From Ferrimonas marina (lineage in GTDB: Bacteria; Pseudomonadota; Gammaproteobacteria; Enterobacterales; Shewanellaceae), in assembly GCF_900129905.1 (NCBI RefSeq), contig NZ_FQXG01000002.1, forward strand, positions 310,001 through 374,000: a DNA stretch of 64,000 bases, given 5' to 3'. The stretch's first letter is position 1; each line of letters opens with the position of its first letter. The position numbers were made by a program, and so were the translations under genes. The notes under the pieces were generated by a model. The model was not told where the DNA came from. It saw nothing but the letters and a program-made list of their open reading frames with translations, and did no database searches. This document shows positions 1 through 64,000 of the stretch, in pieces.

Positions 1-166
1 AGCGCAAATCTGTGATCCAGAACGCATTAGCGTCCTGGCGTACTGTCACACTGTTACGTTAGTATCTTGCTGCCCTGGCGCCCAACAGCGCCAGTGCCTG
101 GCATTGCCAAGCCACTGCACCACCGCCTTCGGGCCTTCGATTCCGCGATACAAGACAACGATAACA

Positions 167-1717
167 ATGACCGACACCACCACCAAAGCCCCTAATACTG
201 CCTGGGTTTCCCGCATCGAACGATTGGGCCATAAGATCCCCGATCCCATCGTCATCTTCATGTCCTTCCTGCTGCTGGGCCTGGGCCTGACCGCGCTGCT
301 GGGCAACGTCCAGTTTGAAGCGATGAATCGAGACGGTGGCACCACCGTCTACGGCATGAAGAACATGCTGGCCACGGAGAACGTCCGCTGGCTGTTTGAT
401 AACGCCATCCTGGCCAACTGGCTGGCCTACGGCCAAGGGGTACTGGGGGTGATCCTGGTGGTGATGCTGGGGGTTGGCATCGCCGAACACTCTGGCCTGC
501 TGACTGCCGTGATCAAGGGCCTGGGGGCCCGCATCAACGATCGCTACCTGCTGCCCACCGTTATCCTGCTGGGTGTGCTTAGCTCTCTGGCCACCGATGC
601 CGGTTACCTGGTGCTGATCCCGCTGGCCGGCCTGCTCTATGCTGGCATGGGCAAGAACCCGCTGATCGGCATGGCCGCCGCCTTTGCCGGTGTTTCCGCC
701 GGCTTCAGCGCCAACCTGCTGCCGGCCACCCCGGTGGATGTGTTCATCGGCATGAACACCCAGGCCTTCGCCCAGGCCCAGGACGTGCCCTTCGTCAATG
801 CCAATGGCGCGGCACTGATCCCCGCCACCATGCACTACTTCTTCATCCTGGCCTCCACCTTCATGCTGGTGGCCATCGGCACCTGGGTAACCAACCGCTA
901 TGTCGCCCCACGACTGGAGCGCCAGAAGTACCAGCTGCCAGAGGAGATCGACCTGTCCGAGTTCGCCCTCAGCGACACTGAGCGCAAGGGCCTGAAGGCG
1001 GCAGGCATCGCCCTGCTGGCCGGTATCGTCGGCGTGGTATTGCTGGCCATGGGCCCGCTGGCGGCCTACGAGGTCGATGGCCGCACCATTACCCCCTACC
1101 TGGATAACGTGATCCTGCTGATCGCTCTGCTGTTTGCCGTGGTAGGCGCTGCCTTCGGCTACGCCACCGGTCGCTTCAAGCGGGTCACTGACGTGGCCAA
1201 CGCCATGACCAAGCAGATGAACACCATGGGCTACGTCATGGTGCTGACCTTCTTCTGCTTCAACTTCCTGGCGGTACTCAACTACTCTGGCCTGGGCACC
1301 TACCTGACCTACCTGGGCGCGGCCCTGCTTACCGGCATGGGCCTGGAGCAGTTCCCGGTGCTGCTGCTGATCGGCTTTATGCTGATCACCGCGCTGCTTA
1401 ACCTGGTGGTGGGCAGCATGTCCGCCAAATGGATGCTGCTGGGCCCGATCTTCGTGCCGATGCTGTACGCGGTAAACCCGGCCATGACCCCGGACCTGGT
1501 GGCGGCGGCCTACCGCATCGCCGACTCCAGCACCAACATCATCACCCCGATGATGACCTACGCCGGGGTGATCCTGGCGATGATGCGTCGCTACCGTCCG
1601 CAGATGGGGATTGGTGACATGATGGTGATGATGCTGCCCTACTCCATCGCCTTCTTCATCGCCTGGTCTGTGCTGCTGGTGATCTTCTTCAGCTTCGGCC
1701 TGCCGTTGGGCTTCTAA
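167..1717 (+). CDS. abgT: AbgT family transporter
   Basis: Inner-membrane transporter of about 516 residues, the usual AbgT length (E. coli AbgT about 508). The family imports p-aminobenzoyl-glutamate or exports sulfonamides by ion coupling; which applies here is not visible. The protein is a string of hydrophobic segments with AbgT-like stretches such as LIPLAGLLYAGMGKNP and a late SSTNIITPMM loop. I chose ATG 167 (MTDTTTKAPN); an in-frame ATG at 104 would add 21 residues with no family resemblance. A terminator follows directly, so it is probably monocistronic. Family call firm, substrate open. Confidence 0.9.
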   Translation: MTDTTTKAPNTAWVSRIERLGHKIPDPIVIFMSFLLLGLGLTALLGNVQFEAMNRDGGTTVYGMKNMLATENVRWLFDNAILANWLAYGQGVLGVILVVMLGVGIAEHSGLLTAVIKGLGARINDRYLLPTVILLGVLSSLATDAGYLVLIPLAGLLYAGMGKNPLIGMAAAFAGVSAGFSANLLPATPVDVFIGMNTQAFAQAQDVPFVNANGAALIPATMHYFFILASTFMLVAIGTWVTNRYVAPRLERQKYQLPEEIDLSEFALSDTERKGLKAAGIALLAGIVGVVLLAMGPLAAYEVDGRTITPYLDNVILLIALLFAVVGAAFGYATGRFKRVTDVANAMTKQMNTMGYVMVLTFFCFNFLAVLNYSGLGTYLTYLGAALLTGMGLEQFPVLLLIGFMLITALLNLVVGSMSAKWMLLGPIFVPMLYAVNPAMTPDLVAAAYRIADSSTNIITPMMTYAGVILAMMRRYRPQMGIGDMMVMMLPYSIAFFIAWSVLLVIFFSFGLPLGF

Positions 1718-1732
1718 GTGCCCACCTGAATG

Positions 1733-1762
1733 AAAACACCCGGCCTTGTGCCGGGTGTTTTT
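1733..1762 (+). terminator. Rho-independent terminator after abgT
   Basis: An 11-bp stem (1733-1743 with 1751-1761, AACACCCGG/CCGGGTGTT core) with a 7-base loop, ending in a T run, 15 bases after the abgT stop. Confidence 0.9.
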
Positions 1763-2009
1763 GATGTTCCAAACGGATAGCGAAATCCGTTGATATGCAG
1801 CACAAAAGCAGAGCCGTTCAACCGGGTGTACAACTCTTTGGCTGAATACGGTTTCAAATTGATGCTGAGGCGGGTAGAGTTTGTGCCCCCGCATTAGACC
1901 GGCCCATCGTTGTCCTAGCCTCGCGCTGGGTTGCACCGCCGTGTTGGTCGCGGGAGAATTCACCCCTGGGGCCTGACCCCGTTGGATTTTGGAAACTGAG
2001 CAAACGGCA

Positions 2010-2885
2010 ATGAAACTCTTTGTAAACGACTTAACGGTGATCGACTCCTCCTTTGTCGACACCACCCGGGGGATCGTCGGCGAAAGCTGGATCGTCGATC
2101 TCCAGCTCACCGGCGGCCTCAACGAGGAGTCCATGGTGCTGGACTTCGGGGTCGTCAAAAAGCAGATCAAGGCATTGATCGACGACCTGGCGGATCACCG
2201 CCTGATCGTCCCGACCCAGGCCCCGGAGCTGGCACTGCACCGCGATGTGGATGCCACCTGGGTGAGCAACAGCGCCACCCGCCAGGGCAGTTTCTTTGTC
2301 CAGGGTCCGGAGCAGGCGTTCTGCTTTATCGAAGCGCCCCGCATCGACGAGCAGAGCGTGGCCCAGTACCTGGAGCGGATGATCCTGCCGCAGCTGCCCA
2401 GCAACGTGAAGGCGATGAGCCTGTCGCTGCGCAGCGAGGCGATCGACGAGCCTTACTACCACTACAGCCATGGCCTGAAGAAGCACTCCGGCAACTGCCA
2501 GCGCATCGCCCACGGCCACCGCTCCCGTATCCGCATCTACAAAGACGGTCAGCTCGACCCGCAGCTGCAGGCCCTCTGGGCTGAGCGCTGGGAAGACATC
2601 TACCTCATCACCGAAGAGGACATTGTCGAGCTGGACACCCTGTCCGAGGGCGTACAGGGCCTGCCGGCTGAAGACCTCATCTGCGCCAGCTACCAAAGCC
2701 CCCAGGGCCACTTCGAGATTGCCCTGCCCCGGGAGCGCAGCGAAGTCATGACCACCGACTCCACCGTCGAGCGTATCGCCGAGTACATCGCCGAGCAGGT
2801 GGCCCAGATGCAGCCGGGTCATGCCATCGAGGTGTACGCCTACGAGGGTGTCAGCAAGGGCGCGATCGCCGAGAGCCGGGTTTAA
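2010..2885 (+). CDS. Double-domain 6-pyruvoyl-tetrahydropterin synthase/QueD-like protein
   Basis: A 291-residue protein of the PTPS/QueD (COG0720) T-fold group, which acts on dihydroneopterin triphosphate; the product here is not established. It reads as two fused PTPS units. The first (about 1-75) keeps the VLDFG-VKK (44-50) and DH (62-63) half of the motif set but lacks HGH. The second (about 145 on) keeps H154, C163, H168 and H170 (CQRIAHGH), matching the catalytic Cys and zinc-binding His residues. Start at ATG 2010 (MKLFVND); an upstream GTG/ATG option adds seven unlike residues. A terminator follows. No queuosine genes are adjacent. Confidence 0.75.
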   Translation: MKLFVNDLTVIDSSFVDTTRGIVGESWIVDLQLTGGLNEESMVLDFGVVKKQIKALIDDLADHRLIVPTQAPELALHRDVDATWVSNSATRQGSFFVQGPEQAFCFIEAPRIDEQSVAQYLERMILPQLPSNVKAMSLSLRSEAIDEPYYHYSHGLKKHSGNCQRIAHGHRSRIRIYKDGQLDPQLQALWAERWEDIYLITEEDIVELDTLSEGVQGLPAEDLICASYQSPQGHFEIALPRERSEVMTTDSTVERIAEYIAEQVAQMQPGHAIEVYAYEGVSKGAIAESRV

Positions 2886-2918
2886 TCTCGAGTAACGAGA
2901 ACGTCGCCCTCAGAACAC

Positions 2919-2948
2919 AAAAACCGAAGCCCAGGCTTCGGTTTTTTT
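2919..2948 (+). terminator. Rho-independent terminator after the PTPS-like gene
   Basis: AAACCGAAGC (2921-2930), CCAG loop, GCTTCGGTTT (2935-2944), then a T run. Nearly the same hairpin recurs at 8652-8681. Confidence 0.9.
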
Positions 2949-3122
2949 AGATTAATGATGCCTGCTTCATCCAAAGCCTAATCTGCGCTGTCATCGTCCC
3001 CCCACATTAGCAAGCATGCCCATAAACAACTGAATGACTTACATTGAGTGTGCTGCTAACTTAGAGCAACTCAGTTGGCAGGAAGCCTTAGCTGAGACTT
3101 AACGAAAGGGAATGGTTTTATT

Positions 3123-3749
3123 ATGGATAAGGAAATCGATTTTTCACATTACTCTTTAGATGACCTTTACTCATCTGCAGAGTCTATTGACCGCACTGCT
3201 TTTCCAGAAAGAGCAAAGCGCATTGATATGCTTATTGCGGAGAAAGAACAGTCTCTACCATCATTAGAAAGTAAAAGTAGCCTCATAGGTGAGAGAGCGA
3301 CTAGGCTCGATAGATTTTTTGCAGCTTTAGTCGATTTCATTATTGCGATGATTATCACAATGATTATCCTATTCGGTGAATTCCTGTTGCTCGGCATACC
3401 CGCTATTGAGTCCAGCACAAAGGTAATTTTGATTGAAACGATCTATACATTAATCCTTGGCTTGGCTATTCAGCTTACAGTTCATGGGTATTTCCTGCAC
3501 CAATACGGACAGACCATTGGTAAAAGACTTCTATCGATAAGGATAGAAAATTTAGATGGCACTCAGGCCAGCTTTAGAAAGATTGTCTTTGTTAGAATGC
3601 TACCCATGCACTTGTTAACCATCATTCAGCCCATAGGTCAGCTAATAGCTGGGATTATTAATCCCCTCATGATTTTCGGTAAACAGCGACGCTGTCTACA
3701 CGATTACATAGCGAAAACCAAAGTCTGTTATACGAGCACTAAGAATTGA
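3123..3749 (+). CDS. RDD family membrane protein
   Basis: A 208-residue inner-membrane protein. Residues 1-55 are charged and soluble-looking; TRLDRFFAALVDFII (about 60-75) carries the R...D of the RDD family and opens the first of about three hydrophobic segments. GQTIGKRLLSIRIENLDG (about 140) is the typical family loop. Function unknown; some RDD proteins are linked to Na+/H+ exchange. AAAGGGA lies about 11 bases before ATG 3123. The gene is much richer in AT than its neighbours (codons such as TTA, ATA, AAA), suggesting recent acquisition. It converges on the LysR gene 17 bases away. Confidence 0.8.
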   Translation: MDKEIDFSHYSLDDLYSSAESIDRTAFPERAKRIDMLIAEKEQSLPSLESKSSLIGERATRLDRFFAALVDFIIAMIITMIILFGEFLLLGIPAIESSTKVILIETIYTLILGLAIQLTVHGYFLHQYGQTIGKRLLSIRIENLDGTQASFRKIVFVRMLPMHLLTIIQPIGQLIAGIINPLMIFGKQRRCLHDYIAKTKVCYTSTKN

Positions 3750-3766
3750 TTTAGAAACCGTCGCGG

Positions 3767-4669
3767 TCACACCTCGGCCAGGATCCTCTCTCGCATCCAC
3801 TGCAGCAGACTGTCATCCTGACCATGCTCATGCCAGTACAGGTGAGTTTGCACCTCAGGTACAGCAAAGGGCAGCGGCAGCATAACGAGATCGTCGTCCA
3901 TCAGCCCTTGTGCCAGGGAGCGAGGCAGGGTCAGCAGCAGCGGCTGGCTGACAATGATCGCCCGGGCGCTATGGTAGCTTTGACAGCGAATGGCGATGTT
4001 TCGCTCGAAGCCCTGCTGAGCAAAGGCCAGGTCCTCCAACACCTTGCCGGTGGGCCGGTTGGATACCGTGATATGCCGGGCGGCGCCATATTGCTCAGCG
4101 CTAAGCTCAGGTTGTGGCCAATGGGCCTTGCCAGCCAGCACGCAGTAGGGTGAAGACGCCAGTGGGCTGTGGCACACCGGCCGCGACAGCGCCCGGGCCA
4201 CGTCGATGGCAAAGTCCACCTCGCCGCGGTCCAGTTTCTTAGTCAGTTGCTCCCTTTCCAGTGCCACGCTGTGCAGCTGCAGGCCCGGCGCCTGCGCTTG
4301 AAACCGCGCCACCAGTCGAGGCAGAAACAGCGGCTCAAGGGCATCGTGGATGGCGAGGCGGATCACCTGCTGGGCCTGGGTCGGGTCGAAGCTACCCAGC
4401 CTTTGCAGAGCCTGGCGAAGCTGGGTAAGGCTGCGAAGCAGCTCCGGAAGCATGCGGCGGCACACCGGGGTGGGCACCATGCGTTGGCCCTGGCGGACAA
4501 ACAGCGGGTCCCCCAAGACCTGGCGCAGCCGCTTCATGGCGTGGCTGACCGCCGAGGGGGTGAGGTTCAGCTGCTGCGCTGCCCCGGTCATACTCTGATG
4601 CTGGTAGAGGGCTTCGACGACCTTAAGCAGGTTGAGATCCAGCTGGGCTAGGGCTTTAACCGTGGGCAA
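3767..4669 (-). CDS. LysR-type transcriptional regulator
   Basis: A 300-residue LTTR. The N-terminal winged HTH is clear: LDLNLLKVVEALYQHQSMTG, then AAQQLNLTPSAVSHAMKRL and LGDPLFVRQGQRMVPT (residues about 10-67); the rest fits the periplasmic-binding-like effector domain. It is transcribed divergently from the acyl-CoA dehydrogenase operon across a 110-base gap, the usual LTTR arrangement, so it probably controls that operon and itself. No operator could be assigned with confidence in the gap. Effector unknown. Confidence 0.9.
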   Translation of the reverse strand: MPTVKALAQLDLNLLKVVEALYQHQSMTGAAQQLNLTPSAVSHAMKRLRQVLGDPLFVRQGQRMVPTPVCRRMLPELLRSLTQLRQALQRLGSFDPTQAQQVIRLAIHDALEPLFLPRLVARFQAQAPGLQLHSVALEREQLTKKLDRGEVDFAIDVARALSRPVCHSPLASSPYCVLAGKAHWPQPELSAEQYGAARHITVSNRPTGKVLEDLAFAQQGFERNIAIRCQSYHSARAIIVSQPLLLTLPRSLAQGLMDDDLVMLPLPFAVPEVQTHLYWHEHGQDDSLLQWMRERILAEV

Positions 4670-4779
4670 TTGTGAAATCCATTCAAAGCTTGCGCTGATT
4701 ACCTTTCATTTCATTCACACTAATGGGTTGGATACACTGACGTCAAACTGCTAGAACAGCCGCTTGGCTAAGGAAGGAT

Positions 4780-6015
4780 ATGGACTTCACCCACAGCCCA
4801 CGTTGTCAGGAGACGCTGGACAGGCTCAACGCCTTTATGGACGAGCATGTCTACCCGGCCGAGCAGGCGATCTTGCAGGATCTGGCCCAGCGTAACCCCA
4901 GCGGCGACTGGCACAACTGGACGGTCAGCCCAGCCATTGAGGCGCTCAAGCAAAAAGCCCGGGACGCGGGGCTATGGAACCTGTTCTTGCCGGACGCGGA
5001 ACTGGGCCAGGGGCTGAGCGTGGTGGATTACGCCCCGCTGGCCGAGCAAACCGGCCGGGTGATCTTCGCCCCGGAAATCTTCAACTGCAATGCGCCGGAT
5101 ACCGGCAACATGGAGGTGCTCTATCACTTCGGCAACGAGGCACAAAAGCGCACCTGGCTGACCCCGCTGCTGGCCGGAGAGATCCGCTCGGTGTTCTGCA
5201 TGACCGAGCCCCAGGTTGCCTCCAGCGACGCCACCAATATGGAGGCCACCATCACCGAGGATGGCGATGAGCTGGTGCTCAATGGCCGCAAGTGGTGGAC
5301 CACCGGGCTGGGCCATCCCAATGCCAAGGTGGCAATCTTCATGGGGCTGTCCAACCCCGAAGCGCCTAAACATCAACAACACTCGATGGTACTGGTGCCG
5401 CTGGACAGCGAGGGCGTTACCATCGAGCGCATGCTCACCGCCAGCGGCGAATACGACGCCCCCTACGGCCACGGCGAGGTCACCTTCGACCAGGTGCGGG
5501 TGCCGCGGCAGAACCTGCTTTGGGATCTGGGTAAGGGCTTTGCTATCGCCCAGGGGCGACTGGGACCGGGTCGCATTCATCACTGCATGCGCGCCATCGG
5601 CATGGCCGAACGGGCACTGGAGCTGGCCGTCGAGCGCGGCCTGTCCCGGGTGGCCTTTGGCAAGCCGCTGTTAAAACTCGGCGGCAATGGCGAGCGGATC
5701 GCCCAGGCCCGGCTGATGATTGATCAGGCCCGACTGTTAACCCTCAACGCCGCCTGGAAGATCGACACCCTCGGCGTCAAACAAGCGATGACCGAGATCT
5801 CCGCCATCAAGGTGGTGGTGCCCAACATGCTGCAACAGGTGGCGGACATGGCCATCCAGATCCATGGCGGTGCCGGGGTGTGTCACGACTTCCCCCTGGC
5901 CACCTTCGCCGCCGCCGCACGCATGCTGCGCCTGGCCGATGGGCCCGACGAGGTGCACCTGGCGATGGTGGCGCGACTGGAGATCGCCAAGCACAGCCAA
6001 GGGGGAGCGCGATGA
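4780..6015 (+). CDS. Acyl-CoA dehydrogenase (ACAD10/11-like, LvaC-like)
   Basis: A 411-residue FAD-dependent acyl-CoA dehydrogenase. Visible family features: FCMTEPQVASSDATNMEATI (about 130), NGRKWWTTGLGHP flavin/substrate loop, RVAFGKPLLKLGGN, QIHGGAGV and LADGPDEVH near the C-terminus. Together with the SDR and APH kinase downstream this matches the levulinate (lva) set of Pseudomonas putida and the ACAD10/11 set of animals, where a 4-phospho-acyl-CoA is dephosphorylated and isomerised; that role is inference. AAGGAAGGAT precedes ATG 4780. The stop overlaps the next start (ATGA). First gene of a four-gene operon. Confidence 0.9.
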   Translation: MDFTHSPRCQETLDRLNAFMDEHVYPAEQAILQDLAQRNPSGDWHNWTVSPAIEALKQKARDAGLWNLFLPDAELGQGLSVVDYAPLAEQTGRVIFAPEIFNCNAPDTGNMEVLYHFGNEAQKRTWLTPLLAGEIRSVFCMTEPQVASSDATNMEATITEDGDELVLNGRKWWTTGLGHPNAKVAIFMGLSNPEAPKHQQHSMVLVPLDSEGVTIERMLTASGEYDAPYGHGEVTFDQVRVPRQNLLWDLGKGFAIAQGRLGPGRIHHCMRAIGMAERALELAVERGLSRVAFGKPLLKLGGNGERIAQARLMIDQARLLTLNAAWKIDTLGVKQAMTEISAIKVVVPNMLQQVADMAIQIHGGAGVCHDFPLATFAAAARMLRLADGPDEVHLAMVARLEIAKHSQGGAR

Positions 6016-6836
6016 AGGTGCTGATCACCGGCGGCGCCTCCGGGCTGGGGCTGGCCATGGCCAAACGCTGGGCCCAGGCCGGGGCTACTGTCTGCGTGGC
6101 CGATCGCAACGCCAGTGCCCAAGCGGCCACGCTGCAGGCGATCGCCGAGGCCGGCGGCATAGGTCACTTTATCGAGACCGATGTGAGCAGTGACGACAGC
6201 GTCGCCCGGCTCAAGGCCTTTACCGATCAGACCCTGGGCGGGGTAGACCTGCTGATCAACAGCGCCGGTGTGCCCACCGCCGGGACCGTCAGCGATGAAA
6301 GCCTGACAGCCTGGCAGTGGGTGCTGGACATCAACCTGCTGGGCTCGGTACGCCTGGTGAAGGCCTATGCCGAGTCGATGCGCCGTGCCGGCCAAGGCTA
6401 CATCGTCAATGTCGCCTCCCAGGCCGCCCTCACCCCAACCCCCTTGATGGGCTCCTACAACGCCACCAAGGCGGCCATCGTCGCCTTCAGCGAAACCCTG
6501 AGACTGGAGCTGGCGCCCTTTGGCGTTGGCGTCAGCGTGCTCTGCCCCGCCTTTGTCAGTACCGCGCTGCACACCGCACTGCCCAAAGAGCAACACGCCA
6601 TGCAGGCGCTGGTCACCAAGCTGGTAGAGGGGGGCAGCGTCAGTGCCGAGCAGGTGGCCGAACAGACCTTCCAGGCGGTGCAGGACAGGCAATTCCTTAT
6701 CCTCACCCACAAGGAGGGCAAGAAAGCCTGGCGCATCAAGCGTTGGCTGCCTAATGCCTATCTTAAGATGATGGCCAAACGCACCCGTAAGTTCTCACTG
6801 AAAGGATACCGTGATGAACCCAGCCACTCTGCTTGA
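6012..6836 (+). CDS. Short-chain dehydrogenase/reductase (LvaD-like)
   Basis: A 274-residue classical SDR. TGGASGLG (residues 7-14) binds the dinucleotide, NSAG follows, and YNATK carries the catalytic Tyr and Lys with an upstream Ser in NVASQAAL. The basic C-terminal tail (KAWRIKRWLPNAYLKMMAKRTRK) is longer than in minimal SDRs. Start ATG 6012 overlaps the dehydrogenase stop as ATGA, so the two are probably translationally coupled. Likely oxidises or reduces a hydroxy/keto acyl-CoA in the same pathway; the substrate is not visible. Confidence 0.9.
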   Translation: MKVLITGGASGLGLAMAKRWAQAGATVCVADRNASAQAATLQAIAEAGGIGHFIETDVSSDDSVARLKAFTDQTLGGVDLLINSAGVPTAGTVSDESLTAWQWVLDINLLGSVRLVKAYAESMRRAGQGYIVNVASQAALTPTPLMGSYNATKAAIVAFSETLRLELAPFGVGVSVLCPAFVSTALHTALPKEQHAMQALVTKLVEGGSVSAEQVAEQTFQAVQDRQFLILTHKEGKKAWRIKRWLPNAYLKMMAKRTRKFSLKGYRDEPSHSA

Positions 6837-7893
6837 TAAACCCAAGGCGGTCCGGGCCGGCGAGGAGCTCGACATCGACAAGGTGGACGCCTGGCTCAAG
6901 GGACAACGGCCAGAGCTCACCGGCACGCCAGAGGTGAGCCAATACTCTGGCGGCGCCTCCAACTGGACCTACTGCCTCAGCTACCCCGATATCGACTACA
7001 TCCTGCGCCGTGCCCCTAAGGGCACCAAGGCCAAGGGGGCCCACAACATGGCCCGGGAGTTTCACCTGCAGGCGGCGCTGGCCAAGGCCTACCCGCTGGT
7101 GCCGGAGATGATCGCCCTGTGCCAGGACAGTGAGGTGCTGGGCACCGATTTCTACGTGATGGAGAAGCTGACCGGGCTGATCCCCCGCAAGGATCTGCCC
7201 CGGGCACTCAACCTCAGCGAGGCCCAGGCGGCTAAGCTGTGCACCGCCATGGTGGATGCACTGATTGACCTGCACTCGGTGGATATCAAAGAAGCCAAAC
7301 TGACCGAGCTGGCCAAGGGCGAGGGCTACATCGACCGTCAGCTCAACGGCTGGTCGAAGCGCTACAGCGATGCACGCACCTGGAACGTGCCTTCGGCCAA
7401 GGGGGTGATGCGCTGGCTCCAGCAGAACAAGCCCAGCAAAGAAACCATCTGCCTGACCCACAACGACTTTCGCTTCGACAACCTGGTGCTGTCACCGGAG
7501 GACCCCAGCCAGATCCTCAGCGTGCTGGATTGGGAGCTGGCCACTCTGGGGGATCCGCTGATGGACCTGGGCAACACCCTGGCCTACTGGGTGGAAGCCG
7601 ACGACGATTTCCTGGCCCAGTCCACCCGGCGACAGCCCACCCACCTGCCAGGGATGATGACCCGCCAGCAGGTGGTGGATTACTACCTGGAAAAGCGCGG
7701 CCTCAGCGGCGTGGATTTTCGCTTCTACGAGGTGTTCGGCCTGTTCCGTCTGGCCGGTATCGCCCAGCAGATCTATTACCGCTATCATCACAAGCAAACC
7801 CGCAATCCAGCCTTTAAACACTTCTGGATATTCGTGCACTACCTGCTCTGGCGTAGCCGCAAGGCGATGAAAGCCAGCAGCGCAAGGCGATGA
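6814..7893 (+). CDS. APH-family phosphotransferase (LvaA/ACAD10-11 kinase-like)
   Basis: A 359-residue aminoglycoside-phosphotransferase-fold kinase. Residues about 45-60 (YSGGASNWTYCL) resemble the nucleotide loop, THNDFRFDN (about 212-220) is the catalytic loop and VLDWELATLGDPLMDLG the metal-binding segment. Next to an acyl-CoA dehydrogenase, this family phosphorylates 4-hydroxyacyl-CoA (known for LvaA and for the kinase domain of ACAD10/11); here that is inference. ATG 6814 has AAGGA seven bases upstream and lies inside the end of the SDR gene (23-base overlap). No resistance role is suggested. Confidence 0.88.
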   Translation: MNPATLLDKPKAVRAGEELDIDKVDAWLKGQRPELTGTPEVSQYSGGASNWTYCLSYPDIDYILRRAPKGTKAKGAHNMAREFHLQAALAKAYPLVPEMIALCQDSEVLGTDFYVMEKLTGLIPRKDLPRALNLSEAQAAKLCTAMVDALIDLHSVDIKEAKLTELAKGEGYIDRQLNGWSKRYSDARTWNVPSAKGVMRWLQQNKPSKETICLTHNDFRFDNLVLSPEDPSQILSVLDWELATLGDPLMDLGNTLAYWVEADDDFLAQSTRRQPTHLPGMMTRQQVVDYYLEKRGLSGVDFRFYEVFGLFRLAGIAQQIYYRYHHKQTRNPAFKHFWIFVHYLLWRSRKAMKASSARR

Positions 7894-7900
7894 AAGCAAC

Positions 7901-8593
7901 ATGAAGGTGATCTATCTGGTCCGCCACGGCCAGGCCAGCTTTGGCGCCGATAACTACGACAAACTCAGCCCCCTGGGCCACCAGCAAAGCGCCCATGTCG
8001 GTCAGTGGCTAACGGAGAAGACCAGTGTGCCGGATGCGCTGTTCTCCGGCTCCCTGGTGCGCCAGCGGGAAACCCTGCAGGCATCGTTGACGGCGTTGGA
8101 GCAGCAGGTCAAAGACTCACGGGGGGCCCCGTCCCCGATCCAGCACGACGGCTGGAACGAGTTTGATCATACCGCGGTGGTGCGCGCGGCGATGGCACAA
8201 CGTGGCCTCTCCCGGGACGAGCTGTATGGCCTCAACGACGATGCGCTGATGGCCCTGTTCGCCGAGGGGATGGCGCTGTGGCTCACTGAAGGTCAAAGCG
8301 AGCGGTTTGCCGAAAGCTGGCCCGCCTTTACCGAGCGGGTCTGGCAGGCGTTTAGCCACTGCCTGGAGCAAACCGAGGAGGTGGGTGTGGTGTTCAGCTC
8401 CGGCGGCCCCATCGCCACCGTGTTAGGCCGGATCTGGCAGTTGCCAACGGAGCGGGTACAAAGACTCAGCTGGACCCTGGTCAACGCCAGTGTGTCGAAG
8501 ATCCTGATCGGCCGCCAAGGTCCCACCGTCGCCAGCTTCAACGAGCAGCACCACCTGGAACGAGCGGGTAAGCACTTCATCACCTACAAATAG
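7901..8593 (+). CDS. Histidine phosphatase family protein
   Basis: A 230-residue phosphoglycerate-mutase-fold protein. VIYLVRHGQASF (residues 3-14) has the RHG signature with the phospho-accepting His. The second catalytic His, normally in a V-S-H-G-G motif, is absent: the matching stretch reads VVFSSGGPIATVLG, so Ser stands in its place. It may use another acid/base or be specialised. It starts seven bases after the kinase stop, suggesting a link to the phosphorylated intermediates of this operon. A bidirectional terminator follows. Confidence 0.85.
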   Translation: MKVIYLVRHGQASFGADNYDKLSPLGHQQSAHVGQWLTEKTSVPDALFSGSLVRQRETLQASLTALEQQVKDSRGAPSPIQHDGWNEFDHTAVVRAAMAQRGLSRDELYGLNDDALMALFAEGMALWLTEGQSERFAESWPAFTERVWQAFSHCLEQTEEVGVVFSSGGPIATVLGRIWQLPTERVQRLSWTLVNASVSKILIGRQGPTVASFNEQHHLERAGKHFITYK

Positions 8594-8651
8594 CGCCAGT
8601 CTGGCCGTGCCAGTGAGCGCCGCGCCATGGGCTCCCCACCAGCAAGGCACA

Positions 8652-8681
8652 AAAAAACCGAAGCCTGGGCTTCGGTTTTTT
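8652..8681. terminator. Bidirectional terminator between the phosphatase gene and efpL
   Basis: AAAAAACCGAAGC (8652-8664), CTGG loop, GCTTCGGTTTTTT (8669-8681). An A run on one side and a T run on the other serve both convergent genes. Confidence 0.9.
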
Positions 8682-8698
8682 CGTTTGCACACTCCGAC

Positions 8699-9271
8699 TT
8701 ATTTGTCGGCGCGGCTCATGTACTTACGCTCTTCCACGTTGACCTTGATCTTGTCGCCGGTGGAGATGTACTCCGGCACCTGCACGATGACACCAGTCGA
8801 CAGGGTGGCAGGCTTGGTGCGGGAGGTGGCAGAGGCACCCTTGATGGAGGGATCGGTCTCCACCACTTCCAGATCAACGCTGGTGGGCATATCCAGTGCC
8901 ACCGGGGCGTCGTCAACGATCACCACCTGCATCCCCTCGATGGACTCATTCAGGAAGGGGATCTGGTCTTCGATGGCCGCAGTGTTCAGGTGATAGCTGG
9001 AGTAATCCTCGGAGTCCATGAACACATATTCATCGCCATCGATGTAGGAGAGAGTGGCAGGACGGCGGCGCAGATCGCCCAGATCGAGCATGTCGCTGTC
9101 CTTGAAGGTTTCATCCACCTTCTGACCGGTCACCACTTCGTACATACGCATCCGGTACAGACTGCCACCGGCGCGCCCCTGGGGGACAGAGCGCTCGATG
9201 TCCCGAACGATGTAGGTTTTATCATTGAAGACAATGGCCGTGTTCTTTTTAATCTCACTCGCTTTTGGCAT
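8699..9271 (-). CDS. efpL: Elongation factor P-like protein EfpL (YeiP)
   Basis: A 190-residue EF-P paralogue that relieves ribosome stalling. It is recognised by PKASEIKKN at the start, YVFMDSEDY in the middle and the C-terminal run [19 protein letters not shown] followed by [20 protein letters not shown]. The tip loop [12 protein letters not shown] carries an arginine and is longer than in EF-P, as known for EfpL, which acts without the EF-P lysine modification. I prefer ATG 9271 to the in-frame GTG 9280 because E. coli YeiP begins MPRANEIKK. Confidence 0.93.
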
Positions 9272-9522
9272 GGTTGGCACCCGTTATTGGACGATGACAG
9301 CAAAGTACCATCGATAGCGCGCTTGGCAAGTCCCTTCACGCCTGCAAGGGGTTTTTGCTCGCGATATCACCACCGACTCTGCTATCGATAAGGGCTTTCC
9401 CCCTCGGGTGACTGAAACAAAAACCGAGGTTTGCACTCAGTTTTACCCCTACCCAATTGCCTTTTTCAGGCGCAAGCGATAAGGTCTAGGCCCTGTTTTT
9501 CTCCATCAAGTGAAAGGTCTGG

Positions 9523-9957
9523 ATGTTAGGACTTCGGATACTGCTGCTGTCGCTGGTGATTGGCCTGTCTGGGCTGGTCGGCGTCGCCGTGTCTGAACCA
9601 CAGCAATCCGTCACGACTTTGAACCTGGTGGTGGTGGAAAGTCCGGTCCAGGACGAGATCAGCGAGCCGCTTGGCTTTGCCAGCCCCTCCTCCAGCTCCG
9701 ACTGGCTGCGGGCCAGCTGCGATCGCCTCTCCACCGCCTTCTTAGGCTCCAACCGGCAACAGCGCCCGGAGTACGCGGTGGCGTACGAGCTGCCTGTCCC
9801 GGTGCCGCAGCAATACCTGCCCGGCTACATCGAGCCGCTGCCCATCAGCCAGCAATGGCCGCTGGAAACCCACTCCAATCCCGCTCGCCTGGGCGGCTGG
9901 AAGGAGAGTAACCAGCTCTATCGCCTGTTGGCACTGCAACACCCCACCCTCGCCTGA
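9523..9957 (+). CDS. Hypothetical small exported or membrane-anchored protein
   Basis: Not recognised. A 144-residue ORF with a hydrophobic N-terminus (about 5-24, LRILLLSLVIGLSGLVGVAV) that could be a signal peptide or anchor, followed by a Pro/Ser-rich part with one Cys. GAAAGGT lies a few bases before ATG 9523, and the frame runs through a gap that otherwise separates efpL from secD. It lies 180 bases upstream of secD on the same strand. Codon use looks ordinary for the window. Expression and function are unsupported beyond this. Confidence 0.5.
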   Translation: MLGLRILLLSLVIGLSGLVGVAVSEPQQSVTTLNLVVVESPVQDEISEPLGFASPSSSSDWLRASCDRLSTAFLGSNRQQRPEYAVAYELPVPVPQQYLPGYIEPLPISQQWPLETHSNPARLGGWKESNQLYRLLALQHPTLA

Positions 9958-10137
9958 TCCCAGGCGGCTTTGTGCCGCCCTCACGCTGCTTGCGTCGCAA
10001 ACTGACCTGTTGCTGCTCCCTGTCTTGAGGCAGGCTGCGCGCTCTCGTTGACGACCGCTTGCAGCATTGCGCTATTGCCCCCTGGGCGATGGCCAATCCG
10101 GCTGTGTTCACAGCACAGCCCCGATCAGGTTTATCCC

Positions 10138-11931
10138 ATGGAAAACAGATCCCAAGCGGTCTCGAACCGCTATGCCCTTTGGCAATACCTGGTGCTTGGT
10201 TGCACCATCATTATCCTGGCCCTGAGCGCCCTGCCCAGCGGCTTTGGCGAAGACCCCGCCATCGACGTTCGCTGGTCTCAGGCCGAACAGGCCGACCCGC
10301 AAGCGCTGCAGCGCCACCTGGAAAGTCAGGGGATCACCCCCAAATCGGTCCAGCACGACGGTCAAACCACCCGCGTGGTGCTGACCCAGCTGGACGACCA
10401 GTTCAGCGCCCAGGCCAGCCTGCAGCAGTGGCTCGAACACCAGGCTACCCTGGCCCTGGCTCAACAGCCTGCGGCGCCCACCTGGCTGCAGCAGCTGGGC
10501 TTCAAGCCCATCACCCTGGGGCTCGACCTGCGCGGCGGTGTCCAGTTCCTGCTGGATGTGGACATGGACCCCATCTTTGCACTGCAGCAGGAGAGCCTGG
10601 TGCAGGAGCTGCGGCCGCTGGTGCGCGGCGCCACCCTGGCGCGTCAGAGCGACCACAGCGTGCAGCTGAACCAACTCAATCCGGAGCAAGCCGACGCAGT
10701 GCAGGAGCTGGTGCGCCAGCGCTTTAGCCAGTGGCAGCTGCGCCTGCGCGGCGACCAGGCCCAACTGCAGTTGAGCGAGGAGGAGGTGCAGCAGCTCACC
10801 AGCCTGACGGTGATCCAGAACCTGCAGATCATGCGCAGCCGCATCGAGGAGCTGGGTGTTACCGAGGCCGTGGTGCAGCGCCAGGGCAGCCACCGTATCC
10901 GTATCGAGCTGCCGGGGGTGCAGGACCCCACCGCCGCCAAGGCGGTGATCGGCGCCACCACCAGCCTGGCCTTCTACGAGGTGAACCAGGGCGTTGCAGC
11001 CCGGGGCAAATGGCTGCCCCAGCAGGATGGCGAGCCGGTCTCGGTGATGCGCCGCCCGGTGCTGACCGGCGAGCACATCGTCGATGCCCGAGCCAACCTG
11101 GATGAGATGTCCCGCCCCCAGGTGGCCATCACCCTGGACTCCGAGGGCGGCAGCATCATGTCGCGCTTCAGCCGGGACCGCATCGGCCAACCGATGGCCA
11201 CCGCCTTTACCGAGTACGGCCAGACCGCCGAAGGCACCACCACCACCGACACCCAGGTGATCAGTGTTGCCACCATCCAGGCCCAGCTGGGCAGCCGTTT
11301 TGTCATCACCGGTGCCGGCGACATGGCCGATGCCCGCCAGCTGGCGCTGCTGCTGCGGGCCGGCTCGCTGACCGCGCCGGTGGTGATCGTCGAAGAGCGC
11401 ACCATCGGCCCCAGCCTGGGGGCGGAGAACATCGAGAAGGGCTTCACCGCCTTGGCGGTGGGCATGGGCCTGACGCTGCTGTTTATGGGGCTGTGGTACC
11501 GCCGCTTAGGCTGGGTCGCCAACATCGCCCTGGTCACCAACCTGGTGATCCTGATGGGCCTGATGGCGCTGCTGCCTGGTGCGGTATTGACCCTGCCGGG
11601 CATTGCTGGCCTGGTGCTGACCGTGGGCATGGCGGTGGACACCAACGTGCTTATCTTCGAGCGGATCCGCGACATGCTCAAACAGGGCTACTCGCTGGCC
11701 CGAGCCATTGACCTGGGCTTTAACCGGGCCACCACCACCATCATGGATGCCAACCTGACCACCCTGATCACCGCACTGATCCTCTATGCCATCGGCAATG
11801 GGCCGATCCAGGGCTTCGCCCTGACCCTGGGGCTGGGACTGCTGACCAGCATGTTTACCGGCATCTTCCTCTCCCGCGCGATCATCAATCTCGCCTGGGG
11901 CCAAGACCGTCGTCGTGGAGTCAAGGTATGA
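10138..11931 (+). CDS. secD: Protein translocase subunit SecD (possible second copy)
   Basis: A 597-residue SecD with an N-terminal membrane segment (about 10-30), the signature TLGLDLRGGVQFLLDVDMD at about 122, the periplasmic P1 region, and the C-terminal transmembrane block ending in MAVDTNVLIFERIRDML and MDANLTTLITALIL. SecDF uses proton flow to pull exported proteins out of SecYEG. Start ATG 10138 (MENRSQ); the ORF could open 90 bases earlier but that part is unlike SecD. yajC, tgt and queA, the usual neighbours, are absent, so this may be an accessory secDF pair. Overlaps secF by ATGA. Confidence 0.93.
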   Translation: MENRSQAVSNRYALWQYLVLGCTIIILALSALPSGFGEDPAIDVRWSQAEQADPQALQRHLESQGITPKSVQHDGQTTRVVLTQLDDQFSAQASLQQWLEHQATLALAQQPAAPTWLQQLGFKPITLGLDLRGGVQFLLDVDMDPIFALQQESLVQELRPLVRGATLARQSDHSVQLNQLNPEQADAVQELVRQRFSQWQLRLRGDQAQLQLSEEEVQQLTSLTVIQNLQIMRSRIEELGVTEAVVQRQGSHRIRIELPGVQDPTAAKAVIGATTSLAFYEVNQGVAARGKWLPQQDGEPVSVMRRPVLTGEHIVDARANLDEMSRPQVAITLDSEGGSIMSRFSRDRIGQPMATAFTEYGQTAEGTTTTDTQVISVATIQAQLGSRFVITGAGDMADARQLALLLRAGSLTAPVVIVEERTIGPSLGAENIEKGFTALAVGMGLTLLFMGLWYRRLGWVANIALVTNLVILMGLMALLPGAVLTLPGIAGLVLTVGMAVDTNVLIFERIRDMLKQGYSLARAIDLGFNRATTTIMDANLTTLITALILYAIGNGPIQGFALTLGLGLLTSMFTGIFLSRAIINLAWGQDRRRGVKV

Positions 11932-12821
11932 ATATCAACATCAAACAACTGGCGTTCTGGCGCTACCTGGCCAGCGCCTTCTCTGGCCTCACCCTGGTGG
12001 CAGCCCTGCTGGCACTGACCCTGAACGGACTGAACTGGGGCATGGACTTCACCGGCGGTGTCGTCACCGAGGTGGAGATCGCCCCCAGCCATAGCAGTCA
12101 GGAGCTGACCCAGCGACTCAATGCCGGGCTGGAGCAGGAAGTGGGCGTGGTCCAGGCCGGTCAGCCCGGCCGCTGGAGCATCCGTCACGGTGAGGCCCAG
12201 CCCGGTGCCCTGACTGTCATGGAGGTGCTCAAGCAGGTTGACCCCGAGGTGACGCTGCTCAACAGCAGCACCGTTGGCTCCCAGGTTGGCCAGGAGATGG
12301 CGGAGATGGGCGGCCTGGCGGTGCTGGCGGCACTGATCTGCATCCTGCTCTACCTGTCGGTGCGGTTCGAGTGGCGCCTGGCCTGCGGTGCCCTGCTGGC
12401 GCTGTTTTATGACGTGCTGGTGGTGCTGGGGCTGTTCGCTGCCACCGGGCTGGAGTTCAACCTCACCATCCTGGCCGCAGTGATGGCGGTGGTGGGCTAC
12501 TCCCTCAACGACTCCATCGTCATCGCCGACCGGATCCGCGAGCTGTTGGTAGCCCGCCCCAACGAGGCGCTGGCCAAGATCAACGACGACGCGGTGGCCC
12601 AGACCTTCGCCCGCACCCTGGTCACCACCGGCACCACCCTGACCACCGTCGGTGCCCTGTGGCTGTTTGGCGGCGCCTCCCTGACCGGCTTCGCCCTGGC
12701 GCTGTTTGTCGGGATCCTCAGTGGTACCTGGTCGTCCATCTCCATCGGCACCGTGCTGCCCCAGTGGCTCGGACTCAAGCCGGAGCACTATCAAACCCAA
12801 CCCATCCCTGAAACCCCATAA
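11928..12821 (+). CDS. secF: Protein translocase subunit SecF (possible second copy)
   Basis: A 297-residue SecF partner of the SecD above. GMDFTGG (about 38-44) is the SecF signature, followed by a periplasmic part and five C-terminal membrane segments including VVGYSLNDSIVIADRIREL and RTLVTTGTTLTTVGALWLFGG. Slightly shorter than E. coli SecF (323). Starts within the secD stop (ATGA), so the pair is coupled. chaA starts 10 bases after its stop, implying one operon. Confidence 0.93.
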   Translation: MNINIKQLAFWRYLASAFSGLTLVAALLALTLNGLNWGMDFTGGVVTEVEIAPSHSSQELTQRLNAGLEQEVGVVQAGQPGRWSIRHGEAQPGALTVMEVLKQVDPEVTLLNSSTVGSQVGQEMAEMGGLAVLAALICILLYLSVRFEWRLACGALLALFYDVLVVLGLFAATGLEFNLTILAAVMAVVGYSLNDSIVIADRIRELLVARPNEALAKINDDAVAQTFARTLVTTGTTLTTVGALWLFGGASLTGFALALFVGILSGTWSSISIGTVLPQWLGLKPEHYQTQPIPETP

Positions 12822-12831
12822 GGAAGCCTGA

Positions 12832-13923
12832 ATGCGATTTCGCTTTTTAAGGCGCGAGTGGCCGATGATTGTCGGCCTGTTCGCCCTGCTCTACTTCCAC
12901 CTGCTGGCCACCCCCCTGGCCCAGGTCTCTTCGCCCCTGTTCTACTGGGGCCAAGCCGCCGCGTTGCTGGCGGTGGTGATGCTACTGGTGTTCGCCGTGG
13001 TACGTCACTCCGATGCCCTGGCAATTAAGTTGGGGGAGCCCTACGGCACCCTGATCCTGACCCTGTCGGTGATCCTGCTGGAGGTGGCGATGATCACCTC
13101 GGTGATGCTCACCGGTGAGCCCAACCCCACCATGGCCCGTGACACCATGTTTGCGGTCACCATGATGGTGCTCAATGGCCTGCTGGGGGTCACCCTGATC
13201 CTGGGTGGGCTGAAGTTCCACTCCCAGACCTTCAACCTGGATGGCGCCCGCTCCTACCTGTCGGGGATCCTGCCGCTATCGCTGCTGGTGCTGGTGCTGC
13301 CCAACTTCACCTTGGGCGGCATCACTGGCGGCCTCTCCTTTGCCATGACGGCGCTGCTGATCGTCATCGCGGTGATGATCTACGGCGTGTTCCTGCTGGT
13401 GCAAACCCACAGCCACAGCCACTTCTTCGTCGATGGTGACCACGGCGATGCGCCCCACGACACCAGCCTGATGTGCTCCAACGGCTACCACGCCATGATG
13501 CTGGTGGGTTACCTGTTGCTGGTGATCCTGCTGGCCAAGATCCTGGCCCAGCCCATCGATTATGGTCTCAGCGAGCTGGGTGCCCCGGCAGCCCTGGGGG
13601 GGCTTATCGTTGCCGCCATCGTGTTGGCACCGGAGGGGGTTGGCGGCATCAAGGCGGCCATGGGCAACCAGCTGCAGCGCGCCGTTAACCTGTTCTTCGG
13701 CTCGGTACTGGCCACCATCGCCCTGACCGTACCCTGTGTACTGCTGGTGGCCTTCTTCCTCGACACCCAGGTGATCCTGGGGTTGGCGCCGGCGGAGATG
13801 GTATTACTGGGCCTCACACTGCTGCTGTGCAAGGTCAGCTTCAGCGGCAACAGCACCAATGTACTGCACGGGGTCTCCCACCTATCGCTGTTCCTGGTCT
13901 ATCTCCTGATGATGTTCGAATAA
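12832..13923 (+). CDS. chaA: Calcium/proton antiporter, ChaA family
   Basis: A 363-residue inner-membrane cation/H+ antiporter of the CaCA superfamily. Motif one is KLGEPYGTLILTLSVILLEV (about 64-83), with the acidic residues of the alpha repeat; the second repeat lies near APAALGGLIVAAIVLAPEGVGGIKAA. Between them is an acidic/His loop (THSHSHFFVDGDHGDAPHD, about 190-208) of the type that binds cations. About eleven hydrophobic segments. It follows secF by 10 bases, an unusual pairing. Probably exports Ca2+ or Na+/K+ at alkaline pH; ion not determined. Confidence 0.88.
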   Translation: MRFRFLRREWPMIVGLFALLYFHLLATPLAQVSSPLFYWGQAAALLAVVMLLVFAVVRHSDALAIKLGEPYGTLILTLSVILLEVAMITSVMLTGEPNPTMARDTMFAVTMMVLNGLLGVTLILGGLKFHSQTFNLDGARSYLSGILPLSLLVLVLPNFTLGGITGGLSFAMTALLIVIAVMIYGVFLLVQTHSHSHFFVDGDHGDAPHDTSLMCSNGYHAMMLVGYLLLVILLAKILAQPIDYGLSELGAPAALGGLIVAAIVLAPEGVGGIKAAMGNQLQRAVNLFFGSVLATIALTVPCVLLVAFFLDTQVILGLAPAEMVLLGLTLLLCKVSFSGNSTNVLHGVSHLSLFLVYLLMMFE

Positions 13924-13999
13924 AAGCGCAGACAAGAACCACGTGACCCATCACGCTCCTCAGGAGAATGTTCAGTTCGTCGGGGGATGGTGACCGATA

Positions 14000-14262
14000 G
14001 GCTCTTACGCCGACTTAGAGGTGCCTGAGCATAGGCGTCATCGGCAAGGCTTAGGGCCAGGATGGCCCGAATGACCAACGGAGACATGGAGGTCGACTTT
14101 GGTCTCTGCCGCCAGTCGATGCCGCCGGAGCGAAGATTCAGCACCGATGGGAGGCAACGGGGGTTCCAAGGGGGCGCGTAGCCCCTTTGGTTGGCCGCTC
14201 TTCAGCATCCATGCTGCCGCGGCATTAATGCATCCTGCACGTCACGTCGCCAACGCGACAAA
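14000..14262 (+). repeat. Interspersed intergenic repeat, copy A
   Basis: About 263 bp with no convincing gene. It aligns, about 85% by eye, with 28348-28661 and in part with 23035-23323, all in the same orientation. Core hairpin CCAAGGGGGCG...GCCCCTTTGG at 14166-14190; the tail ends CAACGCGACAAA. It lies between chaA and gsk, just outside the terminator of the leftward gsk gene. Function unknown. Confidence 0.8.
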
Positions 14263-14307
14263 TCCAAATATGGGGGCTTTCGCTGATAAGCGTAAAAGCC
14301 GCCAAAA

Positions 14308-14338
14308 CAAAAAGCCCGAGTCCTTCGACTCGGGCTTT
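14308..14338 (-). terminator. Rho-independent terminator of the first gsk gene
   Basis: AAAGCCCGAGT (14311-14321) pairs with ACTCGGGCTTT (14328-14338) around CCTTCG; on the minus strand it ends in TTTTTGTTTT. Confidence 0.9.
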
Positions 14339-14365
14339 CTTATTGCCGACAGGCAATAAAAACAA

Positions 14366-15670
14366 TCAACGGTCCCAGTAGCCCTCTTCCAGGCTCTCTT
14401 CCCGCTCTGGCAGGCCGCGGGAGAGACGGGGGCTGTGTTGCACCAGCACCTCGTAGCTGACCCGGTTGGCGTACTTACAGATCTGGGAAAAGCTGGAGTA
14501 GCTCAGGCTGGACACCGCATGCTTGGCGGAGTTGGGCACATTGATGCGGTGATAGCGATTCGCCGCCATGTCATGCAACAGCGCCGCCAGGGCACCGTCA
14601 CCGGCACCGTTGGTGTTGAGGATCTCCACCGGCCCACCCAGGTAGGGGGCGATGTAGGAGTAGACCTTCACCGGGGTATCACAGGCATCGCGACGCATCG
14701 GTCGGGAGAACTCGTAGCGGTTGAACTCACCGATGGCGCCACTGCGCAGCTCGTGCTCGGTCTCCCGCAGCTGGCTCTCTTCACAGTAACCCGCCATGTA
14801 GAGGCCCTCGGGGCCGGCGGTGCACAGCACCAGATCGCACCACTGCAAGGCGATCTCCGCAGCCTTGAGCGGATCGGACTCGCCGGTCAGCGCCTCCGCC
14901 TCCTCCTCGTTCATCGCCAACACGGTAACGTGCTGCTGGATGAAGTCCTGCCAGAAGGCCGGGTCCTGCTCAATCAAAAAGCGGGTTCCCAGGGTCAGTA
15001 CCACCGGTACCTGGGCTTCGTGGGCCACCGCCATGGCACGCAATGCGGCTTGGTCGATGTTGTCGCCGTCGCCACTGCGCATCAGGTAGGAAGCGAATAC
15101 CAGCGCCCCGGCGGAAGCCACCAGCTCCGGCTTGATCGCTTCCGGCTCCAGCTTGTCCATCGCGCCCTTGGAGATGGCAAAGCTACGCTCGCCACAGGGG
15201 GTGATCAGGGTAAAGCAGCGACCGATGGGGCCATCCACCGGCTGCAGCTGGTTGACGTCCACCTTGGAGGAGGTGTTGCTCAGGTACTTGTAGGCGTAGC
15301 TGCCGATCTCGATCTGCCGCTCCATCACGGCAAACAGCACGGCCCGCTCATCGGACAGGGTGGCGAAGTTATGCAGGGTGTTGCCGATGGTACCACCGGC
15401 GTGCTCTTCGACGATCTTGCCCTGCTGCTTCAGCTCCGCGTAGAGGGCATTGGCAGCGGCATCGTCGATCAGCAGGGAGTTGCCCTTCACCAGTTGGTGA
15501 CGGGCCAGCAGGTCATCATCAACGTGGGCCTCGATGTCCACCAGGGTTTGGGCGATGCCGCAGATGTGGGAGCGCACAGGCCGGCTGGGGAGTCCCACCT
15601 CCTTGCTGCGCAGGTCCCGGGCATCCACCGGGAAGTAATGCTTGTGTTTGCGTTGGCCAGGAAATTTCAT
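14366..15670 (-). CDS. gsk: Inosine/guanosine kinase, copy 1
   Basis: A 434-residue PfkB-family nucleoside kinase, the same length as E. coli Gsk. It phosphorylates inosine and guanosine in purine salvage. Signatures: GGTIGNTLHNFATL (about 93-106), the QPVDGPIGRCFTLIT stretch, NEEEAEALTGESDP, and the catalytic NTNGAGDGALAALLHDM near residue 355. ATG 15670 (MKFPGQRKHKHYFP) is preceded by an in-frame GTG that I did not use. A second gsk lies 348 bases upstream on the same strand. Confidence 0.93.
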   Translation of the reverse strand: MKFPGQRKHKHYFPVDARDLRSKEVGLPSRPVRSHICGIAQTLVDIEAHVDDDLLARHQLVKGNSLLIDDAAANALYAELKQQGKIVEEHAGGTIGNTLHNFATLSDERAVLFAVMERQIEIGSYAYKYLSNTSSKVDVNQLQPVDGPIGRCFTLITPCGERSFAISKGAMDKLEPEAIKPELVASAGALVFASYLMRSGDGDNIDQAALRAMAVAHEAQVPVVLTLGTRFLIEQDPAFWQDFIQQHVTVLAMNEEEAEALTGESDPLKAAEIALQWCDLVLCTAGPEGLYMAGYCEESQLRETEHELRSGAIGEFNRYEFSRPMRRDACDTPVKVYSYIAPYLGGPVEILNTNGAGDGALAALLHDMAANRYHRINVPNSAKHAVSSLSYSSFSQICKYANRVSYEVLVQHSPRLSRGLPEREESLEEGYWDR

Positions 15671-15840
15671 CACAGGATCCGTTACGCCGCAGCTCCTTGC
15701 CGCTGACCCCGCCAGTCCGGGCGAGTGAGTGACCGCTAACCGGCTAGGCCGGGGCGAAAAACAAAGGCGGCGAGTCTAACACGACGAAGCAGCAGCAAAC
15801 CTAGTGCTTACTCACATTTATGCGCCAGTGACTAGAAGTC

Positions 15841-15906
15841 AGGTGCTAGGTGCTAGGTGCTAGGTGCTAGGTGCTAGGTGCTAGGTGCTAGGTGCTAGGT
15901 GCTAGG
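15841..15906. repeat. Heptamer tandem repeat AGGTGCT, nine copies
   Basis: Nine consecutive perfect AGGTGCT units plus AGG. The surrounding 200 bases (15790-16010) contain further CTAG tetramers (CCCTAGATCCTAGGC, ACCTAGCCCC, ACCTAGAAGG). CTAG is usually rare in gammaproteobacteria. It lies in the 348-base gap between the two gsk genes, upstream of copy 1. Confidence 0.95.
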
Positions 15907-16018
15907 CAGGGAGCCCATCTCTACGCTCCCCTAGATCCTAGGCTTTTACCTAGCCCCTGCTTCTACCTAGAAGGGCAAATCCCGCCCTAAAACCTGCTCT
16001 TCCCTAGAGCCTACCGTC

Positions 16019-17320
16019 TCACCGCTCCCAGTAGGCCTCTTCCAGGCTGTCTTCCCGCTCCGGCAAGCCCCGGCTCAGTCGCGGGCTGTGCTGGGCCAGC
16101 ACCTCGTAGCTTACCCGGTTGGCGTACTTGCACAGCTGGGCAAAGGAGGAGTAGCACAAGCCCGGGTAGCGGTGCTTGCTGGAGTTGGGCAGATTGAGCT
16201 TGTGGTAATCGTTGGCGGACATATCGTGCAGCAACGCCGCCAGCGCCCCATCACCGGCGCCGTTGGTGTTGCTGATCTTCTCCGGGCCGCCCATGAATGG
16301 GGCGATATGGGAGTAAACCTTAAACGGCTGATCGCATTCGCTGCGGCGCATCGGACGGGAGAATTCGTAGCGGTTGAACTCGCCGATGGCACCGGGCAGC
16401 AGCGGGTGACCGGTCTCCCGTCGGAACTGCTCGTCACTCCAGCCGGCGGTGTAGAGGCCCGCCGCGCCAGCGGTGCAGAGAATCAGGTCACACCACTCCA
16501 GCGCCCGCTCACAGGCCAGCAGCGGATCCGATTGACCGGTCAGCGCCTCCGCCTCCTCCTCGTTCATCGCCAGCACCGAGACGTGCTCCTGGATGAAGTT
16601 CTGCCACCACTCCGGGTCCTGCTCAATCAGGAAACGGGTGCCAAGGGTCAGCACCACCGGCACCCCGGCGGCCTTGGCGTAGCCAATGGCGGTCATCGCG
16701 GCCTCGCCGATGGGGTCGTCACCAGCGCGCATCAGGTAGGCGGTCAGCACCAGCGCCGAGCCGGTCTGCACCAGCTTCTGATCGATAAACTCCGGCTCGA
16801 GCTTGTCCATGGAGCCCTTGGAGATGGCAAAAGTGCGCTCGCCACACTCGGTGATCAGGGTAAAGCAGCGGCCAATGGGGCCGTCCACCGGCTGCAGCTG
16901 GTTCAAATCGACCCGGGAGGAGGTGTTGCATAGGTAGCGGTATGCGTAGCTGCCGATCTGGATGTTGCGGCTCATCACCCCAAACATCACCGAGCGATCG
17001 TCCGCCAGGGTGGCGTAGTTGTGCAGGGTGTTGCCGATGGTGCCGCCGGCAAACTCCTCGGTGATCAGCTTCTGCTCCTGCAGCTCGGTGTAGAGCGCGT
17101 GCGCCGCGGCATCGTCAATCAGCATGGAGTTGCCCTTGCGCAGGCCGTGGCGCTGGATAAAGGCATCGTCCACGTGGGCCTCGATGTCCACCAGGGTCTG
17201 ATCGATCCCGGTGACATGGGTGTGGCGGGGACGGATCACCGGGTTGAGCTCGTTGGTGAGCGGATCCCGGGACTCAACCGGGAAATAGTGTTTGGACTTA
17301 CGTTGACCGGGGAATTTCAT
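16019..17320 (-). CDS. gsk: Inosine/guanosine kinase, copy 2
   Basis: A 433-residue paralogue of the neighbouring gsk, about 70% identical by eye along its length. It has the same opening MKFPGQRK-KHYFPV and the same motifs (GGTIGNTLHNYATL, GPIGRCFTLIT, NTNGAGDGALAALLHDM), so it looks catalytically intact. Differences gather in the first 60 residues and around the TAGWSDEQFRRETG loop. ATG 17320 was chosen to match copy 1; an ATG at 17356 would add 12 residues and has no better ribosome site. Tandem duplication; divergence of specificity is possible but not visible. Confidence 0.92.
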   Translation of the reverse strand: MKFPGQRKSKHYFPVESRDPLTNELNPVIRPRHTHVTGIDQTLVDIEAHVDDAFIQRHGLRKGNSMLIDDAAAHALYTELQEQKLITEEFAGGTIGNTLHNYATLADDRSVMFGVMSRNIQIGSYAYRYLCNTSSRVDLNQLQPVDGPIGRCFTLITECGERTFAISKGSMDKLEPEFIDQKLVQTGSALVLTAYLMRAGDDPIGEAAMTAIGYAKAAGVPVVLTLGTRFLIEQDPEWWQNFIQEHVSVLAMNEEEAEALTGQSDPLLACERALEWCDLILCTAGAAGLYTAGWSDEQFRRETGHPLLPGAIGEFNRYEFSRPMRRSECDQPFKVYSHIAPFMGGPEKISNTNGAGDGALAALLHDMSANDYHKLNLPNSSKHRYPGLCYSSFAQLCKYANRVSYEVLAQHSPRLSRGLPEREDSLEEAYWER

Positions 17321-17575
17321 GCTCGGCTCGCTCGCGCTGCTGTGCTGGGCTTCCATGCAGTGTAGTTAGCCTGGATCCAGTTCCGTGATCAGGCCCGGGC
17401 TGCGGGCCCGAAGAATGGCGCGAAAGTCTACCATAGCAACGGCTAAAATCCAGCGGCGCCAAGCACCTTGCTGCCACAGTCTGTTTCGGCGTAGTCTACT
17501 ATTCAGCCACGAGATCTGGCGCATTTGTCGTCAAGTCGAAGCGACAACCGCCATCGACCAAGAGCCGACGCCTTA

Positions 17576-18274
17576 ATGAGCAGTTTGCCCTTTGCCATCG
17601 AACCCATGTCCGAGTCAGCGCTGCTGCTGCGCTGGCCGGAGCAGATCGATCCCCTCACTGAGGCGCAGATCCGTCAGATCATGGCCCTGCTCGATACCCT
17701 GCCCTGGGTCCAGGACCTGATCCCCAGCTACCACTGCCTGGCTCTAATCCACACCGACGACGCACCGCCTCGCCTCGGTTATTGGCTGTCGGCTTTCCTG
17801 CGAAGCCAGGCCAGTGTGTGGCAGTTGAGTGAACTGCCCAAGGCGCGCACCCTGACGGTGCCGGTTTGCTATCAGTCTGAGCTGGCCCCGGACCTGGCCA
17901 GCGTCGCCCGCCACAGTGGCCTGAGTGAACAGGAGGTGGTAGCGCGCCACAGCCAGGGCCATTACCGGGTCTGTTTCCTCGGCTTTACCCCGGGCTTCGC
18001 CTACCTGGCGGGTCTCGACCCTCAGCTGGCCACGCCACGCAAACGCGAGCCGCGGCTGGCGATCCCCGCCGGAGCGGTGGCCATCGGCGGCGACCAAACC
18101 GGGATCTACCCCAGTGCCACCCCGGGAGGCTGGCGCATCATAGGTCAAACACCGCTGCCGCTGCTGGACCTGGCCCAGCAGCCGCCCAGTGTGCTGCAAC
18201 CCGGCGACCAGGTTCGTTTCGACCCCATCGACCAGGGCCAGTTCGAGCAACTCCAGCGGGAGGGCCAGGGATGA
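17576..18274 (+). CDS. pxpB: 5-oxoprolinase subunit PxpB (KipI family)
   Basis: A 232-residue KipI-type protein, part of the ATP-dependent PxpABC 5-oxoprolinase that opens 5-oxoproline to glutamate. FLGFTPGFAYLAGLDP (about 139-154), then TPRKREPRLAIPAGAVAIGG and GIYPSATPGGWRIIG form the conserved block. ATG 17576 (MSSLPFAIEPMSESALLLRW) was preferred over the earlier frame start. Overlaps pxpC by ATGA. The 255-base gap to gsk copy 2 holds the divergent promoters. Confidence 0.92.
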   Translation: MSSLPFAIEPMSESALLLRWPEQIDPLTEAQIRQIMALLDTLPWVQDLIPSYHCLALIHTDDAPPRLGYWLSAFLRSQASVWQLSELPKARTLTVPVCYQSELAPDLASVARHSGLSEQEVVARHSQGHYRVCFLGFTPGFAYLAGLDPQLATPRKREPRLAIPAGAVAIGGDQTGIYPSATPGGWRIIGQTPLPLLDLAQQPPSVLQPGDQVRFDPIDQGQFEQLQREGQG

Positions 18275-19245
18275 CCGTCAAGGTGATCAAACCCGGCCTG
18301 CTGACCACGGTGCAGGATCTCGGCCGTACCGGCGCCATGCGCTTTGGCTTTGCCCGCTCAGGTGCCATGGATCCCCTGGCCGCGGCTGCCGCTAACGCCC
18401 TGCTGGGCCAGGATATCGATTCCCCGTTGCTGGAATGCACCCTGATTGGGCCGGTGCTGGAGTTCGACTGCGACAGCATCATCGCCATCAGCGGCGCCCA
18501 GACCCACGCCACCCTGGACGGTGCGCCCATTGCCTTGGGCGCACCGGTATCGGTGGCGGCGGGACAGCGACTGGACCTGGGCCGCACCCACATCGGCGCC
18601 CGCAGCTACCTGGCGTTCAAGGGCGGACTGCAGCTGTCGCCCCTACTGGGCAGCTGCGCCACCCAACTCAATGTGGGCCTGGGAGGCCACCAGGGGCGGG
18701 CGCTGCGCAAAGAGGACAGCCTCTCGATCCGTCCCTGCCGCCTGGCGGAGGAATTTCGCCAATCCAGCTGGCTGGGACTGGCCAGTCCCGGGGTCAACAC
18801 CATCGCGGTGTTTGCCGGCCCCGTTAGCGCCGGCTTTAATGGCGAGGCGATGGAGGCCCTGTTGGCCCAACCCTGGCGGGTCAGCAGCGCCTCGGACCGC
18901 ATGGGTTACCGACTGCAGGGTGCCAAGGTCCCAAGCCCCAGCGGTAAGCGGCTGGGACTGACCGAGCCTGTGATCCCCGGCACCATCCAGCTGCCGGGCA
19001 ATGGCGAGCCCATCGTGCTGATGAGCGACAGCCAACCCACCGGCGGCTACCCCAAGCTGGCCCAGGTGGCGGCGGTGGATCTGCCACTGCTGGCCCAACT
19101 GGCACCGGGGGATTATTGCCAATTCATCACCTGCACACTGGAGCAGGCCAATCACATGCGCTGGCAACAGCAACGTCAACTCAACCGAATGCGGGCGGCT
19201 GCCCAACGACGCTGGCAGGAGATCTCATGGTCATACTCGACTTGA
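18271..19245 (+). CDS. pxpC: 5-oxoprolinase subunit PxpC (KipA family)
   Basis: A 324-residue biotin-dependent-carboxyltransferase-type domain protein. It opens KVIKPGLLTTVQDLGRTGAMRFGFARSGAMDPLA, typed here by VQDLGR and GAMD motifs, and has the family stretch SSASDRMGYRLQG and the late VLMSDSQPTGGYPKLAQV. Forms the catalytic complex with PxpB and PxpA. It starts inside the pxpB stop and overlaps pxpA by 19 bases. Confidence 0.92.
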   Translation: MTVKVIKPGLLTTVQDLGRTGAMRFGFARSGAMDPLAAAAANALLGQDIDSPLLECTLIGPVLEFDCDSIIAISGAQTHATLDGAPIALGAPVSVAAGQRLDLGRTHIGARSYLAFKGGLQLSPLLGSCATQLNVGLGGHQGRALRKEDSLSIRPCRLAEEFRQSSWLGLASPGVNTIAVFAGPVSAGFNGEAMEALLAQPWRVSSASDRMGYRLQGAKVPSPSGKRLGLTEPVIPGTIQLPGNGEPIVLMSDSQPTGGYPKLAQVAAVDLPLLAQLAPGDYCQFITCTLEQANHMRWQQQRQLNRMRAAAQRRWQEISWSYST

Positions 19246-19967
19246 ATTGCGATCTGGGGGAAGGCTGTGGCCAGGACGAGGCGCTGATGCCACTGATCAG
19301 CTCCGCCAACATCGCCTGTGGTGGCCATGCCGGCGACCATGCCAGCATGGTGGAGACGGTGGCGCTGGCGTTGCACCATGGCGTCGCCATCGGTGCGCAC
19401 CCAGGCTATCGGGACCCGGCCCACTTCGGCCGGCGGGAACTGAGAATGGACAGCCCGACCCTGAAGCGGGAGATCCAACAACAGATCGAGGCGCTGCGCG
19501 AGGTGGCTGAAGCGCAAGGAGCCCAACTGCACCATGTCAAAGCCCATGGCGCGCTGTACAACCAGTCAGCGCGAGAGCCGGAGTATGCCCAGGCCCTGAT
19601 AGAGGCGGTGCTGGCGGTGGAACCCAGGCTCAAGCTGTACGCCCTGGCGGGCAGCCCATTGGTGGCACACGCGCGTCAGGCGGACTTAGAGGTAGTGGAG
19701 GAGGTGTTTGCGGACCGGCGCTATCGGCCCGATGGTGCGCTGGTGCCCAGGGTCTGTGCTGATGCCCTGATTGAACAGGCGGACCAGGCCATCGCCCAGG
19801 TGCGGCAGATGGTGTTGCGACGTCAGGTGGTGGCCAGCGACGGCAGCCTGGTGCCGATCCAGGCCGATACCCTGTGTCTGCATGGCGATGGGGCCCAGGC
19901 GCTGCCCTTTGCCCAGAACATCCGGGAATGGATGCAGCATCAACGGGTCGAGCTTCGCGCCCCGTGA
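19227..19967 (+). CDS. pxpA: 5-oxoprolinase subunit PxpA (LamB/YcsF family)
   Basis: A 246-residue LamB/YcsF protein. LDLNCDLGEGCGQDEALMPLI at the start, NIACGGHAGD (about 28-37), GAHPGYRD, and VKAHGALYN are the metal-site motifs of this family. AGGAG lies five bases before ATG 19227; the frame could begin earlier but only inside pxpC. Order here is B-C-A, giving a complete PxpABC set in one operon. hemH converges from the other strand 16 bases away. Confidence 0.93.
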   Translation: MVILDLNCDLGEGCGQDEALMPLISSANIACGGHAGDHASMVETVALALHHGVAIGAHPGYRDPAHFGRRELRMDSPTLKREIQQQIEALREVAEAQGAQLHHVKAHGALYNQSAREPEYAQALIEAVLAVEPRLKLYALAGSPLVAHARQADLEVVEEVFADRRYRPDGALVPRVCADALIEQADQAIAQVRQMVLRRQVVASDGSLVPIQADTLCLHGDGAQALPFAQNIREWMQHQRVELRAP

Positions 19968-19983
19968 TGCTGCTTTTCAGCCG

Positions 19984-21015
19984 TTACGCGGCGCCCTGCT
20001 CCGCCTTGTCGGCAACTTGCTGACCCCAATTGCCGGCGTGGTGTTCCACCAGATCCGCCATCATGGCGATGTGATCCGGACGGTCATTGAGGCAGGGCAC
20101 AAAGCGGTACTCCTCGCCCCCGGCTTCCAGGAACTCGGACTTGCCCTCGATGGCCAGTTCTTCCAGGGTCTCCAGGCAATCCACCGAGAACGCCGGCGAT
20201 ATCACATCTACTGACTTCACCCCCTGGCCCGGCAGCGCCTCCAGGGTCTCATCGAAGTAAGGCTGCAGCCAGGGCTCTTTGCCAAAGCGAGACTGGAAGC
20301 ACACCAGGTACTCGTCCGGCGCCAGACCCAGCTCGTCAGCCAGCCCTTTGGCGGTGGCCTCGCAGTGATCGCGATAGAGATCCCCCTCATCAACGTAGCG
20401 CTGCGGCACGCCGTGGAAGGAGATCAGCAGCTTCTGGCTGCGCCCCTGTTCCGCCCAGCTCTCGCGCACCGTCGCCGCCAGCGCTTTGATGTAGCTGGCG
20501 TCGTTATGGTAATCGCGGATCAGGCGATACTCCGGCATGGAGCGCTTCTGTTTCAGGGTCGCCGCCAGGGCATCCACCACGGCACCGGTGGTGGAGCAGG
20601 AGTACTGGGGAAACAGTGGCAGTACCACCACCTTATCGACGCCAGCGGCCTCGAGCTTCTCCAGCCCTTCGCTCATGCCCGGCTTGCAGTAGGTCATGCC
20701 CAGCTCCACCGGGATGCGCTCACCCAGGCGCTGTTCCAGCAGCTCGGCCAGAGCCTTCTGCTGTTTCAGGCTGTAGTACTTCAGCGGTGATCCCTCTTCC
20801 CGCCAGATAGACTGGTAGGCCTTGGCCACACGCTTAGGGCGGGTGTTGAGGATGATGCCATGGAGGATCGGCATCCACTGCCAGCGGGGCAGATCGACCA
20901 CCCGCTCGTCGGCGAGAAACTGGCTGAGAAAACACTTAACGCAGTGCGGGGTTGGCTTGCAGGGGGTGCCGAGGTTAACCAGGAGCACGCCGTAACGGGG
21001 CTGAGTCATATCCAT
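19984..21015 (-). CDS. hemH: Ferrochelatase
   Basis: A 343-residue ferrochelatase, which inserts Fe2+ into protoporphyrin IX, the last step of haem synthesis. Visible motifs: GVLLVNLGTP (9-18), LPLFPQYSCSTTGAV (about 137) and LLISFHGVPQRYV, where the His is the metal-site residue. An unusual feature is three cysteines near the N-terminus (C19, C25, C28) in a region usually lacking them. Start at ATG 21015; ATG 21009 is equally possible. Lies apart from other haem genes. Confidence 0.93.
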   Translation of the reverse strand: MDMTQPRYGVLLVNLGTPCKPTPHCVKCFLSQFLADERVVDLPRWQWMPILHGIILNTRPKRVAKAYQSIWREEGSPLKYYSLKQQKALAELLEQRLGERIPVELGMTYCKPGMSEGLEKLEAAGVDKVVVLPLFPQYSCSTTGAVVDALAATLKQKRSMPEYRLIRDYHNDASYIKALAATVRESWAEQGRSQKLLISFHGVPQRYVDEGDLYRDHCEATAKGLADELGLAPDEYLVCFQSRFGKEPWLQPYFDETLEALPGQGVKSVDVISPAFSVDCLETLEELAIEGKSEFLEAGGEEYRFVPCLNDRPDHIAMMADLVEHHAGNWGQQVADKAEQGAA

Positions 21016-21167
21016 TAACTGTCTGTTGGAAATTGGTAATTACGCCGCAAGGTTAGCACCGGATCAAGGCCGGGGATAGGACCAAGATCACGGTGAGGCT
21101 ACCCATGACGTCGGTTCGCGTCGTAGAATGGCGCGCCCCGACTATCGGGGCAGTAACCATCAATGAA

Positions 21168-21234
21168 TTTCGTATAACCCTGCGGATAGGGCGCGGGGGT
21201 CTCTACCAGGTTCCGCAAAATCCTGATTACGAAA
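21168..21234 (+). promoter_or_regulatory. Adenine-type purine riboswitch aptamer
   Basis: P1 TTTCGT/ACGAAA (21168-21173 with 21229-21234); P2 CCCTGCG/CGCGGGG closing loop GATAGGG; P3 CAGG/CCTG closing a loop with CCGCAAA. GG of loop 2 can kiss CC of loop 3. Junctions read ATAAC, GTCTCTACC and ATTA, so the core U22, U47, U51 and U74 are present. U74 rather than C74 predicts adenine over guanine. Downstream, GACCGGCC (21238-21245) can pair with GGCCGGGTC (21261-21269), competing with a CCGGGT/ACCCGG hairpin (21263-21276) plus ATTTT just before the RBS. Confidence 0.9.
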
Positions 21235-21291
21235 ACAGACCGGCCGCATACCAAGCGTGGGGCCGGGTCCACCCGGATTTTGAGGAATACC

Positions 21292-21837
21292 ATGAGACAA
21301 GGTAAGAGCATCAACACCCTAACCGCAGGCCGGTTCTGGCCGCTGGATCCCCGCCAAGAGGAGATCCAGGCCCAGGACATTGCCCACAGCCTGTCGATGC
21401 TGTGTCGCGCCAACGGCCACTACCGGCACTTCTTCAGTGTGGCGCAGCACTCGCTCTATTGTGCCGATGAGGCCCGCGCCCGGGGCCTGTCCAGGAGGGT
21501 ACAGCTGGCCTGCCTGCTGCACGATGCCTCAGAGGCCTACACCGGAGACCTGACTCGCCCAATCAAGGCCTCGATGCCGGCCTTCGAGCAGATGGAGGCA
21601 CCGCTGCAGCAATGCATCTACGCCACCTACGGCCTGGCCGACCTGACGGCCGAGGAGCTTGCCCAGGTTGGGGCGATCGATGATGCCATGCTGGGCTACG
21701 AGATGGCCCAGCTGCTGAACCATCACGAGCTGATCACCGAACCGCTGCAACAGGACTACGACCTCTCCTTCCGGATGATGGACCAGGTCCGAGACGCCTT
21801 CCTGGCCCGACTGCAGCAGCTGCTGCCAAGCCCATAA
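21292..21837 (+). CDS. HD-domain phosphohydrolase, riboswitch-controlled
   Basis: A 181-residue HD hydrolase of the YfbR/YedJ-like group. H45 region HFFSVAQHSLYCAD, then LLHDASEAYTGDLTRPIK (HD with metal-binding residues) and a later IDDAMLGYEMAQLL. Such proteins often cleave nucleotides, for example deoxynucleoside monophosphates; the substrate here is unproven. ATG 21292 has GAGGA six bases upstream. An adenine riboswitch 58 bases upstream points to adenine or purine nucleotide metabolism. A strong hairpin follows. Confidence 0.85.
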   Translation: MRQGKSINTLTAGRFWPLDPRQEEIQAQDIAHSLSMLCRANGHYRHFFSVAQHSLYCADEARARGLSRRVQLACLLHDASEAYTGDLTRPIKASMPAFEQMEAPLQQCIYATYGLADLTAEELAQVGAIDDAMLGYEMAQLLNHHELITEPLQQDYDLSFRMMDQVRDAFLARLQQLLPSP

Positions 21838-21843
21838 ACAGCA

Positions 21844-21870
21844 AGCCCCAACCGGATACCGGTTGGGGCT
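21844..21870 (+). terminator. Hairpin after the HD hydrolase gene
   Basis: AGCCCCAACCGG (21844-21855), ATA, CCGGTTGGGGCT (21859-21870): a perfect 12-bp stem, but followed by TCGC rather than a long T run, so termination may be partial. Confidence 0.7.
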
Positions 21871-21987
21871 TCGCATAGGTCGATTGGGCCATCCCTTCGC
21901 GTGAGCGTTCGGCGCAGAGCTTAACCCTCGGTTAGCGCCAGTCAGTTAGCGGCAATCAGCAGCAACTAGCCCATCCGACGGCAATGC

Positions 21988-22812
21988 CTACTTGGGCAGG
22001 TACAGGGCATCAAACGGCTGCCCTTCGGGGTTTTGCCCATGGTACATGGTCCGAAGCACCCGTTCGGCGTTGGCGTCAAACGCCGGGCCAACACCAAAGC
22101 CCGGGAAGTGATTGAGCATCCCCAGGGCATGCCCCAGCTCGTGCAGGGTGACATCGTCGCTGGCGATAACGGTGCAGCCCTCGCCCGCTTTCTGCTCGTC
22201 GCCATCGATGTTGATCCAGGTAAAGATCCCCGGCTCGTTACGCACCAGCCCCTGGTTGCGATTGGCCAGGTAGCTGGTCACGCTGATGGAGTTGGGGTAG
22301 CGGGAGACGGTGCCCGAGGAACAGTCTGGCGGCGTGGTACCCTGGCTCCAGATAAAGCCCCAGTCGCTGGGCAGGCCGGAGTAATCGATCTCAAACACGT
22401 TACCGATCTCCAGCTCGATCACCCCGTGGCGCTCAAACATGGGATAGCCGACGATCGCTTCGGCCCGGTCCATGGCACGGACGAATCTCGGGTCCACCTC
22501 TTTATGCATGTAGACCGGGATCAGATGACCTTCAGGAAAGCGGGTCAGGCCCGGCGATTGTGGGGCGGGCGAATGGTCCTCGAAGCAGTAGGCGCCGTAA
22601 CACACCTGGTTCTCATCCAGATGGCCCCAAGCCACACCCCTGTTGGTGCTGCAGATCTTGTCAGCCTGATCAATGCTGACGTTGCTGCAACGAATGGTCG
22701 CCACCAGCTGCTCATCCGGCAAAGGCTCGGTCGGCTTGTCCGAGTCGTCGTCACTGCTACCGCAACCCATCAATACGGCGCTACCTAGCAGCGCAACTGA
22801 AAAAGCTCTCAT
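21988..22812 (-). CDS. Putative zinc metalloprotease lipoprotein
   Basis: A 274-residue predicted lipoprotein: signal peptide ending LMGC (Cys 17), then an acidic Ser/Asp linker. The zinc motif is HELGHALGMLNH at about 226-237, which resembles the metzincin HEXXHXXGXXH but with one extra residue before the third His. Several Cys pairs could form disulfides. Not assigned to a named family. It stands alone, with a long upstream gap holding repeat copy C. Substrate unknown. Confidence 0.7.
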   Translation of the reverse strand: MRAFSVALLGSAVLMGCGSSDDDSDKPTEPLPDEQLVATIRCSNVSIDQADKICSTNRGVAWGHLDENQVCYGAYCFEDHSPAPQSPGLTRFPEGHLIPVYMHKEVDPRFVRAMDRAEAIVGYPMFERHGVIELEIGNVFEIDYSGLPSDWGFIWSQGTTPPDCSSGTVSRYPNSISVTSYLANRNQGLVRNEPGIFTWINIDGDEQKAGEGCTVIASDDVTLHELGHALGMLNHFPGFGVGPAFDANAERVLRTMYHGQNPEGQPFDALYLPK

Positions 22813-23034
22813 TGATATCCGTCTCTAACATCCATTTAGGGCCGGCAATGGTAGCAGTCAGACTTCGCCCAGCGGGGCTGCAGGCGCTGATGACTTAGCC
22901 TGCGGCAGCGACTGTGTCGCCAACCCAGGTTCGCTCAGTCCCCAAAGCGACAGGCACAAGAAGGAGCTCTGTCCTGGTTAGGCTTTGCACTCACCTTACT
23001 CATTAAGTGCAACAGAACTGTGTGCCCCGCCAGT

Positions 23035-23323
23035 ACTTCGCCGACTTGGAGTCGCCCGAACGAAGTGGCAAAAGACCAGGCTGAAGGCCAGGGTGAAAAC
23101 CGAAGGTTTGAACGCGAAGTCAGGGATGACGTAGCCGGACTTTGACGTGAAGCAGGGACTGCGCAATGGCAAAGGCCTAAATGGCTCGCGGAGACAGGGA
23201 CGTCGACTCGAGCCAGAGCCGCAGTCTTTGGTCACGATAGAGAGGGTTAGCGACGACCGGAGGCAAACGGGGGTTCAAGCGGGGCGCGCAGCCGGGGCGG
23301 AACGCCCCTTTGGTTGCTGCCGG
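23035..23323 (+). repeat. Interspersed intergenic repeat, copy C (diverged)
   Basis: Shares with copies A and B a block CGGAGACAGGGACGTCGACT and the hairpin block CGGGGGTTC...GGGGCGGAACGCCCCTTTGG, with an unrelated middle. Same orientation, about 90 bases from the adk terminator. The rest of the 650-base gap (22813-23461) shows no gene. Confidence 0.65.
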
Positions 23324-23407
23324 CAACCCGGCCCCCGGCAAAGCATTTGCCATAGAAACTACGCTGACGCAGCCAAGCTGAAGCCAACGACAATAGAAAA
23401 AATCATA

Positions 23408-23440
23408 AAAAAGCCCCGCCAGGCTTACCCGGCGGGGCTT
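23408..23440 (-). terminator. Rho-independent terminator of adk
   Basis: AAGCCCCGCC (23411-23420) pairs with GGCGGGGCTT (23431-23440); the minus strand ends in TTTTTT. Confidence 0.9.
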
Positions 23441-23461
23441 TCTCAATCACGCTGTCGGGAA

Positions 23462-24157
<696 letters not shown>

Positions 24158-24235
24158 CTAACGGGCATGTGAAGGGCATTGCCATTGGTCTTTGGTGGAA
24201 TTCACAGCATTTGCGACATTTTTTCCGCAACGGGA

Positions 24236-25108
24236 TCAATACAGCAGTCCGTAGAACTGGCGACGGTACTTCGCGGCCACCGGATCGGCACCGCCCAACG
24301 CCTTCACGATGTCCAAAAAGGTCTTACGTGCCTCACCGTCGGCGGCGTCCATCTGGCGACGCAATATCGCCAGCAGCGACTCCAACGCTTCCTCGTTGCG
24401 ACCGGCCTGGTGCAGCTGTACCGCCAGCTCGACCACCAGCTCGGCGTTGTCCGGCTGCTCGGCCAGTTGCGCCTGCAGGGTACGGATCGCCGGGGTATCG
24501 GCGGACTCCTTGAGCAGCTCCAGCTGAGATACCAGGCTCTGGTAGCGGCTGTCCTGATCCGCCAGGCCCACCTGGGCCAGAACGGCCTCGGCCTCTTCGG
24601 CACGCTTAAGCCCCAGCAGACACTGGGCCAACGCCAGCTGAGTCTCACCGTTGCTCTGCTCTGCCAGCGCCTCCCGCAGCAGCGGCAAGGCGGCGTCGAA
24701 GTCGCCCTGCTCCAGCAGCGGCTGGGCTTCGCCCAGTTTCAGTTGCCAGGCCTGGGGCAGGTGCTTCTCCAGGATCTGGGCGATCATTTCCGGCGGCTGC
24801 GGGCCGGCGAAGCCGTCCACCGGCTGGCCCTGGGACAACACCATCACGGTGGGCAGTGCCTGGATACGGAAGTACTGGGCCAGCTCCATCTCGCTGTCGC
24901 AGTTAACGTTGGCCAGAACAAACTGGCCAGCCCGGCGGGTGGCCTGATCGGTCAGGGCGGCGGTGACGCCCTGGCACTCGGGCACCTGGCTGGAGTAGAA
25001 GTTGAGCACCACCGGAACCTGCATGGAGGCTTCCACCACCTGCTGTACGTTCTGGGCGTTCACTTCGAGGATGGTTTGCGGTGTCGCTTGCATAGGGGAT
25101 TGCTGCAT
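24236..25108 (-). CDS. cnoX: Co-chaperone CnoX (YbbN), thioredoxin-fold with TPR
   Basis: A 290-residue protein: a thioredoxin fold (about 10-112) followed by TPR-like helices (about 118-285). The thioredoxin active site is SQVPEC, lacking the CXXC pair, as in YbbN. CnoX is a holdase that protects substrates from aggregation and over-oxidation and passes them to GroEL. Its position just downstream of htpG fits a protein-quality-control role. ATG 25108 used; ATG 25093 is possible. Confidence 0.88.
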
Positions 25109-25163
25109 AGGGAACTCGTGATAAAAGTCAGCCCCACGATAGCACGCGGGGCTGCAAAGGCCA

Positions 25164-27074
25164 TTACTTGCTCAGTTCCAGCCACAGGCTGTTAAGCTGG
25201 GCAACAAACTCGGACGGGTCGTTCAGGCTGCCGCGCTCGGCCAGGGTCGCCTGGGACAGCAACAGACCGGCCCACTGGGCGAAGCGCTGGTTGTCCTGCT
25301 CCTGTTCCAGTTTAGCGACCAGCGGGTGATTCAGGTTAAGCTCGAAGATCGGCTTCACTTCCGGCACTTCCTGGCCGGCGGCCTGCATCAGCTTGATCAT
25401 CTGGCTGGACATGTCCTGCTCGTCGGTAACGATACAGGCCGGAGAGTCGGTCAGACGCTGGGACACCTTCACCTCCTTGATCTTGTCCCCCAGCACCTCT
25501 TGTACGCGCTCCAGCAGCGGCTTGTGCTCCTCAGCCTGCTTCTCCTGCTCCGCCATCTCCTCGTCGGACAGGTCATCCAGGCCCAGATCGCCACGGGTCA
25601 CGGAGACCAGGGACTTGCCGTCGAACTCGGTCAGGTGGTTCATCAGCCACTCATCGATGCGCTCAGACAGCAGCAGCACCTCGATGCCCTTCTTCTTGAG
25701 CAGCTCCAGGTGCGGGCTGTTCTTGGCCGCCGCGTAGCTGTCCGCCACGATGTAGTAGATCTTGTCCTGGCCCTCTTTCATCCGCTCGATGTAGGCGGCC
25801 AGGGAGACGTTCTCCACGTTGCTGTCGTTGTGGGTAGAGGCGAAGCGCAACAGCTTGGCGATCGCTTCCTTGTTGGCGAAGTCCTCCGCCGGGCCCTCTT
25901 TGAGCACGTTGCCAAACTGGCTCCAAAACTGCTGGTACTTCTCTTCGTTGTTGCGGCCCATCTTGTCGAGCATGCCCAGCACCCGCTTGGTCAGGGCGGT
26001 GCGCAGCGACTGGGTCACCTTGCTGTCCTGCAGGATCTCACGGGAGACGTTGAGCGGCAGATCGTTGGAGTCCACCAGGCCCTTCACAAAGCGCAGGTAC
26101 TGGGGCAGGAACTGCTCCGCCTCGTCCATGATGAACACCCGCTGCACGTACAGCTTCAGGCCGTGCTTGTTGTCGCGGTTCCACATGTCGAACGGCGCCT
26201 TGGCCGGGATGTAGAGCAGACTGGTGTACTCCTGCTTGCCCTCCACCTTGTTGTGGCTCCACAACAGCGGATCTTCCCAGTCGTGGGCGACGTGCTTGTA
26301 GAACTCCTTGTACTCCTCCTCGGAGATCTCCGACTTGGACAGGGTCCACAGCGCGGTGGCCTTGTTGGCGGCCTGCCACTGACCTTCGGTGGCCGGGATG
26401 GTCTCGCCATCCTGCTCACGCTCCGGCTCGCCCTCTTGCCACATCTCCACCGGGATGGAGATGTGATCGGAGTACTTGGACACGATCTGCTTAAGGCGCC
26501 ACTCGTCGAGGAACTCCTTTTCGTCGTCGCGCAGGTGCAGGATGATCTCGGTACCGCGGCCAGCCTTATCGATGTTGGCGACGGTGTAATCCCCCTCACC
26601 GGCAGACTCCCACTGCACCCCGGCATCGGCGCCCTGGCCAGCGGCCCGGGAGCGTACGGTGACCTTGTCGGCCACGATGAAGGCGGAGTAGAAACCCACA
26701 CCGAACTGGCCAATCAGCTGGCTGTCCTTGGCGGCATCGCCGGACAGGTTGGCAAAGAATTCGGCGGTGCCGGATTTGGCGATGGTGCCCAGGTGTTCAA
26801 TCACCTCATCCCGGGTCATGCCGATGCCGTTATCGGCGATGGTGAGGGTGCCCGCGTCCTTATCGAAGGAGAGGCGCACGCGCAGCTCGCCGTCACCCTC
26901 GTACAGGTCGGCGTCAGAGAGCGCTTTGTAGCGCAGCTTATCGGCGGCGTCAGCGGCGTTGGACACCAGTTCACGCAGGAAGATCTCTTTGTTGGAGTAC
27001 AGAGAGTGGGTGACCAGTTTCAGTAACTGGGCAACTTCGGTCTGGAAGCCATGAGTCTCTTGCTGGGTGGACAT
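25164..27074 (-). CDS. htpG: Molecular chaperone HtpG (Hsp90)
   Basis: A 636-residue bacterial Hsp90. GHKL ATP-binding motifs: [14 protein letters not shown] (about 30), [22 protein letters not shown] (about 80) and [11 protein letters not shown]. The middle and C-terminal dimerisation domains are full length. AGGAG lies 6 bases before ATG 27074 ([10 protein letters not shown]). Upstream is a very good sigma-32 promoter, so the gene should be heat induced. Upstream gene on the same strand is the HTH-less sensor. Confidence 0.97.
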
Positions 27075-27097
27075 GCTTGTCTCCTGAAAACACATAC

Positions 27098-27129
27098 AAA
27101 AAAAATCGTCCCCAGTTAGATGGGGACGA
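27098..27129 (-). terminator. Terminator of the upstream sensor gene, overlapping the htpG promoter
   Basis: Minus strand TCGTCCCC (27129-27122), an 8-base loop, GGGGACGA (27113-27106), then eight Ts (27105-27098). The 5' arm contains the CCCC of the htpG -10 element. Confidence 0.9.
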
Positions 27130-27145
27130 CAATCGGGTTTTCAAC
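27118..27145 (-). promoter_or_regulatory. Sigma-32 heat-shock promoter of htpG
   Basis: Minus strand GTTGAAA (27145-27139), exactly 13 bases, then CCCCATCT (27125-27118). The consensus is CTTGAAA-N13-CCCCATNT, so only one base differs. Expected transcript start is near 27111. Confidence 0.93.
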
Positions 27146-27153
27146 CGCTTTTT

Positions 27154-27978
27154 TTATTGTATCTGCCACAGGGCCGCGTCCGGCAGCACCTGTTCTGGAA
27201 GGGGGGTCACCGACAGATGGCGCTGTCCCAGGGGAACCTTAACGCTGGCATGGCGCTGGCAGGCCTGGCGTTGGGCCTGTTCCACCAGGCGACGCAGCAA
27301 CGGCTGGCGCGGAGCCAGGCGGCCCTGGTGATAGCTAAAGGGCTGTTCGCTGGAAGCGAGGAAATCGTCCATCGCCTCGTTGATAAAGGCAGGGATGCCG
27401 TTGGCGCGCACCACCGCCTGGGGGCAATGGGGATCGCTCAGCTGGGTCTGGTTGAGTCGGGCTTCGACCCGCTCAAACAGGAAGGGGGTCAGGGCCAGGG
27501 CCTGGCGCAGATGACGGGTGATCTGCCCCAGTGCCTCAAGCTGCTCCGGACTGAAATCGTTCTGACAGGGGCCGCGGTGCAGGGTCAGCAGGAAGTGGCC
27601 ATTGTCACTGGAGAGCACCACACCGGTGTGGAAATGGCACTCCAGCTGCTCATACAGGGTGGCGATCTCGGAGCGGGCCCGTTGGCGACGCAGCTTGGCA
27701 TCGAGGGCGATGACGTTGTTGGTGCACTGCTGGGCGGTTTGGTACCAGGGGTCTTGCCCGCGGTGGGCCACATAGGTGCGGATCAGATCGCTGCACAGAT
27801 CCGAGCCGCAGGCGATGGGCAAGCTGGCACTGCCCTCCCCCTCCTGGGTCAGCCGGGCCAGGAAGCCCCCGGAGGCGCCCATGGAGCGACGCAGCCACTC
27901 CATCCATTCGTACCAGTTGCCGTCTACGGCGGCATCGTACGCCCCTTCAATCAACTGCCCAAGCCAATGCTCGTTCAT
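27154..27978 (-). CDS. LuxR-family-like sensor protein lacking the HTH domain
   Basis: A 274-residue protein resembling the N-terminal sensor half of LuxR-type regulators that begin WLGQLIEGAYDAAVDG-W. It has a GAF/PAS-like core (FERVEARL...VVRANGIPAFINEAMDDFL, about 190-230). It ends AALWQIQ exactly where the usual LuxR HTH should start, and the stop is followed at once by a terminator, so no HTH is encoded. Start taken as ATG 27978 (MNEHWL); an upstream ATG at 28125 adds 49 unlike residues. Could be a truncated regulator or a protein-protein antagonist. Confidence 0.65.
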   Translation of the reverse strand: MNEHWLGQLIEGAYDAAVDGNWYEWMEWLRRSMGASGGFLARLTQEGEGSASLPIACGSDLCSDLIRTYVAHRGQDPWYQTAQQCTNNVIALDAKLRRQRARSEIATLYEQLECHFHTGVVLSSDNGHFLLTLHRGPCQNDFSPEQLEALGQITRHLRQALALTPFLFERVEARLNQTQLSDPHCPQAVVRANGIPAFINEAMDDFLASSEQPFSYHQGRLAPRQPLLRRLVEQAQRQACQRHASVKVPLGQRHLSVTPLPEQVLPDAALWQIQ

Positions 27979-28347
27979 GCCAATTTCCTTGTGTGCTGAT
28001 GCTGACCCACCCTGGTCAACGAATGTACACACTACCGAGCGACTATTTTGTAGACAATGGACAACTCTGGGGATCTTCTGTGGATAAAATGGGGAAATCT
28101 CCGAATAAAATTTTTCCTTTATCATTCATTGACTTGAACAAAGAAAAATCAGCAGCGTCGGAATTATCCAGTAAGAAAGTGTTGTAATAATCACACGAAA
28201 ACAGGCTGTAGCACGGCTTATAGCCGAGATACAGAAAGAAAAAACCTCATCGTGGCTCTCCTGGAACAAAGTTTCATTGAAGCTTCGATACTACACAAGG
28301 TGCTGGCGACTTAGTTTGATTCGCCTTCCCGGGCTTGGTGAACCAAT

Positions 28348-28661
28348 GGCTCTTGCGCCGACTTTGCCGCTCCAGTGCATCCCTGCACTCGCGGCATTGA
28401 TACCTCCCTGTATGGCAGAGTGCCCGAGCAGAGTCGCCATCGGCAAGGCTGAGGGCCAGGACGGCCCGAATGGCCAGCGGAGGCATGGAGGCCGACTCTG
28501 GCCTTTGCCGCTAGTCGATGACGTCGATGTGAGGATTCAGCACCGATTGGAGGCGGTGGGGGTTCCAAGGGGGCGGAACGCCCCTTTGGTTGGCCGCTCT
28601 TCAGCATCCCTGCTGCCGCGGCATTGGTGCATCCTGCACGGCCTGTCGCCAACGCGACAAA
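28348..28661 (+). repeat. Interspersed intergenic repeat, copy B
   Basis: About 314 bp, aligning closely with copy A (14000-14262), with an insertion of about 50-65 bp after GCGCCGACTT. The insertion looks like a diverged duplicate of the element's own tail (CGCTC-CAGCATCCCTGC-CGCGGCATT). Hairpin CCAAGGGGGCGGAACGCCCC at 28565-28584. About 70 bases from the recR terminator. No gene is convincing in 27979-28731. Confidence 0.8.
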
Positions 28662-28731
28662 GCTACATTGCGAGCAGCAGTGAATCTCAATTGTGGGAGA
28701 TAACCCTGCAAACCCGGATAAAACAAGAAAA

Positions 28732-28752
28732 AACCCCCGCGAGGCGGGGGTT
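28732..28752 (-). terminator. Rho-independent terminator of recR
   Basis: AACCCCCGC (28732-28740), GAG, GCGGGGGTT (28744-28752); on the minus strand the hairpin is followed by TTTTTTC. Confidence 0.88.
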
Positions 28753-28756
28753 GTGT

Positions 28757-29356
28757 TCAGATCTTTCGGCGTCCGCTGAAGGAGAGGGCCAACGTGGTGC
28801 CATCCACGTACTCCAGTTCGCCCCCCACCGGTACCCCGTGGGCGATCCGGCTGATCTCGATGCCCCGGTCCCGGGCCATCTCGGCGATGTACTGGGCGGT
28901 GGCGTCCCCCTCCACCGTGGGGTTGGTGGCCAGGATCACCTCCTGCCACTGGCCATCGGCCATCATCCCATCCAGGGTGTCCAGACCGATGTCATCGGGG
29001 CCGATGCCATCCAGCGGTGACAGGTGGCCCATCAGGACGAAGTAGCGACCGCCGTACTGGCCGGCGGATTCGATCGCCAGCAGGTCCGCCGGCGACTCCA
29101 CCACACAAAGCTGACCGCTCTCCGCCCGCTTAGGGTTGGCGCAGATCTGACACAGCTCCTGTTCGGTGAAGGTGCGGCAGCTGCGGCAGTGACCCACCTC
29201 GCTCATCGCCTGGGTCATCGCCTGACCCAACGCAGAACCGCCCTGACGATCCCGTTCCAACAACTGAAACGCCATCCGTTGGGCCGAACGTGGACCCACC
29301 CCGGGCAAACACTGCAACGCCTTGATCAGGTCATCGACCAGCGGACTGAACTTCAT
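28757..29356 (-). CDS. recR: Recombination protein RecR
   Basis: A 199-residue RecR. HhH motif [17 protein letters not shown] (17-33), zinc finger CRSC...CQIC (about 57-72), and a Toprim domain ([26 protein letters not shown], then [13 protein letters not shown]). Works with RecF/RecO to load RecA at gaps. The start overlaps the ybaB stop (TGATG), and dnaX-ybaB-recR is a widely conserved operon. Confidence 0.97.
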
Positions 29357-29685
29357 CAGAACGGCAGTTTCATGCCCGGCGGCAGCTGCATGCCACCAGT
29401 CACTTCGGCCATCTTGGCCTTCTGGTTCTCTTCGACACGGCGTGCGGCGTCGTTGATCGCAGCAGCGATCAGGTCTTCCAGCATCTCTTTGTCGTCTTCC
29501 ATCAGGCTCTCGTCGATCTCAACACGACGGACGTTGTGGGCGCCGTTCATGGTGATCTTCACCAGGCCCGCACCGGATTCACCGGTGGCTTCCATCTGAG
29601 CGATCTCTTCCTGGGCTTTCTGCATGCGCTCTTGCATCTGCTGCGCCTGCTTCATCAGGTTACCCATTCCGCCTTTACCAAACAT
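29356..29685 (-). CDS. ybaB: YbaB/EbfC family nucleoid-associated protein
   Basis: A 109-residue dimeric DNA-binding protein. [28 protein letters not shown] is the long N-terminal helix (shown here by its [12 protein letters not shown] core), followed by the beta sheet with [21 protein letters not shown] and a C-terminal [12 protein letters not shown]. Between dnaX and recR, as in most gammaproteobacteria. Confidence 0.95.
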
Positions 29686-29767
29686 ACTGTTGCTCTCTTA
29701 TGCTGATTCACATGTCAAATTCCGAGCCACATCTTACCGAATGCGGCGGCTCGGACAAGGGATTCTG

Positions 29768-32371
29768 TTAGCGGCCTTCGCCGCCCTCCGGGGCCTGGTA
29801 GTTGACCGACTCCTCGATCAGGCTGGCCCCCATCTCGTTTTGCAGCCAAATCATCGCCGGATCCGCCAGCAGGTCCTCACGGGCCTGAACCAGCTTCTCC
29901 TTATGGCGTCGACGGCGGATCTCCAGCGGTGTCTCCCGCCCTGGCTGATCCGCCACCTCGATGCGCAGTTGCACACTTTGCTGCCACAGCGTCTCCAGGC
30001 TCTGCTGCAGCGGTGCCACCACCGACTCGTTGTTGAGGTGACGCTGGTCCGGACGCAGGTAGAGCACCACCTGCTCACCCTCGCGCTCCAGCACCGAGTT
30101 GATCGCCAACTGACGCGGTCGGGCACCAATCCCAAGCTTAGCCATCGCCTGGTACCACTGGCGGTCCAGCTCAACGGCTTCACTGGCTTCGGGCATCGCC
30201 ACCGGGGCGACCTCGGCGACCGGTTCAGGCTCGACAGGGCTTACAGGTTCAGCGACCGGTGCCGTTGGGCTGGCTGGCTGCGCTACCGGTTCCGCTGCTG
30301 TCTCAATGGCTGGCTTGGCTTGCGACTCGCTCGCTGGGTGGTCTTCGGTGTGCCATGGGGGGCGGTCCAACTCGGCCGCCACCGCATCAGCGACGGCCTC
30401 AGGCTTTCCCCCCGGCGGTGCCGTGGCTTGCTCGGTGGCACGCTTGGCCGGCTCCGGCTCAGTGGCTTGTGGCTCACCAGCTGGCTCCGCGGCCGGGCGT
30501 TTGCTCACTGCCGGAGTGGGCGCAGGCTTCGGCGTTGCTGCCGCGGCGGCCTCCTCGGTCGGCTCCTCGCTACCGAAGCGCTTGCGCAGGTTGCTCTGGT
30601 TGGCCAACACCTGGCTGACCAGATCGGTCACCGGTACCGTCGGCTGGGCCGGGGCCTCTGGCGCCATCGCCGGGGCGCTTGACGGCGGTGCACTTTCCAT
30701 CTGAGGCGAGGACATCATCTCCTCGGCCTGGGCCATCAGCATCGCCTGCTCAGCGGCCATCGCTTCCGGGTCCTGCTCCAGCGGCGGTGGCTCATAGCCC
30801 AGGCTGGGATCCAGTATCTGGTCCGGACGCGGCGCTGCGGATTGTGAAGAGGCAGCTTGTGTTGACGGTGCGCTCTGGGAAGGCGCACTCTGCGTTGGTG
30901 TTTGGGCCTGGGCCTCAATGTGGGCCTGCTCGGCCACTAGTGCCTGGGCCTCGACCCCCTCCTCGGCAACAGAGTCGGGTTCTGAAGAAGGTGTAGGGCT
31001 GCTCTTGGCCGGTTGAGCGGCGACCTCCTGTGCCGGCGCAGGCTCCGGCTCGGCTGCAACGGCTACAGCCTGCTCAGGCTTGGTAACCGCTGGCTTACTC
31101 TCAGGCTGCACGGGCTTTTGCTGCTCGGGCTCTGGTTCCTCGGGCTCTGGTTGCACGGGCTCTGGTTGCACGGGCTCCGATTGCGCAGCGTCGGGTTGAG
31201 TCGCAGCCGGTCGTACTGCTTCAGTGTGCTGGGGCGCCGCCACGTGCGTGGGCGCTTCGGTGGGCCGGGCCAGCATCGGGCTGACCGGCTCGGCCGGGGC
31301 AAAGGCCAGGGCTCGCAACAGGGTCATCTCCACGCCGCTGCGTGGGTCCGGCGCCAGCGGCAGGTCTTTTCGGCCCTGGGTCAGGATCTGGTACCACAGC
31401 TGCAGCTGCTCTCGATCCAGTTGTGCTGCCAGGGCGGTGAGGCCCGCCTCATCCAGCTGATGGCTTTGGGTCTTGAGGTTGAACTGACGCAGTGCGGCCT
31501 GGTGCAGCACCGCCGCCATCTGACGCAGCAGATCGTCGTGATCCGGCGCAAAGGCTTCGATCTCATCCAGCAGGTCCAACATCTGCTGCGGCTCCCCCTG
31601 GCACAGGCTGTCCAGCAGACGCACCGCGTAGCCGCTGTCCAGGGTACCCAGCATCCCCTGCACCTGGGCCAGGTCCAGACGACCGCTGCCGTGGGCAATG
31701 GCCTGATCGGTCAGGCTCATGCCATCACGGACACTGCCATCGGCGGCCTGGGCCAGCAGCTCAAGGGCCGCCGGCTCATAGGGGATCGCCTCGGCATCCA
31801 ACACCTTGGCCAGGTGGGCGCTGATCCGTTTGGGGGTCACGCTCTTCAGGTTGAACTGCAGGCAGCGGGACAACACGGTGACCGGCAGCTTCTGCGGATC
31901 GGTGGTGGCCAGCAGGAACTTCACGTGCTCCGGCGGCTCCTCCAGGGTCTTAAGCAGGGCATTGAAGCTGTGACGGGACAGCATGTGCACTTCGTCGATC
32001 AGGTAGACCTTGTAGCGACCGCGCACCGGTTGGTACTGGACGTTATCGAGGATCTCCCGGGTGTCATCCACCTTGGTACGGGAGGCCGCATCGATCTCCA
32101 GCAGGTCGACGAAGCGGCCCTGGCTGATCTCCACGCAGTTGTTGCACTGACCGCAGGGGGTGGCGGTCACGCCCTGCTCGCAGTTGAGGCCCTTGGCCAG
32201 CAGACGGGCGATGGAGGTCTTGCCCACGCCGCGGGTGCCGGTGAACAGATAGGCGTGGTGGAGGCGATTGTTTTCCAGGGCGTGGGTCAGGGCCTTGAGC
32301 ACGTGCTCCTGACCGACCACCTGGTCAAACGCGGCTGGCCGCCATTTTCGGGCCAGAACCTGATAGGACAT
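29768..32371 (-). CDS. dnaX: DNA polymerase III subunit tau (DnaX)
   Basis: An 867-residue clamp-loader subunit, longer than E. coli tau (643). AAA+ domain: Walker A GTRGVGKT (45-52), zinc Cys 64, 73, 76 and 79, DEVH Walker B (126-129), SRC sensor (158-160). Residues about 410-720 are a Pro/Glu/Gln/Ala-rich linker with repeated QPEPVQPEP-type units; the C-terminal part (about 750-867) fits the tau polymerase-binding domain. ATG 32371 gives MSYQVLARKWRP. No A-AAA-AAG slippery site was found near the usual position, so a gamma form by frameshift is not predicted. Confidence 0.95.
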   Translation of the reverse strand: MSYQVLARKWRPAAFDQVVGQEHVLKALTHALENNRLHHAYLFTGTRGVGKTSIARLLAKGLNCEQGVTATPCGQCNNCVEISQGRFVDLLEIDAASRTKVDDTREILDNVQYQPVRGRYKVYLIDEVHMLSRHSFNALLKTLEEPPEHVKFLLATTDPQKLPVTVLSRCLQFNLKSVTPKRISAHLAKVLDAEAIPYEPAALELLAQAADGSVRDGMSLTDQAIAHGSGRLDLAQVQGMLGTLDSGYAVRLLDSLCQGEPQQMLDLLDEIEAFAPDHDDLLRQMAAVLHQAALRQFNLKTQSHQLDEAGLTALAAQLDREQLQLWYQILTQGRKDLPLAPDPRSGVEMTLLRALAFAPAEPVSPMLARPTEAPTHVAAPQHTEAVRPAATQPDAAQSEPVQPEPVQPEPEEPEPEQQKPVQPESKPAVTKPEQAVAVAAEPEPAPAQEVAAQPAKSSPTPSSEPDSVAEEGVEAQALVAEQAHIEAQAQTPTQSAPSQSAPSTQAASSQSAAPRPDQILDPSLGYEPPPLEQDPEAMAAEQAMLMAQAEEMMSSPQMESAPPSSAPAMAPEAPAQPTVPVTDLVSQVLANQSNLRKRFGSEEPTEEAAAAATPKPAPTPAVSKRPAAEPAGEPQATEPEPAKRATEQATAPPGGKPEAVADAVAAELDRPPWHTEDHPASESQAKPAIETAAEPVAQPASPTAPVAEPVSPVEPEPVAEVAPVAMPEASEAVELDRQWYQAMAKLGIGARPRQLAINSVLEREGEQVVLYLRPDQRHLNNESVVAPLQQSLETLWQQSVQLRIEVADQPGRETPLEIRRRRHKEKLVQAREDLLADPAMIWLQNEMGASLIEESVNYQAPEGGEGR

Positions 32372-32434
32372 GAGACTCCCAAAGGGCCGTAGAAAAACGA
32401 TAAAAAAGTAGGGTAACACATGGCCGCAAAGAGC

Positions 32435-32462
32435 AAAAAGCCGAGCAGGTGCCCGGCTTTTT
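32435..32462. terminator. Terminator between apt and dnaX
   Basis: AAAAAGCCG (32435-32443) pairs with CGGCTTTTT (32454-32462); it serves apt on the minus strand. Confidence 0.85.
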
Positions 32463-32501
32463 CTTCGCGCTTTTTTTGCTCGAAAGCGGTGCGGTTGAGG
32501 C

Positions 32502-33047
32502 TCAGTCGCCCTCGAACTCACACAGGGACAGCACGTCCAGGCCCAGGTCCAGCAGGCGCTGCTCGCCACCCAGGTCCGGCAGGTTGATGATGAAGGCGGC
32601 GTCGGTCACCTCACCACCCAGGTCGCGGATCAGCTTAACGGTGGCATCGATGGTGCCGCCGGTGGCCAGCAGGTCATCCACCACCAGCACCTTGTCGCCG
32701 GCCTGGATCGCGTCCTGGTGGATCTCCAGGGTATCCATGCCGTACTCCAGCTCGTAGGACTGGGCGTTGGTGGCACGCGGCAGCTTGCCCGGCTTACGTA
32801 CCGGAACGAAACCCAGACCCAGGGCCACCGCCAGCGGGGCACCAAACAGGAAGCCACGGGCTTCGGTGCCGACGATCTTGGTGAAGCCACGATCCTTGTA
32901 GTGGGCTACCAGCAGGTCGATGCTCATCTTGAACGCCTCGCCGTCCTCCATCAGGGAGGTGACGTCACGGAACATGATGCCGGGCTTGGGGTAATCGGGA
33001 ATGGTCTTGATGCTGTTTTTGATCAGCGCCAGGGAAGCTTGGTTCAT
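32502..33047 (-). CDS. apt: Adenine phosphoribosyltransferase
   Basis: A 181-residue type I phosphoribosyltransferase making AMP from adenine and [22 protein letters not shown] (16-33), [14 protein letters not shown], and the PRPP motif [20 protein letters not shown] (about 122-141) are intact. The length is typical (E. coli 183). An untranslated stretch with its own terminator hairpin lies just upstream, suggesting attenuation or a small upstream transcript. Conserved apt-dnaX linkage. Confidence 0.96.
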
Positions 33048-33082
33048 GGTGATGTCTTTTCGTCTTTGGTGGCCTTAGCCAC

Positions 33083-33112
33083 AAAAAAACCCAGTCTGCA
33101 GATGCAACTGGG
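33083..33112 (-). terminator. Terminator-like hairpin in front of apt
   Basis: Minus strand CCCAGT-TGCA-TC-TGCA-G-ACTGGG (33112-33090) followed by seven Ts (33089-33083). It points toward apt, whose ATG is 36 bases downstream; no known gene precedes it on this strand. Confidence 0.8.
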
Positions 33113-33122
33113 CCGGTCAACC

Positions 33123-33200
33123 TTATTGCTGGCTAAGCTTAAGCACCTCGAAGATCAGATGCAAACTTAAACTCGCTACCGCATTGGCCTTTGTCGACAT
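33123..33200 (-). CDS. Possible 25-residue sORF upstream of apt
   Basis: ATG to TAA encoding 25 residues, MSTKANAVASLSLHLIF then EVLKLSQQ, potentially an amphipathic helix. Its stop lies 10 bases before the hairpin at 33083-33112, the layout of a leader peptide or a tiny gene with its own terminator. No clear ribosome site precedes the ATG, so this is a weak call. The rest of 33201-33304 shows no feature on this strand. Confidence 0.25.
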   Translation of the reverse strand: MSTKANAVASLSLHLIFEVLKLSQQ

Positions 33201-33304
33201 GGACAGGGTGGGAACTGGGATTCATGCCATTGCCCTCGTTCAGCGCGACGACCCGGGGGTATGTTGACAGGACAATGGTGAAAAAACGCGCAATGGAGGA
33301 GATC

Positions 33305-33559
33305 ATGACCACCCGCTTGTCGACGATGTTAGCCCTGTCCCTGGTCTTGACCCTGGTGGGCTGTAATCAGCAAAACTTCCAGTACGACGCCCGTTACCAA
33401 CTGACCGAGGTGGACGGCGTCCTGTATCGGCTAAATCAGAAAACCGGCCAGGTGGACCGGCTGGAGCAGGATCGCTTCGTACCGATGAAAGAGCCGCTGC
33501 CTGACACCATGGCCGACGCCGTACAGGGTCAGGCCGAGCAAGAAAGCGACGGGGAATAA
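33305..33559 (+). CDS. Small hypothetical lipoprotein
   Basis: Not recognised by name. An 84-residue protein with a signal peptide and lipobox LVGC (17-20), then a short soluble part with the repeated theme YQLTEVDGVLYRLNQKTGQV. AGGAG sits six bases before ATG 33305, which is preferred to an in-frame ATG at 33293. A hairpin (33565-33588) follows. Convergent with the 38-residue membrane-protein gene. Confidence 0.75.
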   Translation: MTTRLSTMLALSLVLTLVGCNQQNFQYDARYQLTEVDGVLYRLNQKTGQVDRLEQDRFVPMKEPLPDTMADAVQGQAEQESDGE

Positions 33560-33564
33560 ACAGA

Positions 33565-33592
33565 GAGGCCACGCGTTAGCGTGGCCTCGTAT
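33565..33592 (+). terminator. Hairpin after the small lipoprotein gene
   Basis: GAGGCCACGC (33565-33574), GTTA, GCGTGGCCTC (33579-33588), then GTATTTT. Confidence 0.8.
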
Positions 33593-33620
33593 TTTGGATA
33601 CCCGGTCAGCAGAGGGCGGA

Positions 33621-33737
33621 TTACGCCAGCAGCTTCAGCCAGGTCAGGGTGGCCGGCAGGGTGGGGATCAACAACACCGCCAGCAGGCCCAGCAGATGAA
33701 ACAGGTTAAAGGGTTCTTTGAATTCTTTGTCGGCCAT
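33621..33737 (-). CDS. 38-residue single-pass membrane protein
   Basis: A complete very short gene: MADKEFKEPFNLFHLLG opens it, then a hydrophobic helix (LLAVLLIPTLPATL) and the end TWLKLLA, TAA. The soluble-charged start, one hydrophobic span and aromatic/Lys end are typical of small membrane proteins. GGGAG lies about nine bases before ATG 33737. A CRP-like site lies 39 bases upstream. It follows hvfC by 98 bases on the same strand, but that gap could hold its own promoter. Function unknown. Confidence 0.65.
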   Translation of the reverse strand: MADKEFKEPFNLFHLLGLLAVLLIPTLPATLTWLKLLA

Positions 33738-33775
33738 GACTGCGCACTCCCATGTGAAAAGTGAGCGCAGTGTAA

Positions 33776-33791
33776 CGTGAGCCAGCTCACA
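33776..33791 (-). promoter_or_regulatory. CRP-like binding site
   Basis: Minus strand TGTGAGCTGGCTCACG; the CRP consensus is TGTGA-N6-TCACA, so nine of ten defined bases match. It lies between hvfC and the 38-residue gene. Spacing to a clear -10 could not be fixed. Confidence 0.55.
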
Positions 33792-33835
33792 CTAAAACCC
33801 AGCTTTTGTAGGGCTTATTTTTTCGCCAGTCCGGC

Positions 33836-34570
33836 CTAACCATGCCGACGGACGATCCCCAGTTGCGCCATCTGCAGCAGGATCTGCCCTGCCCCCTGCG
33901 CCACCACCTCCGGCGCCAGCTCCGGCAGCGCCTCGGTCATGGTTTCCGCCAGGGCCTGGGCGCTGCTACCCGGCGCCTCCCGCAGCAACTCCAGCAGCCG
34001 CGCCGTCATGCCATTGAGCTCGGTGAAGGCCACCTCGTCCTCCACATCCCGGTAGACCAGCAGGAAGGTGGGGTGGGGCTCAACCTCGGGGCAGTCACTG
34101 CCCAGCCGATGCACCGGGTAACCGTACTGGCCCAATGCCGAGGCACGGTAGAGCGCCAACGGCTCGGTCAGCACCTGCTCCGCTTCGGTCAACAGGGGCT
34201 GATCGGTGATCTCCTCGCCGGTGTCCACCTGCAGCTCCAGGTACTCGTAGTGGGCCAGGGCCAGCTCCCAGGGTCGCAGCTGCGGCTCATTGGCGAGGAA
34301 GGCCAGAAACTCTTTGGCGATGTCGACAAACAGCGGCGAGTGGCAATCGTGCTCGGCAAAGAAGCGACGCAGTCGCTGCTGCCAACGCTCAGGCTCGGTC
34401 AGGCTGCGCAGTACCGGGAAGCCGCTATCGACAAAGCCGCTGACGTTGTTGAACATCAGGTCCCGGTAGATCTGCATCCGCCGTGCCTCCAGGCCCGCCG
34501 GTGGCTCACCCGCTTCGGGGGCGCGGATATGGGCCATAAAGTCGGCCTGCAGCTGGGTAAAGTCGCTCAT
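33836..34570 (-). CDS. hvfC: HvfC/BufC-type RiPP partner protein (DUF2063)
   Basis: A 244-residue protein of the DUF2063 family. The N-terminal domain starts FTQLQADFMAHIR and contains RRMQIYRDLMFNNVSGFVDSGFPVL (about 30-54), here recognised from IYRDLMFNN and GFPVL. HvfC-type proteins bind the RiPP precursor and are required with the MNIO enzyme for its modification. ATG 34570 overlaps the hvfB stop as ATGA, so the two subunits are translationally coupled. Confidence 0.88.
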   Translation of the reverse strand: MSDFTQLQADFMAHIRAPEAGEPPAGLEARRMQIYRDLMFNNVSGFVDSGFPVLRSLTEPERWQQRLRRFFAEHDCHSPLFVDIAKEFLAFLANEPQLRPWELALAHYEYLELQVDTGEEITDQPLLTEAEQVLTEPLALYRASALGQYGYPVHRLGSDCPEVEPHPTFLLVYRDVEDEVAFTELNGMTARLLELLREAPGSSAQALAETMTEALPELAPEVVAQGAGQILLQMAQLGIVRRHG

Positions 34571-35409
34571 GCCAGCGCCCTCCCCGCCCGGGCTGGCGCA
34601 GCCTGCTGGATCTGAACAATCTGCTCCACCTCGGCCATCAGTACCGGCATCGACGGCAGGTTGAAATCCCGCTCCAGCAAGGTGGGGTGCACACCATGAT
34701 GGGCATAGGTTTGGCCCAGCAGTTGCCAGACCGGATCGATCACATCGGCACCGTGGGTGTCGACGATAAGATCCTCCGCCTCCTGGTAATGCCCGGCGAT
34801 GTGCATGTAGCGGATCCGCTCCGTCGGCAGGCCCTGCATAAAGGCCACCGGATCGTAGCGGTGATTGACGCTGTTGACGTAGATGTTGTTGACGTCCAGC
34901 AGCAGTTCGCAATCCGCCCGGCTCAGTACCTCATTGATAAAGGTCAGCTCATCCATCTCGGCACCGGGCATGGCGTAGTAGGAGACATTTTCCAGTACCA
35001 GCCGCCGACCGAGGATCTCCTGCACCCGCTGCACCCGCTCGACCACATGGCCGACCGCCGCTTCGGTAAAGGGGATCGGCATCAGGTCATACATGTGTGC
35101 ATTGCCGGAGCAGTAGGAGAGGTGCTCGGAGTAGATGGGGATCTGGTGCTCATCGAGGAAGCGCTTGAGTTGACGCACAAAGGCTTCATCCAACGGCGCC
35201 GGTGCGCCGATGGAGAGCGACAGACCGTGGCAGACAAAGGGGACCCGCTCGGTCAGGGCACGAAATTGGCGCTTCAACCTGGGGTTGACCCGCAGCCAGT
35301 TCTCCGGCGCCACCTCCATAAAGCCCACCGATGCCGGGATCAGCCCTGAAGCCAACTCCGCCACCATCTCACGCCGCAGGCCAACGCCTGCTCCCGTTAC
35401 TGCCGCCAT
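34567..35409 (-). CDS. hvfB: HvfB/BufB-type MNIO enzyme (DUF692)
   Basis: A 280-residue DUF692 protein, a multinuclear non-haem iron oxygenase with a TIM-barrel fold. GLRREM and FMEVAPENW (about 30-38) open it; likely iron ligands lie in FVCHGLSLSIG, IYSEHLSY, LENVSYY, LLDVNNIYVNSVNH and MHIAGHYQ. The family converts Cys in RiPP precursors to oxazolone-thioamide or thiooxazole groups. GGAG precedes ATG 35409. Terminator hairpin 35437-35454 separates it from the precursor gene. Confidence 0.92.
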   Translation of the reverse strand: MAAVTGAGVGLRREMVAELASGLIPASVGFMEVAPENWLRVNPRLKRQFRALTERVPFVCHGLSLSIGAPAPLDEAFVRQLKRFLDEHQIPIYSEHLSYCSGNAHMYDLMPIPFTEAAVGHVVERVQRVQEILGRRLVLENVSYYAMPGAEMDELTFINEVLSRADCELLLDVNNIYVNSVNHRYDPVAFMQGLPTERIRYMHIAGHYQEAEDLIVDTHGADVIDPVWQLLGQTYAHHGVHPTLLERDFNLPSMPVLMAEVEQIVQIQQAAPARAGRALA

Positions 35410-35431
35410 GCCCACTCTCCATGCTTACAAC

Positions 35432-35454
35432 AAAAAGGCTGGCCGAAGCCAGCC
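35432..35454 (-). terminator. Terminator/attenuator between hvfA and hvfB
   Basis: Minus strand GGCTGGC (35454-35448), TTCG, GCCAGCC (35443-35437), then five Ts. It should make hvfA mRNA exceed hvfBC mRNA. Confidence 0.88.
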
Positions 35455-35478
35455 TGTTTCACGCCTGCTCAGGGGTGA

Positions 35479-35862
35479 TTAGCTTGCGCCACCACATTTG
35501 CCTTCGCCGCACTTGCCTTCTTTACCCTTGGCTTCGCCGCCACATTTGCCTTCGCCGCACTTGCCTTCTTTACCCTTGGCTTCGCCGCCGCATTTGCCTT
35601 CGCCGCACTTGCCTTCTTTACCCTTGGCTTCGCCGCCGCATTTGCCTTCGCCGCACTTACCTTCTTTACCCTTGGCTTCGCCGCCGCATTTGCCTTCACC
35701 ACACTTACCTTCACCGGCTTTGTCGCCCATGGTGGTGGAAACCTGATAGCCAGTGGCCATCTCGCTCATGGCAAAGGGGTTGGCTTGTGCAGTGGCCAGT
35801 GTACCACCAACAACCAGGGCGCCCAGGGCAACGGCAACAGAGGTTTTCTTTGCAGTTTTCAT
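35479..35862 (-). CDS. hvfA: HvfA-type RiPP precursor with ten EGKCG motifs
   Basis: A 127-residue exported precursor. Residues 1-28 are a signal peptide (MKTAKKTSVAVALGALVVGG to AQA), then a leader NPFAMSEMATGYQV, then five units of EGKCGEGKCGGEAKGK type, giving ten EGKCG motifs and ten Cys, the only Cys in the protein. In Haemophilus HvfA and related bufferins such Cys are modified by the MNIO enzyme and bind copper; here this is inference from family. AAGGAT precedes ATG 35862. The DNA is a 48-bp tandem repeat, so copy number may vary. Confidence 0.9.
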   Translation of the reverse strand: MKTAKKTSVAVALGALVVGGTLATAQANPFAMSEMATGYQVSTTMGDKAGEGKCGEGKCGGEAKGKEGKCGEGKCGGEAKGKEGKCGEGKCGGEAKGKEGKCGEGKCGGEAKGKEGKCGEGKCGGAS

Positions 35863-36078
35863 CGTCAAGATCCTTAAATGTCAGTTAGCCATTTCTTCCC
35901 AGCGGCCTGCGTCGCTGGCTCAACCAAGAAGACCTGTGTACCCGTCCTCCACTTTCACAACATAACAACAATTTTTATTTGCGCCATTAATTGCACAAAA
36001 ATTCATCGATGGGAGTGGCGCTTTATCATCGAGCTGGTACACTGCCGCCCCCACGAAAAGCCGAGAGACGATGCCACC

Positions 36079-37026
36079 ATGCGACTGGTTCTTGCGCCGA
36101 TGGAGGGGGTGATGGATCCCCTCATGCGGCAACTGCTCAGCGAGCTCAACCCCTACGACCTGTGCGTGACAGAATTTGTCCGGGTGGTTGATGTGCTGCT
36201 GCCCAACAAGGTGTTCTACCGGCTGTCGCCGGAGCTGCACAATGGCGGCAAGACCCTCAGTGGCACACCGGTTCGGGTTCAGTTGCTGGGTCAGGAACCC
36301 AAATGGTTGGCGGCCAATGCCGCCCGGGCCATCGAGCTGGGCTCCCCCGGAGTGGACATGAACTTCGGCTGCCCGGCCAAGACGGTGAACAGGTCCAAGG
36401 GCGGTGCGGTACTGCTACAGGAGCCGGAGCGGATCTACCAGATCCTGTCGGCGATGCGCCAGGCGGTGCCCCAGGACCAGGTGCTCAGTGCCAAGATCCG
36501 TCTGGGCTGGGACGACCCGGCCCACGTCACTGAGATCGCCGATGCGGTAGTACAAGCCGGGGCTGACGAGCTGGCGATCCACGCCCGCACCAAGACCGAC
36601 GGCTACAAGGCAGAGGCGATCAAGTGGGACCACATCAAGCCGGTGGTGGAGAAGCTCGATATCCCGGTGATCGCCAATGGCGAGATCTTCAGTCACCAGG
36701 ACGCCCTGGCCTGCCAGCAGGCCTCCGGCTGTACCGATCTGATGGTGGGCCGCGGCAGCCTGCGGATCCCCAACCTGGGTCATGTGGTTAAGCACGGCAA
36801 GGCGCCGCTAAGTTGGGCCGAAATGCAGCCGATCCTCTATCGCTACACCCAGATGGAGGTCAGGGGCGACAAGGAGATCTACCTGCCCAACCGCATCAAG
36901 CAATGGTTTGGCTACCTGCGTAAGGCCTACCCTGAGGCTACCGAGCAGTTTGAGCAGCTGCGTACCCTGCGCAAGAGTGCCGAGATCGTCGCCCTGTTTG
37001 AGCACGCCGCCGACCACGCTGCTTAA
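36079..37026 (+). CDS. dusC: tRNA-dihydrouridine(16) synthase DusC
   Basis: A 315-residue FMN-dependent Dus enzyme reducing U16 of tRNA. LAPMEGVMDPLMR (5-17) is the FMN-site opening, VDMNFGCPAKTVNRSKGGAVLL (about 93-114) holds the catalytic Cys, HARTKTDGYKAEAIKW and IANGEIF the phosphate and tRNA side, and GRGSLRIPNLG follows. The DusC-specific N-terminus (MEGVMD) and length fit. ATG 36079 chosen; the open frame begins earlier in non-coding sequence between hvfA and dusC. Confidence 0.93.
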   Translation: MRLVLAPMEGVMDPLMRQLLSELNPYDLCVTEFVRVVDVLLPNKVFYRLSPELHNGGKTLSGTPVRVQLLGQEPKWLAANAARAIELGSPGVDMNFGCPAKTVNRSKGGAVLLQEPERIYQILSAMRQAVPQDQVLSAKIRLGWDDPAHVTEIADAVVQAGADELAIHARTKTDGYKAEAIKWDHIKPVVEKLDIPVIANGEIFSHQDALACQQASGCTDLMVGRGSLRIPNLGHVVKHGKAPLSWAEMQPILYRYTQMEVRGDKEIYLPNRIKQWFGYLRKAYPEATEQFEQLRTLRKSAEIVALFEHAADHAA

Positions 37027-37055
37027 GCTCCGGTAACCACCCTGGCCTGAGATCA

Positions 37056-37096
37056 ACAACGCCCCGCACTGCCTTGGTGACAGTGCGGGGCGTTGT
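37056..37096. terminator. Bidirectional terminator between dusC and the Tsx-like gene
   Basis: CAACGCCCCGCACTG (37057-37071) pairs perfectly with CAGTGCGGGGCGTTG (37081-37095) around CCTTGGTGA. No long T run. Confidence 0.85.
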
Positions 37097-37110
37097 GCAT
37101 TTCACAGCGA

Positions 37111-37848
37111 TCAGAAGTGGTACTTCACCAGCCAGGAGAAGGTGTCCTGATCCGCCCCATTGATGCCGTACTTGTCGCTCCAGTAGTCGTACTCGATGCC
37201 GACAAACAGCCGGTCCGGCTTGTTCAGCACAATGGCACCCAGGTCGTACTTGAGCTGGGGGTTAAAGTGGAAGTTCTCCTGGTAGCGACCGTCGTCCGAG
37301 GCAAACACCCAGTCAAAGAAGCCATCCAGCACCACCTGCGACTGGCCCAGGGCCCAGTCAATGCGATAGACGCCGGTGAGCTGCCAGCCATCGGAGAAGT
37401 TGAAGTCACCACCCAGGGCGTCACGCCGGTAGACGTTGGCCTGAAAGTAGCGAAAGCCCGGGATCTGCCAGTCGGAGCCGAGGCCGTACAGCAGGCTCTC
37501 ACCGGCGTCCTTGCCCTGCTCCAGGGTCAGCGCCAGGGAGAGATCGGTGAGCGGACCCACTGCCACGTTGCGGCCGCTGATCTTGGAGAAGCTGAAGCGC
37601 GGTGAGATCTCACCGTAGTTGGTGTCACCACCGCCGCCGAACCAGATAAAGTCCTGAAACACAAACCAGTCGCCGTATTTCCAGCCACCAGCAAACTCTA
37701 AGGTCACGGTGCTTTGGCGTTGCGGGTCCACCTCGTAGTTTTCACCGTACAGCCCGGTGACACTGGCGTCCCACCACTGCACCCACTCCTCGGCCACCGC
37801 GGCCGGTGCCATCATCAGCGCCGCCAGCGCTATCCCTGTCTTGTGCAT
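37111..37848 (-). CDS. Tsx/OmpK-like nucleoside-specific outer-membrane channel
   Basis: A 245-residue beta-barrel protein of the nucleoside-specific channel (OmpK/Tsx) family. Signal peptide MHKTGIALAALMMAPAAVA, then EEWVQWWDASVTGLYG, FVFQDFIWFGG and the C-terminal strand ending VKYHF, with a terminal Phe needed for BAM assembly. GGAG is six bases before ATG 37848. Nucleoside uptake would fit the purine-salvage genes nearby, but no direct link is visible. Confidence 0.85.
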   Translation of the reverse strand: MHKTGIALAALMMAPAAVAEEWVQWWDASVTGLYGENYEVDPQRQSTVTLEFAGGWKYGDWFVFQDFIWFGGGGDTNYGEISPRFSFSKISGRNVAVGPLTDLSLALTLEQGKDAGESLLYGLGSDWQIPGFRYFQANVYRRDALGGDFNFSDGWQLTGVYRIDWALGQSQVVLDGFFDWVFASDDGRYQENFHFNPQLKYDLGAIVLNKPDRLFVGIEYDYWSDKYGINGADQDTFSWLVKYHF

Positions 37849-38111
37849 TACAACTCCGTTCTTCACTGCTTGGGGGCTTAAGCGGCGCCAATGCTATCGC
37901 CCCCGCATCCTTGCCACAAGCCCGTCACAACAGTGCAGTGGCGGCAACATCCAGGCCGAAGCGAGCATTCGCAGTCGATAGCACTGGCAGCAGCCGGAGC
38001 ATCATTTCAATTCGCCAAAGCTAGCTTGAGCAAAGGCGCATTCCCCTGAATTCACTGCCTCTTGTTTCGCATCAAGGGAGTAGGAGAAACAGGGTAGCCA
38101 TAGTTAGCATT
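37849..38111. other. Intergenic region upstream of the Tsx-like gene
   Basis: About 260 bases between the Tsx-like start and the terminator of the molybdoenzyme operon. No ORF with a ribosome site, no repeat family member and no clear regulatory motif were seen beyond the presumed Tsx promoter. Confidence 0.5.
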
Positions 38112-38146
38112 AAAAAAAGCCCCCAGAGCCTTTGGCATCTGGGGGC
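38112..38146 (-). terminator. Rho-independent terminator of the molybdoenzyme operon
   Basis: GCCCCCAGA (38119-38127) pairs with TCTGGGGGC (38138-38146); the minus strand ends in seven Ts. Confidence 0.9.
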
Positions 38147-38186
38147 GTTTTATCAGTACCGATTGAACGGCCTCAAGTTGCGGCTA

Positions 38187-38891
38187 TCAAAGCCCCTGCT
38201 GCACGTTGAAGCTGCGGATGTAGAACACCTGGGGCTTGGTGCCCGCCTCCGGCTTCAGCGGCGCGCCCTTGTGGGCCTTAACCAGCTGCGAGACGGAGCT
38301 GTTAGGATCGTCCAGATCCCCCACCACCCGGGCACCGGACGGACAGGCATCAACGCAGGCGGGGTTGAGCCCCACCGCCTGGCGATGGTCACACAGGGTG
38401 CACTTCTCCACGGTGCGACGGGGACGGGTCACCAGGTAGGTGTCACCCCGCTCCGGGTTCTCGTGGGGCGAGGCTTTGGCCCCGGAGCGCTTAAGCATGG
38501 TGTAGGGCGAGGCGGTCCCGCCCTCCACAATGGCAGCATCGTCCTTCCACTCCCGGTGTGGCACCGTCCGGTTGGCCTGAATTGCGCCATAGGGGCAGGC
38601 CCGCACACATCGTTGGCACCCGATGCAATCCTCCACCTTGTGCAGGGTCAGGCCATTGTCGGCCTTATACAGCGCTTGCTTGGGGCAGACCTCGGCACAG
38701 GCCGGCTTTTCGCAGTGATTGCACAGGGTCGGCAGGTAGCGATAGGTCACCTTGGGGAAGGTCCCTTCGGTGCTGATTTTGTGGTGCGACCAATGGATCC
38801 CGGCCGCGGTGTTGTTCTCGGTCTTGCACGCCAGATCGCAGCCGCCACAGCCGATGCATTTTTGCAGGTCAATGACCATTCCAAGTTTCAT
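38187..38891 (-). CDS. Four-cluster ferredoxin subunit, ArrB-like
   Basis: A 234-residue electron-transfer subunit for the molybdoenzyme encoded just upstream. Four Cys sets: CIGCGGCDLAC (12-22), CNHCEKPACAEVC, CIGCQRCVRAC, and CTLCDHRQAVGLNPACVDAC, as in NrfC/PsrB/ArrB proteins, so four [4Fe-4S] clusters. The run GIHWSHH...TEGTFP and ENPERGDTY strongly recall ArrB of respiratory arsenate reductase as I remember it. AAGGAGC lies before ATG 38891; the catalytic gene stop is 11 bases upstream. No membrane anchor subunit is encoded here. Confidence 0.85.
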   Translation of the reverse strand: MKLGMVIDLQKCIGCGGCDLACKTENNTAAGIHWSHHKISTEGTFPKVTYRYLPTLCNHCEKPACAEVCPKQALYKADNGLTLHKVEDCIGCQRCVRACPYGAIQANRTVPHREWKDDAAIVEGGTASPYTMLKRSGAKASPHENPERGDTYLVTRPRRTVEKCTLCDHRQAVGLNPACVDACPSGARVVGDLDDPNSSVSQLVKAHKGAPLKPEAGTKPQVFYIRSFNVQQGL

Positions 38892-38902
38892 CCCGGTGCT
38901 CC

Positions 38903-41449
38903 TTAGGCTTTTTCAACGCGAATGCGGGTGTGGGAGTAAAAGGCCGACGAGCCACTGAGACGATCGTACTGATCGGTGATGATCTCGTTGTTGTTGCCGC
39001 CGCGAGCCACCTTGCCAAACTCGGTCGAGGCATGGCGGCCAAAGGCCCAGTGGCCCTGTCCGAAGCACTTGGCCACGGTACCGGGGCGCACCCCTTCCCA
39101 CAGCTTGGCGGTACAGGTGATGCTGCCCGCCGGGCTGCTGATGCGAATGCGATCGCCGTTGGCCAGGTTGAGTTTTTTGGCATCGACGGGGTTGAACTTG
39201 GCCACATCTTCGTTGGCCTCATCACCGGGGTCAACATCCTTGAGCTCGTAATACCAGGAGGAGTTTTGCGAACGCCCCTCCAGGTTGAGGCGGGATTTCT
39301 GGTCCACCAGCAGCAGCGGATACTTGGCCTTGTCGCCATCGCGCTTGGGCTCTTCGTAATGGGGCATAAAGGCCAGCTCACCACGGGCATCGTAGTCGCA
39401 AGCCTCCAGCACCTGGTCGACGCTGACGCCGTGCTTCTGGGCATGGCCCACCAACGCCTTTTTCAGCGTCTCGCTGTAGAACTCGAACTTGCCGGTCACC
39501 GTCTTGTACTTACCCCAGCGGGACTGGTACTCGTAGGGGTTGGAGTTCCAAACCCCTTTGCTGACGAAGTCCTGCCAGCCGTTGAGACGCTCGCCCTTGC
39601 CATGATTGGTCCCGTCCCACAGCGGCGCGGTAACGTACTTGACGGTGATCTCGGCAAACTGCTGCTCATCCTTGGCCGCCTTGCCGGTTTCCGGATCGCG
39701 GATCTGCTCGTTGATGTAGCGCCAGGGGGCATCAAAGCCTTTCTGCGCCAGGCGTTTGGCCAGCAGGTAGGGCAACTCGGACTCGTCCTGCTTGGTGTTC
39801 CAGCCGGGTTTCACCACCGGTTGCTGAATGGAGACCTGGCGATAGCCGTTGCCGATGGCGTTGGCGCCGCCCCACTTTTCAAACATATGGTGACTGGCTG
39901 GCAGCAGCAGATCGGCAAACCAGCTGAACTCGGCGATGTTGGTGGTGACATGGGCAACGAAGTCGGTCTGCGCCAACGCTTTCTCCCAACGGGCGGTGTC
40001 CGGGCCGGAGAAGGCGAAGTTGGAGAAGTACGCAATGATCAGCTCCAGCTGATACGGGTCTTGTGCCAGCATGGCGTTGGCCACGTTGTTGGTCACCACC
40101 CCACCACCGGACTTACCGCTTTTCAGCGCCGGGAAGGTCAATCGACCGCGCTGATCGATCTTCTCCTGCTTGAGGCCGGCTTTGGCCACGTCATCCAGGT
40201 AGCCGTCCAGACTGGGGAACTTGCTGTTCAGCGGGGCACTCTGCGCCGGGAACAAGCCGCCTTTGCTGTCGATGCCACCAAACAAACCGTTAAGGGCGTG
40301 GCAGGCCAGCGAGGTGTAGGTGCCCTGGATCTGCATGGTCGGGCCGCGGGAGGTCCATACCTGCACCGCCGGTGCCGACTTGCCCATGCCGCGGGCGATG
40401 GCACGGATCTCTTCCGGATCCAGCCCCGCATGCTGCTGCGCCCACTCCGGGGTGTAGTCTTTGAGCGCCTCGTTCCACCAGTGCACCAGGCCATGGCTGT
40501 GCTTGTCGGCAAAGTGCTTGGCATCCACAACCTGGCCGGCAACAAAGCGGTTTTGGCTATCCTTGAAGTCGCCGACAAAGGGTTTGTACCAAAGCCCCTC
40601 CACCAGCGCCACGTGGGCGATGGCCAGGGCCAGGGCTGGGTCCTTGCCCGGCTCGATGGGGATCCACTTATGCGCCTTGGCCGCCGAGGCAGTCAGGCGA
40701 GGATCCACCACCACCACGGTGGCGCGATCCAGCGCGTTGCCCCATTCACTGGCGTAGAAGGAGGTCTGTCGGTTGGAGGCGATGGGATCGGCGCCGAAGG
40801 CCAACACGTACTTGGCGTGGTTGAGATCGTACTGGTTGTAGCCCCAGTTGCCGTCCATGTAGTAGGGCCCCATCTTGTGGGCCTCGGCGCAGATGGCACT
40901 GTGGGAGATGTTATTGGGGGAGCCCACCAGTTTGGTGAACTTGTCGTAGAACAGATCGTTGGTGAAGGAGTAGCGGCCGCGGAACAGGGCGTATTTGTGG
41001 CTCTCATTGCGCTGACGCAGGGCGATAATCTTGTCCGCCAGCAGGTCCAGCGCCTGGTCCCAGCTGATGGGTTTGAACTGAGGATCCTGGTCCCGCCCCT
41101 TATTTGGGTTGGTGCGGATCATCGGCTCCACGACTCGATCGGTATCGTACAGTTGCTGCAGATTCAAATGCTGACGAGGACAACTGGCGATGCCATGGAC
41201 CTTGGAATGCGGGTTGCCCCGCACCTTGATCGCTCTGCCATCCATCACGTACACCTGCTTAGCGCACCAGGAGGTGCAACCCTGGCAGGTGGTGGCAATC
41301 CATTCGCCGGTGCCGGTACGCAGATCGATTCTGGGCAGGTCCTCTGCCATCGCCTGGAAGGTCGGGGTAAAGAGCAGGCTGCCCTTGATGCCGGACAGTG
41401 CTGCCCCGGCCAGGGTGCCTTTGAGTATTCGTCGCCGCTGTATATCCAC
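38903..41449 (-). CDS. Periplasmic molybdopterin oxidoreductase, ArrA-like
   Basis: An 848-residue catalytic subunit of the DMSO-reductase family. N-terminal Tat signal QRRRILKG, then the cluster motif C55-X2-C58-X3-C62-X27-C90, exactly the spacing given for ArrA. C187 in HSAICAEA is the likely Mo ligand, so a Cys-type enzyme as in ArrA, PsrA and PhsA. Arsenate reduction is plausible but polysulfide, thiosulfate or tetrathionate-type substrates are not excluded. The gene pair lacks arsC-type and arsR-type neighbours. Inverted repeats lie upstream. Confidence 0.85.
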   Translation of the reverse strand: MDIQRRRILKGTLAGAALSGIKGSLLFTPTFQAMAEDLPRIDLRTGTGEWIATTCQGCTSWCAKQVYVMDGRAIKVRGNPHSKVHGIASCPRQHLNLQQLYDTDRVVEPMIRTNPNKGRDQDPQFKPISWDQALDLLADKIIALRQRNESHKYALFRGRYSFTNDLFYDKFTKLVGSPNNISHSAICAEAHKMGPYYMDGNWGYNQYDLNHAKYVLAFGADPIASNRQTSFYASEWGNALDRATVVVVDPRLTASAAKAHKWIPIEPGKDPALALAIAHVALVEGLWYKPFVGDFKDSQNRFVAGQVVDAKHFADKHSHGLVHWWNEALKDYTPEWAQQHAGLDPEEIRAIARGMGKSAPAVQVWTSRGPTMQIQGTYTSLACHALNGLFGGIDSKGGLFPAQSAPLNSKFPSLDGYLDDVAKAGLKQEKIDQRGRLTFPALKSGKSGGGVVTNNVANAMLAQDPYQLELIIAYFSNFAFSGPDTARWEKALAQTDFVAHVTTNIAEFSWFADLLLPASHHMFEKWGGANAIGNGYRQVSIQQPVVKPGWNTKQDESELPYLLAKRLAQKGFDAPWRYINEQIRDPETGKAAKDEQQFAEITVKYVTAPLWDGTNHGKGERLNGWQDFVSKGVWNSNPYEYQSRWGKYKTVTGKFEFYSETLKKALVGHAQKHGVSVDQVLEACDYDARGELAFMPHYEEPKRDGDKAKYPLLLVDQKSRLNLEGRSQNSSWYYELKDVDPGDEANEDVAKFNPVDAKKLNLANGDRIRISSPAGSITCTAKLWEGVRPGTVAKCFGQGHWAFGRHASTEFGKVARGGNNNEIITDQYDRLSGSSAFYSHTRIRVEKA

Positions 41450-41498
41450 TTGTGCCTCTCATCGAGCTGGTCGTTGGCAGTGCACCTGCCTAAATCCG

Positions 41499-41559
41499 TT
41501 ATCGCGCATATGCCTGCAATTGCATATATGAAATTATGCATATGCGGCAAAGGCGATAA
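41499..41559. promoter_or_regulatory. Nested dyad upstream of the ArrA-like gene
   Basis: TTATCGC (41499-41505) mirrors GCGATAA (41553-41559), CGCATATGC (41505-41513) mirrors GCATATGCG (41538-41546), and the centre has CATATATG. The dyad lies 50-110 bases upstream of the start and looks like an operator. No known consensus fits. Confidence 0.5.
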
Positions 41560-41765
41560 TCATCCGAGCCTAGGCACAAGGCAACCGCCGATGAAGGATC
41601 CGTGAAGCCGGTCACGAACCCCTGACACCTGGTCATCTACCCGTCATAACCCTGTCATATTTGTCAATACTCCAAATGCTTAGTGCTCAAACCCGGGACT
41701 CAACGGGCCTCGCCGGTCAACGCTTCGGCCGCCGCTTTCGGCCTATTAATGACACCATCAGGCAC

Positions 41766-41793
41766 AAAAAAAGCGATGCCCGAAGGCATCGCT
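41766..41793 (-). terminator. Rho-independent terminator of the META lipoprotein gene
   Basis: AGCGATGCC (41772-41780), CGAA, GGCATCGCT (41785-41793); the minus strand continues TTTTTTTGTGCC. Confidence 0.92.
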
Positions 41794-41813
41794 CTGGTTG
41801 CTTGGTGAGCCCT

Positions 41814-42575
41814 TTACTGGGCTTTGACGAACTCCAGCAGCAGTTCGTCGCCACGCCACCACTGCAGCTTGTTCTCGACCTCGACGGTGCGATTGGCCTC
41901 GGAGAAGTGTTTCATCATCAGCTGCTCCTGGTTCATCAGGTTGTCCGGGCAGGCCACCAGGGTCATACCGGCGTGGCTCAGCTGCAGTGCCTCCCCTGCC
42001 ACTCTCGGGGTGGCAAAGAACTGGTTACAGCCGCTGTTGCCGCTGGCCCGGTCCTGGGCCAGGTTCAGCGTCAGGTAGGGGGCGCGACCATCCGCCAGCC
42101 CCTGGATGGCGTCGGCCCCGGTCAGCTGGGTCAGGTTCCACTGGCCATCCCAGCCCTGCCACTGCAGCACATCCGCCGGGCGCCAGGCCTCCAGCACCAC
42201 GCTGTCACCGGCCAGCAGCTGCAATCGGCTGTACTCGATGCGGTAGTTGTTGGCCTGGGCCAGGGCATCACCGTAGGCCTGTTCCCACTGCATCAGGCTC
42301 TGGGGACAGCCCATCCGGGTGCTGGCCTGGGGGCCAAAGGCCTCGCCCTGCTTGGGCCAGTTACCGTTGAAGGAGTTACAGCCCAGATCAGCGCTGATGC
42401 GGCCATCGATGATGGTCAGGGTGGGAGCGGTTTGGCGTGGCTGCGGCATCACCGATTCACCACCGAGCTGGCCAATCTGCCATTGACCCTCGTAGGGCGA
42501 CGGCCCCTCCGGCTCAGTGCTGATACAGGCGCTCAACAGGGGCAGAACCGCCGCGGCGGCAACAATACGTTTCAT
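41814..42575 (-). CDS. META-domain (HslJ-like) lipoprotein with two repeats
   Basis: A 253-residue predicted lipoprotein: signal peptide to LLSAC (lipobox Cys 17). It has two META domains, each with a Cys-Asn pair: LGCNSFNGNW (about 65-74) and NSGCNQFFATPRV (about 180), and each with a paired Cys later (RMGCPQSL, VACPDNLM). HslJ-type META proteins are linked to heat and novobiocin resistance, but the role here is unknown. Monocistronic, with a terminator. Confidence 0.8.
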   Translation of the reverse strand: MKRIVAAAAVLPLLSACISTEPEGPSPYEGQWQIGQLGGESVMPQPRQTAPTLTIIDGRISADLGCNSFNGNWPKQGEAFGPQASTRMGCPQSLMQWEQAYGDALAQANNYRIEYSRLQLLAGDSVVLEAWRPADVLQWQGWDGQWNLTQLTGADAIQGLADGRAPYLTLNLAQDRASGNSGCNQFFATPRVAGEALQLSHAGMTLVACPDNLMNQEQLMMKHFSEANRTVEVENKLQWWRGDELLLEFVKAQ

Positions 42576-42701
42576 AGCAAGCTCTCGTCCTAATGGGAGT
42601 TTTTAGGCTCTGTTCACCTTAGGCTATACCTTAGCAGGCCCGACCGGAAGAAGCAGCTGATGGCCCCGGGATAACGTGATTAGCTCGTTGTTTTGATAGT
42701 A

Positions 42702-42729
42702 AAAAGCCCCGTCATAGGACGGGGCTTTT
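42702..42729 (-). terminator. Rho-independent terminator of the first TonB-dependent receptor
   Basis: AAAAGCCCCGTC (42702-42713), ATAG, GACGGGGCTTTT (42718-42729). Confidence 0.9.
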
Positions 42730-42745
42730 GGCTGCGCTGGTGCGA

Positions 42746-45343
42746 TTAGAAGCGCAGTGTGGTGCCGACGTAGAAGAAGCGGCCCAGGGTGTCATAGGTG
42801 TAGGGATCGGTGTTGGAGTCGGTGTTGCCGGTGTAGTACGGCGGCTCCTCGTCCAGCAGGTTGTTGATCCCCGCCCGCAGGGTGATGGACTCACTCAGGT
42901 GATACTTACCGGAGAGGTCGTGGTATACCACGCTCGGGGTGGTCGGCGCGTAACACGCGGTCGGGTCCTGGATACAGGCGAAGCTGTCCATGCCGCTGAT
43001 GTAGCGTGCCATGTAGGCCACACCCCAGTCGTCTGCGCCCACATCCACGGTGAAGTTGGACTTCCACTCGGCGTAGGAGCCGCTGCCCCCGGTGATGATC
43101 CCGGCGTAGTCGGTGGTGTCATCCAGTACCGTCACCTCGTACTCCAGCAGGTGGGTGGTATCCAGCCCCAGGCGCCAGTCCAGACCCAGCCCCTCGAAGG
43201 CGTAGGCCAGGTTCAGGTCCACCCCGGAGGTGGTCTCGGCACCGATGTTCTGCAGGCCGGAATCGAAGGTCACCCGGTTGGAGGGAGACAGGTAGATGTT
43301 GGAGGACTGACACACCGCGTTGCCGGTGTTGATCAGATCCCCGGAACCGTCCGGTGCCAGGCAGAGATCAACGATGTACTGGGAGTTCACCGCGGCGATG
43401 GCGTCGGTGATGTCGATGTCGTAGTAGTCCACGGTGGCGGAGAAGCCCGGTAACCACTGCGGCTCGTACACCAGGCCCAGGGTGAGGATGTCCGCCTCTT
43501 CCGGGGTCAGCATCTCGTTACCGCCGCGGGTAACCAGTGCCTGGTCCTGGGCACCGGGGTAGGTGATGAAGTCAAAGTCCGGCGACTTACCGGCGTAGAG
43601 TTCGTTCACCGTCGGCGCACGGAAGGCGGTGGAGGCCACACCACGGAGCATCAGCTCATCATAGACGCGCCAGGTCAGGCCGACCTTCCAGGTCATGTCG
43701 TCACCGAAGGTGGAGTAGTCGAAGTAGCGACCGGCCAGGCTCAGGTCTACCTGCTGGGCCAGGAAGGTATCCGCCAGCAGCGGCACCGCGAACTCGACAT
43801 AGGCCTCGTTGACATCAAACTCGCCCCCGGTGGGCTCCACCGGCGGATCGTTGGCCAGGCCCTGACTGGTGAGGGAGTCGGGGATGTACCAGGCCTTCTC
43901 CTTGCGGTGCTCGATGCCGGCGGCAACGCCAACGTAACCAGCGGGCAGCTCGAACGCTTCACCGGAGATCGCGGCACTGATCACCTGCAGCTGAGAGCCG
44001 CCGCTGTTTTGTTCGGTGTAGACGTACTGGCTCATGTTGTCGGCGTGCCAGTAGGCCTGATCCAGCGGGTTGAACAGGATGTTGTCCGGGGTGGAGTCCT
44101 CGATGGCAGAGGCGATGGAGCCCATGTTGACCAGGTTGGCCAGGCGGTCGACCGAGTCGTTGCGGCCGAAGTTGTAGGCCACCTCCCAGGTCCAGCCGTT
44201 ATCCAATACCCCCTCCAGGCCGACCACGGCGCGGAAGGTGTCCACCACCTGGGAGAAATCGCGGCTGCCGATGTCGGTCATGCGGCGGCCGTAGGAGATC
44301 GCTTCCCCGGTTTCAAAGGGGTTGTCCCCCACCGCCATCCAGTCCTGGTACTCAAAGTCGAACCAGACCGGCTGCGGTGCCATCTGCTGCTCGGACCAAC
44401 GCTTGGAGTAGGTGGACTCGGCAAACAGGCTCATGCTGTCACTCAGCTCATAGTTGGCCAGGCCGGTGAGGTTGACCCGCTCCATCGGCGTGGTGAGGAA
44501 GCTGGCGCTGGAGTAGTTGTAGAAGTCGTCGTCGTTAAACGCAGTCCAACTGTTGTCCTGCTGGCCCTTGTACTTGCCGTCTTCGGTCCAGATGGTGCCA
44601 CCCGGGGTGTAGGAGCTGCCGCCACAGAACAGGCCGTCATCGCCCTCGGTCAGCGGACACTCGGAGAAGCCCCGGTCGGCCTGGCTGGCGTCACCCCGGT
44701 TGAGGTACTGCAGCCCCACCACCACGTTACCGCGATCGGAGCTGGTGCCTACGGTCAGGTCAAAGCCGAGCTCCTCGGCATCCCCTTCGCCGGAGATCCC
44801 GCCCTGGGCGCTGAATTCGACCCCTTCGAACTCGTCCTTGAGGATGATGTTAACCACCCCGGAGACGGCATCGGTGCCGTACACGGCGGAGGCGCCATCC
44901 TTGAGTACCTCAACCCGCTTCACCATGGCCACCGGTATGGTGTTGAGATCCACGGTGGAGGCGGCACCGGTACCGGAGCCGACCGCACGACGGCCGTTGA
45001 TCAGCACCAGGGTACGGTTGGCACCCAGGCCACGCAGATCGATTCGGGCGTTACCGCCGGAGCCGTTGTTAATCCCTGGGTTGGTCATGGCGCCGGAGGC
45101 GGCGGTGATGCGTTGCAGAACCTCATCGATGCTGGTGGCACCGACGTTCTGGATAGCAGAGGCGTCGATCACGGTGACCGGGCTGGCGGTCTCCATATCG
45201 GCACGGGCGATCCGTGAACCGGTGACTTCGATACGTTCAACATTGGTTTCCTGGGCGATGGCAGTGCCGGTGGTGGCACAACCCAGGGTGGTGGCGAGCA
45301 AGCCCAGACGGACCGCACGGGAAACAGAATTTTCCTTAGCCAT
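42746..45343 (-). CDS. TonB-dependent receptor 1 (VTGSRI type)
   Basis: An 865-residue outer-membrane receptor. Signal peptide to IAQ (about 31), a plug domain starting ERIEVTGSRIARADMETASP, with LVLINGRRAVG and DGASAVYGTDAVSGVVNIILK, then a 22-strand barrel ending LGRFFYVGTTLRF. No N-terminal signalling domain. This class imports varied substrates, including peptides and sugars; the ligand is unknown. GGGAG precedes ATG 45343. Paralogues at 49077 and 61388 are closer than receptor 2. Confidence 0.93.
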   Translation of the reverse strand: MAKENSVSRAVRLGLLATTLGCATTGTAIAQETNVERIEVTGSRIARADMETASPVTVIDASAIQNVGATSIDEVLQRITAASGAMTNPGINNGSGGNARIDLRGLGANRTLVLINGRRAVGSGTGAASTVDLNTIPVAMVKRVEVLKDGASAVYGTDAVSGVVNIILKDEFEGVEFSAQGGISGEGDAEELGFDLTVGTSSDRGNVVVGLQYLNRGDASQADRGFSECPLTEGDDGLFCGGSSYTPGGTIWTEDGKYKGQQDNSWTAFNDDDFYNYSSASFLTTPMERVNLTGLANYELSDSMSLFAESTYSKRWSEQQMAPQPVWFDFEYQDWMAVGDNPFETGEAISYGRRMTDIGSRDFSQVVDTFRAVVGLEGVLDNGWTWEVAYNFGRNDSVDRLANLVNMGSIASAIEDSTPDNILFNPLDQAYWHADNMSQYVYTEQNSGGSQLQVISAAISGEAFELPAGYVGVAAGIEHRKEKAWYIPDSLTSQGLANDPPVEPTGGEFDVNEAYVEFAVPLLADTFLAQQVDLSLAGRYFDYSTFGDDMTWKVGLTWRVYDELMLRGVASTAFRAPTVNELYAGKSPDFDFITYPGAQDQALVTRGGNEMLTPEEADILTLGLVYEPQWLPGFSATVDYYDIDITDAIAAVNSQYIVDLCLAPDGSGDLINTGNAVCQSSNIYLSPSNRVTFDSGLQNIGAETTSGVDLNLAYAFEGLGLDWRLGLDTTHLLEYEVTVLDDTTDYAGIITGGSGSYAEWKSNFTVDVGADDWGVAYMARYISGMDSFACIQDPTACYAPTTPSVVYHDLSGKYHLSESITLRAGINNLLDEEPPYYTGNTDSNTDPYTYDTLGRFFYVGTTLRF

Positions 45344-45846
45344 TTCACTACTCCCTTATTGAGAACCCGGGCTGGAACCGGACTCAAACAGTGATGGTCT
45401 ATTTATATTTATGGTGATCCGTTAACAACCGGTCACAACTGCATCCTGCTGATGTAAGTATTTTGTGTCAACAAAAGAAACCTGAACAACATATCGCTCA
45501 ATTTAACAAGGTAAAAACAAGTCAGAGCGGTTTTTGAGCAATACTCAAACCCAGACAAACCAGCCACCAAAGGATTCAATCACTTAAATCAATCCACCCT
45601 GTTAACAATCCAATTACTTTTCATCTCAATTTTATTGAAACAAAAACCTCGATGGCGCAAAGATTCGCCAGTAAATGCCATTACCCAGACCTGCCAGGAG
45701 AAACTTTAAAGCAACATCTTTATACAAACCTTGCTTTTACTGCTGCCCTACCCTGGCTGTCATTTCATGCTGTAACTGTGTTAGCCAGTCTCCAATCCCA
45801 GGCTTTATCCTGGTTCGAGCTTATGGCTGTTGCCGAAGACAGGCAC
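45344..45846. other. Intergenic region upstream of receptor 1
   Basis: About 500 AT-rich bases. The minus strand has an AAATATAAAT -10-like stretch (45410-45401), then a leader with ATCACTG and AATAAGGGAGTAGTGA shared with receptor 2. No ORF is supported. Confidence 0.55.
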
Positions 45847-45874
45847 AAAAAAACCCCGCCTTGCGGCGGGGTTT
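45847..45874 (-). terminator. Rho-independent terminator of receptor 2
   Basis: AAACCCCGCC (45851-45860), TTGC, GGCGGGGTTT (45865-45874); the minus strand continues TTTTTTTGTGCC. Confidence 0.92.
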
Positions 45875-45895
45875 AACTTGGCTTTCAAGGGAGAC

Positions 45896-48532
45896 TTAGA
45901 AGCGTTGCTCCAGCTTCACGAACACGGTGCGGCCCAGTACGTCGTACAGATCGACGCTGGCGTCACGGTAGTCGACAAAGCCGTCGTACCAGGTCGGGGC
46001 TTCCTTATCGAACACGTTGTTCACACCCAGGGTAACCTTACCGTTCCAGGGGTGGCTGTAGGAAACCTGTACGTTGTGCTTGATGTAGCTCGGCACATCA
46101 GCCAGGTAACCCAGGTCACCGTCGGAGCCGTCCTGGGCATCGCTCCAGGCCAGGCCGTCCTGTGCACCGATGTAGTAGGCAGCCCATGCAGCGGTGAAGT
46201 CCTTGTAGAACCAGCTCAGGGTCGCATTGGCACGCCACTGCGGGTAATCCTGGGCACCGGCATAATCTACCCAACCGCTCTCAGAGTCACGGGTGAACAC
46301 ATACTCGTCGACGTAGGTCGCTTCAGCACGCAGGTTGAAGTCACCAAACCCGGTCTCGATGTTGTAGGCGGTCTGGAAGTCAAAACCACTGGTTTCCAGG
46401 CTGGCCATGTTCTGGTCGAAGGAGTAGATCTGGTCGATCTTGCCATTGGGCAGACGGATGATGGCGTCGGAGCCGCCGTTGTCTTTCTCTTCCTGCAACA
46501 GACGGGCCACGGTGGTCGCCGCAATCTTGTTATCCAGGGTGATGTCGTAGTAACCGAACTCCATGGACCAGTTGTCCATCACGTTCCAGACCAGACCGGC
46601 GGTGAAGGACTCGCCCTCTTCCGGCTGCAGATCCGGGTTACCACCGAACCAGGTCTTGTGCTGGTTCTGCGGACGACAGTAGGTCTCATCCACGCCCGGG
46701 TTGGCATCACACCACAGGGAGTCCAGTGCCTGCTCGAAGCTCAGCGCCTGGGTAGAGAACATCTCACCCATGTTCGGAGCACGGAAGGACTGGCCCCAGT
46801 TGGCACGCAGCAACAGCGGGTCTACCGGACGCCAGGCCACGCCGATCTGCGGGGAGACGTTGTCGAACTTGCCGCTCACGTAGCGGTCGCCCACGTCGCC
46901 TTCCTGATCGTACTCGTCGTAACGTACCGCAGCGTTGATGTCGAGGTTAAACGGCAGGGTGGCCTGCAGCTCGATGTAGGCAGAGGTGCGGTCACGGGTC
47001 GCGTCCACATCGTCACCGCCGGAACCACCGGATACACGGCCAGAAGCGGATTGCGGGTCACTGGCTTGAGTGAACTCCACCATCTCGTATTCAAAGCCCA
47101 CCAGGCCCGCCAGGGTAAAGCCATCGGTCTCCACCAGGGTGGTGCTCACCAGGCCGTCGATCTGGGTGCTAACAAACTGCGCCTGGTACACACCGGTATG
47201 CGCCGCGGTACGGTACAGGTCCAGCATCATCTTGTCCCAATCGGCAAAGTCCATGCCGGTGGTGTTGAAGATGTCGTAGTTGCCGGTATCCAGCTCAGAC
47301 TGGATCACGTCATCGTTGATCAGGTTGGTGTTGAAGGCGTTGGTGGTAGAGCGGCTGTGCTGGACATTCACTTCCCAGTCCAGGCCGTTGGCCACGTCGA
47401 CAAAGCCCAACAGACCACCGAGGAAGTCGATGTTGTTGATCTCGGTCAGGGTGTCACGATCACCCAGGTTAGCGGAGCGCATGTACAGAGTCAGGTCTTC
47501 GCCGGCCGGGTTCATCGGGTTGTCCGCACCCAGTACCGGGTAGTTGGTGGAGACCGGGGTACCGGCATAGCGGGTCTCGGTTTCCGCCAAAGAGGCGCTG
47601 GCACGACCACGGAACTGCAGGTTATCTGCCAGCTCGTAGTTAAAGTTGGACAGGATAGAGTTCTGGGTCACGTCACCGAACAGCTTGGTCACTTCACCGT
47701 AGCTGTACAGACAGCGACCATCGTCGTTCAGGTAGGTGTTGTCCGCTTCACCACACAGGGCAGATTGGTCAATCCAGCCGCTCTCACCCACACCGTTGGG
47801 CACGGAGCTGAAGGAGGAGTAACCGAAGTAGGTCGGATCGTCCATCTTCCAGACGTCACGGTCGAATACTGCCTTGGTATCGTAGTATTCGTACGCCAGG
47901 GTGATGTTGCCCTTGTCGTTGGTGTAACCGGCGGTCACGGTAAAGCGGTTCAGATCACCACCGTCCACGTCCGGCTTCTCATAGTCATAGGTGAACCCCA
48001 GACCTTCGTAATCTTTCTTGGTGATGATGTTGATTACACCAGCAACGGCGTCAGAGCCGTATACCGCGGAAGCACCGTCACGCAGGATCTCGATACGCTC
48101 TACGATGGCCATGGGGATACGAGAGGTATCCGCAGAGGCACCGGAGCTGGAGCTGGTACCCGGCATACGACGGCCGTCCAGCAGCACCAGGGTGTATTGG
48201 GAACCCAGACCACGCAGGTTCACGCTGGAGGTGGCGGAGGCGCCAGAGCCATAACCGGAGGTACCACGCCAGGAGCCGAAACTGTTGACGGAGGTGTTGT
48301 TCAATACGTCGGCCACGGTGGCCTCACCGGACAGCTGGATATCTGCAGCGGTGATCACGGTTACCGGAGAGGCAGTCTCGATATCAACCTGTTTGATACG
48401 AGAGCCGGTAACCTCAATGCGTTCTACATTTTCTTCTTCTGCGATGGCGACACCGGCAAAAGCAACCGATCCCAAGGTGGTGGCAAGCAAGCCCTGACGG
48501 ACCGCTTTGGATACAGAGGATTCCATAGCCAT
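45896..48532 (-). CDS. TonB-dependent receptor 2 (VTGSRI type)
   Basis: An 878-residue outer-membrane receptor with a signal peptide ending near VAIAE, plug motif VERIEVTGSRIKQVDIETASP, LVLLDGRRMPG and DGASAVYGSDAVAGVINIITK, and a C-terminal barrel strand VFVKLEQRF. Its barrel is clearly different from receptors 1, 3 and 4, so it probably takes another ligand. ATG 48532 matches the leader alignment with receptor 1 (AATAAGGGAGTAGTGATA before the ATG). A later ATG at 48526 is possible. Confidence 0.93.
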   Translation of the reverse strand: MAMESSVSKAVRQGLLATTLGSVAFAGVAIAEEENVERIEVTGSRIKQVDIETASPVTVITAADIQLSGEATVADVLNNTSVNSFGSWRGTSGYGSGASATSSVNLRGLGSQYTLVLLDGRRMPGTSSSSGASADTSRIPMAIVERIEILRDGASAVYGSDAVAGVINIITKKDYEGLGFTYDYEKPDVDGGDLNRFTVTAGYTNDKGNITLAYEYYDTKAVFDRDVWKMDDPTYFGYSSFSSVPNGVGESGWIDQSALCGEADNTYLNDDGRCLYSYGEVTKLFGDVTQNSILSNFNYELADNLQFRGRASASLAETETRYAGTPVSTNYPVLGADNPMNPAGEDLTLYMRSANLGDRDTLTEINNIDFLGGLLGFVDVANGLDWEVNVQHSRSTTNAFNTNLINDDVIQSELDTGNYDIFNTTGMDFADWDKMMLDLYRTAAHTGVYQAQFVSTQIDGLVSTTLVETDGFTLAGLVGFEYEMVEFTQASDPQSASGRVSGGSGGDDVDATRDRTSAYIELQATLPFNLDINAAVRYDEYDQEGDVGDRYVSGKFDNVSPQIGVAWRPVDPLLLRANWGQSFRAPNMGEMFSTQALSFEQALDSLWCDANPGVDETYCRPQNQHKTWFGGNPDLQPEEGESFTAGLVWNVMDNWSMEFGYYDITLDNKIAATTVARLLQEEKDNGGSDAIIRLPNGKIDQIYSFDQNMASLETSGFDFQTAYNIETGFGDFNLRAEATYVDEYVFTRDSESGWVDYAGAQDYPQWRANATLSWFYKDFTAAWAAYYIGAQDGLAWSDAQDGSDGDLGYLADVPSYIKHNVQVSYSHPWNGKVTLGVNNVFDKEAPTWYDGFVDYRDASVDLYDVLGRTVFVKLEQRF

Positions 48533-49034
48533 TATCACTACTCCCTTATTGTCCCTTTCGACGCGAGTCCGGCCGGGACAGTGATACTTATGTTTATTTT
48601 TTATTGCGAACCGTCATATTCAGTTCACAACAAGATACTCCCCTCCAACCATTTTTTAGTCAACCAAACCACTGTTTTACATAGGTTAATTATGTTGCAG
48701 CAAGGTTAATTCAAGTCCTGGCAATAAGCCGGTTACGGTTTGGCAACATCGCTGAATGCAGCCTGAATGGCGAGAATTTCACCAGTGACTCAAATAACAT
48801 TTGCGCAACAAAATAATTTAAAAAAAATGACGTCATAACCGTCTGTTAATTATGATTTTTCCGAGTCGGCACTGAAATAAATTCGCACCAATGCATAGAT
48901 TCTCGGTCCATCCACATGCGCCTGCTCTTGACGCACCAAAAATGGTCAAGGGTGTGCTTAAAGGGTGCATAGCGTCGCAGTGGCGCTGACCAGTGAAATC
49001 CACTGGCCAGCGCCAGATGGCCAGTTTCAGGCAC
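48533..49034. other. Intergenic region upstream of receptor 2
   Basis: About 500 AT-rich bases carrying the leader of receptor 2 (shared ATCACTG and AATAAGGGAGTAGTGA elements at 48539-48585) and presumably its promoter. No ORF, tRNA or known regulatory site was supported. Confidence 0.5.
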
Positions 49035-49060
49035 AAAAAAACACCGCCGAAGCGGTGTTT
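49035..49060 (-). terminator. Rho-independent terminator of receptor 3
   Basis: AAACACCGC (49039-49047), CGAA, GCGGTGTTT (49052-49060); the minus strand continues TTTTTTTGTGCC. Confidence 0.92.
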
Positions 49061-49076
49061 TTTCAAAGGCCTTCAC

Positions 49077-51707
49077 TTAGAAGCGGTAGCTTACCTTGGT
49101 GAAGATGTAGCGACCCATCACGTCGTATACCTCAGGGGTGGTGTACACGTCGCTGTAGCTCGGGTGGTACTTGGGAGTCTCATCAAACAGGTTGTTGATA
49201 CCCAAGGTCCAGTCCAGACCGATGTTGAAGTTCTTGGTGTAGGACACGTTGTGGTAGAACGCGGCCGGAACTTCGAACTCCGGAGAGTTCAGGTCAACCA
49301 TCTCACCAATGTGGCGCATCTGGTAGTTTACGCTCCAGTCGTCAGCGCGAACCATCAGGTTCAGGTTCTGACGCCAGTCAGCGTAGGCACCGTTCATGCC
49401 GCTGATGGTACCGGTGTAGTCGATGCCATCCTCTTCAAAGGTCAGCAGACGGGTGATGTCCCAGTTCAGACGCCAGTCGTGGCCACCATACACCCAGTCG
49501 TACTGGAAGTTGATGTCGATACCGTCGGTTTCCTGGTAACCGGCGTTCACCAGCGGTGCGTAGAACTCCATGATCTCACCGGTGATGTGGTTACGGGTGA
49601 TGTTCAGGGTGTCACAAGCACCAGCGTCGCCACCCATGTAACAGGCGTTCAGGTAGGCCTGACGGTCGATACGGGTGATGGCGTTTTCAACCTCGAAGCG
49701 CCAGTAGTCCACGGTCATGGAGAAGCCATCAGCGTAGGCCGGGCTGTAAACGAAGCCAGCGGTGTAGGTGTTGGCTTCCTCCGGCTGCAGATCACCGTCG
49801 GTGTTCCAGATAACCTCGATCTGAGAGTCTACCTGCTCGTACTCAACCGGTGCGTGGTCGCCCCAGCCGATGCTGGCACACTGCTGCGCCAATACGCTGC
49901 CATCGTTGTGGCTCACACCAGAACAGGGATCAACCAGGTAGTCGAAGGAGCCCACGTTACCGGCGTACAGCTCGGAGATGCTCGGTGCACGGAAGGCGGT
50001 AGAGGCTACACCACGCAGCATCACCTCTTCGTTCACCCGCCAGGTCAAACCGGCTTTCCAGGTGAAGTCGGAGCCGAAGGTGCTGTAATCAAACCAGCGC
50101 ATCGCCACTTCCGCGGTCACCTCTTCGGCGAACGGAGCGTCGGCCAGAAGCGGGATAGCAATCTCAGCGTACACCGCGGTGGTGTCGTAGCTGCCCGCAG
50201 TCGGATCCTGCTTGGACTGGGAGGACTCACCGGATTGGGTTACCTCGTCCGGAGTGAACCAGCCCTTCTCCTTGCGGTACTCGGCACCGGCGGCGAAGGC
50301 CACGGTTCCGGCCGGCAGGTCAAACAGCTCACCGGACAGGTTGGCCGCAATCACCTGCATCTCGTTACCGCCCTCAGAGCGGTCGTCGTACATGACGTCG
50401 GAGATGATGGCATCGCTCAGCGGGTCACCGGAGAACCAGGCGTTCGGATCAGCGTAGATGGAATCGATGACCTTGCTCTTGATGGCCAGGTTGTTGGCCC
50501 AGGACTCCGCTTCGTTACGACCGTAGGTGTAGGACACGTCCCAGTCGAAGCCGCGGCCGATGTCCAGCCAGCCTTCGAAGCCGGCAACCACACGGTAGGT
50601 GTCGACGGTCTGCTCAAAGCCACGGGGACCAGCGTCGGTCATACGACGGCGGTATACCACGGCCTCTACGTCGTCATCCCAGGGGCCATCGTAGCCCGCA
50701 GCAGCCAGCTTGTCGGTGTCCAGGAACAGGCCGGTGACCGGCGCCGGAGCCATCTGCTGGGTGGAGTCACGACGAGTGTAGAGACCTTCGGCGAAGAAAG
50801 TGGTATCGCGGCTAACGTCGTAGCTCAAGCTACCGTTGAGGCCGAAACGCTCCTGCGGGGTGCTCAGGTAGGAGTCCGGTACGTAGTTGTACAGCTCGTC
50901 CTGCTCTTTCCAGCCACCCTGGCCGTTGGGGATCATGGAGCCGTCGCCCCAGTCGATCACACCGCTGCCGATGGTGGAGCTCCAGCCGCCACACTGACCC
51001 AGCGGGCCACAGTTGGACCAGAAACGATCGTCCTGGAACACATCACCACGGTTGACGTAGGACGCACCCAGGGTGACGTTACCACGGTCAAAGTTGGTGC
51101 CCCACAGCGCGCTGATCTCGTAGGTCTCACCGTCACCCTTGTCGGAGATCCCCGCTTGGGCGTCCAGCTGCACGCCGTCAAAGTCGCGCTTGGTGATGAT
51201 GTTCACTACGCCGGCGATGGCGTCGGAACCGTAAACGGCAGAGGCACCGTCTTTCAATACTTCGATACGGTCAATGATAGAGACCGGGATGGTGTTGAGA
51301 TCCACGGAGGCATCCGCACCGGTACCGGAAACCACCATACGGCGGCCGTTTACCAGCACCAGGGTACGGGCTGCACCCATACCACGCAGGTCAACGCGAG
51401 CGGCACCACGGCCACCGTTGTTGGTGGCCGCACCGGTGGCGGCACCAGCGGAGGCGGTGGTTTCCTGCAGGATCTGCTCAACAGAGGTATAAGAGCCAGC
51501 GGCGATCTGATCGGCACCGATCACGTTCACCGGGCTGGCGGTTTCCATATCACTTCGTTTAATGCGGGAGCCGGTAACACTGATCCGCTCGACGTTCTCT
51601 GCAGCCACTTCGTTGGCCATGGCAGGGGCCACGGCGGTGGTGCCTGCAACAGCACCTGCTGCTAACGCCCACTTCACGGCACGGGCAATGTTACTTGGGT
51701 ACTTCAT
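49077..51707 (-). CDS. TonB-dependent receptor 3 (VTGSRI type)
   Basis: An 876-residue receptor. Signal peptide to APAMA, plug VERISVTGSRIKRSDMETASP, LVLVNGRRMVVSG, DGASAVYGSDAIAGVVNIITK, barrel ending YIFTKVSYRF. It is related to receptor 1 in the barrel (shared QQMAPAPV-type and RRMTD segments). GGAGGGAG lies seven bases before ATG 51707. A CRP-like site sits about 310 bases upstream. Confidence 0.93.
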   Translation of the reverse strand: MKYPSNIARAVKWALAAGAVAGTTAVAPAMANEVAAENVERISVTGSRIKRSDMETASPVNVIGADQIAAGSYTSVEQILQETTASAGAATGAATNNGGRGAARVDLRGMGAARTLVLVNGRRMVVSGTGADASVDLNTIPVSIIDRIEVLKDGASAVYGSDAIAGVVNIITKRDFDGVQLDAQAGISDKGDGETYEISALWGTNFDRGNVTLGASYVNRGDVFQDDRFWSNCGPLGQCGGWSSTIGSGVIDWGDGSMIPNGQGGWKEQDELYNYVPDSYLSTPQERFGLNGSLSYDVSRDTTFFAEGLYTRRDSTQQMAPAPVTGLFLDTDKLAAAGYDGPWDDDVEAVVYRRRMTDAGPRGFEQTVDTYRVVAGFEGWLDIGRGFDWDVSYTYGRNEAESWANNLAIKSKVIDSIYADPNAWFSGDPLSDAIISDVMYDDRSEGGNEMQVIAANLSGELFDLPAGTVAFAAGAEYRKEKGWFTPDEVTQSGESSQSKQDPTAGSYDTTAVYAEIAIPLLADAPFAEEVTAEVAMRWFDYSTFGSDFTWKAGLTWRVNEEVMLRGVASTAFRAPSISELYAGNVGSFDYLVDPCSGVSHNDGSVLAQQCASIGWGDHAPVEYEQVDSQIEVIWNTDGDLQPEEANTYTAGFVYSPAYADGFSMTVDYWRFEVENAITRIDRQAYLNACYMGGDAGACDTLNITRNHITGEIMEFYAPLVNAGYQETDGIDINFQYDWVYGGHDWRLNWDITRLLTFEEDGIDYTGTISGMNGAYADWRQNLNLMVRADDWSVNYQMRHIGEMVDLNSPEFEVPAAFYHNVSYTKNFNIGLDWTLGINNLFDETPKYHPSYSDVYTTPEVYDVMGRYIFTKVSYRF

Positions 51708-51988
51708 CCTAACTCCCTCCAGTTATTGTTCTTTTTCCTTCGCTGGCTTTGCGGCCTTGCAACCGTCTTGTTGTCGCAGCGATACGCCATGGATACTGAG
51801 TTAGCGGCTATATATGGTCAATAGCTATTTCTTTATGCCTTTGTTGCATAGATGAAAACCCTTTCACCAGCGAATGCCTTTACTGAAGCTGAACAGTGGG
51901 TTAATCCACAACATCACCGGTTGACAGACAGTTATCCTCTACAGGCGCCACCAAATAGGCGCAGATTCCACTGGAACGGCCTGTTAAC
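51708..51988. other. Intergenic region upstream of receptor 3
   Basis: About 280 bases with no supported ORF. It should contain the promoter and leader of receptor 3; the leader lacks the ATCACTG/AGTAGTGA pair seen for receptors 1 and 2. Confidence 0.5.
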
Positions 51989-51990
51989 AA

Positions 51991-52016
51991 AAAAAGGAGC
52001 ACAGAGGCTCCTTTTT
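51991..52016. terminator. Terminator after the DUF885 gene
   Basis: AAAAAGGAGC (51991-52000), ACAGAG, GCTCCTTTTT (52007-52016); works in both directions, needed on the minus strand by the DUF885 gene. Confidence 0.88.
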
Positions 52017-52031
52017 GTGATCTGGATCACA
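52016..52031. promoter_or_regulatory. Consensus CRP site
   Basis: TGTGATCTGGATCACA matches TGTGA-N6-TCACA at all ten defined bases. It abuts the terminator hairpin and lies 309 bases from the receptor 3 start. Binding is inferred from sequence only. Confidence 0.6.
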
Positions 52032-52080
52032 CTTAAAATCTCAAAGTGTGAAGAACCCCTATTGTCTGTTTACGCAGAGG

Positions 52081-53853
52081 TTATCCCTGCTGTTGCTGGA
52101 TCCATAAATGGATCTTATTCTGCAACACGGCCATGGGCAGTGATCCTGAGTTAAGTACCTGATTGTGGAAGGCCTTAATATCGAAGTCCTCACCCAGTGC
52201 CTGCTCCGCCTCTTCACGCAGTGACAGGATGGTTAACTGGCCAATCTTGTAAGACAGGGCCTGGCCAGGGATCGCCATATAGCGCTCCACCTCGGCCACC
52301 ACATCCGAATGGGCCATCGGACTGTTATCCAGCATGTACTGGATCGCCATCTCCCGGCTCCACCCCTTGGCGTGCAATCCGGTGTCCACCACCAGGCGCA
52401 TTGCCCGCAGCATCTCATCCGACAGCTTGCCAAAATACTGGTAAGGATCGCTGAACAAGCCCATCTCTATGCCCAGGTGCTCGGCATACAGTGCCCAGCC
52501 CTCGGCAAAGGCGGTGTAGCCGCCAAAGCGTTGGAACCTTGGCACCCCTTCCAGCTCCTGCTTGATGGCAATCTGGAAATGGTGGCCCGGTGAGGCCTCA
52601 TGCAGCGAGAGTGTGGTCATGCCCCACTTAGGCTGCGCCTTGAGGTTGTAGGTATTGATGTAGAAGATCCCCGGACGAGAACCATCCGGTGCCGGTGCCT
52701 GGTAGCTGGCCCCAGCTGCCGATTGCTGGCGGAACGCCTCCACCGGCCGCACCACGTAATCCGCCTGGGGCTGGATATCGAAGTACTCCGGCAGCACCGC
52801 GTTGATGGTTTCCCGCAGATCGTTATAGCCGTCAATCAAGCCCTGCTCATCGGTGAAGAAGAACTGGGGATCGCTGCCCAGGTACTCGAAGAAGGCGGTC
52901 AGGTCACCCTCAAAGCCCACCTGCTCACGCACCCCGTCCATCTCTTCCAGGATCCGCGCCACCTCGGCCAGGCCCAGTTGGTGGATCTCGTCCACCGGCA
53001 TGGTGGTGGTGGTGTTCTTGTTGGCCAGGTGCTGATACCAGGCTTTGCCATTGGGCAAAGCACCCCAACCCGCACGGCCTCGGCTCTTGTCCAGGTAGGT
53101 ATTGGCAAAGTAGTCATAGAGCTTACGGATGGAGGGCATCAGCTCCAGGGTGAGGGCACGGGTGTAACGGGCCACCAGCTCCTCGGCATCCTCGTCACTG
53201 AGCCCTTCCGGCAGATCGTTCAGTGGCTGGTAGAAGGGGGACTGCTCCAGCGGCAGATCGATCTGGTCCTGCAACTGGGGCAAGATGCGCTGTACCAGCA
53301 CCCGGGGCAGCACCACGTTGGACTCGGCCCCCTCCTCCATCCGCTCCAGAGCGCTGTCGACCCACTCGGAGAAGCCGCCGATGCGGCTGATGAAGTTGTC
53401 ATAGTCCAGCACCGTCTCAAACGGCTGGGCACTTTCGCCGCTGCCCAGCTGAACGAAGGTGATCACCCGGCTGTAAAACTGGTTCATCGGCAGGAAGCGG
53501 CTGGGGTAGGTTTCATCCACCAGTGCCATCTCCAGCTCGTACTTGAGCACATCCCGGCTCAGGCGTTGCTGCTCATCCAGGCTGGCGGGGTCCATCGCAT
53601 TGACCTGCTGCAGGTAGCGACTGTTGAGCTCGTGTCGGGCCTTGAGATAATCATCCGACAGGTTGTTGGCCATCTTGTTGTTGTATTCGAAGCGGCCGAC
53701 AAAGGTGGCACGTACCGGGTTGAGGGCCAGGTAGTCGTCAAAGTAGGCCTCGGCCAGGGCATTGAAATCGGTGGGCTCAACCTCGGGGGCCGGCGAGCAG
53801 GCTGACAACGCCGCAACCGCGGCCAAAGTCAGCAGTGAACGTATCCTTTTCAT
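52081..53853 (-). CDS. DUF885 family lipoprotein, putative zinc peptidase
   Basis: A 590-residue predicted lipoprotein (signal peptide, lipobox LSAC with Cys 19). DUF885 is a zincin-like peptidase group; the motif [11 protein letters not shown] at about 420 supplies the HEXXXH-like zinc site, with a distal Glu in [13 protein letters not shown]. Likely periplasmic or outer-membrane-facing peptide hydrolysis, which would suit peptide-importing receptors nearby, but that is inference. A terminator upstream separates it from the TonB2 operon. Confidence 0.82.
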
Positions 53854-53868
53854 CTCACTCTTCCTATA

Positions 53869-53892
53869 AAAAAGCCCCGCAGTGCGGGGCTT
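53869..53892 (-). terminator. Terminator at the end of the TonB2 operon
   Basis: AAGCCCCGC (53872-53880), AGT, GCGGGGCTT (53884-53892); the minus strand ends in TTTTTT. Confidence 0.88.
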
Positions 53893-53911
53893 CTACTATC
53901 ACCAATCCGAT

Positions 53912-55165
53912 TTAGATGGCGACGTCTTTGCGATCCGCGGTCTCCTTGATGTAGGAGATCCAGCCGGATGCGGACTTCTTGGTCTTGCTGTCTTTGGAGG
54001 CGGCAACCGCAGCCTGATGTGCAGACTTGTACTCACCCAGGTAGAAGTGAGCCTGTGCCAACAGCATCTGGGCTTCGCCGGTGCTCTTGAGGCCTTTGCC
54101 GTTCATCGCGTTGCGAATCGCGGTTTTGGCTTCCTTGTAGCGCTCCTTCTCCATCAGCAGGCCCGCCTGGCGCATGAAGTAGCGAGAGTTGTTCTCGATC
54201 TCAGCCGCCTGACCGTAGTAGGTGATCGCCTTGTCGATCTCCTTGGCCTGGTGATAGGTGTTAGCCAGCATCGCCAGTGAAGACTCGTCCTTCTCCACCA
54301 GACCGCTCTTCAGGTATTCCTCCTGCAGGGCGGCGGACTTGAACGGGATCTCGTTCTGGGCGTACAGCTGGGCCAGCATCTTGTACTCGCTGGCGGTTTC
54401 CAGGTAGCCACGACGGTGAGCCACGTCCATGGTGTAGAGGGCTTTCTTGTAGTCTTCACCCAGCATGTACATCTGACCGAGCTGGATCCAGTTACGGCGC
54501 TCGTTCGGGAAGAAGCGAACGATGTCTTCCGACACATCCGCAGCCTTCTTGTACTGCTTGGTTTCGTAGTAAGAGGCCATCTTCAGGCTGTATGGGCCTT
54601 TGTTGGGCTCTTTCTGCAGGGCGATGGACTTGTCAGCGTACTTCAGCGTGTCGCTGTACTGCTTCTGCTCGTACTTGGCGGAGGCCATCCGCAGGTAGAC
54701 GTTGGTGTCTTCCTTACAGGTAAAGGCCATCCAGTCGTTGTAGTACTTCAGGGCAGCATCGAAGTTGCGCTCAGCGATGTTCAGGTCACCCAGCAGACGC
54801 AGCGTTTGGGCCTGGTCGGACCCGCCCAGCTGGTTGATGTCTGCGGCGATCTTCAAATGCTTCATCGCGGTATCGATGTGACCCTCTTTGCCAGCGTACA
54901 ACGAGCCGATCATGCGAGACACATAGGCCTTGTCGAACTCACCGGAGGGATTGATCTCCAGCAGGATCTCCAGGGCACCGTCGACGTTGTCCTCGGCGTA
55001 CAGCTCGTACGCCTTCTGAACCCGACGACCCACCCGCTCAGACACCACACGGGTCTTACGGGTATCGATCTCACATTGTTCCGCCGCGACGGCAACGGGC
55101 GCCGTAAAGGTGGCCCCCACCGCAGCCAGGATCAGAGCCGAGAGTATCGTAGTTTTGGTTTTCAT
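53912..55165 (-). CDS. TPR-repeat periplasmic protein of the TonB2 system
   Basis: A 417-residue exported protein: signal peptide to AVAAE (about 29), then about ten TPR-type helical pairs (for example residues about 45-400). It is the last gene of the DUF3450-TtpC-ExbB-ExbD-TonB cluster and starts 15 bases after the tonB stop. TPR proteins in this place are common in Vibrio and Shewanella TonB2 loci and probably act as periplasmic scaffolds; a precise role is not known. Confidence 0.82.
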   Translation of the reverse strand: MKTKTTILSALILAAVGATFTAPVAVAAEQCEIDTRKTRVVSERVGRRVQKAYELYAEDNVDGALEILLEINPSGEFDKAYVSRMIGSLYAGKEGHIDTAMKHLKIAADINQLGGSDQAQTLRLLGDLNIAERNFDAALKYYNDWMAFTCKEDTNVYLRMASAKYEQKQYSDTLKYADKSIALQKEPNKGPYSLKMASYYETKQYKKAADVSEDIVRFFPNERRNWIQLGQMYMLGEDYKKALYTMDVAHRRGYLETASEYKMLAQLYAQNEIPFKSAALQEEYLKSGLVEKDESSLAMLANTYHQAKEIDKAITYYGQAAEIENNSRYFMRQAGLLMEKERYKEAKTAIRNAMNGKGLKSTGEAQMLLAQAHFYLGEYKSAHQAAVAASKDSKTKKSASGWISYIKETADRKDVAI

Positions 55166-55180
55166 ACTTACCTCCCACCC

Positions 55181-55801
55181 TTATCCGTTAGCTTTGTCCA
55201 AAGTAAAGTCCAGACGGACGGTCTGACCCGGCTGCTTCACCGGCTTGCCATCCACAATCTTGGGCTTGTACTTCCATTTACGCAGGGCCCGGCGTGCTTC
55301 CTGGTCGAACAGGCGACGGGGTTCCGCTTCGATAACCTTCACGTCTTCCACCGCACCCAGCTCGTTGATGGTGAAGCTGAGGATTACGTAACCCTCTTTA
55401 CCATCACGGGCGGCTTTGATGGGGTAACGCGGCTCGATACGAACGATCGGGGTCGCGTCGCCGTCACGGGCCATCGCGTTGCTCGGGTCACCCAGACCTC
55501 CGCTGAGGCCCCCCAGGTCCACACTGGGTACGTTGACAGAAACGGAGTCGGACATGTCGTTGGTGTCCGGCTGCATCTCCACCGGCTTGGGCGGTTGTTG
55601 CGGCGGCTTCGGCGGCTTCGGCTTGGGACGGTCGCGGTTTTGCGCTTGCGCGTCTTGCCGCTCCATCACAATCTCAATCGGCGGGGTTTTGAAGCCAGTG
55701 TCGGCGCGCTTTGCGCCGCCACTGATCAAGAACGCCATGAATGAGAACAAAGCGAAGGTCACCGCAGCACCGACTAACAGGGCTAACAGTGCTCTCAACA
55801 T
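55181..55801 (-). CDS. tonB2: TonB family protein (TonB2)
   Basis: A 206-residue TonB: N-terminal membrane anchor (about 5-28), Pro/Lys-rich spacer RPKPKPPKPPQQPPKPVEM (about 58-76), and C-terminal TonB domain (VRIEPRYPIKAARDGKEGYV, then KWKYKPKIVDGKPV). It passes proton-motive energy from ExbB/ExbD to outer-membrane receptors. The short spacer is like Vibrio TonB2. One base separates it from exbD. Confidence 0.92.
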   Translation of the reverse strand: MLRALLALLVGAAVTFALFSFMAFLISGGAKRADTGFKTPPIEIVMERQDAQAQNRDRPKPKPPKPPQQPPKPVEMQPDTNDMSDSVSVNVPSVDLGGLSGGLGDPSNAMARDGDATPIVRIEPRYPIKAARDGKEGYVILSFTINELGAVEDVKVIEAEPRRLFDQEARRALRKWKYKPKIVDGKPVKQPGQTVRLDFTLDKANG

Positions 55802-55802
55802 A

Positions 55803-56207
55803 TTAATCGTTCTCCGCTGAGACCGAGATCGTGTCGATACCGGCCGCTTTCACCTGATCCATTACCTTAACCACGATACCGTGCTTGGAACCTTGGTCGG
55901 CCTGGATCATCACCTGAGCCTCGGGAGACTCTGCCAGCATACGTTCTACGTTAGCGCGAACCCGCTGAATATCAACTTCACGCTTCTCCATGTAGACGAT
56001 GCCCGCTTCGTTGATGGCGATAAAAATGTTGGCGGACGGCTTCTTCGACGCTTGTTGTGCCTTAGGACGGTTAACCTCGATGCCGGACTCCTTCACAAAG
56101 GACGTAGTCACAATGAAGAAGATCAGCATGATGAAAACGATGTCCAGCATAGGGGTCATATCGACCTGGGCTTCTTCTGCGCCGCTGGAATGCTTCTTAC
56201 GTGCCAT
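55803..56207 (-). CDS. exbD2: Biopolymer transport protein ExbD (ExbD2)
   Basis: A 134-residue ExbD/TolR: cytoplasmic N-terminus, VDMTPMLDIVFIMLIFFIV membrane segment (about 15-33) with the proton-carrying Asp, then a periplasmic domain. Partner of the ExbB 12 bases upstream. The GC-balanced codon use is unremarkable. Confidence 0.93.
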   Translation of the reverse strand: MARKKHSSGAEEAQVDMTPMLDIVFIMLIFFIVTTSFVKESGIEVNRPKAQQASKKPSANIFIAINEAGIVYMEKREVDIQRVRANVERMLAESPEAQVMIQADQGSKHGIVVKVMDQVKAAGIDTISVSAEND

Positions 56208-56219
56208 AAAAAACTCTCT

Positions 56220-56750
56220 TTAGTGATGGGGCAGGTTATCGGTCAATTGCTCTGCGGACATCTGCAGACGAGCCTTCAGACGGGTGCTGAAGAACACGCC
56301 GGACAGCGCCGCTACCATTCCTGACATAGTCGGGATGGTGGCCATTGAGATCCCGCCTGCCATCAGGCGCGGGTTCCCTGTCCCTTGCACGGCCATCACC
56401 TCGAACACTGCAATCATGCCGGTAACAGTACCGAGCAGACCCAGCATCGGGCAGATGGCAACCAGGGTATTAATCAACCCCATACGTGCGTTCAATTGTT
56501 CTTTTGCCTGGGAGATCCATGCTTCACGAATGCGATGGGCGTACCAGGACGTTGTGTCCTCGCGGGCTTCCCACTTGGCGATGATCTCTTTGCGCAGCTT
56601 CGGGAAAACGAAGCTGACAAAGAAGTAGCGCTCAAGCATCAGCACCCACATGAGGAACAGCGCCCCCGCCACCAACCAGAGGACGTCGCCCCCGGTGGCC
56701 ATGAAGTCCCTGACAGACTCCCAGAGTTCTACCAGGTAAAGCATAATCAC
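56220..56750 (-). CDS. exbB2: MotA/TolQ/ExbB proton channel protein (ExbB2)
   Basis: A 176-residue ExbB with three membrane segments. CPMLGLLGTVTGMIAVFEVMA and GGISMATIPTMSGMVAALSGVFF are the family channel motifs. Shorter than classical ExbB, as in the TonB2 systems. Start ATG 56750 overlaps the ttpC stop by four bases. Confidence 0.93.
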   Translation of the reverse strand: MIMLYLVELWESVRDFMATGGDVLWLVAGALFLMWVLMLERYFFVSFVFPKLRKEIIAKWEAREDTTSWYAHRIREAWISQAKEQLNARMGLINTLVAICPMLGLLGTVTGMIAVFEVMAVQGTGNPRLMAGGISMATIPTMSGMVAALSGVFFSTRLKARLQMSAEQLTDNLPHH

Positions 56751-58105
56751 TTGCCTCGCTGTTCAGCGTGGGCCGCGATGATGCCAGCACTTTGCTCTTC
56801 GATAACGTCAACCACGGACTTGGCGCGGCCAGCTACGAAGGCGTGCATCAGCAACAGCGGCAGAGCAGCAACCAGACCCAATACGGTGGTTACCAATGCC
56901 ATGGAGATACCGCCAGCCATGATCTTCGGATCGCCGGTACCGAACAGGGTGATGTCCTGGAAGGTCGCGATCATACCGGTTACGGTACCCAACAGACCCA
57001 GCATCGGGGCGATGGCAGCCAGTACCTTGATGATGTTGACGCCGGATTCGATCTTCGGAGTCTCTTTCAGGATGGCTTCGTCCAGCTTCAGCTCCAGGGT
57101 CTCGACGTCGACATCTTTGGCGCCGTGGTAGGTGCCCAGGATGCGGCCCAGCGGGTTGTTGCCCGGGTTGTCGATGTTCTTGATCTGAGAACGGATCTTG
57201 CCGGAAACCAGGGTCAGGCTAACGATCTTCCAAACGGAGATCAGCAGACCGAATACCAGCAGACCAGCGATGATCTTACCAACCACACCACCGGCTTCGA
57301 ACTGCTCCTGCAGGGTCGCCTTCTGGGTGTATACCGCCAGCAGGGCACCGCGGGACGGGTCAACGAACAGCTCAGAGGATTGGCCAGCGGCCAGGTTCTG
57401 GAACTCACCCACGGTCTTGACCTTGTAACCTTCCGGCTGCTTAGGCAGCTGAACGATGGTACCGGTCTGCGGGTTGTAGTTCAGGTACTCGCCGTCAGCC
57501 AGCAGGGTGAAGTTACCGATACGGGTAACGGCCTTCTCGCTCACGTCACCTTGCGGGGTGGTCACGTCGGTGTTGAAGGTCACAACCTTGCCGGATTGAG
57601 TCATCTCGGTCTGCAGGGCAAACCACAGCTCTTCCAGCTCTTTGATGGTCGGCAGCTCTTTAGCGGCACCCAGTTCGGCCATGAACTCGGCACGACCCGG
57701 CAGCTGAGCGCTGATCAGAGAAGCGTGCAGCTGACCGGACATGTCGCCGGACACCTGACGTACCACACCGAACATCTCACCCAGGTCACCGGTGGCAGAA
57801 GCCAGGTCGTGGCTCAGGCGGTCGATCTCCTGATCGTTGCTGGTGAACTTGTTGGACAGGTCTTCACCACGCTGCTTTTCGGCAGCCAGCTGGGCCTTGG
57901 CCTTCTTCAGCAAAGCTTGCTTGTCGGCACGGTCAGAGGTGAACTCCGATTCACGCTGCTTGTTGATGCGTGCTTCGGATTGACGGTCAGATTGGATCTG
58001 CTTAAGCAGCTGATCCAGGGATTGAGCATTTTGCTCCGCGGCCATCGGGGCAGCGGAAAGGGTCATTGCCGCTGCAACAACGGCAGTAGTGATGATCTTT
58101 TTCAT
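56747..58105 (-). CDS. ttpC: TonB2 system protein TtpC (MotA/TolQ/ExbB domain)
   Basis: A 452-residue protein: signal peptide (to MAAEQ), a coiled-coil region (about 25-110), a periplasmic part, and a C-terminal ExbB-like channel (about 265-450, with IAPMLGLLGTVTGMIATFQ and GGISMALVTTVLGLVAALPLLL). TtpC is the extra energiser of Vibrio-type TonB2 systems. Overlaps the preceding DUF3450 gene (TAATG) and exbB. Confidence 0.9.
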   Translation of the reverse strand: MKKIITTAVVAAAMTLSAAPMAAEQNAQSLDQLLKQIQSDRQSEARINKQRESEFTSDRADKQALLKKAKAQLAAEKQRGEDLSNKFTSNDQEIDRLSHDLASATGDLGEMFGVVRQVSGDMSGQLHASLISAQLPGRAEFMAELGAAKELPTIKELEELWFALQTEMTQSGKVVTFNTDVTTPQGDVSEKAVTRIGNFTLLADGEYLNYNPQTGTIVQLPKQPEGYKVKTVGEFQNLAAGQSSELFVDPSRGALLAVYTQKATLQEQFEAGGVVGKIIAGLLVFGLLISVWKIVSLTLVSGKIRSQIKNIDNPGNNPLGRILGTYHGAKDVDVETLELKLDEAILKETPKIESGVNIIKVLAAIAPMLGLLGTVTGMIATFQDITLFGTGDPKIMAGGISMALVTTVLGLVAALPLLLMHAFVAGRAKSVVDVIEEQSAGIIAAHAEQRGK

Positions 58106-58887
58106 TATTCTGCACTCTCCGCGGCTTGTACTGGCAGTTTGATCAGGTCCGGAGCGGCCTGACGACGAGCCATCTTGATGGCGTTGGACACGGCACGCAT
58201 GGAGCCGTCACCCAGCGCGTTCCAGCTGCGGCTTTCGTTGTCCCAAACCCAGGCGTTCTGCTGGTCCAGAGACTGAGCCAGGAACACCACGCGGCCCAGG
58301 TGGAAGAAATCCACGGTGAGCTCTTTGCCGTCGATGCTCAGCTTACCTTCGTAAGCGTCCATCTTGTTGCCGTACTCGTTCTCGATCTGGTACGCGTCCA
58401 GAACCAGGCGGTACTTCTCGGAGGTGGAGATGTTGGAATCGCCCATCACCTCTTTGAGGCGATTTACACGAGCAGTACGCTCATCGGCCTTGAACGGTAC
58501 GTCCATGGCAACAAACTGCTCCAAGGAGCTGATCATACGGGTCATCAGCGGAACAACACCCTGCTTGGTGCGTTCGATGCCGTTGATCTGCTCTTGCAGG
58601 GAGGCGATACGCAGGTCCTGGTCATCGACCAGGGTCTGCACGTAATCGTTGTAGTGTGCGAGGGTCTCGGTTTCGTCCACAACCTGACGGTACTCGTAGA
58701 GCATGTCTTGAGTTTGGTCGTAGAGCTTGTTGATCTTCTGCTGAGAATTAACAGCGTCCTGCTGGATCTGCTTATCAGCGTTCTGGATATTGGTCAGCGC
58801 ATCAGCGGCTGAAGCCATGCCAGTTACAGTCAGTGCTACTGCACCGATCACTGCAGAGGCGAGCTTGGTCTTTTTCATCACGGACAT
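58105..58887 (-). CDS. DUF3450 coiled-coil protein, first gene of the TonB2 operon
   Basis: A 260-residue exported protein: signal peptide ending GMASA, then a long coiled coil (about 30-130, rich in Gln/Glu/Lys/Asp) and a C-terminal domain with LDAYQIENEYGNKMDAYEG. DUF3450 always neighbours ttpC-exbB-exbD-tonB in these bacteria, so it serves the same complex. ATG 58887 (MSVMKKTK) is used; ATG 58878 (MKKTK) is an alternative. Confidence 0.82.
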   Translation of the reverse strand: MSVMKKTKLASAVIGAVALTVTGMASAADALTNIQNADKQIQQDAVNSQQKINKLYDQTQDMLYEYRQVVDETETLAHYNDYVQTLVDDQDLRIASLQEQINGIERTKQGVVPLMTRMISSLEQFVAMDVPFKADERTARVNRLKEVMGDSNISTSEKYRLVLDAYQIENEYGNKMDAYEGKLSIDGKELTVDFFHLGRVVFLAQSLDQQNAWVWDNESRSWNALGDGSMRAVSNAIKMARRQAAPDLIKLPVQAAESAE

Positions 58888-59520
58888 AGTTCCCAACCAG
58901 TCTTGTAGTGAGTCCACGGCCCCAAACAGCATCTTGTGTGTGCTACTCAGCGTAATGTTGGAGCCAGTCCCGTCTTTTACTATTTGTTATTCCCTTCATG
59001 CGCACTTGGTCTACGGTGCACATGCCCACGAATCTTTTCATAGCGCCGTAAGTTGTGTCAACTATGTTACCCACCACAAATATCCGCTCATGAATCCATA
59101 CAAACGACCAACATCAGTAAGCTACTGTCAAACAAGGTTCACCAGACCAAAACCTCATAAGAGAAAAAAACTGGATCTAGGTCACATTGAGTCGCAGATC
59201 GGGAGCTGGGTGCGCACTTGCAGTGAAATCATTCACCCCGACAGGCATGAGCGAGAGAAATCACTACCACCAACCACTGTTCAAACATCAACCAAACTGG
59301 ATTCGAACCAGAAAAAAAATTTTTATGACAATCTGATTTCGAACCCGGCTCATCAGCACATTGAGGGCCGTTTTGGCCTGCGGGATTGATGCGAAACTGA
59401 ACGACAGGGTGAATCTTGGTCGATTGCGCGGTGAAATGGAGATAATTGACAATCTTGTCAATTTCAAAGAACTAGCTGCCGATTGCGCCCAACAAGACAC
59501 AATCGACAGTTATGCGAAGA
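58888..59520. other. Upstream region of the TonB2 operon
   Basis: About 630 bases with no convincing gene. It contains a perfect palindrome at 59444-59463 and a CRP-like core GTGAAATCATTCAC at 59223-59236. The promoter of the TonB2 operon should be in the first 150 bases; none could be fixed. Confidence 0.5.
59444..59463. promoter_or_regulatory. Perfect 20-bp palindrome, possible operator
   Basis: AATTGACAA-TC-TTGTCAATT is a perfect 9-bp inverted repeat with a two-base centre, between the 2OG-oxygenase gene end and the TonB2 operon. Regulator unknown. Confidence 0.5.
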
Positions 59521-61296
59521 TCAGGGAAGCCGCACCAGGTCCATGGCGATGGTCATCCGTTCGGCCTTTTGGGCCAGTGGCACCGTGCCGTGCCACATGC
59601 AGGAAGGGAACAGGGCAAGATGCCCCTCCTTGGGTTGGATCAGGGTATCCGGCGGCAGCTCAATATGGCGACTGAGCGCCGGTTGACCCAGCTTCAGCCA
59701 CCCTGCCTCGCTCTGCTTCACCTCCTCCGGCACGCTGACGTAGAAGCAAGCACTGAAGGTGCCCTCGTTGTGGAAGTGATCGCGGTGGTAACCCTCCTGC
59801 TGCAGCCGCACCGACCAGGCACCGCTGAAGCGGGTACGTCCGCCGCTTACCCGCAGACTGGGGTGGTCCGCCCGGGTCGGCAAGCCAGCAAGAAACTCAC
59901 CGACACGCTGCTCAATCACCGACGCCACCTGGCCAATCCTGGCACTGCGGCGCTGGTACAGGTGCCCTTCGGTTTGAGTACCACCGCGAAGAGACTGCTC
60001 CATCGGGTAGCGCAAGGATTGGTGCAGTTGGATCAACTCCTGACGCAGTGCCTCCATCTCAGAGCCAAGCTGATCGTTGAGGTCAAACACCCGCACCAAG
60101 CCATCAACGTCATAGAGCGCCCGGTAGCCGGCATCGTCACCGGACAGTCGTAGCGCGGTGGCCTTGAGTGCCCACCAACCCTGGTTATCCGGCTGGCGCA
60201 CAAGCATGCTGTCCAATAGAGCCAATGCCCGCTCGGACTGACCCAAACAGAGCAGGGTCAGGGCCCGCTCGTAATCCACCTGGTCATGGCCGTCCTGGCT
60301 GTAGCGATCCAGGGTCTGCAGGGCCTGGCGCAGATCGCCCTGTTCCCGCTGCAGGTGGGCCAACATCGCCAGGCCATCGCCATGGTTGGGCTGACGGGAC
60401 AGGTAGCGATCCAGCACCGCCGCCGCCTCGTCCTGCCGCTCTGCTTTAAGTAAGCGCTTGGCAAAATCCAGTTGCAGCGCGTCCTGCTCGGCCCCCTGCC
60501 CCGCCTGGCGGTAATCGACAAAGCTGTCGCTCTCGTCACTGAGCCAGCGCAGTCGGAACAGCCGGTCTAACAGGTCCCTGTCCCTTGGGGCAGATTGCAG
60601 CAAGGCCTGGTAGTGTTGCTTGGCCTGCTCGGTTTCCCCCAACAGAAACAAGGACTCAGCCAGTGCCTTGCGGTACAGCGGTGGCCCCCCGGCCAGCTGA
60701 GTGGCTTGCTCTAACTGGCCAAGGGCCTGGGCAAACTCGCCGCGCTTGAGCAGCAGTTGCCCCAGCTGGTAGAGGATGCGGTGATCCTGGGGCTGCTTAC
60801 TCAGCCACTGTTGATAGCCTGATTCCGCCTGGTCCAACTGCCCCTCGGCCACCAGGGTTTGCCCCAGCCCCAGCTGGGCACCGCCGTGGTTGGGCTGCAG
60901 TGACAGCGCACGTTGGTAGTGGCCCTGGGCCTTTGCGTTGTGCCCCTGCTGTTGCAGCAGTCGCGCCTTGTTGTAGTGGGCATCGGCAAATCCGCTGTCC
61001 AGCGCCAGCGCCTTGTCGAACTGGGCCAGGGCTTGTTGCGGCTGGTTCACACTGGCCAGCAGGCCGGCGTAACCGCAGTGAAACGCCGGGTGCTTGTGCC
61101 AGCGGATCAGCTTCTGGAACACTCGCTCACTCTGTTCAGCCTTGCCCAGATGGCGCAGGCATTGGGCTTGCAAATAAAGCAGGTTGGGGTGTTTGGGTTG
61201 CAGGGCCAATAGGCCCTCTAGCAGCGGGGAAGCGGCTTGATACTGACGCTGCTGAAACAGCTGCATCGCTCGCTGCATCTGTTGATTGGGATCCAT
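59521..61296 (-). CDS. TPR protein with C-terminal 2OG-Fe(II) oxygenase domain
   Basis: A 591-residue protein. Residues about 1-370 are TPR/sulfotransferase-like helical repeats (LFQQRQYQAASPLLEGLL, and so on). The C-terminal ~200 residues form a putative 2OG-Fe(II) oxygenase: YHRDHFHNEG (about 490) supplies the H-X-D pair, LFPSCMWHGTVPL the distal His, and RMTIAMDL the 2OG-binding Arg. Such proteins sit next to TonB-dependent receptors in several Proteobacteria. AGGAGGT precedes ATG 61296. Substrate unknown; a terminator separates it from receptor 4. Confidence 0.85.
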   Translation of the reverse strand: MDPNQQMQRAMQLFQQRQYQAASPLLEGLLALQPKHPNLLYLQAQCLRHLGKAEQSERVFQKLIRWHKHPAFHCGYAGLLASVNQPQQALAQFDKALALDSGFADAHYNKARLLQQQGHNAKAQGHYQRALSLQPNHGGAQLGLGQTLVAEGQLDQAESGYQQWLSKQPQDHRILYQLGQLLLKRGEFAQALGQLEQATQLAGGPPLYRKALAESLFLLGETEQAKQHYQALLQSAPRDRDLLDRLFRLRWLSDESDSFVDYRQAGQGAEQDALQLDFAKRLLKAERQDEAAAVLDRYLSRQPNHGDGLAMLAHLQREQGDLRQALQTLDRYSQDGHDQVDYERALTLLCLGQSERALALLDSMLVRQPDNQGWWALKATALRLSGDDAGYRALYDVDGLVRVFDLNDQLGSEMEALRQELIQLHQSLRYPMEQSLRGGTQTEGHLYQRRSARIGQVASVIEQRVGEFLAGLPTRADHPSLRVSGGRTRFSGAWSVRLQQEGYHRDHFHNEGTFSACFYVSVPEEVKQSEAGWLKLGQPALSRHIELPPDTLIQPKEGHLALFPSCMWHGTVPLAQKAERMTIAMDLVRLP

Positions 61297-61340
61297 CCGG
61301 TACCTCCTAACTCCTTTGCTCCATCATTCCCTGTCAGACA

Positions 61341-61369
61341 CAAAAAGGCCAGCCCGAGGGCTGGCCTTT
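61341..61369 (-). terminator. Rho-independent terminator of receptor 4
   Basis: AAAGGCCAGCCC (61344-61355) pairs with GGGCTGGCCTTT (61358-61369); the minus strand then has five Ts. Confidence 0.9.
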
Positions 61370-61387
61370 GTCAGAACTAAGTTGGAC

Positions 61388-64000
61388 TTAGAACTTCACG
61401 GTGATACGACCGTACCAGTACTGACCAGCGGTGTCGTAAGACGCCGGGATGGTGTTCATGTCCTGGTTGTTGGAGATGTACGGGGCTTCCTCGTCGAACA
61501 GGTTCTTCACACCCAGGGTCAGGGCAGTGTTCTCCAGTACGAAGTAGGTACCCTGTACGTCGTGGTAGAAGATGGAGTCGGCGTAGTTATCCAGGTTGTC
61601 TTCGGAAGCGAACAGATCCTCAGACTCAGACTGGTAACGGGTCTGCCAGCTCACAGCCCAGTTGTCCATCGCGTAGTTCAGGGTCAGGTTGGTACGCCAC
61701 TCGGCGAAGGCCGCCAGGGTGGTTTCCCACTGGTCCGCACCTACTTTACCAGCCAGCTCAACCTTCTCGGCGCCTTCGAACGGTACATAGTTGTACTTGT
61801 CCAGGTAGGTGCCGTTCAGTACCGCGGAGAAATCACCGCCGCCCAGCTCAGTGGCGTAGGAGATGTCAAAGTCGATACCGGAGGTTTCGAAGGTAGACAG
61901 GTTAGCGTTGGTCAACAGGATACCGGAAACGTTACCCAGCGCGTTACGGTAGTCACCGGCACGCCAAGCGGCTTCGCCCAGGGCTTCAGGGCCCAGAATG
62001 AAGTCACACAGGCCGCTGGAGAAGTTGGCGCTGTTGTAACAACCGTTGATCACGTTGTCGGTACCAGCAGTACCGATACCGTTGGTGATCTCGATGTCGT
62101 AGTAGTCCATGCCGAAGCTCAGACCGAAGTCGGTGCTGTAAACGAAACCAGCAGTGAAGCTCTCAGACTCTTCCGGCTTCAGATCCGGGTTACCACCGAC
62201 GATGGTGGAGGACTGGTCAGAAGACAGCTCGAAGTCAGCCGGGATCTCTTCAGATTGACAGTTGGCAGCGACAGTGGCGTTGGCAGTGGTACCCCAGTTT
62301 TCACAGGGATCGTTGTAGGCCAGGTTGGTTTCCGCCTGCGGGGCAAACAGCTCGGTGATGCCCGGGGCACGGAAGCCTTCAGCGAAGGTGGTACGCAGCA
62401 ACAGACCGTCGATCGGCGCCCACTCCAGACCAAACTTGGTGTTGGTGGAGCTGTCGTCGAGGAAGTCGAAGTCGGAGTAACGTACCGCTGCAGTGAAGCG
62501 CAGGGACTCGGCCAGGAACATGCCGCTCAGGATCGGGAAGTCGAATTCTGCGTAGACTTCGTCGATGGAGTAGGCACCCTCTGTCGGGTCACCGGCAACG
62601 GAGTAGATCTGGCCGATGGAAGCGGCACCGTCCGGTACGGACTGGTACTCTTCCCAACGCTTCTCGTAGCCCGCGGCCCACATGATCTCACCGCCAGGCA
62701 GTTCAACACCGAACAGGCCACCGGAGATGTTGGCCATCAACTGACGGGTCTCACCACGAATTACCGGGGAGTTCGGAACGAAGGCGTAGTCGATCATGTC
62801 CTGAGTCAGGGTACCTGCGGTCAGGATATCCCAAGACCCATCAGGAGCAGCGGCCAGACAGGCCGGGTCTTCGGCACACAGGGCCGGATCCAGCAGGTTC
62901 TCGATGCGGGTCGGGTTTACACGACCCAGGTCCAGACGGGAGTCAACGAAACGGGCGAAGTTGTAGGCGATGTCCCAGTCGAACTCACCCACGGTGCCTT
63001 CCAGGCCGAACACCATGCGGTAGTCGGAGAAATCCTGGGTAAAGGCACGACCGGCGGTTTCGCGCAGACGACGGTAAACAACCAGGTCTTCACCGGTCGG
63101 GTTACCCGGGTTGGTGGCCGGCATGACCGGACCCCAGAAGGTGCCTTCCGGCGCCATCAGCTGGTCGGATTGACGGTTGGTGAAGCCACCTTCCAGGAAG
63201 GCGCCCAGGTTGTCGGTGATCTCGTAGCGACCGGCACCGTTGATGGAGAACACCTCTTGCGGGGTCACCATGTAGGAGGTGGTGGCGTAGTTAAAGCCGT
63301 CGATGGCCTGGTCGAACGGGCGTTCCATGCCAGTACCCGGATCTTTTACGTAACCACCGGCAGGCTCGCCATCCAGGTAGAAGTACTGACCGTAGGGGAT
63401 GGTACCGGAACCACCACACACCTTAGCACCGTCACGCTCGAAGATCGGGCACTCGGAGAAGGAGCGGTCACCCTGGTAGATCTCTTCACGATTGGTGTAT
63501 TGCAGAGACAGAACCACGTTGCCCTTGTCGTTGGAGGCACCAGTGGTTACGGAGAACAGGGTCTTCTCACCGTCGCCTTCGGAGGTCACGTCGTACTGAG
63601 CGTTAACTTCCAGGCCTTCGAAGTCTTTCTTGGTGATGAAGTTGATAACACCCGCGATGGCGTCGGAACCGTAGATGGTGGAAGCACCATCACGCAGAAC
63701 TTCCACACGCTCAACGTAGGAGGTGGGGATGGAGTTCAGGTCGCCAGAAGCGAAGCGGCGGCCGTTGATCAGCACCAGGGTACGACCGGAGCCCAGACCA
63801 CGCAGGGACGCAGTCGCGTAACCACGGGAGCCGTTGTTGATGGAGGAACCTTCAGCACCACCGTTGATGGCGGGGATGGTCTGAACGAAGTCTTCCAGTG
63901 TGGCCACACCGGTGTTGGCGATGTCTTCGGAGGAGAAGACGGTGATGGGGCTGGCGGTTTCGAGGTCGGTACGCTTAATGCGAGAACCGGTTACTTCAAT
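61388..64000 (-). CDS. TonB-dependent receptor 4 (VTGSRI type), 5' end outside the window
   Basis: At least 870 residues. The window end cuts it inside the plug; the visible start reads IEVTGSRIKRTDLETASP, so only the signal peptide and a few residues are missing. Plug motifs LVLINGRRFASG and DGASTIYGSDAIAGVINFITK; barrel ends YWYGRITVKF. Related to receptors 1 and 3. An apparent start inside the frame (63907) is just a GTG codon. It lies upstream of the 2OG-oxygenase gene, beyond the terminator. Confidence 0.93.
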   Translation of the reverse strand: MEVTGSRIKRTDLETASPITVFSSEDIANTGVATLEDFVQTIPAINGGAEGSSINNGSRGYATASLRGLGSGRTLVLINGRRFASGDLNSIPTSYVERVEVLRDGASTIYGSDAIAGVINFITKKDFEGLEVNAQYDVTSEGDGEKTLFSVTTGASNDKGNVVLSLQYTNREEIYQGDRSFSECPIFERDGAKVCGGSGTIPYGQYFYLDGEPAGGYVKDPGTGMERPFDQAIDGFNYATTSYMVTPQEVFSINGAGRYEITDNLGAFLEGGFTNRQSDQLMAPEGTFWGPVMPATNPGNPTGEDLVVYRRLRETAGRAFTQDFSDYRMVFGLEGTVGEFDWDIAYNFARFVDSRLDLGRVNPTRIENLLDPALCAEDPACLAAAPDGSWDILTAGTLTQDMIDYAFVPNSPVIRGETRQLMANISGGLFGVELPGGEIMWAAGYEKRWEEYQSVPDGAASIGQIYSVAGDPTEGAYSIDEVYAEFDFPILSGMFLAESLRFTAAVRYSDFDFLDDSSTNTKFGLEWAPIDGLLLRTTFAEGFRAPGITELFAPQAETNLAYNDPCENWGTTANATVAANCQSEEIPADFELSSDQSSTIVGGNPDLKPEESESFTAGFVYSTDFGLSFGMDYYDIEITNGIGTAGTDNVINGCYNSANFSSGLCDFILGPEALGEAAWRAGDYRNALGNVSGILLTNANLSTFETSGIDFDISYATELGGGDFSAVLNGTYLDKYNYVPFEGAEKVELAGKVGADQWETTLAAFAEWRTNLTLNYAMDNWAVSWQTRYQSESEDLFASEDNLDNYADSIFYHDVQGTYFVLENTALTLGVKNLFDEEAPYISNNQDMNTIPASYDTAGQYWYGRITVKF

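Follow-up and report, generated by a model that had tools for sequence, protein, structure and literature searches.

An intact hvfABC locus in Ferrimonas marina and an HvfX-family gene elsewhere in its genome

The hvfABC locus

The window is a 64,000-nucleotide stretch of the Ferrimonas marina assembly GCF_900129905.1 (contig NZ_FQXG01000002.1, positions 310,001 to 374,000). It contains three minus-strand genes in the order hvfA, hvfB, hvfC. From the hvfC stop to the hvfA ATG they span exactly 33836-35862, the interval in which the initial annotation had placed a precursor with ten EGKCG motifs followed by a DUF692 MNIO enzyme and a DUF2063 partner, and this arrangement is borne out on the minus strand. 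The hvfA gene (35479..35862; ATG at 35862, stop at 35479) encodes a 127-residue precursor, hvfB (34567..35409; ATG at 35409, alternative GTG start at 35415) an MNIO (DUF692) maturase, and hvfC (33836..34570) a DUF2063/PME1 partner with an NGO1945_C domain. All three frames are intact and an ATGA overlap joins the hvfC ATG to the hvfB stop. A scan for sigma-70-like promoters found 0, with 0.8 expected.

The ten EGKCG motifs of HvfA hold all ten of its Cys residues and are preceded by a putative N-terminal signal, MKTAKKTSVAVALGALVVGGTLATAQA, and by an NPF...GYQ segment, NPFAMSEMATGYQV. By eye, the N-terminus looks Sec-type, with a basic start, a hydrophobic stretch and an AQA site, and it is similar across alignment A2, which consists of the window's HvfA and 15 precursors picked from the 62 related precursor loci discussed below. 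The PF and GY residues are invariant in these 16 precursors, the EGKCG motifs are also kept, and all 16 match NF050137 (KCGExKCG_twice) with E <= 0.001; HvfA itself scores 86.4 bits on this model (cut-off 19.5). It scores 69.1 bits on the stricter HvfA equivalog model NF050188, against a cut-off of 95, and has no Pfam match, DUF2282 included. TRF places a 48-bp tandem repeat on the minus strand at 35482..35712 (4.8 copies, 96% matches), each 16-residue unit of which carries two EGKCG motifs. A chance repeat is ruled out by the exact motifs, the 48-bp repeat and the conservation among relatives. The spacing of the motif pairs differs among the relatives' precursors, and repeats of 17 residues have been described (PMC12452194).

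It had been suggested that ten motifs is a large number, and the comparison with relatives does not support this. The best 80 of 543 related loci were used, some of whose stretches stop close to the gene; 18 of the 80 were left out because they have no plus-strand frame with two EGKCG motifs (two had one). The precursors at the other 62 have 2-16 motifs with a median of 8, a range in which ten is not an outlier; at least ten are present in 23 of the 62 loci, and 15 exceed ten. Among the ten closest loci the number of motifs runs from 6 to 16, where the lowest value, from L008, is too low owing to unknown bases within its repeat. Antoine et al. have described roughly 2,000 proteins of this kind that range from 31 to 506 residues, with 58 Cys in the longest (PMC12452194).

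HvfB matches PF05114 with 353 bits and NF003818 with 433 bits (cut-off 360), and its nearest solved structure by sequence is PDB 3bww (E 4.7e-68). Studies on H. influenzae HvfB have shown that Ala variants of N175, D242 and H244 are inactive (PMC13419390). The F. marina protein has a DVNN motif at 172-175 and a DTH motif at 217-219; mapped through these motifs and related sequences rather than the H. influenzae protein itself, N175 corresponds to N174 or N175, D242 to D217 and H244 to H219. The DVNN and DTHG motifs are kept in all seven aligned HvfB sequences. HvfC matches PF09836 (91 bits), PF22106 (85 bits) and NF050145 (266 bits, cut-off 142), with PDB 3dee as its nearest solved structure by sequence (E 1.2e-15). 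The assignment to the HvfABC family made in the initial annotation thus holds, supported by the family matches of HvfB, HvfC and the EGKCG domain. By these matches the cluster belongs to the HvfA/oxazolin (EGKCG captophorin) RiPP family, a claim that is restricted to the broader EGKCG family, and the locus is, to judge by its sequence, an intact and unremarkable example of a known set of three genes for making a copper-binding peptide. Nine of the ten best HvfB-matching loci are Ferrimonas records. An hvf locus with 76% HvfB identity that lies amid the Ferrimonas ones comes from a record titled Marinobacter nauticus (L005, NZ_JAHVJZ010000004.1), which is possibly mislabelled.

Elements between and beyond the genes

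The gap between hvfA and hvfB contains a terminator-like element on the minus strand (35436..35455), a stem-loop with an 8 bp stem and a 4-base loop that is followed by a T-run. A simple scan with mononucleotide shuffles detected comparable elements in 12 of the 57 related hvfA-hvfB gaps that passed its filters, where 0.8 would be expected; five of the 62 precursor loci did not pass, and many other gaps were short. Going by record titles, the 12 gaps belong to Ferrimonas, Paraferrimonas, Shewanella, Pseudoalteromonas and Marinifaba. The hairpin may act as a partial terminator or attenuator, yielding more precursor than enzyme.

A 38-residue ORF with a single membrane helix lies on the minus strand 98 nt after hvfC (33624-33737), and a two-way terminator-like hairpin is located past both (33565..33588). 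The ORF has a family motif, FK[DE]P[FY]N, and appears to be a conserved microprotein (alignment A1). Fifteen members of its family were searched; Pfam gave no match, and no more than four had NCBIfam matches, all of them weak (best E 0.044). Two genome samples were used here and for HvfX, 146 genomes from the family and 197 from the order, with 14 genomes common to both. The 38-residue family is found in 69 of the 197 order genomes; the G181 match among them lies within a long frame and is probably spurious. In an incomplete genome (L094:3151-3810, minus strand) the gene that precedes the ORF resembles, by eye, a ChrR-type anti-sigma factor.

The HvfX partner

The initial annotation had reported that a DoxX-type partner, HvfD, is not present. 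The available text of PMC13419390 contains the name HvfD 0 times and calls the protein HvfX, the name used here. The absence is correct for the cluster, and no DoxX match was found on the window's contig when the genome was searched with PF07681. It is not correct for the genome, which has two DoxX genes, both on other contigs. One, at G000:C18:77792-78304, is an HvfX-family gene that scores 242 bits on NF050144 (cut-off 80); the other scores 41 bits on this model and is therefore not HvfX.

It had also been proposed that the partner be sought elsewhere in related genomes, where HvfX proves to be present and mostly unlinked. In the family sample HvfB is over its cut-off in 141 genomes, HvfX in 137 and both in 136. 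The two genes are unlinked (separated by over 5 kb or located on separate contigs) in 133 of these 136 genomes and linked in three, with the reservation that many genomes are drafts, in which genes on separate contigs may still be linked. The closest spacing among unlinked family pairs that share a contig is 43.7 kb. The HvfX copies of G043, G143 and G102, three of the 137 in the family sample, are broken. Five family genomes have no HvfB over the cut-off and one of them has HvfX (G059, where hvfB lies in two frames). In the order sample HvfX is found in 53 of the 55 HvfB genomes, five of them linked, against 8 of the 142 others; these co-occurrence counts, like those for the family, are raw and uncorrected for relatedness. 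HvfX is not over its cut-off in 5 of the 141 HvfB genomes of the family and 2 of the 55 of the order. The eight order genomes with HvfX and no HvfB over the cut-off include five from one family, two (G190 and G253) in which HvfX adjoins a sub-cut-off HvfB-like gene, and one borderline case (G303), whose score reaches 80.6 bits only together with its neighbours. In the family sample, G091 and G133 each contain an additional HvfB-like gene below the cut-off that adjoins an HvfX. Four genomes from the same genus as F. marina (G018, G023, G031 and G035) have a single MNIO match each and all four have HvfX, so its presence in them is independent of a bufferin cluster. An unlinked HvfX is thus the rule among the relatives, and the one in F. 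marina presumably serves the hvfABC pathway.

The surroundings of hvfX were viewed at 13 hand-picked loci (L083, L126-L137). The recurrent setting of the unlinked gene is a kinase, a DUF6279 lipoprotein, hvfX and a nitroreductase (L083:519-2025 and L126-L137). By eye, a DUF6279-like lipoprotein ORF lies upstream of hvfX in 9 of the 13 loci. A nitroreductase-like ORF directly follows hvfX in 10 of the 13 and comes after two intervening genes in L126, while the L083 and L136 stretches show none. The proteins run against Pfam were over the cut-off in every case (three of three for DUF6279, two of two for nitroreductase). Two loci from genomes that lack HvfB over the cut-off (L141 and L142) also have a nitroreductase-like ORF after HvfX, and in F. 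marina itself an Ada-like ORF follows hvfX.

Among the titles listed in literature searches on HvfX, on DoxX/MNIO/bufferin and on Ferrimonas/oxazolin/captophorin, none dealt with a trans-encoded HvfX. The genome counts in PMC12452194 cover the precursor, MNIO and PME1 genes, and the table available from that paper gives no DoxX count. The odds seem about even that HvfABC of the Ferrimonas type and of other gammaproteobacteria depends on HvfX in trans, encoded in the separate conserved neighbourhood, so that cluster-based mining wrongly scores DoxX as missing.

Proposed function and alternatives

In relatives, HvfBC or FonBC convert each EGKCG Cys to a 5-thiooxazole, and an earlier oxazolone-thioamide assignment has been revised to this structure (PMC13097082, PMC13419390). 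The initial annotation had allowed either product; the thiooxazole stands and the oxazolone-thioamide has been superseded. Copper binding has been demonstrated by mass spectrometry for fontiphorin and gonophorin (PMC13097082) and for bulbicupramide (PMC12538549). A copper-protective role has been argued for bufferins (PMC12452194) and for captophorins (PMC13097082). The gene content, the family membership, the conserved catalytic motifs, the number of EGKCG motifs and the HvfX-family gene on another contig are observed directly in F. marina, and by analogy the same chemistry as in the relatives is expected at this locus. HvfC would bind the HvfA precursor, and in the cytosol HvfB would oxidise the cysteines of the ten Lys-Cys-Gly sites, giving 5-thiooxazoles. 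The modified peptide would then be exported by Sec and would buffer periplasmic copper by binding Cu(I). The probability that the product is such an HvfA/oxazolin-type RiPP, with 5-thiooxazoles made by HvfBC, Sec export and a periplasmic Cu(I)-buffering role, is put at roughly 0.9.

The role of the product could be a different one. One alternative is that the peptide, as a metal or redox buffer, acts mainly outside copper tolerance, for example on other metals, on sulfur or in oxidative stress, a possibility for which the DoxX-type HvfX is a clue. The Microbulbifer relative, which has the same repeats, showed slight, non-robust copper protection and its authors hesitate to assign a protective role (PMC12538549), and the nitroreductase-like ORF that directly follows the unlinked HvfX in most of the loci viewed (confirmed by Pfam for two) points in the same direction. 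The copper binding of fontiphorin, gonophorin and bulbicupramide argues against this explanation, which is possible but rather unlikely. The lack of a DoxX match on its contig would fit a degenerating or inactive cluster without an essential membrane partner, but this reading is very improbable given three intact frames, conserved catalytic motifs, an HvfX elsewhere in the genome and the same unlinked layout in nearly all family genomes that have both genes.

It is just as improbable that the 38-residue membrane protein encoded after hvfC is the product of a fourth operon gene and takes the place of HvfX. The ORF is present in 19 of the best 80 of 543 loci, with no HvfX match in those 19 stretches, and in 132 of the 146 family genomes. 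However, 39 of the 69 order genomes that carry it have no HvfB over the cut-off, and it is missing from 25 of the 55 HvfB genomes of the order sample. In 16 of 20 order-sample stretches no hvf gene is seen and the ORF precedes apt-dnaX, ybaN-like-apt, ybaN-like or carA (names by eye). The ORF was rejected as an hvf gene because it occurs without HvfB and before these other genes.

A periplasmic Cu(I) buffer of the oxazolin type thus remains the preferred reading. The significance of the cluster itself is small. The co-occurring unlinked HvfX is a useful addition, as it suggests that DoxX belongs to the pathway even where clusters lack it, and such genomes allow the role of HvfX to be tested apart from hvfABC.

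Comparison with known systems

Bufferin 1, a DUF2282 protein, resembles the locus in its MNIO, its DUF2063-type partner and its Sec signal, which is putative in HvfA. It differs in that HvfA has no DUF2282 match and HvfB falls under the BufB cut-off (268 bits against 310). The F. marina genome has a second MNIO cluster on contig C6 (L002:1176-3050), with a DUF2282 bufferin precursor and a DUF2063 partner, whose BufB-like MNIO scores 275.6 bits against the same cut-off. Fontiphorin from Fontimonas and bulbicupramide from Microbulbifer have EGKCG repeats and an MNIO with a DUF2063/PME1 partner, as here, but FonA has seven sites (PMC13097082) and MmrA five to eight Cys (PMC12538549) compared with ten in HvfA. 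Oxazolin (HvfABC-HvfX) from nontypeable Haemophilus influenzae shares the paired EGKCG motifs, the MNIO with a DUF2063/RRE partner, the conserved site-3 motifs and the signal peptide, which in F. marina is putative. It has six modified Cys residues where F. marina has ten motifs, and its HvfX is encoded inside the operon (PMC13419390), whereas in F. marina HvfX is encoded on another contig.
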